A stretch of DNA of 64,000 nucleotides from Viridothelium virens (taxonomy: Eukaryota; Ascomycota; Dothideomycetes; Trypetheliales; Trypetheliaceae): positions 248,001-312,000 of the forward strand of contig ML991793.1 of the NCBI GenBank assembly GCA_010094025.1. The letters are read 5' to 3'. A program made the position numbers and the translations under genes. The notes under the pieces were generated by a model. That model was not told the DNA's origin and searched no databases. It saw nothing but the letters and a program-made list of their open reading frames with translations. Shown here piece after piece: positions 1 through 64,000 of the stretch; the stretch's first letter is position 1; each line of letters begins with the position of its first letter.

Positions 1-114
1 GGTACGTAATGTCCTAATCATGTCTCTCTTCAGCCCGGGCAAAACTATGAGAATGCGAATCTAATATTGAATACATCCTGGCACTCTGAAGAATAATTTG
101 CTGACCTAGCGTAG

Positions 115-1427
115 TTATTACTGAGTTGACTGAAGCTTCTTTTCCCTCAGCCTTACAGACTGGCCATGCAAGTCTTGTGGGATCGTTTTTAGACCGAGGC
201 TTGGACCCGAATTTGGCGATTTACCTGGAACAACACCATGTGCAGCGTACTCCCTTGGAAATAGCCTGCGAAATGAAAGACCTTGAGCTCGTCCGGCTCC
301 TTATCTCCAAGGGTGCCGACGTGGAAAAGTCGAGCAGTGGATCTGGCGAAGAAGAAACTTCTCCCTTGGTCCGCGCTATCAACGGCAAAGATGACTTTTT
401 TTACATACCCAAGGGGGCCCGAGAAAACGAGTTTGTGACTATCCAGATCGTCAAGACTCTTCTCGATGCGGGAGCGGATGTTAATGATACGTCTACTTCT
501 TACGTCCTGCCGCTTGTTGAAGCAGCAGCGAAAGGCTTTGAAGTGGTAATATATCTCCTCCTTGATAATGGCGCTGATGTGAATCTGAGAAGTTTATATG
601 GACACCTGGCCCTGGAGACGGTCCTTCTTTATCATTTCTTCTATAGCCCAGGGAGGATGTTGCGAGTGGTCAAGCGTCTTGTGGAGGCTGGTGCAAACGT
701 CAATCCGGACGGCCTTTTGATTGAACCACTTACTCTGGCTGCTCAAACAGGATCACTGAAGCTTTTCAAATTCCTCTATTTTGCAGGGGCACGTCCTGGT
801 TCCTGGACTCTGGCTTATGTAGTTGACTCTAGGAGAAACGACCTAGTGCGATTTGCGTTGGATGCTGGCATTGTGGGAACTGTCTGTCCGGCATGGTGCA
901 TTCCCGCCTTGATTCTTGCTATCTCTAGGTACAACATCGAGCGATTCCAGTGTCTGTTCAATTCCGATGCAGTACAACGCGGCATTGGTACGCTGGCCAG
1001 ACGCCTGGCAGATGCATTGAGATCAGGAATTCATGACACAATACCTCAACTAATGTCCCCTGCAAGGACCGATATGGCCTTTGTGAACAACTTGAATCCT
1101 GAAATCAGAGCCGCCATTACTGCTTGGAACAGCGCTGTTGCGAACCTATCAGTCCTCGGAGAGCGTGGCAGTGGAAGTGTCGACGCCATCTCAACAGCCC
1201 TGAAAAATCTTGCACATCACTGGTGCCTTAGTAGCTCCAGAACGGCAGCGTCATATGGCCATGCCTATGGAGACGACAAAGACTCAAGTACCTATGGTTC
1301 AAGTGGCGACGACGATGGCATTAGCGACCTCGAACCAAGAGAAGAAGAAAGCCGACAAGAGTACCGTACAAGAAGGTGCCGTAACTTGGCAAGACTTTTC
1401 TACGATGAAATGTCTTCTCAATGTTAG
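115..1427 (+). CDS. ankyrin-repeat protein, 5' end outside the window
   Basis: Soluble protein of ankyrin helices, about 435 residues visible. Repeat signatures include TPLEIACEMKDLELVRLLIS followed by KGADV, then LLDAGADVN, LLLDNGADVNLR and LVEAGANVN; ankyrin repeats bind other proteins, but no partner can be named. The last third is an acidic, Ser-rich and Arg-rich tail without repeats. No ATG opens the frame: it starts after an in-frame TGA at 102-104. A donor-like GTACGT lies at 2-7 and a CTGAC branch-like site at 101-105 precedes AG at 113-114. I therefore infer that 2-114 is an intron and that this is the last exon. The stop codon at 1425-1427 is clear. Family assignment is firm; the acceptor and function are not. 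Confidence 0.7.
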
Positions 1428-2614
1428 TACATATGAAAATAATTAGAGTAGCAATCACAGAGGAAATGGCGCGGTTCGGAGCAAGGTAGTGACAAACATC
1501 AGAGGTAAATCAATACAGTGCACATAAGTGAGAGATCCAGATTATGAAAACCAGTCTACGTACGTGAATAACCTGCGCAGAGACGAGAGACCTAATTCAA
1601 TAAAAATTAGATGAAAAACTCAGAGTTGAGATACATGTATTTTTCAAATCATTATACTTATGCATTCATTATTCTATGCAGATACATGTACACATACCTG
1701 CGTAGTAGGTATGCGTCCAACCCCTGTTTCCGAGGAGAAGGCGCCAAGAGGAGAGCAAGCTCCAATACTTTGGTCTGTCGCTCGACTGGAAGGACATATA
1801 GCCTGAGAATGTGCGACTCCGAGGGACCTCTGTATTTGCTAGCGATGTTGCGAAAAAGACGAACATGCAAGGAATGTCACCAAACAGGACTAACTTCAGC
1901 CTTTCCCACTTCCCGCCTTTGCAAGAAGAGCGAGCGGCTAGTATCATCACATCATATCGCAATCAGTGTTATCAGCGTATCTCCGTTTCTCCCTTTCCCA
2001 ATCAGTTGTATTCGGTACACCCTAGGATTTCTCTCCCGTCTCCTTATGCTACATGCCACGATTCCCAATCTTGCTCCCAGCCTTGCCGAGCTTCAGCCAT
2101 CACGTCAGAACGACATGGACACGAGAGAAAAAGATAGAAAGGAAAATACAGAGATCTATAACACAGCGAAAGAGCAGAGATGACGGTGAATGACGATATG
2201 CGCTTCCCGATCAGAGACTTCTCTTAGAAGCATGGATCCAGATAATGATCCGGCTGGCCTCCCTTGAACGCCGTGCAATGCAGTGCGATAATGTAATGCG
2301 GAGAAACAACTCCGTTACGCCTTCGCTATGAAGCATCCGGATCCCCGGATGTATGCCCAATCTCCACTCCTTCGACTCTTCGATCGGTTGCATACGTACG
2401 TATACCGCTCATCCATCCCCGTGCGGATATTCTTCGTAAATTCCCCATGAATCATTTCAGATAGGCATATCACCTCAGCCTCATTTTTTTCTCATAAAAT
2501 TAGACCCACTCAAGTCCCCATCTAAGCCCCCCCCTCTCTCCCACCCTCTCCGCCATTGCGTAGGTAAAGTCATCATGCGGCGCCCCACCCACCTCTCCGT
2601 GACCAGATCCTCCA
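1428..2614. other. gene-free stretch between convergent genes
   Basis: The longest frame, about 190 codons at 1611-2183, has no recognisable domain and overlaps other frames of similar quality, so I do not call it. The 2500-2560 part is C/T-rich and probably lies in the 3' UTR of the kinase gene that ends at 2615. I see no RNA gene or repeat. Confidence 0.5.
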
Positions 2615-5600
2615 CTAAGTTCCCCGCTTCCGCGACATCTCTAAGAACCCACCTTCCTCATCGGAGTCCTCCTCGTCCTCCTCACCGCTCTCGGCCGCTC
2701 CGCCATCCCCCACATATCCCTCCTCATCTTCGCGCTCCCTATGCCTGCCGCCCACCCTCCCCCGTCCCACCTTCATCGCCATCGCCCTCGGCATCGGCGG
2801 CCCCGGTCCAGGCTTCTGTGCCCCCACCAACGCCAGCCCACCTCCGCTGCCAGAGAAGCTGCCGACGCCAGTGCCGTCATCAGGGACGATAGAGGAGTTC
2901 GCAGAAGCGACGGAAGGAATGGAGGGGTTGGACGTCGATTGCGACATCGCGGAAGTGAGCTGGTCCTCAGATGAGGAGGGCGTCATGGCTGGGATCTGAT
3001 GGGTATCGTGGGGCAAGTGCGAAGCAGACGAGGTGGGGCTGGCTTCGAGAGAGGGGATGCGTTGGCTTGTCTGGAGACGGAGGGCTTCCTCTTCTTGGTG
3101 ACGGCGTCGACGGTAGAAGATCTCGTCGTCGGGACTTGGCGGCCAGCCCTCGTAGCTGCTGGAGGTCGGAGCTCGGTGCTGCTGGTAGGACGATGCTGGC
3201 CGCTGTTGGAGTTGAGTGGCTTCGTGTTGGCGACGACGGAGGAGTTCATCCTGGGCGCGATGGAATCGGGCGTCGGTGGAGGCGTTCGGATCGATGGGGA
3301 TGGATCCGGATCTAGCGAGTTGCAGATTCAGATCTTGGCTTGGACGACGGCCGGAGGGGAAAGATGTGGGTCGATCTTGGGGGTAGCCACCACCATAGCT
3401 GCTCGCTTTGCTGTGATATGCGCCCGGACTGTTCTCAGAGTTCACAAGAGACTGCGCCCTAGAAGCGCTTGGGCTTGTAGATAGACTGCTGCCAGACATC
3501 TCCTTTAGTAGGTCTGGAGGGTCAAGTCGACCAGCGGCAAGATCATTGCTCAGAGCTACACTTGGTGGGCCGTGAGGATCGTCGTGCTCATCTAACCCTC
3601 GCTCAGCAGACGCGTCGCGAGAACTCCCACTGCCGCTACCAGGACTTCGACTTCGGACAGGTCTAAGGATCCGTCGGCTAGCTCCGCCAAACAGTCCGCT
3701 TAAGCCTGTACTTCCTGAGGTTTCTAAAGAACGCGGGGTTCCGGGTAAGCCGGCAGAAGGCGGAGGCGGTGTTTTAGAGGTTGTTCTTGATACGATCATC
3801 TTCGCAACATCGGCCGGTCGAACAGTTCTCACGGAAGAAGTCTGTGTAAGTGGTGATTGAGTACGACCCTCCTGCTCCGTCCTGGATATATCAGTATGCA
3901 AGGGGTTGCTGTCCTTTTTTGTGATCGTACCAGCAGGAGATGCAGATCGATCAGGCGAAGAAGAAAATGGTGGTCGACCGCTCTCTGTGAGATCTGGACT
4001 AGCCGTCAGGCTTTGCGACAAAGGATGTTCACTTTCTCTTGGGATGCGGAAACTGCTGGATGACAATTCGTCGCCTCTCAAACTGGGTCGACGACCTTCT
4101 TGACTGAGCGTACTGCTTGATGACGTGGCCGAGGAGATTCCCGCTTCAGCGTGGGTGGCATTGCTCTTTGTCCTTTTTCTGTTGCTGCTTGTTGTGCCGC
4201 TCTTCCCGCCGCCGATTCCAAGTGCACCTCCAAGCTTGCGGATTCCCGAACGCATGCGTTCGATGATGTTTAGTGGGACGACGGCATCGTTCATTTCCTC
4301 CTTCGTAATCTCAATCTTCTTTCCTTCGCTCTGTCTTGATGGATCTGTCTCGTCTAACCAGGCAATTGGATCAGCAATATCGCGCAACACCCAAGGATGA
4401 TGCTTCACTTCGGTCAAAGTTATGCGCCGGCTGGGATCCTTGATGAAGAGACGCCTGAGCAGGTCGTACAGGTCTTCGTCAAGGTCCTCATAAGCCCTTT
4501 CATATTCTTGCCTTCTTTTGGTATTCAGGAACGGGGTGAACCCCACCTGTGAGGACGGCCTCGATGAGGCTTCCGGCTCAATAGGTTTCAGGCGTTTTGT
4601 CGGAATATACACATCCTTTTCCGCGATGTTCTTCATGATAACGAACTCATTATCAACAAAGGGTGTCCTGGCAAAGATCAAGCAGAAAAGAGTAACGCCC
4701 AAAGCCCACACATCGATCTGCGCTGTGACCGGAGGACTTTCGACGTCGGGGTCTGTGTGGCAAAGCTCGGGAGCGTAAAAAGCAGCAGTGCCAACAGTCT
4801 TTGCCAACTCTCTTGCCTCATCAAACTTCACATCTTGCACATCCGTCTCAGAATCATCCGTACCGTCATCATGGATTGGTCGACCAAGATAAGAAACGCC
4901 AAAATCGGATATCTTAATGTGATGGTCGACCGTCTGTAGAAGATTGGGCGGCTTGATATCTCGATGAATTATGCCTTGATAGTGAAGATATTCAATTCCG
5001 AGAACGGTATCTCGAAAGGCGACTCGCGCAGCTGCAAAGCTCAAACAAGGGACATAAATGAGATCATCATGCAACTCAGCATCGAGGAGTTCCTCCGGAG
5101 AGCTCTTTGTACGCGCAGCACCCTCGAAGCCAGGATGGAAACCTGCAACACTGCCTGGCCTTCGACCAGGGAAAGGTTGCCATCGCGATGGACTCTCTGT
5201 TTCATAGGCCCCGTACATCGTTCCTTCGAGACCCGTTGGCATGCCGACATTGACACGGTTTTCGGCCAATTCTTTCTCAGCTGTTGTGGAATCAGAACTG
5301 TCAGGGACTATTCCTGCTCGATTTTCTGCATCCATCGAACCTTGAGTGACAGTCTTTAGAATGTCCGAGACACTAGTCTCACGACTAGCTTTTCTGGCCC
5401 TACCGGCCGCCGTGTCACTTGGTGCAGAGGACTCTTGGGAAGCCATATCCCACTCATCTTCATCATATTCACCACCGTACTCAAAGCTCCAAGAATCGTA
5501 ACTATAATCCTGTAGTCTCTGGCGACGCGTGTTTCTCTGCTGGCGTCGGCCAAGCTTGAGTCTCCGTCTTTCAGACACATCCCAAATTGCCTCATCTTCA

Positions 5601-6928
5601 TCTTCCGCTTCCTTGTCATGAAATATGCCTTCGGACTGTCTTAGATAACGTCTAGCCTCGAGTAATGCCAATGCTTTGGGACACCGAGTCCTCCACGTTA
5701 TCTCACCGCGCTGAACCCACTCAAGCACGATATAGACTTTCTTCCGAGCCGGATCATCGATAACTTCCAGTAATGCAACAATATTCGGGTGTCGAGCCTT
5801 TTTCAGAATCGCAACCTCTTTCTTGACCTTGTCTTCTGTATTTCCGAGCTTCCCCAAACGACGCTTCTTAGCATATCTCTCTACAATCTTGATCGCCACG
5901 AATGTACTTGTTGTCAAGCTACGTCCCAATTTCACCTTGCCGTGAGCGCCTCTGCCTAGCTCGTCTAGGATTTCGTATTCGTTGATTATCTTCCGTCCAG
6001 ACACTGGGTCAACATCAACGTCCGCTACATGCGTCTCCTTTGGCGCTTGCATGTGAGTGAAATGAAGATATGGTGTAGAGTAGTATCCGTCCTCTTCGAA
6101 ATGGCTAGCATGCGCTCGCACGGGAGATGCCGTCGGAGTGAACAAGCCAGGACTGCCCGCTGGCGAATTCCCCACAGTCTTCGATCCTGATTCGGTGATT
6201 AAGCGAGCTCGAGGATCATTGAATGGAGAGACGGCAGTAGAAGAGGATGCGTAGTCGGAAGGATGTGCGCTCCGTGCTCGGAAAGGGGGCGGAGGTGGTG
6301 GAGGATATGGCGAAGGATGTAGCTGGGACTGAAGCGCGGCGTATGCTTGATTCGGAAATTGTGGATATTCTTGCGGAGGTTTCCTTGTATTACTAGCGGG
6401 TTGAGAGACTGGATCGAAGGAGGCAGCAGTTACTGTTGCAGTGCTGGCAGTAGAGGTGCTCGAGAGGTCTCGCTGAACTGTGGGACGCCCGTGGTGATCG
6501 AAGGAAGTCGACGAGGGACGGGTGATTCTATGGGCACCAGAAGCTACGCTTTCAGCTAAGAGTGATGGTGGGGGAACGCTCTGTGACTGCGCAGGCTGCA
6601 ATGGAATGCTGCCTGTCGACTTATTTGCACTTGCGTGATATGGTAACGGTCGGGGCGCGAAGTAGCCTGGTTCCTCTACAGCATGATACATTGGTGGAAG
6701 ACTCTGGTTGTCAGCAATAGAAGGAACCTCGGAGCGAGGTGTGCTTTCCGAGTCCCCGGATGCGTAGTCTTCTTCATGATCTTGGTGGGAAGTGCCGCCT
6801 CCAGCGCCAGGTTCTCGAATGGGAGCATTGTGGTGTTGCTCCCATTGGGAGGCTGGTGCCTGGATAGTTTCTGGAGAAGAGATGATATCGCTGGTTTGGT
6901 CCACAGGTACGCTAGGACTCTGTTCCAT
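2615..6928 (-). CDS. CaMKK-like serine/threonine kinase of the SAK1/Ssp1 (AMPK-kinase) type
   Basis: Single-exon protein of 1437 residues. In this family the kinase phosphorylates the activation loop of Snf1/AMPK in the cytoplasm and links glucose or stress signals to metabolism; that role here is inferred. The first ATG is at 6928; the frame upstream of it offers only GTG. The first ~315 residues are Ser/Pro-rich and disordered. The kinase core begins near residue 318 (LGRGAHGKVKLG, then AIKIVE), carries the catalytic loop HRDIKPPN near 654, DFG near 677 and the APE-like APELCH, and ends near 846. A low-complexity acidic/Arg-rich insertion of about 200 residues (roughly 405-625) splits the core between the hinge and helix E. 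The long C-terminal tail is Ser-rich with poly-Gly and acidic runs. All key catalytic motifs are present, so it should be active. Alternative: another Elm1/Tos3 family member. Confidence 0.88.
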   Translation of the reverse strand: MEQSPSVPVDQTSDIISSPETIQAPASQWEQHHNAPIREPGAGGGTSHQDHEEDYASGDSESTPRSEVPSIADNQSLPPMYHAVEEPGYFAPRPLPYHASANKSTGSIPLQPAQSQSVPPPSLLAESVASGAHRITRPSSTSFDHHGRPTVQRDLSSTSTASTATVTAASFDPVSQPASNTRKPPQEYPQFPNQAYAALQSQLHPSPYPPPPPPPFRARSAHPSDYASSSTAVSPFNDPRARLITESGSKTVGNSPAGSPGLFTPTASPVRAHASHFEEDGYYSTPYLHFTHMQAPKETHVADVDVDPVSGRKIINEYEILDELGRGAHGKVKLGRSLTTSTFVAIKIVERYAKKRRLGKLGNTEDKVKKEVAILKKARHPNIVALLEVIDDPARKKVYIVLEWVQRGEITWRTRCPKALALLEARRYLRQSEGIFHDKEAEDEDEAIWDVSERRRLKLGRRQQRNTRRQRLQDYSYDSWSFEYGGEYDEDEWDMASQESSAPSDTAAGRARKASRETSVSDILKTVTQGSMDAENRAGIVPDSSDSTTAEKELAENRVNVGMPTGLEGTMYGAYETESPSRWQPFPGRRPGSVAGFHPGFEGAARTKSSPEELLDAELHDDLIYVPCLSFAAARVAFRDTVLGIEYLHYQGIIHRDIKPPNLLQTVDHHIKISDFGVSYLGRPIHDDGTDDSETDVQDVKFDEARELAKTVGTAAFYAPELCHTDPDVESPPVTAQIDVWALGVTLFCLIFARTPFVDNEFVIMKNIAEKDVYIPTKRLKPIEPEASSRPSSQVGFTPFLNTKRRQEYERAYEDLDEDLYDLLRRLFIKDPSRRITLTEVKHHPWVLRDIADPIAWLDETDPSRQSEGKKIEITKEEMNDAVVPLNIIERMRSGIRKLGGALGIGGGKSGTTSSNRKRTKSNATHAEAGISSATSSSSTLSQEGRRPSLRGDELSSSSFRIPRESEHPLSQSLTASPDLTESGRPPFSSSPDRSASPAGTITKKDSNPLHTDISRTEQEGRTQSPLTQTSSVRTVRPADVAKMIVSRTTSKTPPPPSAGLPGTPRSLETSGSTGLSGLFGGASRRILRPVRSRSPGSGSGSSRDASAERGLDEHDDPHGPPSVALSNDLAAGRLDPPDLLKEMSGSSLSTSPSASRAQSLVNSENSPGAYHSKASSYGGGYPQDRPTSFPSGRRPSQDLNLQLARSGSIPIDPNASTDARFHRAQDELLRRRQHEATQLQQRPASSYQQHRAPTSSSYEGWPPSPDDEIFYRRRRHQEEEALRLQTSQRIPSLEASPTSSASHLPHDTHQIPAMTPSSSEDQLTSAMSQSTSNPSIPSVASANSSIVPDDGTGVGSFSGSGGGLALVGAQKPGPGPPMPRAMAMKVGRGRVGGRHREREDEEGYVGDGGAAESGEEDEEDSDEEGGFLEMSRKRGT

Positions 6929-9900
6929 AGCTTTCCCAACGCCCCAAGACAGGCGCACCACTCCCGCTCAGATGAAGCTGCGACGACTGATAGAGGGCAT
7001 ATCACCTGCCGCGCAGGCTGGTAGACCGTTATGTAGTCGGTGCAGTTGGTGGGCGTATCATCCTGCCGTGAGGGGCTCCGTTGTGGCGAGAGCTCGGCGA
7101 GAGCTGGGCGAGGCCGGAAAAGAGAGGAAGATCCTATTTGGCGGCGAATGCTCAATGATGAAACGGCTGCGCTTACAGTCAGGGACGGGCAGATTGGATG
7201 CAGCGACGGGGATGGGAGGCGAGGCAGGCCAAAAGTCAAGTCAAGAGGATGGGGAAGAAGTCAGTGAGGTGGTGAGCAGCGGCGGGGATGTATGGAGGAG
7301 TGCATGAGTGGACTCGGTCGTGGGCTCATTGGAGCACAGCAGCATCCGCTCGGCGCGGGCCTCTCTCAACACTCAACAGGCCTCATCCTGCATCCTGCCC
7401 ATCAAAATCCCATCCAATTCCCATCTCTCCTACCCACCAGACCCTGCCCAAGACACCAGCACGCTGCCCCGGGTCCCGACTGCCCTTCCCATTCGTCTGA
7501 TTCCCCCTCGAGTGCCCGCCCTCGTGAACGGTGCGCGCCCACCACCAGCACTCGACCGTGACCAGCGTCTGCCCACCGTGCCCACCACCAATTCAGCATC
7601 CGCAGGTACCGGGTACCATTGTCGACTCGGCCCAAACAGGCTTGGAACCCAGAAGGCCCCGCTCTATTTTCTGCAGCTAGCCTTCCGTCTCGCCTTTGGA
7701 GCATAGCGGATGGAGTGATCTCCGCACTATCCCAGCGGCCTGCAAGAACAGACCACTGCCCGACCTGCACTGCACCTTGGCACCTTGAGAAGGAAAACAA
7801 TCCGTTTGGCTATGCTGTGCGGTACGGCCTGCTCGCTAAAACCTCATCTGCAGCTTCACAAGGAGTCCTATCTGGGTAAGAAAAAAAAAAAAAAACGCAT
7901 TGTATCTTGTCGTCCTGCATCTTCTAACGTGCCGCGCTTTGATTTGCGATCGACGACTAGGTAAGCCACCTGGATCCATGATGAGTCGAAGATCCATTTG
8001 AGGCACATACGCCATCATCAACCGATGACATGGAGCCGCGCTGAGCGCCCCATGTGAACTTTGTTAGAAGTTGGACTCCTCACGTTTCTGTCGAAATTTG
8101 ATTCGCGCACACTACCCCGGACTGGCGCATCTAATGCGGCTTCCCTAGTGTCTGGTATGCACGCGTTCAACTAGTGCGCGAAGTCCCTACATCCTGCCCA
8201 CCCTACCCCTTTCTCGGTCTTAAGACGACCGCCCCGAAGACCGAATACGATTGGATACGGAAGAGCACACTGACGTCTAACTAATTGCCCTACCCTTTGA
8301 GTGACCCAAATGGAAAAATCCCGCAAAGTGTATTACTCCACTGCAGACCAGGACCGTGGAAACATGTGGCATGTCGGAACACTTTACCTGCAGGAGCATT
8401 TGCAAACTTACCAATCAACGTGCAGACAGCGATTATCGTAAAGTGCACCATGTCTTTCACATTGTGGTGCTGCCGCATACAACGCTCGTGTCCCACCTCT
8501 GAACACGGAAGCCGTGCGACGTATATCCCTGCTCAGCCCGCCATCGGTACGCCTGCTGCAGACTCTGAGCTGTGAGATCTGGGTTGAAACAGTTCCAGCG
8601 TACTGGTTCCAGACGGGTTCCTTATACCGAAATGTTTCAACTAAAGATAGCCTGTATTGTGGGTCTCGGCACTGCCGAGGGATATTGGTTTTCCGCAACA
8701 TTCCCATTGCAGCCAAATCATCGGTATAAGATATCAATTAAGATCTCATTTGTAGTGGAGGAAATCCACCAGTACTTCTTTGTTGACCCACTGAGCCTCA
8801 AATTTTTCGACGGCTTGACCGACAAGCTCCCGTCTGGCAGTAGTCCACCGTGCTCAGAGCGTCACCATTGAGTTGGCTGACAGATTGCTATTGGATTTTG
8901 GACCCATCTTGTTGCTGCACTGCTTGTTGAGGGCCACATTTACTGCAACACTAGCATGCGGCCTCCGCAGCGGCGAAATGGATCCTCTGCTTGCCTCAAA
9001 CCGCCTATCTTTAATGTGGCTTGTTCCCATCTTTAAGTCTCAATCAGCGAGATACCGAGTGACATGGCGGCCACTGCCGGCGCTCCTCGGCGAATGCCTG
9101 AATATATAGCTTCTCTGTCGGCGAGGGTATACCCAGTCCAACTTATGCATTACCGTGGGATATAGTGCGATCCTGGTCCATCCGATTGGTACTACTCCGT
9201 CCTATTCTCACTTTCTCACCAGACGTTAATTACGCTATGGATGCATTGCTGCTTACTGCGCACATCTGTGACCCTGATTCTTCCTTTCCTCATTCACACT
9301 CCTATTCCTTCTAGGCGACCTCCGACTATCTCGCCACTTTGCGATTTTTGTGCTCCACCGATAGAGCAAGTCTCCACTTTGCGCCCCACAATGGCGCACG
9401 CACGGCGAGACTTTCGATGCAATTCGAAGTTCTCTTTTCCGCAACGCGCAATAGGGCCTGTAAAGATTGCTGGGAAGTCACCCGGCTAATACGATGATCA
9501 ATACAGGAATGTTCCGCCTTTCCTGGGCAGCCTAAGTTCTTCCCTCTAGTGTGTTAGATCCCGAAGATCAAGGATGCAAGCAAAGCCTCCTAATCCCTCG
9601 AGATGGTCGCAAATAGCCGGGAGTAAAATGCTCTCTCACGAGCGTTATCTAGGTCAGATATGATCATCGATGCAGCCAGGAGATGCTGGCTCCGGCGCGA
9701 AGGTATTCACAGCTGGTTCCATATTTACCCGATGGTGAGTGGGCCCGGTAGAATTTGAGAAAAAGGCCAACACGATACAGCGGTCTGACACGTTTTACCA
9801 TTCAGCCAGGACAACTAGGGTTTAGACACTTCAAGGAAAAAGCCTTCGCGGTTGGGCACTGTCTACTGCTCAGGCTCACGCATGTGCGATAGGCAATGGC

Positions 9901-11814
9901 GAACCGTGCTCTTCTCTTTACGGTAGGTTGTTCGTCATCGCCTAACCTTTACGTCCGCAAACAGAAACTCGATTGATATTGTCGGTGCTGTGCAGTTTCT
10001 ATCTGCTCTTAGCGCTACCTGTGGAATTGATGAACTCATCACCTCACCAACTTTCTCTGCCAATATGAGGCCGGCTTCGCGATGGTGACGTTGTGCAGCT
10101 TTGATTGAATGACTCAGCACTGTTCGTGTAGCCCGACTCCCCGTCCATCAACTCACACCGTTGAGATTCCCACGATTCCCAATGTGAGTGTGTGTACCCC
10201 AAAATCATCTCGTTGAAGTCATTCCACTGCAGAATCTGTCATGGCCATGATTCCCTTTCACTTCTTGATCATGTGTAGCAGCCATTAGCTCGTTCAATTG
10301 TACACCATCAGAGGGCAAAGGCATGCTTGGTCTCCTACTATGATCACATCCCAAGCACCCCTCGAAAGCGATCTCCAATTCATCTTTGACTTCTTGTCGA
10401 ATCGCTCACAGTGGCCTCTGCGCATAAGTACATAGTCGTGGCCATAGTGCTCCACTTCGGCCAGATGGTATTTTTGAGCATGAGCCATCAGCCAGATTGA
10501 CCTCTCTAGTCTGTGTGCCGCCCATCCGACCTCAACCGTCTGCCGCCGAAAATCTTAAATTCTAGCCAGGTTGTACTTGGGTCGATGAACTTTCTATTGA
10601 GGAAGACAGGTCCTCAGGGTAACAGAAACATCCAGAGGAAGGTTATTTCCGAAGTTCCTTACGTATAAACTTTGCGCCAACGGATGTTGAGGTAAATCAA
10701 AAGCAACAGTTTCTATGACTAGCCAGTCTGATTGGAGTGTAGGTAGGACAATCAAAGATACAATCCGTTCCACATTGGTTCGGGACCAAGACCCACAAAA
10801 GCAATGTCCATTAGTGATTTGGCCCTCCAAGCGTTCATCTCATTGCTTTGCAATCTACGGTCCTCTCATCCATAATCTCGATTACATCTCCTCGCCGTTC
10901 AGATCGTCCTCAGAATCATTCATCCGACTCTCATCATCTCAAATCTCCAACTTTACTCCAAATGCGTGTGTCGACACTTCCGCTGTCCAGAGGCCCACTT
11001 TCCCTCTTGAACTTCCCAAATGTCGAAACTTGTAAACCTTCACAATGCATTGCTGAAATGGAGTCAGCGCTCAGAATAGAGATAACGAAACCCTCCCGAC
11101 CAAATATCTCGAAGCTCTCTATCGCAGAATAACATACGAAGCATTCAACTTCGTCTTCTACCGACAGGTCACATATACCAAGCCGTTTCAAATCTTTCGT
11201 ATGCGGCTCTTGCGGAAACAAGATTTCGCCACACAGCAATCTCAGGGGATATTGCTATAGCAACCATGCTAAATGGTAGAGTATTGTAAGCATGCGGCAT
11301 AGGATGTGAGTCTCGATAAACTGTGACCAGAGTACATATCCGAGAGCCTATGGACATGGCAATTGTGCTGCCAGGAAAGTACAATGACGTATTTGCTCCA
11401 AGAAACAGCAAGGTAAAATGGTACTGCCAAAAGGAAATGCGGTAGGGTTTGCGTATGATGAAAAGAAAATGGGACGGCTGGAGGGAGTCAAACCCTTTCG
11501 AAGACAGCAACCTGTCGGAAAGAAACTTCGAGGATTTATGAGAGATAAGGATTGTCATCGAAGGGTTGAGCGATGGCTGCAATCCTGAGAATGAGTGAGT
11601 GCAATTTCATTGGACATTCTTAATCGTAGGCCACGTTTTGAGCTGCAGAATCATTTCGAAGAGATCAGAAAGAAATGGTATATAACAAGAGCTAAAGAGA
11701 CCGCACGCTTAATTTTCAAACTTGTAACATCATTCACCACTCGGAGTACCATGCCAACCCGAAGAAAACTCCCTCAACGCTAAAAAATGACTTCGACGTT
11801 CGTACTGTCTCTCC
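6929..11814. other. 4.9-kb stretch without a credible gene
   Basis: All frames are short (at most about 171 codons, that one opposite the kinase 5' end), overlap one another on both strands, and contain no domain I recognise. The part next to 6928 must hold the promoter and 5' UTR of the kinase gene. A 14-nt A run lies near 7881. There are no terminal repeats, tRNA-like B boxes or recognisable transposase motifs. It could be degenerate sequence, a long regulatory region or a noncoding transcript. Confidence 0.5.
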
Positions 11815-13538
11815 CTATATCTGAGGGACAAAATTAAAAGCATCCACAACCTCCATCCCATCCACCATCGTCACAATATCCACACTCAGCTGCCTCATCA
11901 GTCCCGTCGGGAGCGTCGCGTTCCCACCCACTAGACTGTATCCAGCTTTGGTCCCTACCACCTCGAGGGTTACATTCTGATGCATCATCTTCGGCGCCAG
12001 CGTCCCCTCCTGAACTGTCGGAAACGCGATTACCGCTACTGGACTCGAGACTGAGGGCGCAAGGGCGGCGACGATATTGACGAAGGAGGAATTAACGGTG
12101 GAGGTGGGGACGATGGAACTTAAAGAAGGGGTAAAGAAGAGGCGGGGTTCGAGGGCATAAGTTTGCGAGGTACTGGCTTCGGAGATGACGGTGAGTGAGG
12201 CTGGGAGTGAGTCGTTTGAGGAGGTAGAAGGAAAGGCGAGAGTAAACGGGTAGAATGACGTGATGCCGAAGATACTCGAGCCTTGGGCGGAGAGGGCGGT
12301 GGTTTTTTGAGTAGCGGAGCCCGCGGATATCGTTAGGGAGGTGGGGGCCGTCGCAGTCGTAAGGTACTGGGAAGATTGTGAGTTCTCTCGTATTTCCGTA
12401 TGAGTTAAGAAGTGGGTATGAGGTTAGTAACATACTCTTATCACTCCTGTCAAGATCGCTGTCCCCGTGTCGTCAATATCGAACGTGACGTTTACAGGCT
12501 TAATATTCATTGGTTCAACCACATCAGTCAACCGCACATTAGCGGGCACGGTGTTCAGCATTCTCCCTAACAAGTCCACGCAGGTCCCAAAGAAACCTTC
12601 CGTGCCTCCTTTCGCCAAACTCTGCATTGTTGTATTATTGTCACTCTCATACAATCTCAAATCACTCCTCGAACTCTCATTAAAGCTCGTCACCAACGGC
12701 CCTCCTCTTTGTCCCGTCCCACTCACATATTCCTCCACCACATCAATATCAAATCCCGCATTCGTACTATCCAAATGGCCTGCTCCTTGGGTATTGTTCG
12801 GACTCACGGTGCTATTGTCCATGACAGTCGGGAATCCGCCGTGGTGGACGGAACCAAGGGTGTGACCGCATGCCGTCAATTTGATGCTGTCAACTTTATT
12901 GAAGCCCGCGTTTGCGAAGAAGGAGAGCGTAGTCGCAAGATCCGTATCTGGGGCGGGGACGCCTGACGCGCCAGGGCCAGTGGCATCGATGCGCCCACCG
13001 CGATAAGGGATTTGGGGGCCACCGCAGTTGCCGACGGAAGTGACAGTGCCAAGAGCGAGGACATCGGCCACTGGAGGCGAATGCATCTGATCAGCTTCGT
13101 CCTTATCGGGGGTAGCGCCGGGTGTTGAAAGGGTGTTCGAGAGGCAGGGGACTTACTGGACACTTGGGCATTCACGTAGCTCGCCCAGAAGGAAAAGCTG
13201 TCGTTGAATGCGGTCCCGCTATTCTCTTCTCTGGCTGTTTCAAATCCTATGCTGGCGTCGATGCCGCCAGTGCCTTCGCCTACGTGAGCGGTGACGAAGT
13301 CATGGAAGGCAACTCGGAGCCACTGCGCTGCAGTCTCGCGACCCAGGGTTTGAGGCCCCTGGACATAGTTGGAGCAGGGTGTGATGGCATCTTTGAAGCC
13401 AGAGCGGTAGGCGCCATCAGTGTCAACAAGAATGTGTTCCAGTTGCGAAACTTGGGCATTGGGGTAATGTAGAGCTGCTAAAGTGAGGGATAAGGGGAGG
13501 GCAAGGAGCAGAGAGAAACGCCAAGTAATGATTATCAT
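11815..13538 (-). CDS. secreted class II-like heme peroxidase
   Basis: Extracellular heme peroxidase of 522 residues; the family uses H2O2 to oxidise phenolic or similar donors. Exons 13538-13157, 13070-12436 and 12366-11815 (GT-AG introns of 86 and 69 nt). The N-terminus is a signal peptide (hydrophobic core LLLALPLSLTLA). Distal site: Arg75 and His79 in RVAFHDF, followed by GGIDAS, a likely calcium site. The second exon opens with SMADVLALGTV, and the proximal heme ligand is His197 in ACGHTLGSVHHGG. Splicing at these sites makes both catalytic blocks continuous. After the roughly 300-residue peroxidase core there is a Ser/Thr-rich tail of about 200 residues with many N-glycosylation sites, longer than in ordinary lignin or manganese peroxidases. 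An in-frame ATG at 13631 is rejected because it would bury the signal peptide and a TATA-like site lies between the two starts. The exact subclass is uncertain. Confidence 0.85.
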
Positions 13539-13603
13539 GGTAACGGTTGAAGAAGAGATTGAAAAAGATACTGATTGCTGAGGATATCTTTCGGAAAGCT
13601 GGA

Positions 13604-13611
13604 GTATATAC
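13604..13611 (-). promoter_or_regulatory. TATA-like element of the peroxidase gene
   Basis: GTATATAC, 66 nt upstream of the ATG at 13538. It supports transcription starting downstream of the in-frame ATG at 13631. The call is positional only. Confidence 0.4.
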
Positions 13612-14222
13612 AGTTCTCGTCGAGAAACCATATGCCGTGCATTTGGCCGCCACGCGAAAACATGCAGGTGAGAGCCATCGTTGTTTTACGAAGGATATCA
13701 GCACGCATATTAGCGAGCTAAGGGCGTCGATCTAGGCTCTTGAGACCGACCAAAGCAATTAGGTATCTCCATTTCAGGCAGTCGCACCGCATCTGCCCAT
13801 GTGTCTAGCGGGGTCAACAGGTGGAGATGGTACTGATGGATAGCCGTTGATGCAGGGACTTGTGGCGTCGACGATCCGGCTGCTGCAGGTGGGATGACTG
13901 TGCAGCATATCGTAACACTGTGGCTGGAACCCTTTGGTATCGCTCCCAGTGTAGAAGAGAAACCACAGACTCCTCATCTTGTTCACTTCATATGTGTCGG
14001 GAGGCTGGTCATGCGCGGTGGCAAGGCTGACGGAACTCCGAGACAGGGGACACCCGGGCGTAAGGACGAGGCCGGAGCCGGGGATGTTGGCCTTTTTTAA
14101 GTCACGACGCCCCGAGTTCATCGACGCTTCTCCCACTTGCCATCGATTCTTGGTAAAATCGACCATCCGGTGGCAATATCGATCAGTAATGATTAATGCT
14201 GGTCACCAGGGTGACATTTCTT
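13612..14222. other. intergenic stretch upstream of the peroxidase and downstream of the MFS gene
   Basis: Upstream promoter space for the peroxidase and 3' UTR of the transporter. A 130-codon minus-strand frame (13774-14166) has no recognisable domain and is not called. Confidence 0.45.
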
Positions 14223-15918
14223 CTACTCAGATTGATATTTGCTCATCGACCTGAGCTTTGGCCCAAAGAACCAGAACGCCCACGGAATTGGAGTCATAGC
14301 CACGTTCAAGAAGCCAAGTAGACTTGTGGCCCATCCTGTACCGAGATGCTTGTACATCTGAAGAACGAAGAGGGGGAAGACGAAGCCTAATGTGTACCGG
14401 AGAAGGTGATTTGCCGCCATGGCCGAAGCCGTATAACGCGGCCCGTAGGTATCAGCAAGATACAGCAGACAAGCCTGGCATGCAACTTTTAGCGGAGCTT
14501 CTTGTCATCTAGTTTTCGGACTATCTTACCATGAAAACCAACAAGATTCCAGCACCGAAAAACACTTCCGCTATGATAGGCGAAATCCAGTGAACGCCCG
14601 GCCTTGCAGTCCAAGCGAACCAAAATAATGAGACCGGCAGCAATATACTTCCTACCATCGCAATATATAGTCGATGCTCTGGTGCTAGCTTCTCACCACG
14701 CAATCTGGCCTTCTGAAAACGCTTCCGATAAAAATGCCTGTCAATCAAGACAATCCCAGCACTGGCGAGAAGAACTCCAATGCCCATTCCAAGGAAAGTC
14801 AATCCAATCTCACCCAGGTCGAAATCGTAGGCTTCGCTGAAGACGTATGGGAAGGCGGCATAGAAATTGTAAATCGTTGCGAAATTGAGAGCAACGTACA
14901 AAGAAAAGAGACCAACTATCGGCTCCACCATCATCATGTGGACAGGTCGGGTGAGCGTCGCACGCATGAAAAATGCTGTCGCTTGGAGAAAAGTCCTCTT
15001 GGAGCCCGACACAGATCTTCCCTGCCGCCTCGCACGACGTTTGAGGATCTGCTTCTTGTACGTCTCTGACATGAATAGCACAGGCATGAGGAATGCAATC
15101 GTGAAGAAGAGAGTAACCCATTGCGTCCACCGCCATCCTTTCGATTGTGCCACATACCCGCCGATGAGAGGTCCCAGCGTAGGTCCAAGAAAAGGCGCTG
15201 TGACGTACAGGGCCATGGGGATCCCCCTCTCTGCTGGCACCCACACATCCGTAAGGGTAGGTGTCCCGGCTGCTAATCCCGTACTTCCAAAGACTCCGGC
15301 AAAGAAGCGACATACTGTCAAGCTCGCAATGTTCTGGGAAAAGCCGGCACCAAGAGTGAAAAGAGCAAAGAACGGAATGCCAGCACGATAGATGATCTTT
15401 CGTCCGAAGGCTTCACTGGTTGGTGCCGAAACCATGGGACCAAAGGCAAGACCAAGAGTATAAAAGACATACGGAAGGAAGGCAACTTCGCTAGAAACCC
15501 CCAAAGTACGCATGACGTCGTCATGTCCAGGCACGTAGATCGAACCGGCCATTGTTCTATCAAGACCACGTCAGCATACACGAGATGATCGACTCATTGG
15601 ACATGAAACCTACGTTACCAAGGCCATACCGGCAGGAACTACGCTATGGAAGACTTTCTTTCCAAATGGCCAGTTCTGAGGGTTGTCTCGATCGTGTGGT
15701 CCATCCCAGTCTTCGATAGACTTCAGCTCTGATACTGAAGAGATTGCGGTGTCTGGTTGAAGCGGTTCCGGCTCATCGACGGTCTGATGTATGGCCTGAA
15801 ATTGCTGCTCAAGCCATTCTTTCGATATCGAGCTGTCAGGGATGAGAAGGGAAGGCAGCAGCTTTGGTTGCCAATCAGCTTGGACTGAGTCACGCCTGTA
15901 TAGGATGGAGTCCGCCAT
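14223..15918 (-). CDS. MFS drug:H+ antiporter, DHA1 (TPO1/FLR1-like) type
   Basis: Plasma-membrane exporter of 527 residues. Exons 15918-15614, 15556-14530 and 14474-14223, with GT-AG introns of 57 and 55 nt. The soluble N-terminus ends in the family signature NPQNWPFGKKVF, and the first helix then spans the first intron (TTMAGSIYVPGHDDVM). Motif A is in SEAFGRKIIYRAG, followed by repeated hydrophobic helices consistent with 12 membrane segments. The last exon restores LADTYGPRYTASAMAANHLL, a conserved stretch before the final helices. The ATG at 15918 is the first in the frame; upstream there is only GTG. Substrate unknown; relatives expel polyamines, fungicides or fungal metabolites. It lies two genes from a P450 and in the same orientation as the peroxidase, which hints at accessory metabolism but does not prove it. 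Confidence 0.88.
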
Positions 15919-17073
15919 TCTGCGATTCACAAATACGCATTCTCTCAAAATATACACAAAGGACTTCCAGCTTGACAGTCAAACAAGAGCATGGAGGATT
16001 TGCATTCAATTTACAGCACAATTGGGCACGAACAACCGGCAAGGCGGCGCAACGACCCCGAGACTTTAGCTGAAAGGAATGCAGAGAATTCTTTGACATA
16101 GCCTTCCTTTTCTAGAAATTAGCGGCCGAGGTCGCCCAATTTCGAAAGAGTTGCGAAGTCTAAAGTGGAGGGCAGACGTTCAGCCTTGCAGAAATTACGT
16201 GTTCTACGCTATCTGATTCGAACTTAAGCCGATCCTCAGACGAAAGGGTAGGTCTCTGATTGTGGATCTGATTGGTTAACAGGGATACTCTATGTATAGA
16301 GGGTCACATTTTACCCAGGCAAGTTTCAAGACCTGATGTATGATGACTTGGTTGCGGCTCATACGAGAATTCGTTGCCAGGTACATGGAGCGTAATCCTG
16401 GTCAGCCACACCCAAGACGCATGGCTTCGGAGATGGCCGCCCCCTGTATCCTCGCAATGCGACCTTCATTGGGTCCTCATGCGCCTGTCTGTTGTACTGC
16501 AAAGGCTCAAGCTTGGCGCCTTGCAAAGAAGGCCCTCCACCAACTCCCTGTGCACAGCCGTGGAAACGCATGCAGGATCGAGATGTTACCCTCTCATACG
16601 TAACGGCAATTACAAAATCTGGACGCCTTACATGTAATTGGCTTTGTAATTGGCTTATTCACAGTCACGTGTCATTTAGAGAAACATCTTCGGACCTTCT
16701 GCCGGTAGTTCTAATCTAGTTCAATCTTAAGTAAGGAAAGTGTGGAGATCTATTCCTACCCAATGTACTAAAGACCCCGAAACTCCAATCTTTGACCATA
16801 CACTCTACTTCCACCACTGGCAATGCACAATGCATCCGCTATTCCCAGTGGGCACCTTGTTGGCTCTCCCCTCCTCAATCAAGGATTGCACATCCATTCC
16901 ACTCTCGTCCTTACTTAGCAGCACGCCTACGCTCTCAGCGTCCTGCCCATCTTCCCCTCCGGCAGCTCGTCCCCTTTCATCCACAGCATCTCGGCCGCCT
17001 CCTCCGCATCTGTCATGCTAATCGCCATAATGCGACTTTACGCGTCAGCATCTGTCATCCTGATCGCTGGAGA
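15919..17073. other. intergenic stretch with short degenerate repeats at its right end
   Basis: No credible gene. The left end is the promoter of the MFS gene. Near 16990-17060 there are imperfect copies of a GCATCTGTC-containing unit that also occurs inside the 3' coding end of the neighbouring gene (17125-17160). Confidence 0.45.
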
Positions 17074-17160
17074 CTAAGCCGTCTTCGCCGGACGCCACAG
17101 CCGCACATCATGCTTACGATCCCGCGTAATGCGACTTTCCGCGTCGTCAGCATCTGTCTG
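17023..17160. repeat. imperfect direct repeat across the 3' end of the hypothetical gene
   Basis: TAATGCGACTTT-CGCGTC followed by AGCATCTGTC occurs at about 17029-17057 and again at about 17125-17156, with one mismatch and a 3-nt indel. A partial third copy of the GCATCTGTCAT unit is near 17007. One copy lies downstream of the stop, the other codes for the penultimate residues of the 17074-17940 protein. It looks like a local duplication. Confidence 0.55.
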
Positions 17161-17940
17161 GATAGTGCTCAGCGCAGCCCTTGAGTCCTCTCGCTCAGTG
17201 TCGCGGCTATCATCCTTGATACGCGCCGCAATGGCAAAGCTACCGTTATCATCGCCAGGGCTGTGTGCCACGGGAACCGAGGTGCGCCTAGCAGTAGAGT
17301 CCAGCCGGGCGATGCAGGAAGGGCAGACGCCGTGGAAGTCGTATTCCTCGTCGATCCCGGGATAGAGGTCTGGGTCGGGATCCGTGTAGAACAGACTGCA
17401 GTTGAAGCAGACGCGGGTGCGTCCGACAGGAGATTCGGAGATGTCACTGTCGACTGACGTGGTCGCTCTCTTGGTCTTGTCACTGCTGAATTCGTCGACA
17501 TATTGCGACATGAGCTGAGATTCCATAGAGGCTGTCGAGATTTCCGATGTCTCAGAGGCTTCTGAACTTGGTGACGATGGGATCTCTTCGACGGCCCCAA
17601 ATCGAACATGACGGACTTGTGTTGGTCCTTTCGAAAGGTTCTTTGGGGTATCTACATCTGGGATTTTATGCGTCGGGCTAGAGGACCCGGCTCCCAGATC
17701 TTGGATCAAATGCCTGACTGCATCTTCGATTTCCCAGGTCTCCAACATGGCGTCTGTGATATCCCTCGCACTGATACCGAGATCTGCAGCAAGTTCATCT
17801 AATTCCCAGAGATCTTTAGTACATAACCTGCGATCATGACTATGAAGCAGCTCCGATACGATCTTCGAGTCCGCTAGGGCGGTCACTAAGGCTGCATCCG
17901 AACCTCCAGACCTGCTGACATTTTGGCAGGTAGAAGACAT
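17074..17940 (-). CDS. hypothetical protein with a four-cysteine motif
   Basis: Single-exon protein of 288 residues with no family I recognise. The ATG at 17940 is the first in the frame. Residues about 40-80 are predicted helical (a DLWELDELAADLGI segment). The middle is rich in Ser, Thr, Asp and Glu. CFNC near residue 178 and CPSC about 27 residues later could form a zinc-binding pair, with an acidic loop between them. The C-terminus is charged and Arg-rich. There is no signal peptide or membrane segment, so a soluble nuclear or cytoplasmic location is likely. Codon quality is even over the length and no stop interrupts it, which supports a real gene. Function unknown. Confidence 0.6.
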   Translation of the reverse strand: MSSTCQNVSRSGGSDAALVTALADSKIVSELLHSHDRRLCTKDLWELDELAADLGISARDITDAMLETWEIEDAVRHLIQDLGAGSSSPTHKIPDVDTPKNLSKGPTQVRHVRFGAVEEIPSSPSSEASETSEISTASMESQLMSQYVDEFSSDKTKRATTSVDSDISESPVGRTRVCFNCSLFYTDPDPDLYPGIDEEYDFHGVCPSCIARLDSTARRTSVPVAHSPGDDNGSFAIAARIKDDSRDTEREDSRAALSTIQTDADDAESRITRDRKHDVRLWRPAKTA

Positions 17941-19531
17941 AGTATGGTATACCGCGTTTCCCGCACTGTAACTTTCGCGATCCAAGCACGGCTGCACGTT
18001 TTGCTGGTAATTAAGTCAAGAGTAGTAGAGTAGGCCGAAAATCAGAATCTGCTGCACCAATGAAAGCCTTAATGATGGTTTGATGTGCCTCAGTCTGCGT
18101 CTGGACCTATAATGAATACTTAAGCTTCTGTTGTGAAGATCGCAGAAGTGCACTGTATGAAAATCTTAGAGGTGACAAAGAAAGATCAGTAGAAGCAGGT
18201 AAATGATTGTCCATAAGATGTTTGTCCTGTAAGCGAGAGTAGGCATAGACCTTTATCGCGACAAAGAAGTGGCGAGATATCGCCGGAACGACATGACCTA
18301 TTTCCTGGAAATTGAAGCTGATTGACATTGGATATAGGCCTAGACTTATTTTGCAGCAAGGAAGGCGCATAGCCCATGATTCAGAGTCACGGAAGAGAAA
18401 AGTCAGTTCCAATGGGATTCTGAAGGTAATTACAAAACCTAGGTTCCGGATAGCAAGACTGACGTCGAGGTCGTGAGGGAGGAATCATTCACTGAATGGA
18501 TACATGACCACGAATTCATAGTCACTGCATACTCCCGGAGACAGGACAAGACGTCACTCTGTTCTTTAATAGGGAAGTTTGAGTGCCTCACTCTCCTAAT
18601 TTGTCAACTCAAACGTCATAACAGCAGTGAAGTCTCTCCATTTGTTGCTCTGGGCCTTCTACCATTTGTTTGCAAAGGGTAACCTCGACGTTTCAGACTT
18701 ACGAGTCTGGACTGATTGAGCGATGTGATGCATGAAGAGGGCTTGTGCGTGTTTCTGCTGTATCTTGTTCGAAGCAGTCGTGCATCACTCATCCACGTCA
18801 ATCCCTGGTAGATGATCAAACATTACCTCAAGGCTCTCTTCCAAGACTTCCATGTGACCAAAATCCTGCATGAATCCGTCACGGAGGATTACTGCTCCAA
18901 TCAATATCTGGGTTGCTCACGCGGCCAAAACTTGTCAGGTCACAGTAGGGGAGAATATCGGAGCCATTCGTGCACGTGCAATTAATGATTGGTAGACCCA
19001 GACTTGTGACCAATCTCTTTGTCGTTTGCTGTGACACAGGCATGGGTGGATTTGCGATCGTAGTGCGCTTCCAAACAAAGATTCAAACTATTCGGAAGTG
19101 GTGTCCAACTGGTCAACAATCTCGGCGAGCTCTTTAAGGCAGCTACCAGCCAAGTTAGAGAACGACAAACGTTCTTCAACGCAGTTGACGATATTCCATG
19201 GCGGAAAAATTCCGGTAGCAAACAATGGGATTCTTGGGAATGCGAAGCAGCAAGCTATAGGATCTGAGACAATTCACGGGCCAAAACTATGTAGGTATTC
19301 TTGAGCAGCTGCTAATACCTCATATTGACGGATGCTCATGGTAAAGCAGTCAATGATTATTTTCTCGATGCCAGGAAAATAGCAATCTCCTCATTCCTGA
19401 GCTTTGATAAGTCAGAAACCTCACGTCAGTCCTATCTTCATCAAGTCTGATTGACGCTGACATGACTCAAGTTTTCCTTTCACCAGATGGTTAGCGACCT
19501 TTAAGTCGAAGGGTAGAGTTCTTATACTCTA
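17941..19531. other. gene-free stretch between divergent genes
   Basis: Holds the promoters of the hypothetical gene (minus) and the P450 (plus). No frame exceeds about 100 codons and none shows a domain. No repeat or RNA gene is seen. Confidence 0.5.
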
Positions 19532-21097
19532 ATGTCGAGTCTTATAGCAACGCTTCTTCTTGCGGTAAGACTCAATCAGCCTCAAAGCCCATTCATTCTA
19601 ACAGAGGGCACGACCAAGTTACTCACATATTTAACGTACTCCGTCATCTACAACCTTTACTTCCATCCTCTTTGCAAATTTCCAGGATCATCATGGTGGA
19701 TATGCAGCGAAATAGTTCCTTTCTTCGCCTTCACAAGTGGCCGCTTTCCCCAACGACTTGAACGACTGCACTCGAAGTATGGAGAAGTCGTCCGCTTTGG
19801 TCCCCAGGATCTAGCCTTCTTCATCCCTGACGCCTGGCAAGATATATATGGTCAAGACAAGCAGAAGGCCTTTATCAAGGATCCTAGAGCATATCGTATG
19901 CGTCCTGCAGGAGTACCAGACCTGCTGACGGCGAACGGTGCGGACCACCGGCGGTACCGAACACTCGTAGGCCACGCATTCTCAGACCAAGCCCTCCGAG
20001 AGCAGCAGCCGATTGTTGAAAGCCATGTTGACTTATTAGTGTTTAAACTCAAGGAAGTTTCTAGGAATAATGAAACTGTCGACATCCATGAATGGCTCAA
20101 ATGTACGGCTTTTGACCTCATTGGGGATCTTGCCTTTGGAGAATCTTTCGGGTGTCTGGAAAATTCCAGGTCTCATCCTTTGGTAGCCCAAACCTCTGCA
20201 TATGTCAAATCTCTAGCGATTGTGACGGTCTTAGATGTTTGGCTGCCAATGCAAAACATGCTCCGATGGGCTCCTAAATTTGTCTTTCGGGCGATATATA
20301 AACATCTCGAAATGACACGTGAGAAGATTGAGCGGCGACTTGCAACAGGTACGAACCGCAAGGATTTTATGCACTTTATCCTACCCAATGACGAGAAAGG
20401 AATCAACCACCAAGAGCTTATGGCGAACATGGCTCTTCTCATTATTGCCGGTTCAGAGACCACAGCGTCCACGTTAGCAGCAACGATATACCTGCTTCTG
20501 AAGAACCCCGGAGCGCTCGAAAGATTGAACAGAGAAATTTTCACTAGGTTCAAGGGCGTCGAAGACATGACGGTTAACCGATTGAGCGCCTTCGAGTATT
20601 TGAACGCCACCATACAGGAGTCTATGCGTGTGCATGCACCAGTCCCGGTCGGTTTGCCACGGGTTATAACGGTAGACGATGCAGTCGTTGCTGGATATGC
20701 GGTTCCAAAAGGAGTGAGCAGCCTTTAATTTGCGGAGTTCGTACAGCGGAAGCAAACCTATATTGATCTGCCACAGACTTCAGTTACTCTTCAGAACTAT
20801 GCTGCTTACCGATCGCCGCAAAACTTCACAGATTCGATAAATTTTGAGCCGCTTCGGTGGACGGAGGGTGGCCGCCGAACAGAAGATCTCCTCAATACCG
20901 TCGAGCCTTTCGGAATCGGTCCGCGTAATTGCATCGGTAAGAGCTTGGCCTGGGCAGAGATGCGACTCATTCTAGTGAGGTTATTGTTTGAGTTCGACTT
21001 TGTTCTGTTAGACGATGACTTCCAAGACGATAACCAGAAGGTCTTTGGTGTGTGGAATCCGCCTCCGCTGAATGTCAAACTTAGGCCTCGAACCTAG
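19532..21097 (+). CDS. cytochrome P450 monooxygenase
   Basis: ER-anchored heme-thiolate monooxygenase of 500 residues. Exons 19532-20713 and 20777-21097 with a 63-nt GT-AG intron. A hydrophobic N-terminus precedes the proline-rich hinge KFPGSSWW. The oxygen-binding I helix has AGSETTAS near residue 306, the K helix has ESMR near 360, and the PERF-like element is FEPLRW. The heme loop is FGIGPRNCIGKSLA with ligand Cys446. Without splicing the frame stops before the heme loop, so the intron is needed. The GPQDLAF and DIYGQ signatures resemble the CYP65/isotrichodermin-hydroxylase-like group of fungal secondary metabolism; that placement is tentative. It is convergent with the Zn2Cys6 regulator downstream. 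Substrate unknown. Confidence 0.9.
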
Positions 21098-22363
21098 ATT
21101 CCGTGTGCTTTCCGATACTTATCTCTGTTGGAGTGTCTTTCAGGGGTTACAACTTGGCATCGTTCGGCAGGCGGCGCATGAACGGCTTGATGTTGTTGGG
21201 GGCCTTCCTGATTAAAAGGCTGGAAAAGGGCATTTAGGCGATTTCCTACGAGTTCTTTCTCAAAATCGTAATGAATCCTTCTCCTTGAATTTGGAGAAGA
21301 ACTTATTGAGGGACCCTGGAATTTGCCGCCTCAAACACTGTTGCACCGACGTTTCTTTTCATAGCCCCGGACCTATCGAGTTCTAAGTTTCTTGTCCCTT
21401 CCCTTGTCCAACTGCGGTCAGGCTGCGAGGAAGCGAAATGGGCATTCGATTTGTCCAGTCCCAGACGAAGCTGCTCATGCATCTGCGCTGCATTAATTTG
21501 TCTGCTTTGTAGTGAAAGAGGTGAAATTCGGGTTCAGGTGGGTTGACAAATGATGGAAGAACAAGCGAAATTTTTCGATCAATGTCGTTCATGTATTCAT
21601 ATAATGAAGCAATAAAAGGATCGGAGTTGCTGAGTATGAGTCTTTATGCGAATGTGAGCAGGAAAAAAAATGAATGCACATCTGTAATGCTGTTCAAGCT
21701 TCATCCCAGTATCGCGGCGTTCTCAAGTTCGGAGTTTTGGTCAGCAAGACTCCGCATTTCGGCAAGGGCTCCAAATCTGCGCATGGCAAGCCCGATAAGA
21801 TTTTCTATGACCCAATGTTAGCCCAGAATATTCATAAGGCAGTGGTGCAGAAATTACCCAACCTTTCTTATCCACACTCGGGTCAATCTTATCTGGCGCC
21901 GTTTAGTCTTTTCATCGTAAAGACTATCGATCACTCAGTCAGAACCTCTCTAGACAACCTGATAAGGTCACCAGCGGGCCCAGCGCGGCCGGCGAGCTAG
22001 ACGCAACTGCTCCATCCTTCCACTTCTCTTCTAGCGTTCTCAAGGCGGCGTGCTCGGAGGCAAAGAAGATGCCCGCGAGAGCGCGAACTGTCCCTTGGGG
22101 TTGCAGATCGTCCGGACCTTGCCAAAATTCCGTGGACTTTAACCCAGACTCCGAAGAATGCGTGATAATCGGTATACAAAAAACAGATTGCAAAGAAAAA
22201 CCCAGTATGAAGTGGGCACGTCGGTTTCCCAAAGTCACTGCTTGCAAGATATTCTGAAGTACAGATGAGAAGCGTCCCGTAGGGCAAGACATGACTGAAG
22301 AAAGGGTCTTTGCTGGATACGCATCGGTGTTCGAAAATGTCGTCGCGGGTTCACTCCCTCTGC
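21098..22363. other. gene-free stretch between convergent P450 and regulator genes
   Basis: Contains the 3' UTRs of both neighbours. A 142-codon minus-strand frame (21939-22367) has no recognisable domain and overlaps a second frame of similar quality, so it is not called. No repeats noticed. Confidence 0.45.
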
Positions 22364-25056
22364 TCAAATTTGGTGGTCCCCTCGAAAAGACGGAGGTGAC
22401 ATGTGCGTACCAAAAGCGCCCTCGGTATTACTAAACATATCGGCAGATTCCAACGTCTCGAAGTCGATCAATGGAGGCGCGGTGCCTGCAGACGTTCCAA
22501 AGGCAGTCGAGTCGACGAAGCTTTGCAAGCCTACCGTCGGCGAAAAAGAATCACTTTCAGTCTGAGGTTGAGTAGAAGTCAGATCCAAGAATTGCCAGAA
22601 GTTGCAGCTCGGGTCATTGGAGAGCACTGGCAGCACGTCAATATCCTGGAATTCATGAATCGCAGATGTGAACGGCATGAAAACTTCTGCAGCAGAAATT
22701 GAGTTGGGACTTGCTTGTTCCGTTTCTGCAGTAACGTTCAAGGCTTTTCCTTGGAGAGCCTTCACAACGTCCATAACCTTATCTTTGAGCGACTGCCTTG
22801 CCCTAGGTTCAAGTCTTGTTGTTTGTCCTCCTAGAGGGCTGTATGGAAGATTGTCTACGAGGCTTTCTTCGTTGGCGCTAGACGAATCTTCCTCCAGCTT
22901 TATCAAGACTTCGAGCGCAGCAACACTTCGCTGCTGGATGGAAGCGTTGGTCGATTCTGACTGGGGCTCCTGTGGGAATGCTGAGACCTTTGCATGGCTT
23001 TGTGTCCGCAATAGCTCGATAGCGTCCCGGATCTTGTCTCTCGTCATTAATCGACTTAATTGGGAACTGGTTTCGTCATCATTCTTACGCATGGACGAGG
23101 ATAGTAAGTCGAGGAGCAGTACAAGGCCAGCATTGAACAGCTGGATCTCGTTGGAAGCTAGAGAGCCGCAAACAGCGCACCGTGCCTGTATTTGCGTCTG
23201 GGTACTAATAACGTTCTGTGCTAGAAGCTGACATGCTGCGCGGCCATCCTGAGTTGAGAGATTGGCACGATGGAGTCTCAAGAATAGGGCCCAGAGCTGC
23301 TGATGAAGCATCCATCGGTGTACTGGTATTGCTTGCAAACGACCCGTCGAAGTCAGTCCCACAGAGCTTCCTAGTCTAAAATGGGACGGCAATCCAGCAA
23401 GAAATTTTTCATACTTCTTGTTGAGATGGCTTCGTATCTTTGCACCTTGATCTATGCCTTGTTGTTGCTGTACAGCCTGTGCTTGACGTAGCGACCCACG
23501 CAAGTCGACACATTCACGAGCAAAACCTGCTATTTCTAGTGCATGAACTGTATACGAGAGCATGGTGAACTCGGATCGAGGCCGTTCAGTGATGCAGTCG
23601 TACCTATCAACGGTAGATGTTGTCGGATACAGATCTTCATCATTGATATGCAACGGCATTCTCGTGCTGAATTGCGAAGGGTAAATGCTATAGTAACCCA
23701 GCGCTTGTCCGCGAGACCAGTCTCGCATCACAAGTGCCCACCTATATTTCCAATGCATCAGAGATCAAGCTGCAAACAAAGGTCCTGGAGTTTAAATGAC
23801 TTACCAGACGCGAACACCCACTTCTGTTCGAATATGAGGCGGGTCCATTGCTGTTATTGAGCCATCTTCGGGAGAAGAAGTGGACGGTGCAGAGACTTGC
23901 AATCTTGCATTGCCTAGCTGATGCAAACCTAGCTTCTGGGCTCCAGAAATTGCAGTCACCAAGATTGCATCGAGCGCTAGTGACCCCTCTTGGCCATCAA
24001 GCAGAAGCATCACGATAGCTTGCAGACTAGCTATTGAACCACAAAATAGTGACATATTACCATGAAGGCAACGCAGCGCAAGCGACCGCCACGTCTTAGA
24101 CCATAAATCTGACGCTCTAAGTTCTTCTACACGAAGGGTCAGAGGTGAAGAAGACCAGCAGAGCAGAGATGGCGTGGGATGAAAGGCCAGAGCGAGGATG
24201 AGCTGTCCAAAAAAAAAAAAAGGGAAGTAAGCATGCGTTCGATCCAGGATCTCAAGGCTCACGTACCGCCAAGAGGTGACAAGCAAGTGTATCCATCGAA
24301 AGTATATTGGTTAGAGCTACAACCCGTGATTCTGGCGGGGCAAGCCCCAAACAGCTGCAAAGAATTTCTGCTTGCTTCAGGAATGTCGGCGTGTGCACAA
24401 TGTTACCAAGTGGGCCTTGACAACGAGTAACAAAGACTTCATGGAGGAGATGAATTATATCCAGCTCGGGCAGGGCATGGACAATTTCTTGAACCAGTGC
24501 AAGTTTTTCATCCTGCTTGTGATGATTATTTGTAGTCGACCAGTACACGTTGGGGTAGTCTGGTGCTACAAAGGATACTGCTGATTGAGAGACAGTGGAT
24601 GGGCCGGCAGTGGTTCGAGACGTTCCATCGACAAAACGCTCAAGCGCTTGCGCAGCTTCCTCGGCTTCCGTCAACTGAGTTTGTAACGCATTTCTGGTAA
24701 ATAAAGAATTTAGATGGCGAGATGCCAATACAGAGAGTGCTGTAGTACAACTCACGTCTTGCTTACGGCTTTGGTCCTATGGTCCGTTTTAGCCCTTTTC
24801 GCCCGTGGCTGGCGTTCTTCTCTGTAGCAAAGGTCTCCTAAGTCACGCTTGACACATTCTATCTGCATGCAAATTCTAAGTCTCAACTTCAGCATGCTGT
24901 CAAAAAACATCAACATACACATGGTTCCTTTCTGTCACATTTGAGTTTCGATGCTCTACATCGAGCACAGGACAGCGTGAACTTGCGCACGGCGGGTTCC
25001 GGGCCTGAAGAGCGTTTAGCGCTGGCATTCCCTTCCTTTGCGCCATAGTCAGCCAT
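22364..25056 (-). CDS. Zn2Cys6 fungal transcription factor with fungal_trans domain
   Basis: Nuclear DNA-binding regulator of 815 residues. Five exons: 25056-24919, 24862-24756, 24693-24267, 24202-23805 and 23741-22364, with introns of 56, 62, 64 and 63 nt. The binuclear zinc cluster is split by the first intron: CARCRASKLKCDRKEPC in exon 1 and IECVKRDLGDLC in exon 2, giving the C-x2-C-x6-C-x5-C-x2-C-x8-C pattern. A basic linker and short coiled coil follow (NALQTQLTEAEEAAQALERF). The middle homology region (LLCWSSSPLTLR onward, through GAQKLGLHQLG and MRDWSRGQALGYYSIYP) matches fungal_trans proteins. The C-terminal 150 residues are Ser/Asp/Glu-rich, a likely activation region. A 13-nt T run precedes the third acceptor. 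Targets unknown; nearby candidates are the P450, the MFS exporter and the peroxidase. Confidence 0.88.
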
Positions 25057-25618
25057 GATTGATGACAAGGTGAAAAAGAGGCATAATGCATGTTAGAGAT
25101 AGTCTTCCGCGTCCAGTCTTTGGTTGCCGGTTTCGGTACGCACTTTCCCCGTGGTGAAGCCCTGGTGTAGGCTTGCAGTGATACGTCCCTGGTGTGCGGC
25201 CCATGGTTGACACGTGATCGAGGCGATTTCTCAGCGCTTGATCCTGTCTCAAGTCCACCAGCAACTACTCCATTAAAGTACTCGGTACATCTTTTCCGAT
25301 CTTATTGATGGCTTGCGGGCAGCTACGCAGGTACGGGTACAGTGCTTTCTGCTCGTGAGCCTAGGCCCATCCCTTGCAGGTAGAGTACTCAGTGGGGGCC
25401 GCAATGAGTCTGGGTAAGGCAGACATGCGCGCTGGCATGGCTGCGCATCCTGCTGCACGATGTGGTAATTTGCCTTCCTGTCAGCCTTCTTTCCAGTTAG
25501 CATATCCTCGTGCGATGGAGCGAGCCTCTTGCATCAACTTTGATTGTCCTCAGTCCCTGTGCTCATTGATCTGGTGCACTAGGAAGCCCGTTTCCCTCAA
25601 GTTATCGAGCATGCTCCC
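25057..25618. other. divergent promoter between regulator and ankyrin gene
   Basis: Gene-free 560 nt with start codons of opposite-strand genes at each end. Nothing further recognised. Confidence 0.45.
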
Positions 25619-28507
25619 ATGGATCCTTTGTCAGTCACAGCAAGCCTGATCGCCGTCAGCGGGGCCCTAGGAACGTCTGTGAAGGCACTGCAAAAAGTCG
25701 CTTCGCTTCGTCATGCACCATCCGAGCTCTTGTCTTTGCACAATGAAGTAAACTCACTCCGGACTTTTCTCAGGATTGTCAATCAGACTTTTCAAGATGG
25801 CGGCCATCTGGAGCTTCCACCCGAGTCAATAGAAGGTCTGAGAACCGTCAAATTGACGCTGGAGAGCCATGTTCAGGAATTAGATAATCTCTCGCAGTAT
25901 CAGCTTAAGCGATCTGAAGTGCCAAACAAGGATGGCACACCTAAAGTTGCCCGACTTGCCTGGTTGAGGGTCGGAAAAGATATTGCATGTCTGCAGCGCA
26001 AGATACGAGACTCCCGTCTAGATCTACAGTCGATTTTCTCTGTTCTTAGCCTACAAAGTAACATTCGAGTTCTCTCGGTCATCGAGAATGTCTCCCTTCC
26101 GGCCCAGACAGGTGCTTCTCCTCAGAGCTCTCGAACTTCTGCTTCAGATCCTCAACTTATGCAGTCTATCTCTGATTTGTTGCGATCCTACAGAGCTTCT
26201 ATGGCTGAGCCTAATATTGATTCAGATCGGTCACCGCGCATCTTACTGGAGTGTGATCCCAAGGCGAGGAGGTTGTCGGACGGATCGAATAGCCAGCCGG
26301 ATTCGCGCTGTTCTGGCTTAATTGAGGACAGTGTCCGAGGTGGACAATCGAGTGAGAGTGTGCATAAGTCGTCTTGGGATGACTACACGCTTCGGATCAT
26401 GACTTCAACTACGGTCACTTCGTGTACCCGACCTTGCCCATGCAGCTGCCACTCGCAGAATCTTGCTGGAACGTCCCGCTTATTGTTTCCGCTCTTCGGC
26501 ACGCTTCTGTACAGCTATACTGGTCCGAATTCGCTCCGCCGTAATGCGTGCAACCATCCTTGGTGCAAGAGTCCAGGTTGCCGGACGTTCCGTGCTACAT
26601 ATTTATTTCCACCTTGGCTTCTCGAGCGTGCAATGTCGTTTAGTGCGAACTTTACGCGGTTCATAGGATATGGTGTATATTTCTCGATGCGAATACCCCG
26701 TGTTCTCAATGATCTTGCTCCAGTGTGGTTGTCAATAACGCAGCAAAGAATACCGCAACTTCAGACCATGATAAGCGGGGGCTGGTACTCTGTACACGAC
26801 TTGGGTTCAATCGGTGACACCTTACTTCATGTACGCATCCTTTCTTCCCCTTCCTACGAACATATCATGTTTCCCATGGGCCGTGAACTTATGGCATTGA
26901 AGCCGGTTACTGCAGGAAATGACAACAACCGTTTAACCAAACAGAGAAAACCTTTGTCTCAGTAGGGTATTGTAGGATGTTTACTTACTCCTTTTAGTAC
27001 GCCGTTGCTAGCGAAAATCTGAGCAGTTGCGCCCTCCTTTTGCGAGAAGGGGCTGATCCTAATGCCACAGATCACTTTCATAGGTAAGGTACTTATTCAA
27101 ATGAATCCGACCAATTTCATATCGTTACATGCAAATTTCAGGTGTCTACTCTCAGCCTTTCCCCTTCCTTTCCTTTTTTCCCCTCCTTTTTTTTCTTCTT
27201 TTTTTCCTTTCTTGGCAGTGTGGGCACCTTTTAGGAGATGGGCAGATGTAGTGGTAGAATGTCGTGAGCATCAGTGGGATTTGTTGAATACCAAGTTCTG
27301 GCCACAATTGTATCCCTCAGGGTCACGGTATTTAACTCGGCTCAGAAGCAATCGGTCACTTAACCTCTGCCATTTTTGCTGCTGGACGAATGTATTAGCT
27401 TGCAAACCCTTCCGTAATGGGGCAATGTTTGCGCTAAGGGTTTTAAGACTGAGCTGATGATGAGCTACGTCCAGGACTCCCGCGAGCCAGGCTTTGATGA
27501 AGTTTATGCTCAATCCGAATGACGAAAACTTTGAGCAGCTCGCTGGACTGTTCGACCGCACTGCAGCCCTAGGCGATGCACACTTCAACGAAATCCATCT
27601 AGCAGTTCTCGGCTTGTCAGATGAGCCACTTTCGACTTGCCTTCAACGAAATTTTCAGCTCGTCAATTCCACGTCCAGGGACGGAACAACGCCACTGGCC
27701 CTCGCGCTTGAGAGAGGAGATTTTTCCGCGTTTGAAATACTATTGGAATGGCAGGCTGACGTTTGGAAGACTACGAGAGGCGGGAATACAAGTCTGCATC
27801 AAGCATGCAAAGGTGGCTGCCCGACCGCGCTACATCTGCTTCTGCAAACGGGGCTGAACCCTTCCCAAAGCAATTATGACGGCACTTCTCCTCTCCACAC
27901 CCTTGCTTATTACAAGCACAGCAGTGCAGAAATGGTTCGTATGATAGACCTGTTGCTGGAATATGGCGCAAACATCGATGCAAGAACTTCACATGGGTTG
28001 AGTCCATTATACATAGCAGCGAGGAAAGGTAATAAAGCCTGCCTGGAAGCATGCATCGCTAGGGGTGCAGACGTAAACCTACGGGTTTACTGTGGATGGA
28101 CTGTACTGGCAGAAGCTGTTGAGGCTCCCGCAGACAAACACTGTAGCGAATGCATCAGGTCTTTGCTCGATGCTCAGGCCGATGTTAGCGCCCTTCTGCC
28201 GGGTGGGAGAAACATACTGCACCAAGCTGCACAGCGGAGTCCTACTGCTTCTATGGCGGCCCTTTCTCGGGCTGCATCCTTTCAACATGTCAATCCAGAG
28301 GCAAGAGACGAGACTGGCAAAACACCGCAGCAATTATTTGATTGGATCAGGGATTGGTTCGTCAATGACGAGGACCCAGAAGCAGCTCGAGCAGCATTCA
28401 GCCAATTGATGGCGGCTGCACGTCGAGACTACGTTGGCCGAGAACAAAAGGCAGATCAGAGGAGCCTCAGAGATCAGAGCGTTCCTGGTGCATGGCCAAA
28501 TGAATGA
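25619..28507 (+). CDS. NLR-like protein: fungal N-terminal helical domain plus C-terminal ankyrin repeats
   Basis: Probable cytoplasmic recognition protein. The N-terminus (MDPLSVTASLIAVSGALG, then a helical bundle over ~150 residues) resembles the N-terminal domain found ahead of NACHT/ankyrin in fungal NLR-like proteins; no P-loop NTPase is present. A Cys-rich stretch (CPCSCH, CNHPWC) lies in the middle. Exon 1 is 25619-26830. Exon 2, 26998-27083, restores the ankyrin unit GDTLLHYAVASENLSSCALL then LREGADPNATD. The next acceptor is probably 27234, after a 60-nt pyrimidine tract. The C-terminal frame, open from 27464 to 28507, holds at least five ankyrin repeats (GNTSLHQACKGG, DGTSPLHTLAYY, HGLSPLYIAARKGN). 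Two in-frame TGAs near 27455-27463 separate it from the preceding exon, so one more small intron (length divisible by three) is needed there; I could not place it. Without that intron the gene would be broken. Confidence 0.7.
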
Positions 28508-28919
28508 CTCATCCCGTGCACAGAAATAACCTGTAGCCATAATCACTCGATCACAATTGAACCTTCGGTATATAATTTTGGCTTTAGCGAAGTGATATCA
28601 AAAGTATTATAGGAGCCATGCACCGTAAGAGAAGCACACTATGAAGAATGGCGCCAGTCACAGCCTCTCGATGCGGCTGAAAATGAGCAACTAGTAGATG
28701 TACGTGAACACGGTTTTGGCATTGAAATTCGGGCCAAGTCTGACGAAGGTTAGAGCCGCGCTTGCCGCACCCATTATTATCGTAGCTTCCCTTTCCCGAT
28801 CACGTCCCTCCTTGTCCCCAATTCGCCAAGCCGTGCCAAGACCCATAGCTTGGAGTCCACCGCTCGTCTCCACAGAAACCCCACAAATCACTTAATTCCG
28901 ATCCTTTCTTTTGTCAGTA
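28508..28919. other. intergenic, promoter of the proton-channel gene
   Basis: No credible gene; C/T-rich in the 120 nt before the ATG at 28920. Confidence 0.4.
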
Positions 28920-29647
28920 ATGCCTCCGTCAGAACACCAACCCCTTCTACCGACCTCCACCCCGCCCTCCAACACCACAATCAACAAATCCACCTCCGCC
29001 CTCGCTAAACACCACTCCCAATTCCGGCACTCCCTCCGCCACTATCTGTCCTCTCGCCTCGGTCACTACATCGTTCTTGGACTCGTGACCCTTGATGTCG
29101 GCAGTATCTTTGCGGACCTTGTGATCCAGACGTTCCGATGCGAGCGCGAAAGCGGGAAGCCCGATCCGAATGGCGCGGCGGGGAAGAAGTACGATGCCGC
29201 GCTCGAAGCGCTCGGCGTCGTGAGTCTCGTGATTTCGTGCTTGTTCGTGGTGGAGTTGGGGGCGAGCGTGTGGGCTTTTGGCTTCAGGTGAGTGTTTGTT
29301 TAAATTAATGTATTCTTCATTACTGCGGACGAAGAATTGGTGGTGTAGTGAAAGCATTCATGATGGGCTGAGGGACAGGGGTTAGCTACTTCCGGTCTAA
29401 ATTCCACTGCTTTGATGCGGTGGTGATACTACTGGCATTCGTTATTGATGTCTTGCTCCATGGTGTTTTGGAGGAGATTGCGTCGCTCGTGGTGGTGCTG
29501 CGTCTCTGGAGAGTATTCAAGATTGTGGAGGAGCTGAGCGGGGCAGCCGAAAAGCAAATGGATGCACTACGGGAGCGAATTGCGGAATTGGAAGAAGAGA
29601 ATGGGGAATTGAAGAGTGAGATGCAAAGGACTAGATCTGCAGAGTGA
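28920..29647 (+). CDS. voltage-gated proton channel, Hv1 type
   Basis: Four-helix membrane protein of 209 residues, homologous to the voltage-sensor-only proton channel Hv1, which extrudes H+ on depolarisation. Exons 28920-29287 and 29386-29647 with a 98-nt GT-AG intron. S1 is YIVLGLVTLDVGSIFADLVI, and its Asp in TLD aligns with the selectivity Asp of Hv1 (human D112). S2 is ALGVVSLVISCLFVVELGAS. The splice joins FGF to SYFRSKFHCFDAVVILL, giving S3 with the FDAVV signature. S4 is VVVLRLWRVFKIVEE, three regularly spaced positive charges (R, R, K) with the conserved Trp between the first two; Hv1 has Arg at the third. A C-terminal coiled coil (AEKQMDALRERIAELEEENG) would dimerise it, as in animals. 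The ATG at 28920 follows an upstream TTG in the same frame. Family call firm; gating not testable here. Confidence 0.88.
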
Positions 29648-30064
29648 AGTGTGAACATCATGAGAGCTTGAATTATCTCCCTGATCATAGAGCTACCACT
29701 GTAGGTACCTAATAACCGAAAGGAAAGCCAGCGAAGCTCAATTATGGAGCGAATAGAAGGACATATTCCTGAACATGCAAGTCCATCACTATACAAGTCA
29801 AGCGACTGGATCGAAGCCGAGACCACCCAAGCAGATCTACCCGAAAACTCATTGCTGGAAGTATTCTTCTATGACCGATTCTGAACTCCATGAAAGCTTC
29901 TAGGGTATCTATATCATCTCTCTTAGAAACTCCGAAGCTTGCGATCCCTTTGCGCCTAGATAACACTAATTCTTCCCCTGCCTTGGGAAGACAGGGTATA
30001 TCTTCGGCCTCAAAGTTCGATTGTTCAAGAACTAGGACAAGGTTAGCTCTACCGTCTGCAGAAT
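29648..30064. other. 3' intergenic stretch between convergent genes
   Basis: Convergent 3' ends; only antisense frames, nothing recognised. Confidence 0.4.
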
Positions 30065-33000
30065 CTAATGAGATGCTAATACCATTGATTTTTCGCGGAA
30101 TGCCAGCCGTCCCTCGTGTAGAATCATCTCGTAGTCATCTTCGTCACCAATGCCAAGCAATTCCTCAAAGGACTCATGGCTTACACACCTCGAAATCTGG
30201 TCGTCCACCATTTTGACATCCACTGGATTTGGTGCAATGCCTTTGCCATTCACTCGTGAGGACTTGATGCTGTCTCCAGTCACAAATTGTGGTGTACTCG
30301 CCGAAGCTTTCACGAAATCTTGAGGTTTGTTATCATTTGGCCATAACGAAAACGAGCAGTCGCGACCCATTCTGCGCTTCTTGAAATAGCGTCCACTAGC
30401 TCTTGGCCTAGGTTGAAAGAGTCTTGTGCCCAGACCTCTAGTAGGCCAAGTATTGCAGTCGGTAATCGGCGCGAATGCTTTGTTGTCACTATCGTTATGG
30501 ACATCGTCTGGGATTCTTTCAGCAACTTCTTGGCTCGGCGTGGATTGTCCTGTGGGTTTTTCTTTTGGACCGTTTTCTTCATGGGTGGTCGTTCCAGACG
30601 AGGACCTTATACCTCGTGTCTTCGTGATCCGCAGCGTGGCTGCACCGCTCGCTTGTGGGATCACAGATGTCTTCTCGTGAGTAGCCACCGTTAATTTCCT
30701 GCGAGTGGTGGGTATGATTGGATTTGATATGTCTGGACCTGTGTGAGTGGCTTCCGAATCAGGTACATCATTGCGAACAAGCAGAGGAGGCGTATGTGGA
30801 TCACCTCTGAGTTTCAACTTCAGACGACGAGTGGTGCTGTCCGCCGTCGACATTTGAGGTGATGCAGATTTGTGAGAAGCTGGCTTGCTCTCGAGCCTTG
30901 GAGATCTTGGAGTGCTCTGGTTTTCATTTCCCGCGTCAGCATCAGCATGGGTTGGACTGCGTAGAGGCAAATTGAGCATGTCCTCAAGCCAGCTGACTGC
31001 CTCATGGGTCTTAGAACGGATCATTGAACCTTTCCCCACCCCAACTGAGAAATCGAGCACCAGGTCCTGTGCCTTTGGACCCAACGCCACAGGATCCATC
31101 ATCCCAGTGACTTCTTTCGCGAGGATGATGTCCATGTGCGTGCTCTTGATCCATTTGCAGTAAGATGGCCAATCCCGATAGTTCTTGCACTGAATCGTTC
31201 TAAGTTCCGTCCTCCGGTAGTACCAGAGCACGTGCAAAAGCGGACGACCGTCTTCGAACATGCGTATGCTTAGAACCTGCCCGATGCTTACTTGTTGCGC
31301 TTCTTTGGGATCCTGCTTTCGATGCCACGTCTCGCAAGGATATTCTACCAAATCACCCACGCGACATAGAAGGCCATTAATTTTTACAGTCTGCAAAGAG
31401 GAGAGTTCTTGCCAAGCCTTACCCGGTGGACCATTGCTCATGATCTTATAATGCGGATAGCCATTGTCTGAAATCTCGAACAGTTGCGCATGACGATCAG
31501 CAACCATGGCAGAAGGCTCCTGCTTCTCTCGAGAGTCGCGAGGTGTGCTCTGATCGAATGCCACTCTTGACTGCGATTTTTGTCGTGCCTCGGATAGTAG
31601 CTGGGAATAATGCTGGCGCACGCTTTCGTCGAGGCACCAGTAACATCCTTTTCTACCTTCACCTCGAGGTCTTGGTTGCTTGATGAAAGTCGGCTTTTGC
31701 GACAAGTGGACTGAAATTGTGCTCCTCCAGCTATCTCCTTCGCTGTGAATCTGATAAAAGGGGAAATGTTGAGAGATCCAAGCAAATATTTCCGCAGCCG
31801 TTAGTTTGAATTCAGGAGCCTGGCAGAGGGCCATTCCCACAAGATTCTCGTAAATATAAGGCGGGCGCTTGCGATCATCATAGGTGAACTCTGTGTCTGC
31901 TTTGGCTTCTCCCGAGTTTCTTGCATCACCTGAGCTCAAATCTGTTGAATCTACATTTAGACTGACATTAACCGGGCTTTCCGGAGATGCTTTGCTCGGT
32001 GTGATTTCTGCCGAGACTTGTGGAGCATCTTTTTTTGTTGTTGCCTGTGGACCTTGACCTGGGGCTCTTAAATTCTCTTCAGAAGTTGCAGGAACAGACG
32101 AGACGACGGCCACGGTGCCTTGGATGTGAGGCAATATGCTGGCGTTGGAATCCCTTGCATCATCTTCGTGGGACTCGACCGTGTTGGCCAAGCTGGAATC
32201 GTTCGTTAACTCCGCTATATCGCCGCGCTGTGATGCTGCTCGGTCAGAGAATTCCCCTTCAGCTAAATTTGACCCCTTAGCAATAGGCAAACGATCCTCC
32301 GTTTGGCACAATTCTGGAGTTTCCGGTACCATGACGGACCTTTCGACTGCAACATCGCCGGACCAATTACTAGTAGCCCGAGAGCGCTCCCCACGGCCGT
32401 GGATCAGAGCAGCGCTCTGAGACTCTTCCTTCTCTTCGCCCAATCCCTTTCTGATACCCGAATTTTGTGCTTCAGGGCATGGCAATGGCCGGTGATGTCT
32501 AATGCAATGTCTACACTGCCAGAATCTACGCGTCTGTGGATCCGCTGGTATTGGAGGCACATGACACCGACCATGGAAGTGCCGTCGACACGAGGAGCAT
32601 TTAATAAGTGGGTTCCAGGCTGGGGAGTGATCAGCTCCACACCTGGGACACTGAGGTTTTGACATGTCTGAAATTGCTGACGACGCTCTAGAAGAAGTAG
32701 CTCCGCTCAAGATTGAGGCAGCATCGTCGGAAGGTATAGGTCGTTCAGGCAGAAGTATGTTGCCGACTCGCGTAGGCCGAAGATCATTCTGTGGTTCGAT
32801 AGAGCCCGTCATCTTCAGAGGCGTCTTTTCCGTTTGCTCTGTAATGGTGGCCGGCCGCTGGCATCCACCGTCTTGTGTTAGCAATATCGGCATATTGCCG
32901 CCCCTTGATGCGTCTGCCATGTCTTGACAAACGGGACTTGTCGACTTCGCGAGATTTTGGTTGCCTGTGTATGCACCGAAATTCCCGTAACCATTGGACA

Positions 33001-34362
33001 TGGAACTTGCAGCACTCCCAAATATTGCACGTGAATCGTATGCAGGACTGTGACGCCTTGCATTTGGCGTGTATGTGCCTTCAGGTTGGATTCTGTTCAC
33101 GTCATTTTCGCCGTTGGCAGGAGATAAAGTCAGTATATCCTCTTGCCATGTGCCTCGCGACGCATCTTGCGAAATTCGAGCAACACGCGTCGATCTTGAT
33201 AACTGGCGAGCTTGAAGTGATCGATCCTGATCGTCTGTTTCTACATGCTCATCTCTGGATTCATAGCTCTCACGCCTGATAGAACCCAAATCCAATCCCT
33301 TCTCTCGTCGTGCGTCATGCAAAAACCCTCGTGTATCCAGTTTCCTAGGCGTTCGACTGTTTGTACCAAGGTTCTGTTGTGGCCGTCTCCTCATATCCAT
33401 ATATGATTTCGCTTCTTCCTCTCCTTGCACACGCCCATCGATTGTGTCAAAGTCTTCGCTACCATGGACATCTCTATATTCCATCACAAGACGATATTCT
33501 CCAAATAGGAGCTTTTCACTAAAAGAAGAGCGGCACATATGAGCACGCCTTGCACCGTCAGCTGTATTCTCAAAGATAATGTAATAACCAAGCTCGTCGA
33601 CAAGGACATTCTTGGGCTGACTACGCCGAACCAGGTTTCTCAAATGTTGAACCGTAGTTTTCAAAGGTGTAAGATATCGTTCAGCTATGAAAATGTGTGG
33701 TCCGTCAATTGCAGAAGCTGGAATTCGAGGTAGATAATATGAAGGCTTTCGTGATCCTTGACGCCTTGGGCCTGTGGGAACACGACTGAAATCAAAGCCG
33801 TTAGGAGCTGAACTTCTGGTTTCTCTTGTACTGAGGGGACTCGATACATTTTGTATGTTAGAAGCCATGGATCGTGAATCTGAATCAGCATGAGATCTTG
33901 AATAGAGGTCTCTTGGGGAAGCATCACTGCCTATCGACAATCTGCTGCTGGGATACGAGGGAGTTATCGTTCTTGCTCTGGGCCTTTCAGGAGATTTTGC
34001 ATCTCGTTTGGATCGCTCCGCAACATAGCTGTCCCCTATTGTGGGATCTCCTTGCGTATTCACCATTTCGTCACAAGGTGAAGACTTCCTCCGTTTTGCC
34101 CTGGGTTGGTCTAAGGAATCTGAATCGCCTTTCCTCTTTCGCATGTGATCCCAAGTGATATCTCCATTATTACTACTACTCATGTATTCACCGTACCCTG
34201 AGCTCTGTCGCATATTGGAGGTCGTCCTGTCAGACTTGTATGGCCCTGTATACCGGAACTTTAGCGTGTGCAATGTATTGAGGAATTAATCGTAGTGCTT
34301 TGGTCGAGCCCAAGCGGGGAGAGCGAAGAATGTCGAATCGCCTTACCTATTGACTTAGGCAT
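30065..34362 (-). CDS. chromatin-associated protein with PHD finger, forkhead and BAH-like domains
   Basis: Predicted nuclear protein of 1398 residues. A 16-nt first exon (34362-34347, MPKSI plus one base) joins the main exon 34245-30065 through a 101-nt GT-AG intron; without it the frame has only a TTG start or an internal ATG at 34213. Domains in order: Ser/Arg-rich N-terminus with basic KRRK runs; an RRM-like fold about 187-264 (HIFIAERYLTPL, then DELGYYIIFENTADGARRAH), tentative; a PHD-type zinc finger about 535-585 (CPRCG, IKCSSCRRHFHGRC, WQCRHC); a forkhead DNA-binding domain about 800-880 (RPPYIYENLVGMAL, LTAAEIFAWISQHFPFYQ, SWRSTISVHLS); a BAH-like domain about 955-1057 (CRVGDLVEYPCE, HVLWYYRRTEL, HMDIILAKEVTGMM); and a disordered tail. 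Forkheads bind DNA, PHD fingers read histone H3, BAH domains read nucleosomes, so recruitment or transcription control is inferred. No enzyme domain. Confidence 0.82.
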
Positions 34363-35510
34363 AAGTTAGCAGGTCCATTGTCAAATAGAAAAATAAGTCC
34401 TTGAGCGAGCTTGCAAAAAGATATCAAGAGTTGGCTCAAAATACGTCTCAGATCTTTTCAGTTATAATGGTGGCCATCACCCCGGCATCCCAAGGTTTAA
34501 ATATTCTACAGCCTCAATCAGAAATAGCCAATGCTTCGGAAAGCAAAAGCCATTCCAGATTCGCGAGATGTACGCCGTCGCCATTGGCTCATGCTTCCAG
34601 TACACTTTCGAAGTCCGAGCTCCATTGAACGGCGCCCCGTAGGGTCCCTTTCCTCTACTTATACATCAAGAAGGGCAACACCAGTCTCGGAAAGCCTTCA
34701 GCAAAGCCTTCAGCAATGCCAAGTAGTGGGAGGCAATAGAGCAATGAACCATTCAGAGATGTTGCGGTCTGCCCTTTTACCATATCATCATTGACAGGAG
34801 ATGCCAAAAGTCGTCACCAGCCAACCCCGATCGCAGGGAAAGGGGGTTTAGTGGTTGGACGACCATATGTGCTTCGATGACACTATAAGGGTCTGGACTT
34901 ACTTGAGCTGTGAATAGTGACTGTGGACCAGGCAAGTGTGCCATAGTGGCCTCCATGTTTTGGCCATCCATATCTAAAAGCGGCATATTTTAGAGGGCAT
35001 TGGAGGCGAGGGAGAAGGGTTTCTTCATCTCCACTAAACAACGCAGGTCGATAGGGTTCGCCCACGCAGGCTACCACCCACGACGTGGGTCGGCGACTTG
35101 TTCATTGGTTTTACGGCACAGACAATGGAGGTACCCCGAAAGAGTACCAAGGACTGGGCAATGACGCCAATGACTAGCAGAAAGTGCAGATAAAGACCGA
35201 TAGAGACGGACTTGAATGAAGCAGAAGAAAAGGAAGAAATCAGGACCACCGCCCCGGCTATGACGTGGGAAATTCAAGGAAAGAGCGCGTCGAAGGTGAA
35301 GTGAAGCGGTTGTGGACCCCTCGGCGCGCGCGCGCACGCGAGATACCTTAGGCAGGAAGGCACCCCAGTCCCAGTGATCCCCACCCCACTGCCCACTGCA
35401 CTTCCCTTGTAACCCGTGACGCCTGAAGACACTTTCGAGGTACTCCGTATTCTGTACCATGTCCACCTCTATGTAACCAGATCTCCCCATACCCGTGCAG
35501 TGACGAGCCT
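34363..35510. other. divergent promoter between the forkhead/PHD gene and the SCYL1-like gene
   Basis: No credible gene in 1.15 kb. A short CG dinucleotide run (about 35325-35340) lies about 180 nt before the SCYL1-like ATG. The two AAGCCTTCAGCAA units near 34700 are a small direct repeat. Confidence 0.45.
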
Positions 35511-38375
35511 ATGGACTTCCTCAAGTCTGCTGTCGTCTCTGCTATTCAAAAAAGCTCCTCGTTCCCTTATATCATTGGCGACAGAGTAGATATTGAACAG
35601 TCCCTGTGGACGCTCAACAATGGCACAAAACGGGTACGCAAATTCTAAAGCCGCCGCTTTGGTGATTCTCTAATCCAGACAATAGGAAGACGGTTCGAGG
35701 TGCAGTATATTCACATTCGATGTCAATACCAATCGAAGCCGGCTTGCCCTAGCGAGAAATACGGTCCGAAAATTGCGAACGATTAGGCACCCTGGCGTTA
35801 TCCGAGTCTTAGACACCATTGAGGTAGAAACAAGCCATGTTCAGGGTAGGTTGAAGCTTACTGAAGACGGAGGCAGACAGATTCTCACATCTACCTTGCG
35901 ACGGAGCGACTTATCCCACTTGGTTGGCACACAAAAAGGAAGAGTCTGGCTGAGGAGACCATAAAATGGGGCCTCTGTAACGTCGCTGTAGGTTGGAGCT
36001 GTATCGCATCGCATCCAGACATGTCTGATGGACCTACTCCAGAAAACCATCAAATTTATAAATGACGAGGCCACATCCGTGCATGGCGCCATCAAGACGT
36101 CGTCGATTTTCACGAGCGAGAGTGGGGAGTGGAAGCTTGGAGGCTTCGATGTACTGAGCTCCATGAAAGATGATGATGCGGTCATATACGTATGCCACAA
36201 GCACAATAAGATTCAAGACTAGAAGCAGCTGGACTGACATTTTCCAGGCTTATGGAAGTTTAGTGCCAGATTCTGCTCGTTATGCCGCACCCGAGGTTGC
36301 GAAAGGGGGCTGGGAAGCCATTAAACGAAGTCCGATATACACGGTTGATTCGTACGACTTTGGCATCTTGATATTCGAGGTCTTTAATGGGGGATTCTCT
36401 GGTGGCGACCAGATTGGTCAAACCAAGAATGTACCTCCTAGCATGCATTCAAGCTACAAGAGACTCTTAAATCCAAACCCGAAAGTCAGACTCAGTGTCG
36501 GCAATTTCCTGGAACAAGGCCGCAGACACGGTGGCTTTTTCGAGACACCATTGATACACTTGACTGAAGGTATAGAGAACCTTGGCTTGAAAGACGAGAC
36601 AGAACGAGAGGAATTTCTTAAGTAAGTTCCCGTATATTAGTGTGTCCGAACCGGCAGCTAACATATTGTAGTCAGCTTGATGGCGTTCAAGATGACTTTC
36701 CGGAGGAGTTCTTTAAGATGAAGGTCTTGCCGGAACTGCTCAAATCAGTAGAATTTGGTGGAGGCGGACCAAAAGTCTTTCGTGTTGTCATGAATATCAG
36801 CACCAAACTTTCCGAAGAAGAATTCGATACCCAGATCACTCCTGTGGTTGTTCGACTGTTCGCAAGCCCAGATCGTGCAATGAGAGTCTGTTTACTGGAC
36901 AATTTACCCCTGATCATTGACCATTTATCGCAAAAGCTAGTCTCAGACAAGATATTCCCACAGATGGTTCGTCTACGATCTGTCCTATTGCGACATATGC
37001 TGACACTCGGCAGGTCACTGGCTTCACGGATGTTGCACCGCTCGTACGCGAACAAACAGTCAAGGCTATTTTGACCGTGATTGGGAAGCTGTCTGATAGG
37101 GTCATTAATGGTGAATTGCTTCGGTATCTTGCGAAGACTGCAAATGACGAACAGCCTGGAATTCGAACGAACACTACCATCTGTCTGGGGAAAATAGCTA
37201 AGAACTTGGGTAACAACGTAAGCCTCCGTGTGTTACATCCGTTTCCACTCTGCTGATATCTATTGAAGACTCGTGGAAAAGTATTGATAGCCGCTTTTTC
37301 GCGCTCCCTGCGAGATCCATTCCTACATGCGAGGAATGCTTCATTATTAGCACTCGCTGCTACTTCAGATTGCTTTAACGAAGAAGATTGTGCTACCAAG
37401 ATTCTCCCTGCAATCTGCTCCTCGCTCATTGACAAGGAAAAGTAAGGACTACACCTTGCAAACTTGATACATGTATCCGAATCACAACTGCTCACCTGCT
37501 TTAGACTTGTCCGCGATCAAGCCAACAAAACGCTAGACCTTTACCTCCAACGTGTCCGTAAATACAGCTCCACTCTGCCCGATACCGTCCAGCCTGCTGC
37601 CACTTCCAACTCCACTAGTGGCACCATTCCACGCATGTCTACGCCTCAAAATGATACCTCCTGGGCCGGTTGGGCCATCTCCTCCTTCACCAACAAACTC
37701 TCCAGTGCCCAAGGAGAAATCAATTCCACCGCCACAGCATCCACCAACGGCCATCCACCTTCCCGACCTCAAGCTCCTCGCACCGTTTCCGACCAGACTA
37801 ACTCCACTCTTGCCGCCACACAATCCCGCACTACTACCAAACCCTCCTCACCCTCTCCCTTGCATCGACAAGCTCTTTCCTCCCCAACCGAAACAGATCT
37901 TATGTCCAGCTCCACCCCTTCAGTCGCCGAAGACTTCAACGAGCCCTGGGGTGACGATTTCGGCGCCTCCGCTATTGGCGCAGGCGAAGACCCCGATGAA
38001 TTCAACGGCGCCTGGGGCGACGACGCCAACGATCCCTTCGCTCAAACGGCGGCAAAACCAGCCGTCGCGACGGCGACCTTCGACGACAAGGGTGAGCCGG
38101 ACTTTGCGGGATGGCTAAATGCACAGGCGCAGGCGAAGACGAAGAAAAAGAATCCGCTGCCGAAGGGACTAGGGAAGAGTGCCACGACTGGAAGGCCAGT
38201 TGTCGGAGGTAGGAGTAATACCACGGGGGCGGTGGTGGACGCGAAGAAGGCTGCTGGAGTAAATGGGTCGAGTGTCGCTGGTGCCACCAAAGCCATAAAG
38301 CCGGTGGCCGTGAAGAAGGTAGAGCCGGCGAAAGAGGAGGTAGATGATGAGGGGTGGGGGGATGCTTGGGAATGA
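35511..38375 (+). CDS. SCYL1/Cex1-family pseudokinase with HEAT repeats
   Basis: Protein of 811 residues in nine exons: 35511-35633, 35686-35823, 35877-35987, 36043-36189, 36248-36621, 36672-36966, 37014-37217, 37269-37441 and 37505-38375, with GT-AG introns of 47-63 nt. Cex1/SCYL1 proteins act in nuclear tRNA export and in Golgi-ER COPI traffic. N-terminal kinase-like domain: no glycine loop, no VAIK lysine or HRD motif visible; landmarks are TIRHPGVIRVLDTI, IYLATERLIPLGW, TIKFINDEA and LGGFDVL, then YAAPEVAKGGW. Next come helical HEAT repeats (FFKMKVLPELLKSVEFG, GFTDVAPLVREQTVKAIL, DQANKTLDLYL). The C-terminal 250 residues are Ser/Thr/Pro-rich with acidic Trp motifs (EPWGDDFG, GAWGDDANDPF, GWGDAWE) like the adaptor-binding tails of the family. 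The second intron is chosen at GAG/GTAGAA because it joins DTIE to TDSHIY; a 35-nt alternative is too short. Confidence 0.9.
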
Positions 38376-38690
38376 TGGCTAGTGATCAATGAAGTTGCGT
38401 GCATGTAACGATAGGATTGCGAACGATTTGACGAAAACTAGAGGCGTCTGGTAATGAGTGGCATGGTCTCGAGATGGATGCTGGGACGGCACTGCGCATT
38501 GGGAGAAGGCTTTCGGCCCTTTCACGATACCCTGTAAGAGCAAGAATCATGCGAATCACGATCATTCGCACCATCGCGTATCTCCCACAGTTTCCAGTTT
38601 ATCGATTCCGACGAAAATGGAAGCGCTTTAATTCGAAGGGTATCTTGTGCCCATTCAAACAAGTAGTATGCACGCCTTATCGCTTAACTT
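38376..38690. other. 3' intergenic stretch between convergent genes
   Basis: Convergent 3' ends of the SCYL1-like and NDC1 genes; nothing recognised. Confidence 0.4.
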
Positions 38691-40762
38691 TTACGTCCTC
38701 CCATTCACATTCCCATTCCCATTCGCATTCGTCCCCGCCACCTCACCCCTCCCTACACACTCCTTCGCCCGATTAATCTCCCGCCGATCCATCCCCTCCG
38801 TCTCCAAGTACTCGCCATACGCCACGAGCACCCTCTCGAGCCCCTCCTTCACCCCCAACCTAATCCTCTCCACCTCATCCACCCGCCCTCGCATCCCCTC
38901 CTCAAACCCGACATCCGTCCAGTGCACGCCGAAGCCAGCGAGGAAGCGGTCGACAGCAGTGATGGTAGCCGTCAGCGCGCGCACGATCGCCGGCACGTCC
39001 TTGGCGACGAGGCCGAACGCGTCCTCGCGCAGCGCGTGGTGCACGAGGTGCGAGAGGGCGGAGACGGCGTGCAGGATGGCGCCGGTGTGGGCATAGGGGG
39101 CCCCCGCGATGACGGCGGTGGCGCGTCGGCCGAAGGTGCAGCAGAAGGGGGCGCCAAGCGGGGAGCGGAGCAGGCTGAGCGTGAGGCTGTGCGCTTGCGC
39201 TTGGAGGCTGTCGGGGTGGAGTTGTGCTTGTTGGGTTGGGGTCAGCGCGCGAGAAGCGGAGTAAGTGAGGAGTTGTTGGGCACGGGGGGAGACGGGGTCG
39301 CGGGCGCCGGGGGATTGGCCGTGAGAGCGAGCGAATTGGTCGATTCGGTTGACGGTTTTGGATATGCGGTCTGTTGGGGGTGGGTCGGATGCAAGGATGT
39401 TTTCTGTCTTGAGGGCATTGACGCCGAGTTTAGGGAGGGACTGGATGGCTTGTTGCTGCTGTTCTGGTGTGAGCTTTTTGGGTGGATCAAGGATAGCTTG
39501 AATGCGCTTGTCAATGCGTTGAATCTCCGAGAGGCAGACAGATCTGATATGCGTCCAGGTTGCATCTTTTCCTGATTGTCCCGAACCCTGAATAGGCTGC
39601 CGGGACTCCAGCTCTGTAAATAGAGTTTTGCGACGGTCGACGAAACGCGTTGCGATGAGATCGAGCTCCCAGAAGGCAAATTCCTAGAACGGTCAATAAT
39701 TGACTCGATACTCAAGTGTTTCAGAAGGCCTACCCTTGGAACTTCCTTCTTGGCCCTCAGCCCTTGCAATAGACTGCCATTGGGATCACTGGAGTCGTTC
39801 GTTAAGGGTTGACCCCGCTTCAAAGGTTCTTCAGCAACGTGGTCTGTAAAGACAGTATTGCAAAACTCCCAAAGCAACTCAAGGAGAAATCCTTCTATAA
39901 GAAAACGACCGATCATATCCATGAGTCCTCCGATTACAGGTGGTCGCTGATTTCTCTGCAGTGTATAAAAGTAGCCAACAAATGAGAATGTGAGGTCCCA
40001 CACCAACCGACGGAAGAAAACGAGGTATAGAATCGAGCCCGCAAGAGCACAGGAGGCGGTTCGGGACACGGCATGGTGAAGCATTTTGGGACCCATGCTT
40101 TTGATCCAAGAGAGATGCTGCTGCAGCAGTCCAGGGTTATGTGGTAATAAAGAGACCTTGTCATATTCCCCACGTAAGTGGAAAACGGACTGGGTCAAGG
40201 CGAGAAACAGGAACATCGTCCGCAGGTAAATTGGGCGTTCGTTTAGCCGAGAGCGCTCGTAAGGTTGACCGTAGTCTACCCACCAGAGTCTTGCCTCCGC
40301 AGGCGCAGACCAGACGTAGATTTCACTGAACCACCAAGCGGAAAATGTATACCATATGAGAGCTTGCAATGTGTCCATCTGCAAAAGGCGGCGCCAAAAG
40401 GTTTCGAATGACGAAGTCGTGGAGTAGGTGCCGACTAGGCGTGGTTAGCCATGTTAGAGCTCATAGGGTGTATGCCGAGATACCATGAAGATTGCCAATT
40501 CGCAATACGTATACTGCCAGACTCGATATGAAGATCATCGCCGTCCTGAAAAGAGGAAACCACATTCGAAACACTAGAGATATTGAGCTTTCACTTGTAA
40601 GCTTTGCACAAGTAACTTACGGCTCCATTCTCCCATCCATAAAGCCTCTACATAACAGACAGCCAACGTGAATAGCGCTGCATGCGTGAATCTTCTATGG
40701 AGAGCTGGGGTCAAGAAGTTCCGATATGGTCTCGCGAGCACAGGTTTTTGTATATCCGCCAT
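38691..40762 (-). CDS. NDC1: nucleoporin NDC1 (Ndc1/Nup family)
   Basis: Transmembrane nucleoporin of 641 residues that anchors nuclear pores, and in fungi spindle pole bodies, in the nuclear envelope. Exons 40762-40621, 40573-40484, 40434-39734 and 39683-38691, with introns of 47, 49 and 50 nt. The conserved start is PYRNFLTPALHRRFTHAALF, followed by several membrane helices (AVCYVEALWMG, AMIFISSLAVYVLRIG, QALIWYTFSAWWFSEIYVW, FLFLALTQSVFH, ALAGSILYLVFFRRLVWDL). The last splice joins KKEVPR to EFAFWELDLIATRF, a hallmark of the cytosolic half, which continues through ILDPPKKLTPEQQQ to a helical C-terminus. I translated the whole last exon and found no stop. A Gly/Asn repeat (NGNGNVNG), encoded by an imperfect TTCCCA-type hexamer run near 38700-38730, closes the protein. 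It shares a 349-nt divergent promoter with the syntaxin gene. Confidence 0.88.
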
Positions 40763-41111
40763 GGTTTTATCGCTGGGTTTAAGAGACGATTGATGACATT
40801 ACCCAGCACAAAAGGAAGGGTAGGTCGAGAGAGCTGTGCTCATGTTGGTGAGCATGCCATCACACAGCATGCATATGCGAAGTGTGAGGTTCGCGGAGGG
40901 AGATGGGAAAAGCTTAGAGTAAACAATGCTAAGGTCCGGGCTTGCTTTCGGTGGAAGCGCCGACCCGCCTCGTCGTCACACGCAGTCGCATCCAACTACT
41001 CCAACGTCCTCCAGGCATCCATCCGCGACACGACTCTCCTTCATTCGTATATCGCTGCTCATCCCTCACAGGTCTCATCTCCACCGACGGAATAGTCCAG
41101 ATTCCGAAGAC
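40763..41111. promoter_or_regulatory. divergent promoter region between NDC1 and the syntaxin gene
   Basis: 349 nt between two start codons on opposite strands; no reading frame of its own. Specific elements not recognised. Confidence 0.5.
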
Positions 41112-42010
41112 ATGTCCTTTGAGCACTCTGCTCGCCTGGAATCGCAACCAACGACATTGCGCCGCCAAGACGATCCAGAGTACAGCGATGACCCCGAATT
41201 CCAGCGCTTCACGACCAGTCTCTCCGAAAAGCTATTCAGTCTTCAGTCCAAGATTTCAAGATTAAATAGTGATGTCGCTGCTTTGGGAACTAAGCGAGAG
41301 AATGCGCGGGTACGAGAGAGAGTCCAAGATCTATTAGACGAAACTTCAACTGGTTTTCGAGAAACTCATGAAGGCTTAAAGAAGGTCCAAGACTGGCCTG
41401 ACCTTGGGGTATGCTTCTTTGTGCTCTGAGGCTTAGAGAGAGATGTTCAATTGCTCAGAAGCTAATAAAGGCACTATAGGCCTCTCAGAAATACACTCAG
41501 AGCAAACTCAATCGGGAAGCCAAAGCAACGCTTGATGAGTTCCAATCACTCCAACGCTCTGCACTTGAAAAACAACGGGCCTCCGCTACAGCCGCTCGTG
41601 TTGCCCTCGACGAATCCTCCACCTCTCCGACCCAATCTCAGACCCCCTTTGGCGGCCAACAACAGCAGCAGCAAGAACAAGAGCAGTTACGCCTGGCTTC
41701 TCAAGACGAGGTCGACTTCCAGGAACAGCTGATCATCGAGCGGGAATCAGAGATCCGCAATATCGAGCAGAGTGTCGGCGAGCTGAACGAGCTCTTCCGC
41801 GATGTGGCACATATGGTCCACGAACAGGGGGAGCAGCTGGATATCATCAGTGTCAACGTACAAAATACGAGAGATGACACACACGGAGCTAGCACAGAGC
41901 TACGAACAGCAGAGAGGCATCAGAAGAGCGCAAGAGGGAAGGCTTGCTGTTTGTTGCTAATCATGGCTGTGGTACTGGTGATCGTAATACTGGCTGTGGC
42001 TATCAATTAA
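41112..42010 (+). CDS. endosomal t-SNARE, Pep12-like syntaxin
   Basis: Qa-SNARE of 275 residues for fusion at endosome/prevacuolar membranes. Exons 41112-41408 and 41480-42010 with a 71-nt GT-AG intron. The N-terminal Habc-type helices start at DDPEFQRFTTSLSEKLFSLQ. A Gln-rich linker (GGQQQQQQEQEQLR) precedes the SNARE helix, IIERESEIRNIEQSVGELNE then LFRDVAHMVHEQGEQLDIIS, with the zero-layer Gln in GEQLD. The C-terminal anchor is CCLLLIMAVVLVIVILAVAI, tail-anchored with only Asn after it. Resembles Pep12/Syx7 more than Vam3 because it has both the Habc domain and the anchor; that distinction is tentative. Confidence 0.87.
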
Positions 42011-42235
42011 TTTGAGCATGCTTGGAGCTAAACACGCATTCGGAGTCTTGGAAGATCTTGGGTTTGATGGGAAAGCATCTTGTAGATGCGAGGTTATTTG
42101 TACATGCGGTCTCGAGGACGCAGCATCCATGTAGGTAATTGTGAAGTAGATGATGATCGTATCGTACACCTTCGTCACTATCGCTCGCTAATTCGTTCTC
42201 GACCACGACTCCGTTCCTGAATTTCCTTTCCCATG

Positions 42236-43089
42236 TCATAATCCCACGGCTCTGGAAGCTCTCATCTTCCATCCCTCCCAACTATTGAGTTTCGGCCTCA
42301 CATCCAGAAAGAAATTGAGCCCCTTCCCCTTCCCCTCATCTCGACCTGCGTAAAAATCAATCACGTACTCCACCTTCTTCCCACATCGATCTACAACCCA
42401 GTCGTGCCGATCGAAGGGCGCCTGATACCCTAAAAACGTATATAACCGCGCGCGAGGTGTCATGCTTGTGCTAAGCCCGCTGAACGATGCCAGTCGAGGA
42501 CCGCCACATCTATCACAAAATCAATGTCAACTCCGAGTTTATTGCATATGAAACAGCTGGTTGAAGCGGGAGCGATAACTTACTTCTCCGCACCCTTTCC
42601 CTGTTCCCACATTTTGATCTCCCCCCATGCGCGTTCGTTTACTGCATTATGAATTGGCACGATACTCCGCATATCCTTTGCCTGTGGGTCATAATTCTTC
42701 CTTCTCATAGCAGCGAAAAACATCTGTTCAGACGGGTAAATCCAATTCCCGCTTTTACCATCAACCCCTGACTCTGCTTCGTTGTTTGCTGGTCTTGATA
42801 CATTTTGATCTGGTAGTGAGGATTCAAGTTGAGCTCGCGGTATGGTAGAGATCTCGCGGGACGTATCCAGTGGTGCAGAGGAGCTGCTCCAGTACCCTGG
42901 AAGGGGAAGGCGGAGACGAGATGGAGAAGCGCTTTGATCTAGCTGGGAGGAGTCGCAGCTTTGGCCGTTAACTGTCGGGAGGGGTGCATGAGATTCTGAA
43001 GTGGGTTGTGATTTAGCATGTTTGAGCCATGCGTCGCGAGTTTCATGGTCGACAGGACATGCGGAGGCTTCGGACGCTTCATTGCCCAT
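42236..43089 (-). CDS. cytochrome c heme lyase (holocytochrome c synthase)
   Basis: Mitochondrial intermembrane-space enzyme of 259 residues that attaches heme to apocytochrome c (or c1). Exons 43089-42584 and 42509-42236 with a 74-nt GT-AG intron. It carries the heme-regulatory CPV motif in ACPVDHETR near the start; the PLDTSREISTIPR block, then NWIYPSEQMFFAAMRRK, with the conserved Tyr and Glu; then TPRARLYTFLGYQAPFDRHD and the heme-liganding His in DRHDW, followed by VVDRCGKKVEYVIDFYAG. The splice restores continuity from KGAEK to CGGPRL, expected in the family. A single CPV motif and the length fit Cyc3/Cyt2; which cytochrome it serves is not decidable by eye. It is head-to-head with ERG19. 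Confidence 0.9.
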
Positions 43090-43381
43090 GACGAGAAAGG
43101 ATTCGGTGGCTATGTATGGTATACGGCAGTGAGTAACGCTGTGTTATGATGACGGCAGAATATTGAAGACGATGATGCCGGGATGTGCTGCAGGGATTCT
43201 CTGTTCCTGGCTTCACCGCTTTCAGCTAGCAACACCATGCTTGCATCCCACTTCGAGCTGGATGAACATTGGCGGACCTCGCTCCCCGAGTTCCAGCAGC
43301 TCGTCCTCTCACACAATGGCCTTATAAACTACATATTCCTTACAGTACCTACGCATCCTATTTCTTCATTCTCCAATCCAG
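43090..43381. promoter_or_regulatory. short divergent promoter between heme lyase and ERG19
   Basis: 292 nt separate the two start codons. No element is recognised with confidence. Shared control of heme attachment and sterol synthesis, both linked to oxygen, is an inference. Confidence 0.45.
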
Positions 43382-44660
43382 ATGGCTAATTCCGAAATCC
43401 ACCGCGCCAGCACCACTGCCCCAGTCAACATTGCAGTTGTGAAGTACGCAAACCCCGCTTACTGCTTACTACGAGCAACAATTGAAAGCTCAGGAAGAAA
43501 CAAAAAATTTTAATCTACCGCATAGATACTGGGGCAAACGCGATGCCAACCTCAACCTCCCCACCAACTCCTCCCTCAGCGTCACTCTCGCCCAATCCGA
43601 CCTCCGCACCCACACCACCGCCTCCTGCTCCTCCACCTACACTACCGACACCCTAACCCTCAACTCCGCGCCTCAATCCCTCTCCTCCCCCCGCACTCAG
43701 GCCTGCCTCCGCGAACTCCGCTCCCTCCGCGCCGCCCTCGAAGACTCCAACCCGTCCCTCCCCAAACTCTCCCCCCTCCCCCTCAAAATCGTCTCCTTCA
43801 ACAACTTCCCCACCGCGGCCGGACTCGCCAGCTCCGCCGCCGGCTTCGCCGCCCTCGTCCGCGCCATCGCCGACCTCTACGCCCTGCCCCAATCGCCGTC
43901 CTCGCTCTCACTGATCGCACGTCAAGGGTCGGGCTCCGCATGCCGGTCGCTACTCGGGGGCTTCGTCGGGTGGAACGTAGGGACCGCGCCCGACGGCTCC
44001 GACTCGAAGGCGTACGAAGTGGCGCCGGCAGCGCACTGGGCGGAGCTGCGGGCGATCATTCTGGTGGCGAGCGCGGCGAAGAAGAGCGTGAGCAGCACGG
44101 CGGGGATGCAGGCGACGGTGGCGACGAGTCCGCTGTTTCGGGTGCGGGCGGCGGAGCTGGTGCCGGCGCGCATGGGGGCGATGGAGGAGGCGATTCGGAG
44201 GAGGGATTTTGAGGCGTTTGGCGCGTTGACCATGAAGGAGAGTAATAATTTCCATGCTACCTGCTTGGATACCGAGCCGCCGATTCTGTATCTCAATGAT
44301 ACGAGTCGGGCGGCGATACGAGCGGCGGAGGGGATCAATAAGGCGGCGGGGAAGGTTGTGGCGGCGTATACGTTTGATGCAGGCCCGAATGCGGTCGTGT
44401 ATTATGTAGAGGGCGATACAGAGAGAGTGGCTGGGAGCTTCAAGCGCATTCTTGCGAATGTCGATGGCTGGGATGGAGACAGGGGATGGGCGGTGCAAGG
44501 ACAGGGCTTGGAGGGTGCGATTGAGGAGAGCACGGCTGAGGCGTTGAAGGAAGGCGTGAGTAGAGTCATTTTAACCGGGGTGGGGGAGGGCCCGATGAAG
44601 ACGGAGCGACATCTGGTGGATGAAAAGGGGGAAGAAGTACTGAATATGGAAGGAAGCTGA
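43382..44660 (+). CDS. ERG19: diphosphomevalonate decarboxylase
   Basis: Cytosolic GHMP-family enzyme of 398 residues converting mevalonate 5-diphosphate to isopentenyl diphosphate, CO2 and phosphate with ATP, feeding sterol and isoprenoid synthesis. Exons 43382-43443 and 43526-44660 with an 82-nt GT-AG intron that splits the codon for Lys in VVKYWGKRD, a strictly conserved substrate-binding block. Further motifs: LPTNSSLSVTL, NNFPTAAGLASSAAGFAAL, QGSGSACRSLLGGFVGW (ATP-binding loop), SAAKKSVSSTAGM, FHATCLDTEPPI and TFDAGPNAV (catalytic Asp). The start MANSEIHRASTTAPVNIAVV is as in other ascomycetes. The middle is strongly GC-rich (43600-44200) compared with its flanks, which produces long shadow frames. 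Confidence 0.95.
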
Positions 44661-44711
44661 GTTTTGTAAGGTATATCATGATGCATGAGATGATTCACTA
44701 TTCTATGATGT

Positions 44712-44999
44712 AGGAATTCCTCAATAGAAATCCATATTCACAATTTTTAGAATGGCTTCGACCAACTCCGCAAACTCCTGCTTCCCCCGAGCAACCGCCG
44801 CAAAACTGCAGAATCATATCATACTTCTATGACATGCCAAAGACAATACCCTCATCTAAGCCATACAGACCGTATAGAATCCATGCTCCATCGCCCATTC
44901 AATGCAAAAGTCGTCCATTGAAGATATCGGTGACCAGTCGATGATGCAGACTTTTCGGCCCCACCATTGACTGCCAGAGAGACTGCTTCGATGTGTCAT
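44712..44999 (-). other. possible small coding segment(s) just downstream of the R3H-SUZ stop
   Basis: An ATG (44999-44997) overlaps the TGA of the R3H-SUZ gene by three bases and opens about 48 codons with coding character: SGSQWWGRKVCIIDWSP then MDDFCIEWAMEHGFY. Further down, after a CTGCAG acceptor-like site near 44806, a second frame reads FAAVARGKQEFAELVEAIL and ends in a stop near 44720. The two blocks look protein-like but I found no GT-AG choice that joins them in frame, nor one that joins them to the R3H-SUZ reading frame. It may be an alternative 3' end, a tiny separate gene or chance. Confidence 0.3.
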
Positions 45000-47665
45000 C
45001 GACTCAGCAGCACACCATTACTCCCGCCGCTGCCTTTGCCATTTGCATATGGATGTGGTGGAAGCGAACTTCCATCATTAACCTTGGGCAGTTGCGATTG
45101 CACAGCGGAGGGCGGAGGCTTCGGTGGTAGGGATGCGGGTGCACCCCATTTTGCAATGGTGCTTTGAGGATTCTGAGCTGGAGGCAAGGAAGGGTTGCTA
45201 GACGTGGGCGAGCGACAGGAGGATTGAGGGGCCTGAAAGCTGGTATGAACTTGAGATGGTTGACGTTGGACCGTTCCATTGGACTGAGCAATCCGCGGGG
45301 AGCCAAAGGAAGCATTGGATTGGCTTGAGCTTTGACGCTGTACATTGTTGGCAGGCGTAAAGGCTGCAAGGTTGTTAAGCGAAGGTGAGCTCATTTGTGG
45401 CATCATGCCATAGGGCTGCGCGCTTGCGACCATCTGATGAGGAACAAATGATTGGCTCTGGGGGTTAAATTGCTGTCTGTTGAAGCTTCCAGGCACTGGA
45501 TGTTGGTTTTGGGGAGACTTTCCATTTGCCAACCCCTGAGGGAGCTGCCCGTACGGGTAAGAATTTTGAGATTGAGAGGCCTGAGGCACATAAGGAGTTT
45601 GACCAGGGTAGAATAATTGGCCAGATTGAACTGGGGTTTGATAGGGCACTTGCGACCACATGGTAGTCTGCTGCTGCTGAGACGTTGGTCGAGATATTTC
45701 CTGGAAAGTGTCTTGAAAGGCTGGGCCGTAATTCGATGCAGGTTGAGGAGAGTATCCGTTATGAGGCTGGAAGGACATCTGCTGCAAGGCAGAGTTCAGG
45801 TTGAAAGTATGGTCTGGTACGGGACCGTAAGATTGAGAATCTTGGCCATTGCTGTAGGTAGGGAACTGTTGACTCTGCCATGTGTTCTGCCCTACTGGAG
45901 CCTGTTGAACCATTGCGGGATATCCGGAACTGTACGAGAAAGACTGCAGATTGCCCGTTGGCGAAGACTGCTGTGACACAGTGTTATAGGTAGAATAAGC
46001 GGTGTAGGCAGAGCCGTCTCCAACGCCAAATCCATTCATTGGGAAGGGGGAGGGGTAGTATGGTTCGTACTGAGAGCGTAACTCAAATCCATCATCAGAG
46101 TTTTTCCGCTGTTTGTTCTTCCCTTTCTTCTTCCCATTGGCGGAGCTGGAGCGTGAATTGTCCTTCTCTTCACCTACGTTGGTCTTTTCAGCCACATCAT
46201 TTGCAGAATGGTCTGGACCAAAGATTCGCTCCTTGGCTTGCTTGTATGCAATCTCCTTTTCTTCTCGGGTTCTCGGTACTTTCGGTTTTGAGTCCTTTTC
46301 AGGCCCACTGTCGCCATCACCGTTGCTTGCAACCTTCAATAGATCTTCTGCTTTATGTCCGTTGTGGTTCCCGGTTTTCGAATTGCCAACATCACCACGA
46401 CGCATGATCTTGGGTGCCATCACGTTCGGTGGAGGCGTATTAGCAGAAGTCGAAGGATTGGACGGTCCTGTTAGTGGTCGAGGACTATATTTCATTAGTA
46501 CGATGTCTGTCCGTCAAATGTCTGAATCGCACATACATTCTGCAGAATGGCGTTCTATAGATCCGGACTGCATTTATCGAGCTATCTAGGGCATGTCCTA
46601 GTAAATAATAGTCTGCCAGACGATGAGCAAGCATTCTGTAAAAACCATTGCATTGCGGCAAGTCGAGTGAGCTCTCCCTGTTAAAGCCATCAGTAGCTGA
46701 AGATGCACCGTAGCTCCCTGATACGTACTGTTTATCCTTGACGAAATCAATAAAATCTTGCTCAAGCTTCATGACAAACAATCGATCTCGGGGAGATTCC
46801 ACAGCCTCCAGCAGTTTTTCGTCTGGGATTGGATCAACCGTCTCCGGAGGAGTTCCAACCAAAGTAGAAGACTGCAGTGGCAAGGGTTGCGATTGTACAA
46901 TGGAAGGATTGAAAAGCATTGGGGGTCCATTACTTTGACTTGGGGGTTGGGCCACTTTAACAACTGGTGGTCCTCGATTGGGTACTGGTCCCATAGCAGC
47001 AATCTCATGTAGTTGATCGTGAAAGGCACGAGTACCATGATCGGACCCGACTCTTGACCCAGGTGCATTTGAACTGGGGGGAGAGAAGACATCTTCCTCA
47101 TCAGTGGCTTTGACGCTAGCGCTGTCGTCAGGACGAAGGGATTCCTTTTCGTCTAATGCAAAAGTTGTACCAGAGGTCACACTTTTGCCATCCAGACTCG
47201 GAGGCTTAGCAGAGCTATCAGAAGAGAGCTGAGTGCTCCCATCATCACCATGAGCTGCTTTCAACAATCCTTCGGCTCGGCGCGGGCCCTCGGCACTCTT
47301 CGTGTCAGCTTTATGCTGCTGGTCCCTGGCCTGCAGGATTCCCACAGAAGTTGGAGGCGTATGGTTATCATTATTCGTAAGGTCTTTGCTATGGTGGTTC
47401 AATATAACGCTCGTGACGGGCGGCTTCTGAGAATCAGAATTAAGAGCGGGTCCCGAAGTATCCTGCTGTGCTGGTTTAGCCTCTGCCAAGTTCGTTGGCG
47501 GCTTTGTATTAGAAGTGGATTCCCTGGGTTTTGGAGGTACATAGGCAGAAGCTGCGACCTATTTTGCTGTTAGAAGTCGCGACAAATGAGCAGGCTGGAG
47601 AGCAGAGTAATTTTCACCTTTGCAAACGATGGCTTTGAAGATGTTTCCGTGGTTCTCGATGCCAT
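44996..47665 (-). CDS. R3H and SUZ domain RNA-binding protein
   Basis: Cytoplasmic RNA-binding protein of 852 residues. Exons 47665-47618, 47558-46537 and 46484-44996 with introns of 59 and 52 nt. The first exon codes only MASRTTETSSKPSFAK and is needed because the main frame has no ATG upstream of TTG at 47489. The N-terminal 270 residues are disordered. The R3H domain follows: SPRDRLFVMKLEQDFIDFV, then CNGFYRMLAHRLADYY (R-x3-H) and NAVRIYRTPFCRI. The SUZ motif comes soon after the second intron (APKIMRRGD and REEKEIAYKQAKERIFG). The C-terminal half is Gln/Ser/Pro/Tyr-rich, prion-like low complexity, typical of granule-associated RNA-binding proteins. Closest named relatives are Rbs1-type R3H-SUZ proteins. 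RNA targets unknown. Confidence 0.85.
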
Positions 47666-48910
47666 TGCAAAGACTGATTTCGTCACCAAGCACACGAGAT
47701 TACCGAGGGGGCGAGGTCCTGCCAACCAAGAACTCCGTGCCTGAAGTAGTGAAACGAAGACGAATGAATGTGGCGGTTGCAACTAGGCAGACCATTCAAC
47801 TGGGAGCTTGCTCAAGGAAAATGGTTAAGAGAATGGCCAGGAATCTGGACATGGTTGAGCGCCGACATGGATTGCGATGCTGATATTTCCTGATTCTTGC
47901 AAGGGCGCGCGTTGAGAGTGGTTTGCGCAAATGGCGAACAGGATTGATATATAACGGACTTCAGTGCAGATACAGCACAGGGTATTTTCCGAGTCCAACG
48001 GTGTGACAGGTGTGCTTGCTGCGGTGGAACTTGGGCAGCTGAAGTGCGCGAGTGCCGTCGGGGAGTGGGCTTGGGTTGCAGCAGAGACAAATGACGAGGC
48101 GGCCTGCAAAGACCGTTTGTCCCCAGTGGCATGAATGATCCCTTGCTCGGAGGATAGGTATTTCCGATGCGATAATTTCCAACCTCCTTGGTTCAGTGAT
48201 GTTTAAATTTCGTGCAATTCTGATTCGCACCAACCAGGGAATTCTCATTACTCAGGGTGACAGTCATGCGGAGCTGCTTGCACAGGTGCATTTCCCCGCC
48301 TCCTTATCCATCGCGGCGTATGGAAGTCAGGATCTTACTCTTTTCATACCTTAGTAAATGTGGCGATGATGGATTGAATTCGTTGGTCATGACATAAAGA
48401 GATATACCTTTCGTTAACTATGAAACATTTACGATGAGACATCTTTTCTACGACTCCATTCTCATGCTGAAATCTATCTGCCGCTCGACATTGGTTTACC
48501 TGACGCTTGATCGAGGGGATATTCACTTGCTCTGATATATTTTAGGTAGCTATACATCTTTTCTAAACCGTTCAACAGGGGTCAAAGGATACTTGTAAAT
48601 CGTAAATGCCCGTTGATTAATAAAGCCCAGTCATGCTACACTATCTAATAAGAAGAAATAAAAGTAAACGGCCTGCTGGTAGTCTCGTGATGCATTATTA
48701 GGAGACCCAGAGAGACAGGCAAAGGAGAAATGCTAGGCTGACTGCTGAGGGTCCCTGCAGAGGACATCGGGCCAGAACCTTTCTTTAACATCCATTGTGT
48801 TGATCTTCCGTCACAAGCCACTCGTACCTCGACACGCACTCATTTCCCTCGACGGGCCGCTATAATATAACCACCATCGTTTGCGAAACCCACCTGGATT
48901 CCAAGACAAA
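47666..48910. other. divergent promoter region between the R3H-SUZ and zinc-knuckle genes
   Basis: 1.25 kb without a credible gene; frames up to about 106 codons overlap on both strands and show no domain. Confidence 0.45.
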
Positions 48911-50042
48911 ATGCTCCGCGACCGTCGATATGGCGGTGCCAGCAAAGCGACTTCCTCAACTGTCTGCCAGAAATGTCTAAAACGAGATACGTCCATTTCT
49001 AGCTACACCCAGCCTAATTTATTAATACCCGAGTCCCAGCTAACATCCTCTCACGGCACTATAGCTATGAGTGCAAGGCAACCCCACAAGACCGTCCCTA
49101 TGCAGCGCGTCCGTCCCGCACACAGCAGCTTATGAATCCGAAACTTGTTCCACAGCTAACCAGCGATGTTCCGAATGAGCTCAACCGCAAGTAAGCTCAT
49201 CTAAGATCCGAATGTTCCAGAATACACACTTGTTTCTAATGCTACCATCACCCATGAAGAAACTGTATCTAATCACCTGATGTAGAATAGGCGTCGCAGA
49301 CGAACACCTTGCCCAGCTCGCTGCCTCTCGCGGCCGCAAACGCTTCCGTTCCCTCAATGATAACGACACCAGCATGAGCCCAGATCGCAAGCGCTCTCGT
49401 TCGCGCTCCGTTTCTACGTCCTCCACCACGTCCGTCGCCACCATATCGACTCGCTCCTCCCGCTCCCGCACACCTCGGCGCGACGTCGCAGGAGACGAAG
49501 ATCGCTACCTCATGTCGCAGCGCAGCGATGATCTCACCTTCCCCACTCGTGCCGTAGCTGCGCATCACAGCAAGCAAAGCGACAGGAAACGAAGACGGCG
49601 TTCGACGAGTTCGCATTCCTCTTCAGACGAAGACGACGAGGCGGATAGGTACAAAGGCACGCGAGAGTCCTCACGCGACCGAGAGCGGGAGCGAGACAGA
49701 AACACACGACGCCGACGGGCTTCGCGCAGCCCGACACGAAGGGGTCGGGCGAGGAGTCGCTCTAGGTCTAGAGGGAGACGGATGTCGAGCACAGAGGGCA
49801 GGGTGAAGGCGCGGATGGGCAGAAGAGATCCATACGGGGAAGGAGAGGGGCATAGAATCGGGCGTGGGGGTAGAGAGCGAAAGGATAGGGCAACAGGCGA
49901 ACGAGAAACGAAACACTTTGATGAAGAGAGTGCGAAGAAGCCTCGTCACAAATCCCAGCGGCAGCAAAGAAAGGAGCGCAGTCTGAGTCCGTACAGCAGA
50001 CGGCTGGCTTTGACGCAAGCGTTAGGCAGGGGAGGTTCATGA
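48911..50042 (+). CDS. ZCCHC10-type zinc-knuckle protein with Arg/Ser-rich tail
   Basis: Nuclear, probably RNA-associated protein of 322 residues. Exons 48911-48986, 49055-49190 and 49286-50042. The first intron (48987-49054, 68 nt) appears to be AT-AC: it begins ATACGT, has CTAAC at 49040-49044 and ends CTCAC. This choice gives CQKCLKRGHYSYEC, a perfect C-x2-C-x4-H-x4-C knuckle followed by the family block RPSRTQQLMNPKL. The best GT-AG alternative (48991-49064) is also in frame but yields CLKRDTYEC, which lacks the His and has wrong spacing. The second intron is GT-AG (95 nt). The C-terminal ~220 residues are rich in Arg/Ser and Arg/Glu (DRKRSRSRSVS, SSHSSSDEDDEAD, RARSRSRSRGRR), as in splicing-related proteins. 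The role is inferred from composition. Confidence 0.83.
48987..49054 (+). other. putative U2-type AT-AC intron
   Basis: 68-nt intron with 5' ATACGT, which is the common local donor GTACGT with its first base changed, a CTAAC branch site 11 nt from the 3' end, and a final AC. Splicing here restores the zinc knuckle of the host gene. Direct sequence support is the motif and frame; transcript proof is absent. Confidence 0.65.
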
Positions 50043-50283
50043 TAGCCTCGCTTAACCATTGCTTAGGAAATATGAAAGGTTTCAAAGAACATTATCTTGT
50101 ATTGCATGTAAGAATCGAGTCGCCCCGAGCGCCGCGCTTCCATTCGCAAGCCCCACATCGCCGTGCTGTCATACTCTTGTACAAATACACATCTCATAGT
50201 CGTACGCAGTTTGCGTCACAATAAAATAACACTCAATACGGCCTCATTCTCGCTCTTCAGCATTATTATTCCCCAGGGACTCC

Positions 50284-50635
50284 CTAGTAACGGTGGTGAC
50301 TTCCCCTCCCATCAGTTCCATGCATGCGCCTCGTTCCCGCAGCCTGACACATATTAGTCAATCAATGTATCTATGCAGACTGATAATAGAGTAGGCGCTG
50401 GGTAACTTACCTTCTTCCCAGGTCTCCTCGTCAACGAACCCTGCAGCTTCATCAGCGCGCCCGAGATCTTGTCGCCAAGCGTTGCGTGGCGCTTATGATG
50501 GTGCGCCGGGGCTCGAGCCGTGGTTGTAGTATGGTGATGAGCTGTGCCATGACGTCGACCACGGAGGCGAGACATAAGGGAGGGCCTATTGCGAGTTGTG
50601 GTGGTGGTACGGGTAGTGCGGGTGGTGGTGGTCAT
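50284..50635 (-). CDS. small His/Thr-rich protein, conserved fungal type
   Basis: 94-residue protein. Exons 50635-50411 and 50343-50284 with a 67-nt GT-AG intron. The N-terminus is Thr/Arg-rich (TTTTRTTRTTTTT), then HHHTTTTARAPAHHHKRH, then the conserved-looking core LGDKISGALMKLQGSLTRRP and, in exon 2, AAGTRRMHGTDGRGSHH. I recognise the GDKISGA..KL.GSLT..PG..AAGTRRM.GTDGRGS pattern as a family of short uncharacterised ascomycete proteins; no biochemical role is known to me. The splice is supported because the second exon completes the pattern. No signal peptide or membrane helix. Confidence 0.72.
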
Positions 50636-52314
50636 GTTGGCTTTTTTCTCTCTGGAGGTAACGCGTCTGAGAGTATTTATGCTCGTGTTTTGAGAGATTT
50701 AAAGCGTAGACGATCGTTCGAAAAATCTTATGAACAGGAGGGAGCTTTAGAATAGGGTCAAGGCGAGGTTTTTATTCTTGCTAGGTTCGAAGTTGTGACG
50801 CTTGAACCTGACCTGTCGCCATGAATCTTATCCCAGATACGTCATTTTGCCAAGCAACCAAGGGTCCCTCAACCTGTTTGCACCCCAGTCACCACCCTAA
50901 TTCTAGCCTAGAAGCATAATGATAAGTATGATGTAGCTCCTGTCCGTATGATTATTAGCCTTAGGCAGCTAGTAACAAATCTTGTCCAGTTGTGCAGAGG
51001 AAATACTCCTGCGTAGTCAGAGGCCACGGCTATGACGTGGAACTTTTCCTCTTCTCCTTTTCCCTTCTTTCTCTTCTACCTCTGCGTACACCACTTCACA
51101 CGTTAGTCAACCTCTCATCTCATTCAGGACTCTAGATGTAGCTGCTTTCGGAGTGTCGCAGGTACTGCAAAAAGTGAGAGGACTGGCCTACCATTCTTTA
51201 TATTCTCTTTCCAGTCATGATCACTTCATTACATTCATAAAACGAAGAGTACTATTCAGGCAAGAGATCTTAGAAAAGTCCCCATACAAGCCCATAGCGG
51301 TCACAGAACTTATCGATCCCTTAACATTGACAGAGTTTTGGTGCATCCAATATGAACCACATTTTCGGATCAATGTTGAGCTTGCGTCTGTGGCGTCGGA
51401 CTTGGATTGCCTTTGCTTCTTTTTTCCTATCTCTGAAACCGCATGTTGCAGCCCTCACTGCGTTTTCACCACACAAGCTACAAGCCAAATCTACACAGCC
51501 ACGATGCTAGCTCCATCGAACAACATCGATCCCACCATCTCAGGCAACATCGTAAAGGCTCTTGACATGGTTGAGTATGCAGTATCTACGGCGTGAGGCA
51601 CATTTACTAGTGATTAGAACCACTCTTTTCAAGGTGGCTATACGGACCACCAGGCGTGTTACTTGCAAGCTTCTTCGCCACGGGGAATCGAGCGCAAGTG
51701 ATAAGATGTCGATCGGAGTGGTAGATTTGATGTATGCTGGCAATGGATCTTTTTGGCACTCCGAGAAGAGTCAGAGGGTCTTCAGACGAGTCTACGCCCT
51801 CACATGAAGTCCAACTCATTATGCAAACTAGATTCATCCCAGACAATCTAACTGAAGCCTGCCTAATTTTCACCTTCACCAAGAGCTTGCACCACAGCAT
51901 AGCCACTGAATACCCGTGTTTTAGCAAGCGAACTCAAGCATCTACTTACGTGCCTAGGAGCTTTGACGCGGTCGCGACGGGTCTCTGCCCTCCACTACGA
52001 GCACGCCAACAACAATATCTGCATCCGTTTAGCATGAATGTATCAAATCACAAATCTCTTGCCCAAATCTATCTATTCATGACCGCGCTAGTTTTCCCGC
52101 GAAAGTCATGATTGGCTTTCCGGACAATTCTTCACAAGCTTGATTTTCTTCTGTTCTGAGCCTTTTTGTGAAGGTCGTCGAAGACGCATAAGCTAAATGG
52201 CAGTCGTGAACGATTGTCACTCTCATATCGCGCAACAAGTAGGAGGTAGCCTTTTCCTTTTCGACTCTTCTTTTCGTCCCTCCTGCATTCTGGAGCCATT
52301 GATATTCCAGTACG
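50636..52314. other. 1.7-kb stretch without a credible gene
   Basis: The longest frame is 147 codons (51153-51596), without a domain or good codon pattern. The right end holds the promoter of the first rhodopsin-domain gene. Confidence 0.45.
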
Positions 52315-53438
52315 ATGATTACGGAGCGTCAGCCTCTTGTCGTTATCGTTAATGTTACACTAATCATGTTGACGTTCTCCGCCGCTGGGCTTCGCATTAT
52401 GGTGAGGACGGTCCATGGACCCGGTCTCTGGTGGGACGATTGGTTGAGTCTCGCAGTACTGGTAAAAAAAAAATTCCGCTACTCTCCGTGTTTATGACTA
52501 GGGCCATCCCCGAAAAACTTTACTAGATTTACTGCTAACGGATCGTCCTGGAGTAGCCCTTCTGCATCTTTGTGAGCGTGCTCTCGCTCAACAGCCTATC
52601 GTATGGGTTTGGACGGCACAATTACGAGGCTACCGCACACGACATTCTTGTATACTTGAAGTGCTTCTACATCGGCACCTTCCTTTGTCAGACCGGTCTT
52701 GCTTTGACGAAAGTTTCCGTGTTGCTATTCTACCGCCGGATATTTCCAACTCGATTCATCAAAATACTCTGCTGGATTTTAGGCATCTGCATCATCACAT
52801 GGGTCATAGGTTAGTAGCACCATATCTTAGTTGTTTCAGGGGCGAAAAGAATGCTCAGTGCTGCCATGACAGACGTCGATATTGTGTGGGCTCTGCTTTG
52901 CTCGCCCACCGAGAAAGCATGGAAGCCGCTCATGCCTGGAAGTTGCATTGACCTTTTAAGTTTTGTCTGGGGTCAAGCTATCCCCAGCATATTTCTGGAC
53001 ATCTGTCTACTTCTGCTTCCACTTCGCCCCCTATGGAAGCTTCAGATGCCGATCTCGAACAAACTCGCATTGACTGGAATATTTGGAGTAGCGCTCTTGT
53101 AGGCAACTGAGTCGTAACGAGTCGCTCCGAGCTAATTTTGTTAGTGCTATCGCATGCAGCATCATCCGGTTAGCCATCGTGATATCGCATTTTGGCCACG
53201 ATGTTACCTGTGAGCTTCTCTCGACAAGCATCATGTTATCTTGAAATTGACGACACTTCTAGATCAATGGGTACCTGGCATCTTATGGTCAGTGGCGGAA
53301 CTTGACGTGTGTTTCATATGCTCGTGTCTTCCAGTCATGAAGCCCATGTTTGTATGCTTGAGCAATCGTCGTCAAACAGCCTGCTCCTCGTCCTTGGTGG
53401 AGCAGGGCTCTACTTACTTGGAACATAATCGGGGGTGA
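52315..53438 (+). CDS. rhodopsin-domain (PTH11-related) integral membrane protein, copy 1
   Basis: Seven-helix-type membrane protein of 288 residues from the large fungal rhodopsin/PTH11-like family, thought to sense external cues. Exons 52315-52461, 52557-52809, 52873-53098, 53145-53209 and 53263-53438. Hallmarks: RTVHGPGLWWDDWLSL after the first helix, GRHNYEATAHDILVYLK, LALTKVSVLLFYRRIFPTR, the LLCSPTEKAWKPLMPGSCID loop, LWKLQMPISNKLALTGIFGV and LWSVAELDVCFICSCLPVM. No CFEM domain. All five exons and their phases match copy 2 until the last one, where this copy stops after 59 codons and lacks the long cytoplasmic tail. It appears intact. The third exon uses acceptor 52872 because the nearer AG would give a 38-nt intron. 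Confidence 0.82.
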
Positions 53439-54656
53439 AAGAAATGAAACGACTGAAACAGCTCGAGTAGCTCTGGAAGAAAACCCTCTACAGTGCAATA
53501 CGTTTTTGAAGCAGATGATGGCACCTATCACTTATTCGACTTTGTCCGGTCCGAGTGGCCCTCAGAGCGAATGCGAGGCTTGTAGACACTACGATAGCGT
53601 GCAATTGAACCAAGCAGGACGCCAAGTGTGCTGTCTTGCATTGCTATCGTCCTGATGGCAGAGGCTCGGCTACCTCCAATTCTCCTAGAGTGGGCCCCGT
53701 GCTTCCTTCTGACCGTCGGAAATAATCTGCCAAGAAAAGTCGTACAAATCTAGAAGGTTATCCTCTGTAATGCATCTGCTGCGGTCTGATATATTTTCCG
53801 GTTATATCTACGAAAGACTATTAAGGCTAAGAGGCCAGCAGCATAGGTTTTAGTATCAATTGCTTTTGGTAAGAATTCCCTGCTTTTCTGACGAGAATTT
53901 GAAATGGGAATGAATGCCGACAAAGTGGAGACGCTCCAGATGATGCGATGCATTCGAGAACAATCGCAACAAGGATGAATATCACTCGCAGGAAATTCCA
54001 TCTTTGTCAAACACGACGCCAAAGTTTGAATGCACATCTGCCATAGCGTCACAGGCTGTTGGGCAGCCACTTTGTCACCTGCATACGATAGCTTTGAGCC
54101 TAAGATCTCCTGCACGCCATCGCTCCGAGCCGCCCTTACACTGCTTCAAGCCCCATCTCCATTATGCTGGAATTGGAATACAACTCTTCAAATTCGGATC
54201 ACCACCTTCCGAATAGTAGGAAATTCCGCTAAAATATGTTTCCTGTTCAATCGGAATAATTGAGAATCAGAGCGAAAACTTATCCGAAAAAGATAGCTCT
54301 ATCGGAGCTCTGTTAGAGTGGCAGGATGAGCCGAAACATCGGCTGATAAGAATCATGCCCTTGCCAAACTAAAATAAACTTGTCACAACTGTGATGTTTT
54401 ACAAAGGTATTGCAGGTCACTACACCCAAATTGGATATCCCCGGCAAAGGTTAAGACGGTCTCAGACGCTTTAAAACCTTAAAAATGCGGCGTCGAAACT
54501 ACTCCAAGGACCGCTCATTCATGAGACCAAGATGTACGATAGAGAGCCGGCCTTGTTTTTATGGGTCTCAGTCCTTTTCCAACCATAAGTCCTTTCCTTC
54601 TTTTTTTCTTGTACCCGCTCGTTCGGAGACGGCACCAACTTAGGCAATTTTTCGCC
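53439..54656. other. stretch between the two receptor genes
   Basis: No credible gene. Holds the promoter of copy 2, including a small palindrome AGCCGA-aaca-TCGGCT at 54329-54344, about 310 nt before the ATG. A/T-rich around 54200-54420. Confidence 0.45.
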
Positions 54657-56009
54657 ATGTATACAGAGCGCCAGCCGCTCATTCTCGGCGTCAGTATCCT
54701 GGGGATTCTATTGACTTCGTTCGCTGTCGCATTGCGATTTCTTGCTCGAATTCGTTATGGAACCGGCTTATGGTGGGACGATTGGCTGATTCTCATAGTT
54801 TTGGTATTATCTCACTTTTCTTCGACAAAGTCGGTTTCCCTCATTCCGTAAGATCCGAACACTGACGTATAGGTTCCAGCCTTTCTGCATCAGTATCAGT
54901 GGTCTTTCACTGAACGCGATTAATTATGGCTATGGGTTGCATACGACTGAACTTCAGCTTGAGAATTTACCTCAACTGTTGAAGCTTTTCTACGCTTCTG
55001 CATTGTTGTACCAGACCGGTCTAGGGATAATGAAAGCCTCTATTCTCCTTTTTTATTACCGGATCTTCCCTACACGGCATGTCATCATTGGCTGTTGGAT
55101 TTTGGGTGTTCTGGATGCCGCCTGGACAATTGGTAGGTCAAATCACACTGCGAGCAGGTATCAATGACAGCTCCGAGGCTAATTATAACAACCTATTAGC
55201 CACCAACATTGGTTGGGCCGCGCAGTGTACCCCGATTGAGTCGCTGTGGGAGCCGCTGATTCCTGGAAAGTGCATCGACCGCCAATGGTTTATATTGGGG
55301 ATCGGAATTCCCAACGTCCTCATAGACGTTGGCATTTTTCTTCTGCCTGTCCATTCCGTCTGGAATCTTCAGATGCCAATTACTAGAAAGGCGGCCGTGT
55401 TGGGAATATTCGGAGTCGCGCTATTGTACGGCTATCCATTGTTGAAACCCTGCCTCCAAGGAAGCTGACTGTCAATAGTGCTGTATGCTGTAGTATTATA
55501 CGCTTGTCCTTCGTCACGATCGAGTTTGGCGGTAACGATCTCTGTAAGTTGCTCGGTCTCAGATGTCCAACTAACCGACCTTGTAACTGACCAGAATAGA
55601 CGCGTGGGTTGTAGGATTGATGTGGTCCACTGCAGAGATCGATGTCGCCGCGATTTGCTCATGCTTACCTGTTCTGAAACCTCTCTTCTGCACTACTAGG
55701 TTCAAGTCGCGAGAAACATCAGAAGATGTTGCCGTAAGGAAATATCGACAAGACAGTAAAGAGCATAAGATGTACGATACACAGGCCTTTATTGAGCTTG
55801 AGAGCCAAGGCTTGTCCAGGGATGATCTGCTACAGGATCCGAAAAGGTCCGGAAGTAAATCCGAGCATGTTGAAGGCATCCCAATGGTGGACAGCCCGAT
55901 TGATGATGTGAAAAGGCCTGAGAAGGCTTTGAGAGCTCAGCCTCCAGCGGCAAAGATGGAGGCACGCCGAAACGCTCCTTTACCTGCTGTGCCTCTGGAT
56001 ATGATTTGA
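54657..56009 (+). CDS. rhodopsin-domain (PTH11-related) integral membrane protein, copy 2
   Basis: Paralogue of the preceding gene, 366 residues. Exons 54657-54803, 54880-55132, 55200-55425, 55479-55543 and 55600-56009. The first four have exactly the lengths of copy 1 (147, 253, 226 and 65 nt). Shared blocks: YTERQPLILGV start, GTGLWWDDWLIL, LGIMKASILLFYYRIFPTR, CTPIESLWEPLIPGKCID, VWNLQMPITRKAAVLGIFGV and LMWSTAEIDVAAICSCLPVL. The cytoplasmic tail is about 80 residues longer than in copy 1, charged and without a domain. An in-frame ATG at 54561 exists; the ATG at 54657 is preferred because it aligns with the start of copy 1. Ligand and function unknown; PTH11-like proteins often take part in surface sensing. 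Confidence 0.85.
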
Positions 56010-57119
56010 ATGACTCGGTGACCCCAGACATCGATTCTTATGGTGAAATGTTATTCTGTATCATAATGAATTGTGTAACAACATCAGATTAAGCATACTT
56101 GACTGTGTGAAGTACCTTACCGCGGTTGGGGGGTTCCTCCATTGGTAGTCAATACAATGTTATTTCAGCTTTACTGTTATGACCTTGCTGACGCATGATA
56201 AGGTGGTGTTAGCATGGGCCAACGTGATCGCAACAGTAAAATTGAGGTAACATTGTATTGATTACCAGTTGAGGAACCCCCCTTTCGCGGTACGGTCCGT
56301 TTTGAGTGATCAGAGCACCGCCTCCAGGTCTTCTCTGCCTGAAGCAAAAGCAGCGAAGGTGGTTGTCAGCACCAGAACACGACAGCTTCCAGCAAATATC
56401 ATCTCCTATAATTCAGCGTATAGTTCAGCGTGGAAATAGAAGATGAGCGCAACAACCGATGGTATGAGATAGCCTAGAGGGTTTAATGCAAAGGTGGTCT
56501 AGGAGGGTCAACCGCCATTGTCGAATAGGCTCGTGAACCGTGCGCCGGAGTTAAGACCGCCAGCTCTGGCATCAGCGTCATCTCAACAATGAGAGGTACT
56601 TGGGCCCGGTGGAGCCATTCTTTGTGAGTTATTCCTCTTAACTACTCGTGGAGGCCCCATCGGATATCGAGAAGCATTAAGTTGAAGAAATATCGATCGC
56701 GAGAGTCCAGGAATAGCCATTGTCTCGCGTGCTGTGACTTTCAAGTGCTGCATCAGCAGGATTACAGCCAGAAGTACGGAGTATGAGTCAACCCATTCTT
56801 TTCTTCCAGGTGCACAAAGAAACACTAAGAGATTGAACGGAGACCGGATTGTTTGTGCACGCTCAATGGATTTGTCAAAGTTGGCCAATCATTGCATGCG
56901 CTAAGAATGACGATTTTGTGCGCATGGAGAAACGAAAGAATTCGATCAGGGACGGGATCGATTTTTCATCGGCGATCCCATGATATCACCACCTCATCAC
57001 TGTTTACCTACTTGTAGGATCACTGACTTCACCTTCCCCTTCCTTGGAATCAAATCAAGACCTTCACAATAGTTTTTTGACCTCATCAACCGTCAACTTA
57101 TCGCACAGAACGGAGAAAT
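56010..57119. other. intergenic stretch carrying a MITE
   Basis: Apart from the inverted-repeat element at 56118-56292 no feature is seen; the last 100 nt form the promoter of the dehydrogenase gene. Confidence 0.45.
56118..56292. mobile_element. MITE with long terminal inverted repeats and TA target duplication
   Basis: Inverted arms of about 61 nt at 56120-56180 and 56230-56290 pair with roughly 80% identity. Both ends read CCGCG, then an AT/AA triplet, a run of six G and TTCCTC; deeper in, both arms share AATACAATGTTA and TTTACTGTT. TA flanks both ends (56118-56119 and 56291-56292), as for Tc1/mariner-type insertion. The loop is about 49 nt and no reading frame is present, so it is a nonautonomous miniature element. 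Only one copy is seen in this window. Confidence 0.75.
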
Positions 57120-58166
57120 ATGAACACCGTCAAGAACGCCGCGAGGGCTGCGACTGACAGCGGCTCTCAGTTCACTGAGGGTATGAGCAAAGTGCCTCAA
57201 TCATTGCCTATGAAATACTAAGTTGATGCATGCAGGCCACAAGGTCCCTATCTATCATCAAGATGCTCCCGGCCTGCAATCTGAAATGAAAGGGCCCCCA
57301 CCCCAGTGCGAATACCTTCCAGACGAGAAAGGTGGCTATAGAAAATACCAGGCGGCAGGAAAACTACAGGACAAATCTGCAATCATTACGGGCGGCGATT
57401 CTGGCATTGGCCGCGCCATCGCTGTACTGTATGCCATGGAGGGTGCTGACAGCTACATTGCTTATTTGCCCGAGGAGGAGAAGGACGCCCAGGAAACAAA
57501 GAAGCTCGTCGAGGAATATGGGAGAAAGTGTCATTTGCACTCGGCAGATCTCAAGAAGAAGGAGAACTGCAAGGCCGTTATCGATGGCGCGCTCAAGGCC
57601 ATGGGTAAACTAGACATACTCTGGTGTGCACCCGACTCCATCCCCGTCTGTTCATTATCCTGATCACTGCTGACCTTCTCCACAGTAATAACCATGCGTA
57701 TCAGATGATGCATAAGGACATCACAGACCTCACCGAGGAGCAATGGGAGTTCACCTTCGCCACCAATATCCACCCCTACTTTTACCTCTCCAAATACGCC
57801 CTCCCCCATCTTTCTCGTGGCAGCACAATCATCAACAACGCCTCGATCAATGCTTACATCGGACGCCCCGATCTGCTCGACTATACCTCCACCAAAGGCG
57901 CCATCGTGAGCTTCACACGCGGCTTGTCGAATCAGTTCTGCAGTAAGGGCATTCGTGTCAATGCTGTGGCACCCGGTCCGGTATGGACGCCGCTCATCCC
58001 AGCCACCATGACGGACGAGGCAATGGAGCAATTCTCGAGTCCAATTGGGCGACCCAGTCAGCCAAGCGAGATCGCCACCTGCTTTGTGTTTTTGGCAAGT
58101 ACGGATAGTGCGAGCATTACAGGTCAGACTATACATGCCAATGGAGGGGTAGTGGTCAATGGTTAA
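57120..58166 (+). CDS. short-chain dehydrogenase/reductase, extended N-terminus (YhdF/GSP39-like)
   Basis: NAD(P)-dependent oxidoreductase of 309 residues. Exons 57120-57180, 57236-57623 and 57686-58166, introns of 55 and 62 nt. An N-terminal extension of about 55 residues (HKVPIYHQDAPGLQSEMKGP) precedes the Rossmann fold, as in bacterial general-stress SDRs. The cofactor loop is GGDSGIGRA, the NNAG position reads NNHA, the active-site Ser is in INNASINAYIG and the Tyr/Lys pair in YTSTK; PGPVWTPLIP follows. The second splice makes a Cys codon directly before NNHA, where Val is usual. All catalytic residues remain, so the enzyme should work. Substrate unknown; relatives act on sugars or aldehydes. 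Confidence 0.9.
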
Positions 58167-58943
58167 GAGGCTCTGTGGGATGGCTCGGAGATTGCAACGA
58201 CAGGTCATGATGTATGACCATTTCCCAGGCGAAGGATTGCTTCAAGTTCCAAATAGATGCGATAGAAAATCAAGAAACATTTGAGCAAAAAGAGCCATGG
58301 ATTGCAGATCATCTAGCTTTGATCGCTTCCACTTGTCCATCTTCATTATCCATGTCCATATTGAAGAAGCTCTGTACAAGTTGCTACAATCTTGTTATGT
58401 GTTGAGCACTTGCATTGAATTTATTATCATAGCATGATGTACTGAATTGCGGAAGAAGGCTACAGTAGCACTTCATTTAGAGATTGCAGAAGCTATCTCC
58501 TGAAGGCACAGTAAGGTTCTAGGCTGAACAATTGAGTATAATACAGGGAACGGCTATTTTATCTGCAGTGGAAAAAGGACGAAAAACCCAGTGTCCGCGT
58601 TCATTGACCCATATGTTAAGCGTAGACAAAACCAGGAAGGGAATAGGTAGACGAGTATCGTTCTTCCAGCAGTAGCGCAATACGTTGAGTGGCAATGATT
58701 CTGTAGCGCTTTCACGAGTCAAAGACTTGTTGTTTTGTGATTTTGAGCAACGGCATTCATCATTGACAATATGCCATTGAGCCTTTGCCTGTGATATGAA
58801 GGTCAATGCTTAGATTTGTGGGAACTCCTACTCATCTCTGCGGAGGCGCAAAGAAGCTGGTCATAGTCTAAAAAGGGGCATTCTGAGAAAATTACCTGGT
58901 CTTTCTAATCACTACCTGGAGCGCCAAACTATCTTCTACAATA
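58167..58943. other. intergenic stretch between convergent genes
   Basis: A 95-codon minus-strand frame (58519-58806) shows no domain and is not called. Nothing else recognised. Confidence 0.4.
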
Positions 58944-59303
58944 CTACCAACAGCCTCCTTCCCCTAATGAAGGGGACCAAGCCATTCCGGGCTTAAGGTG
59001 ATTAGCTTTTGAGATCGCACTCTTCGCCGCTGTACGGGTCAGATATCGTGGTTTCTTGCAGGCTCTATTGTCATGGCTAACCAGTATTAGGAATGCGCTG
59101 ATAGATTCAAGCAGGTCGGCCGCTGCTTGGCTCCACGCTTCTAACTTACGCAAGTGGACGTCCTTGTCGTACGTTTCGTCAGCAAGTTCCCAGTATTCCT
59201 CCTTCAATTGCTGGTTCTCTCCGATGAAGTGTTGTAATTCATTCTCTGTGGAAATTTGCTGTGCTTCTAGTTCCCGGATTCTCTGAATGGGGTCTCGAGC
59301 CAT
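58944..59303 (-). CDS. small coiled-coil protein, hypothetical
   Basis: 119-residue frame beginning at the ATG at 59303. The first 75 residues form a clear heptad pattern (IRELEAQQISTENELQHF, then ENQQLKEEYWELADETYD), followed by LLESISAFLIL. The last 45 residues are basic and of lower coding quality; a GTTAGC donor-like site within LILVSHD leaves open that the true 3' exon differs. No family recognised. A coiled-coil scaffold or subunit is all that can be said. Confidence 0.5.
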   Translation of the reverse strand: MARDPIQRIRELEAQQISTENELQHFIGENQQLKEEYWELADETYDKDVHLRKLEAWSQAAADLLESISAFLILVSHDNRACKKPRYLTRTAAKSAISKANHLKPGMAWSPSLGEGGCW

Positions 59304-59526
59304 TTTTGTACTTATTGCTGTTGTGAAAGGCTTTCAGTGGAGAGCTCTGTAGACACATCCTTAAATATCTGGAATATTGTGAATGGTGGTGAGCCACCTT
59401 CGAATTCGTAAGTCTTTCAGAACAACGGAATCTCCGTGATCGTAGATGAAACCTAGTGAACTTCGATGACCACCAGAATGGGAATTCTCCGAACCCACGC
59501 AAGCCGTATGGCCGGTCTCGATATGC

Positions 59527-60315
59527 TCATGCATCTGTCCATCTCAACGCCGTAGCGCAAGAAGTAGCTTGAACGGCGATGACCGTCCCAATGATCGCAG
59601 CGCCCTTGCCAGCATGTCTCAACCCAATCTTGATCAAATCAGAAGGCTTCTGCACCGCCACCTGCTCATTGATTCTCTGCTCCAAGACTCCCACTATTCC
59701 TCCTCCTGCCGCTCCAGCGACAGCAGCCATTCCCCAACATCTCCAAAAAGACCGTGGAGGCAATTCTCCTTGCTCGCCTCTGTGACTCAAATAATTATAC
59801 ATCCCAAAGCACATAAAGAGCTTCAGCCCCTGCAGACTCGCAGGTCTCGTCGTCGCATTCAGCCATTCGAGCCCCCGCCTCAGCACGGGGTTCTTGGCAG
59901 TGTTCTCCGGAAGTGTAGGGATGGTTTTAGGTCTCCATATCGCGCTCGCAACCAGCACCTCAAGAGCCCCACCATACGCGCCCCCAATAGCTCCGACCTG
60001 CCATGCGGGCGGGGTCTTCTTATCGAACCAGGATGTGGGAAGATTGAGACGCACCAGATCAAAGACCCAGAAGCGGAGGCCGGTTCGTAGGAGAGTAGGT
60101 GCAAGATTGGTGCGGACGAAGGCGCCAAAAGGGGTCCGAGGTTGGGGAGAGGAGAGAAGGAGGTAGCTAGGAGCGAGGGAGACAGCGCCGGCGAATGATC
60201 CGGTGAGGAAGAAGATGGATTGTCGGAGGGGAGAGGGGATGTTGAAGGGGCTTTGGGAGTTGGTCCGCGTTGGAAAAGAGTGAGACAAAGGAGAGGCGGT
60301 AGGAATGGAGGACAT
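59527..60315 (-). CDS. hypothetical Gly-rich multi-pass membrane protein
   Basis: 262-residue single-exon protein; the ATG at 60315 is the first in the frame, upstream is only TTG. The N-terminal 30 residues are Ser/Pro-rich. Hydrophobic, Gly/Ala-rich segments follow: FFLTGSFAGAVSLAPSYLLL, QVGAIGGAYGGALEVLVASA, WGMAAVAGAAGGGIVGVL and AAIIGTVIAVQATSCATAL, with charged loops (FWVFDLVRLNLPTSWFDKK; LKLFMCFGMYNYLSHRG). The glycine-packed helices recall Tim17-type or mitochondrial membrane proteins, but no signature settles this. Function unknown; the gene is likely real because the frame is long and consistent. Confidence 0.65.
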   Translation of the reverse strand: MSSIPTASPLSHSFPTRTNSQSPFNIPSPLRQSIFFLTGSFAGAVSLAPSYLLLSSPQPRTPFGAFVRTNLAPTLLRTGLRFWVFDLVRLNLPTSWFDKKTPPAWQVGAIGGAYGGALEVLVASAIWRPKTIPTLPENTAKNPVLRRGLEWLNATTRPASLQGLKLFMCFGMYNYLSHRGEQGELPPRSFWRCWGMAAVAGAAGGGIVGVLEQRINEQVAVQKPSDLIKIGLRHAGKGAAIIGTVIAVQATSCATALRWTDA

Positions 60316-61863
60316 CGATGAAGGAGAAGACAAGAGATTCAGATCTTTTTAAAATTTAGAAATTGGACATGTAGGAGCTCAGAGAGACTAGATCGCTTAG
60401 GTGGGTTAGGTAGCTTGAGGGGAATGACCTAGCTCTGGGGTGAAGCTTCGCACCTAATCCCTGTCAATCCAAAATTTAGCAAATCCCATTGCCAAGGGCA
60501 AGGTGTCTTATGGCTCGCCGTAGCTGGATAATTTTACCTTATGGGCTCAAAGTTTGAATCTGCGGTATCGCTGGCATCCTTGCGGTAGGGCTTATGGTAC
60601 TTACTCTAGTGAACTGGACTATCTTCATCTCTGATATTCCTGTGCGTTACCGAGTGCTCAAATGTTGATCCACCTATTATTGTGCGAGTGCGATCAGTCA
60701 ATCCCATAGAGTACGGTACCGGGCCGCCATATTCACCTTCGGACAGCACTTTAGAGAGACCACGTACGTTACATCAATTCTTACCTTTGCATGATATCCA
60801 GGCTCGTTATCTCTCAGCTCTGGCGAGTCGCACTGCTTATCTGTCGGTTGCATCTCAAGCTTGCATAGCAAATGCGGAAGGCTTCTTCGATTTGATACTT
60901 CACTGGGCGTTGAGCATATCACGGTCAGAAGTTTGGAGTACCCCTCAGCGAAGCTCCGAATCAATCGAGATAGCTCGGATGGCTTTGGGGAAAATGGTCT
61001 CGACACACCTTGGGGCTGGCTGAGGAAAAGACTCAGCTAGACGTAATGGGTTAGCTAATATTTTGTCCTTTGGACTGCATTCGTCGTTACCGGGTCCCCT
61101 CACAAATTACGCTAAGCTTATTCGCTGTACGAGTCCATGCCTTACACTCAACTAGTTTACGTCTGGTCACTCTGATGCTTCGGCTGCTTGTAAGTTCAGC
61201 TCAGTCGCGGATGCTAGCTGGGCGGGTTAAAGTGCCATATTGCTCTGGCGTTTTGATGCCTTTGTATACGATGTTTTGCAAGACTTACCCCTTCTCCAAA
61301 CAGACCTGTAGCTGAGCATGACACGCCATGCACGCTGCTAAAAGTTTAGGCTTCGTACTTGGTGCTGAGGCTTGCCTAGACCATACGAACAGACATGACT
61401 CTATGCGCTTTAGATGCGTACGACGCCTTTAAACCCTCAAATCCGTGAAAATTAACAGTCTGGACCTCGATATCGCCCAGAACAGGATGTTTCTTGTTCG
61501 CTCGAAGTTCATCAATCGGCTCATGGCGTCGATTGAATGGTAGGTGGGGTCTGCCTTTCTCTGTTGCAGCCAATTGACTCTTTCTTCAGAGCCAAGTCTC
61601 TGACGCCAGCAGACCTTCTGGACCGCTCTTGGCAAGTGCTGTACCAAGCATGGTCAGCACTGAACAAGTCAATTGGCTGCAGCTTATTAACCGAATGCGG
61701 ACTCTTGTATACCTTGGGAGTCTAATATGGAGCTTTGGCACTTGTTCAGATCCGTGGACAGCGTCTATAAAGGAGCTGACTGCTCCATTACACTCTTCTT
61801 TTCCATGTAGAACGTCAAACCTACGAGCAAGCAAACATCTCGCTTCGTATATACTTCTTCAAT
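60316..61863. other. gene-free stretch between divergent genes
   Basis: No credible gene. Includes a 15-nt inverted repeat (61565-61579 and 61667-61681) in the probable tyrosinase promoter. Confidence 0.45.
61565..61681. repeat. inverted repeat in the tyrosinase promoter
   Basis: TGCAGCCAATTGACT at 61565-61579 recurs as its exact reverse complement at 61667-61681, with 87 nt between the arms. The inner arm contains CCAAT. It lies about 180-300 nt upstream of the tyrosinase ATG. It could be a paired regulator site or the ends of a small degenerate element. Confidence 0.55.
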
Positions 61864-64000
61864 ATGGAAAGCCTTCTTCAAGCTCAACAAAGAGGGGTGG
61901 TCGTCGGACTGAAAGGCGTCGCAAACGGCAGCCCTGTTTCTCGCTTGGATATTGACGAGCTTTTGGTCAAAAAGCCTGACGCATTCAATCTTTTCTTGCT
62001 AGCCTTGGACGATCTGCAGAATGAGAAAAACACGAAGGAAAAGATGGGCTACTACCAAGTGGCTGGTATTGCGCATCCCCTCTCTGCTTGAATTGGAACT
62101 AAGACGTGTTCGTTGCAGGTATTCATGGTCTCCCTAGATCATTCTGGGATGGCATCAAAAATGCGAACAAGACAGTTGATCCAAGGGGATGGGCAGGTCA
62201 GGGCTACTGTACTCACTCGCGACCTACCTTTCCAACTTGGCACCGCCCGTATCTAGCGATGTTTGAGGTGTGTCGCATTACTCCGAACCTGTACCGTGAT
62301 CAGCGCTCAGACGATGTAGCAAACTTTATACGCAAAGATGGCTGAAATAGCGGAGCTATTCCCAGAGAATGCCAAAAAAAAGTATCGGGATTCCCTGAAA
62401 GATTTCCGACTTCCATATTGGGACTACTACAAGCCGCGGAATCAGACAAAGACAAAGATGCCTGGTATCACCCAACCGGGGGGAGCGACAAGCTTTGAAT
62501 ATGACTTCGGAATTCCTCAGGTGTTTACTGTCGAGTCTGTGATGGTTCGAAGGACCTCGGACGACCAGCTCGAGCCTCTTGAAAATCCATTGAATCGCTT
62601 CATCTTCCCTTCGTCTGGGGGCTTTGCGGATGCCGACTGGACCTTAGTGTCTAATTTCTCCAAGAAACAGACGGTCAGGTACCCTTCTAGCATCAGTGAC
62701 ACGAAGGGCAGCTCCACTTTGTTAAATGCGACTCTCAACAGAGAACGCGAAAACAATACAACTATCATTCTCGATATGATCAAAGACTACAACAGCTTTG
62801 CATCATTTTCTAGTGATTCGCTGTCACCTGGATTGTCGGGCAGTCTCGAAGACATTCATGGCAACTACCATGGCCTCATTGGAGGTCCTCGCGGACGTCA
62901 AGGACACATGAGCCAGGTGCCGATCGCAGCGTTCGACCCCATCTTTTGGATCCATCACTGGTAGGAGAGCCCCCTCTCACAGAACAGGTTCTTGTTGTGC
63001 TGATACCAATACAGTCAAATTGACCGCTGGCTGGCTATATGGCAAGCAGCCCATCCAGACAAGTGGTTCGACGGGCAGTATCAGGAACTGGTGAACCGCA
63101 GGTGGACGCCGACCGACATTGCGCCCTTGGCTGAAGAAGTCGCCGTTCCATTCCGTCATCCGCAAGGTTCATTCTGGACTGCTAATCTCGCCAGAAAGAC
63201 CGATGACTTTGGTTACGTTTATAAAGATGCCATCGGCTCGCCACAGGAAGTCAGGGCCAAGTTTGCAAGCCTATACTCGTGGGCTGTGCGGTCACGTACC
63301 GGAACCGGAAAGTATGGTCCGCCGCCTCCAGATATGGTTCCCAATGCGAACGCCGTCAACTCTGCTCAAGTCTTCCAGTACACAGCGGTGAACAAGGTAA
63401 CCAACTTCGCCAGCTCAGCTGCTTTTGAAGCTCCTCAGACCGTCATGAACTTCCTACAAACCACCACGTCTGCCGCGAGCGAGAAAGCAGGAATCTCGTC
63501 ATCCGAGAAGGCAGAAGAAACCAATGGCGATGCCGCTGCCAGCACGAATCCGGTAGCCCCTGAGGCTAACAATTCTGATATTTCCTTCACAAATCTTCTG
63601 CAGAATCAAGTTGCCGCGGCTCCGAACACTGTCGATGAATCCAGATACAGTCGAGATTGGTACGTTGACAACGTTGTCGAGAGACTTGCTCTCAACGGCT
63701 CCTTCACGATTTTCTACTTCGTCGGCAATTTCAATAGTGTCGACGTTGAAAATTACGAGCTTCAACCCACCATGGCTGGTCTCAACCACGTCTTCACGTC
63801 AAGCCGAGAAGCTTGCGACAACTGTGGCGTTCAGGCTGAAGAGGGTCACCTGATCTCTGGTACTAAGCCAATCACTCCCATGCTCCTCGATTACGTCAAG
63901 ATTGGCGAGCTGCCAGATATTACACCGGCTAATGTTGTGCCGTTCTTGACGAAGAATCTGAAGTGGAGAATCGTAGGCGCGAGTGGTGAGCCTGCAAACC
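61864..64000 (+). CDS. tyrosinase (polyphenol oxidase), long intracellular type; 3' end outside window
   Basis: Type-3 copper enzyme that hydroxylates monophenols and oxidises diphenols to quinones for melanin-like pigment. Exons 61864-62065, 62119-62267, 62320-62960 and 63015 to beyond 64000, introns of 53, 52 and 54 nt. No signal peptide. CuA: His in VAGIHGLPRSFWDG, then GYCTHSRPTFPTWHRPYLAM, which includes the Cys-x-His pair expected to form the thioether. CuB: DIHGNYHGLIGG (H-x3-H) and AAFDPIFWIHH, continued after splicing as CQIDRWLAIWQ. The third exon starts QTLYAKMAEIAELFP. The fourth is open to the window edge, with a Ser/Ala-rich linker and a C-terminal domain containing REACDNCGVQAEEGH, as in long tyrosinases whose C-terminus shields the active site until cleaved. 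Relatives include melB-type enzymes. Confidence 0.9.

Follow-up and report, generated by a model that had tools for sequence, protein, structure and literature searches.

Two described kinds of intron come closest to the one reported here: the U12-type AT-AC introns and the U2-type AT-AC introns ('AT-AC type II'). In fungi, AT-AC ends account for 0.019% of annotated introns (Frey and Pucker, PMC7072748 Table 1), and an RNA-seq study of Trichoderma longibrachiatum, as excerpted from PMC4324775, places them at 69 of 14305 junctions. According to passages of PMC10639083 and PMC2846911, Ascomycota lack convincing minor introns, or lack U12 splicing, and a passage of PMC3033335 describes AT-AC introns in Caenorhabditis elegans, a host thought to be without U12 parts. 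Among the literature matches listed (titles and abstract starts, with few subscription journals), no earlier account turned up of an AT-AC intron in the gene considered below, or of a Pezizomycotina-wide one; in PMC3091305, which was set aside, the matching text uses 'AT-AC' as a domain name.

The intron analysed here resembles the U2-type kind in having AT-AC ends, a donor of U2 type and, as branch motif, a plain CTRAC. It differs in two respects: fungal AT-AC introns figure mostly as small counts per genome, as do those cited above, whereas here one intron seems to have been kept over four classes, and the likely outgroup has G at both ends. With the U12-type kind it shares the AT-AC ends, a short distance from the branch to the end and conservation of position; it differs in that its donor and branch motifs misfit and that a search of the genome did not find the minor snRNAs. 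The intron lies in a 64,000-nucleotide stretch of Viridothelium virens contig ML991793.1 (the whole of which is called the window below), in a gene which we take to be ZCCHC10-type, the family test used here being PF13917 (zf-CCHC_3) alone. As in ZCCHC10/PF13917 genes, a CCHC knuckle is followed by an RPYxxRPSRTQQLxNPKL stretch and an Arg/Ser-rich tail; what sets the gene apart is confined to the intron, the protein being ordinary. Its features are as follows:

48911..50042, forward strand: zinc-knuckle gene with two introns, running from its ATG (48911) to its stop codon (50042)
48911..48986, forward strand: coding part of exon 1, whose last base, G, is the first of a Gly codon (phase 1)
48965..48967 and 48974..48976, forward strand: codons of Cys 1 and Cys 2, in exon 1
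48987..49054, forward strand: AT-AC intron of 68 nt, placed by the splice-pair test, Pfam scores and read-through ORFs of orthologues
48987..48992, forward strand: 5' splice site ATACGT, which differs from the U2-type donor GTACGT by A in place of G1
48991..49064, forward strand: shadow GT-AG pair, GTCCAT...CACTATAG, in frame, removing the zinc-binding His
49040..49044, forward strand: branch-point motif CTAAC, with the predicted branch A at 49043, 11 nt before the last intron base
49053..49054, forward strand: 3' splice site AC (CTCAC), the intron ending in CTCTCAC
49055..49190, forward strand: exon 2, with His (49057-49059), Cys 3 (49072-49074) and then the conserved RPYAARPSRTQQLMNPKL stretch
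49191..49285, forward strand: second intron, an ordinary GT-AG intron (GTAAGC...GATGTAG), which yields an in-frame protein of 322 residues
49286..50042, forward strand: exon 3 and stop, encoding an Arg/Ser-rich low-complexity tail

Removal of both introns leaves a frame that is open over 322 residues, with the N-terminus MLRDRRYGGASKATSSTVCQKCLKRGHYSYECKATPQDRPYAARPSRTQQLMNPKL. The protein was matched once in the 30.7-Mb assembly, and its first 71 residues contain C-x2-C-x4-H-x4-C and score 71 bits against PF13917 (curated cut-off 27). The best match of the protein in a PDB search was a Gag polyprotein (E 0.096), and Rfam models gave zero matches to positions 47500-51500.

The joint that gives the family protein

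Splice pairs with GT-AG, GC-AG, AT-AC, AT-AG or GT-AC ends were tested, with donors at 48930-49059 and acceptors up to 49149. Among the 89 open-frame pairs, 48987-49054 was alone in producing the CCHC knuckle, as the initial annotation had claimed; its account of the intron (coordinates, ATACGT...CTCAC, CTAAC whose branch A lies 11 nt ahead of the end, restored knuckle) was likewise confirmed in the sequence. The sole GT-AG pair retaining CQKCLKR is 48991-49064, which turns G-H-Y-S into D-T: the AT-AC joint scored 71 bits against zf-CCHC_3, this GT-AG joint 58.6 and the unspliced frame 14.5, in agreement with the earlier description of this rival as in frame yet destructive of the knuckle. As judged from the predicted products, this comparison shows that it takes the AT-AC joint to obtain the family protein.

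The GT-AG pair shadows the AT-AC intron, which it overlaps together with ten exon bases. Every ATANGT donor includes a GT that starts four bases after its first, and TATAG within the Tyr-Ser codons of HYSYEC provides an in-frame acceptor in the window. Because the two ends are shifted by 4 and 10 nt, the frame is kept and G-H-Y-S is swapped for D-x. Products of this type are annotated in three of the 101 listed homologues whose knuckle is not intact, namely Cryomyces minteri P0001 and Penicillium macrosclerotiorum P0019 (both KRDIYEC) and Neofusicoccum parvum P0124 (KKDTYEC). As the initial annotation had anticipated, gene finders appear, from these sequences, to fall into the shadow joint, and the AT-AC intron would account for this error in the proteins annotated in relatives. 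Since the shadow joint drops a zinc ligand and leaves the frame unbroken, wrong proteins can enter databases unnoticed.

One further non-knuckle protein, P0017 of Botryosphaeria dothidea, fits no class. Its annotation lacks eight knuckle residues where P0200 has KCLKKGHYSYEC; 139 of the 141 residues that align agree between the two proteins, the exceptions being the joint residue and the last one, and residues 142-208 of P0017 have no good match in P0200. P0200, a 301-residue protein of source 'lgn' whose longest contig has 1499 bases, is continuous across both intron sites and was taken to be transcript-derived; set against P0017, it indirectly supports removal of the intron from the mature mRNA. 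The pair was found by BLASTP of non-knuckle proteins longer than 110 residues against 25 chosen spliced ORFs, and was the only one to reach at least 80% over 80 residues. An ungapped comparison, in which a read-through and a spliced protein from one species were sought, gave no identical pair (best 94%). P0222 and P0208, considered as such a pair, were dropped at 55% identity.

These data bear on two other readings of the joint. The fungus could use both joints as a regulated switch, the AT-AC joint giving a working knuckle and the shadow joint a His-less isoform. The GT within every ATANGT donor, the in-frame TATAG of the window and the three annotated relatives speak for such a switch, but the shadow AG is gone from four intron-bearing relatives that read D and R at the two ends of the intron (P0056, P0110, P0113 and P0131; see below): these have HYTYEC, the Thr codons of which allow no shadow AG. 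We consider the switch improbable. That 48991-49064 is simply the real intron, and the His-less knuckle (CQKCLKRDTYEC) the protein that is made, is very unlikely. This pair has canonical ends, is in frame and has its product annotated in the same three relatives; it nevertheless costs the protein a zinc ligand, the His, and lowers the zf-CCHC_3 score by 12.4 bits, its donor GTCCAT seems poor (by judgement, unscored), and both the four HYTYEC reads and the comparison of P0200, which has GHYSYEC, with P0017, annotated without it, argue against it as the true joint. The family as a whole points the same way. Our homologue set comprised 73 proteins from a first search, the best 120 of 744 from a second and the best 120 of 1149 from a third, that is, 261 distinct proteins, which are 90% cluster representatives and not independent lineages, so that the counts given here are not tree-based. 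The initial annotation had taken orthologues without the His-containing knuckle as the sign that it was wrong; an intact knuckle is present in 160 of the 261 homologues listed, contrary to a His-less reading. The 101 others are read, from their sequences, as unspliced, differently joined or partial.

Intron ends in relatives

Relatives were read from ORFs called on unspliced fungal DNA in a protein collection, the intron letters being deduced via codons. On the donor side, an intron starting with G gives residue G (GGN) and one starting with AT gives D (GAT, indistinguishable from GAC); as D stands for GAY, the second intron base in relatives is T or C. On the acceptor side, the residue before His is Gly for an intron ending in G, Arg (CGN) for a C end, and Ser (AGY) or Arg (AGR) for an A end, so that R (CGN or AGR) signals a last base C or A. 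The U12 donor ATATCCTT would translate as D-I-L. Orthologous DNA was also sought by pattern in viral contigs (101 matches) and in prokaryote genome contigs (19 matches), and no relative was among these matches.

In the window the intron has an AT start and an AC end, and the relatives agree within the ambiguity of the D and R codons. Among the 101 listed non-knuckle homologues, 66 have a readable residue after CQKCLK[R/K], which is D in 64 and G in two. The profile of the second search (744 matches) had D in every row and favours D matches. The first search did not; its query carried G at the joint, which makes it a fair donor sample, and all 13 readable donors among its 73 proteins were D. 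The residue before HYSYEC, readable in 95 of the matches listed, was R in 80, G in 12 and S in three; where both ends could be read (64 of the matches listed), the joint was D-R in 59, D-S in two, D-G in one and G-G in two. The initial annotation had expected orthologues to show GTACGT...AG at this place. This expectation failed: A1 was found in 64 of the 66 listed readable donors, and G only in two ORFs related to Pezizomycetes.

The neighbouring residues are consistent with the same ends. Among the matches listed, the residue before R could be encoded by an A-final codon in all 56 reads, as an AC end requires, the corresponding figures at the next six positions being 45, 37, 26, 53, 49 and 47 of 56. 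Two residues past the joint, a T-initial codon, as ATRNGT predicts, was possible in 51 of 62 two-ended reads (20-29 of 62 at the next six positions) and in 55 of all 66 readable donors. Residues -5/-4 before R fit CTRAC (LT, AD, AN, TD, TN or SD) in 48 of 57 of the matches listed; the branch A deduced for relatives lies 11-12 nt from the intron end, and in the window these two residues are AN. Within codon ambiguity, the orthologue donors read as ATATGT, ATAAGT, ATACGT or ATGAGT. We infer from these reads that, in most of the intron-bearing orthologues listed, the intron begins with A in a U2-like donor, ends in a base that is not G and sits at this position, across four classes of leotiomyceta. 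A related group of proteins, P0089-P0093, reads CQKCLKKDRT, which is at odds with a clean ATRNGT donor.

Named proteins with AT signs, some of them one-sided, come from Dothideo-, Eurotio-, Leotio- and Sordariomycetes among the matches listed; taxonomy was looked up for B. dothidea, C. minteri, Clarireedia, P. macrosclerotiorum, C. lupini, N. crassa, Tricharina, Morchella and Oleoguttula, and the class of every other genus is the one that we presume. The Dothideomycetes are represented by Lasiodiplodia theobromae P0222 (both sides), by B. dothidea P0017 (through P0200) and, through the shadow product and on the donor side only, by N. parvum P0124 and C. minteri P0001. The shadow product of P. 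macrosclerotiorum P0019 likewise gives the donor side only for Eurotiomycetes, and three both-sided reads (P0049, P0054 and P0088) have N-termini like those of named Aspergillus and Penicillium proteins. Among Leotiomycetes, Clarireedia jacksonii P0048 was read on the acceptor side only, and P0076 and others are both-sided reads akin to named Helotiales. Sordariomycetes were read on both sides in Colletotrichum (P0110, P0115), Coniochaeta (P0111), Trichoderma (P0122) and Hirsutella (P0121), and on the acceptor side only in Neurospora crassa (P0241). G at both ends, as a GT-AG intron would give, is read in two ORFs: P0153, 62% identical to Tricharina praecox, and P0174, 62% identical to Morchella sextelata, both species being Pezizomycetes. 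In the NCBI taxonomy the four AT classes fall within leotiomyceta and Pezizomycetes outside, so that one change near the leotiomyceta base is the simplest account.

Some reads complicate this picture. The 12 reads with G before His among the matches listed comprise one with a D donor (P0025), two with G donors and nine whose donor is unreadable. Most of these nine (P0058, P0059, P0065, P0165, P0167, P0170 and P0182) resemble the Pezizomycetes group, as judged from search position. P0060, from the dothideomycete Oleoguttula, and P0064 also read G before His with an unreadable donor, and may represent an AG end inside leotiomyceta: either the ends reverted to AG, or the N-termini come from a different joint. 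Finally, P0025 (L-G-H), P0075 (L-S-H) and P0074 (L-R-H) have G, A and C (or A), respectively, as the last intron base, and donor D in each. N-termini and intron text mark P0025 and P0075 as close relatives and P0074 as a looser one; AT-AG, AT-AA and AT-AC forms of one intron would thus apparently stand side by side, if the DNA confirms these reads. P0075 may be a decayed copy or contain a sequencing error, since CQKW replaces CQKC. P0119 and P0148 likewise read S-H.

Spliceosome type and motif screen

The donor ATACGT matches the U2 consensus apart from base 1 (ATRNGT), and is not ATATCC. This U2-type donor, together with the plain CTAAC, makes the major spliceosome the sensible agent, and the U2-type assignment of the initial annotation stands. 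Its companion statement, that the donor equals a local GTACGT type with G1 changed to A, held in part: the donor is U2-like but for base 1, but GTACGT was not shown to dominate among local donors, since it accounts for one of ten strict GT-AG matches in the window and the control itself gave 13.

A U12-type AT-AC intron cut by the minor spliceosome is even harder to defend than the shadow joint as the real intron. The AT-AC ends would suit it, as would the short distance from branch to end (11-12 nt, both in this intron and in relatives as deduced). The intron opens, however, with ATACGTCC, not ATATCCTT, and so departs from the donor [A/G]TATCCTT (consensus as given in a passage of PMC2846911); no D-I-L was read among the relatives listed; and AGCTAAC fits the branch consensus CCTTAAC, as quoted in part of PMC3033335, at 4 of 7 positions. 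Moreover, Rfam models for U11, U12, U4atac and U6atac found zero matches in the genome and U6 three; since control genomes matched none of these five families, this suggests but does not prove the absence of minor snRNAs from this genome. The U6 matches, at C116:32817-32916, C51:305-404 and C38:47563-47662, served as a positive control. The two surveys of Ascomycota cited at the outset also speak against a U12-type intron. Least credible of all is a pseudogene, or an assembly error at donor and acceptor, for which we found no supporting point: an assembly error would have to be two separate errors, similar ends recur in dozens of relatives, and the remaining frame is intact over 322 residues.

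Splice motifs alone are not beyond chance, whereas the protein match is. Indeed, a loose AT-AC pattern had 6 matches in the window versus 17 for its reversed control, and three strict AT-AC patterns had 31, 25 and 17 matches in the genome versus 155, 57 and 72 in reversed controls, the figures of 31 and 155 being those of the strict ATACGT pattern on both strands. The 73 strict matches lie at 70 places, 69 of which were examined (one at a contig start was left out), and 68 of these 69 offered a testable candidate intron. Twenty of the best 30 frames (18 loci) were judged by eye, without a family search. In this limited genome screen the known locus (L027) alone was convincing and no second convincing AT-AC intron was found; since the codon score discriminates poorly, placing the true locus itself low, the screen is no proof of uniqueness. 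Among the candidates rejected, L024 reads as plain coding sequence for an NSF-like ATPase; ordinary GT-AG introns seem to account for L029 and L073.

Origin and possible meaning of the intron

We conclude with high confidence, from comparison of sequences, that this is most probably a spliceosomal U2-type AT-AC intron in a single-copy zinc-knuckle gene, formed near the leotiomyceta base and kept since then, with losses. U1 and U6 would recognise ATACGT through positions +3 to +6, branching would occur at A49043, and in step 2 the pair of A1 and C-last would replace the usual contact of G1 and G-last. In yeast and mammalian work, A1 with C-last is able to substitute for the second-step contact between G1 and G-last. 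The change from GT-AG to AT-AC would have taken place near the leotiomyceta base and would not easily be undone, since each single change (giving GT-AC or AT-AG) should splice badly; one way out of the AT-AC state would be loss of the whole intron.

A bolder proposal, to which we give little credence, is that the AT-AC ends are kept by selection and not just by the difficulty of mutating back: splicing dependent on second-step fidelity, combined with the His-less shadow product, would then let the gene sense the major spliceosome and regulate itself, throughout leotiomyceta. Arg/Ser-rich tails are common to many splicing-associated proteins, and the RS-tailed zinc-knuckle protein encoded here may belong to a splicing-associated family. 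A passage of PMC10048706 lists human ZCCHC10 among the FRA10AC1 interactors implicated in pre-mRNA processing and files it under transcription regulation; this link makes self-regulation worth a test, and no more.

The U2-type AT-AC intron favoured above seems to have persisted at one position in four classes of a group that reportedly has no minor spliceosome. If so, it would offer a natural test of how the first and last bases of an intron make contact, and of what stops such introns from reverting, the material being the G-G state of the likely outgroup and the apparent AT-AC, AT-AA and AT-AG forms among relatives.

Lastly, the right knuckle is present in 97 of the 105 proteins that were new in the third search (best 120 of 1149), many of which are annotated; the AT-AC joint may already stand unremarked in RNA-guided annotations, or the intron may have been lost there. 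Three ORFs with an intact knuckle, P0027, P0028 and P0034, seem by eye to continue into intron 2 (PKYV...) and probably represent genomic DNA without the first intron.
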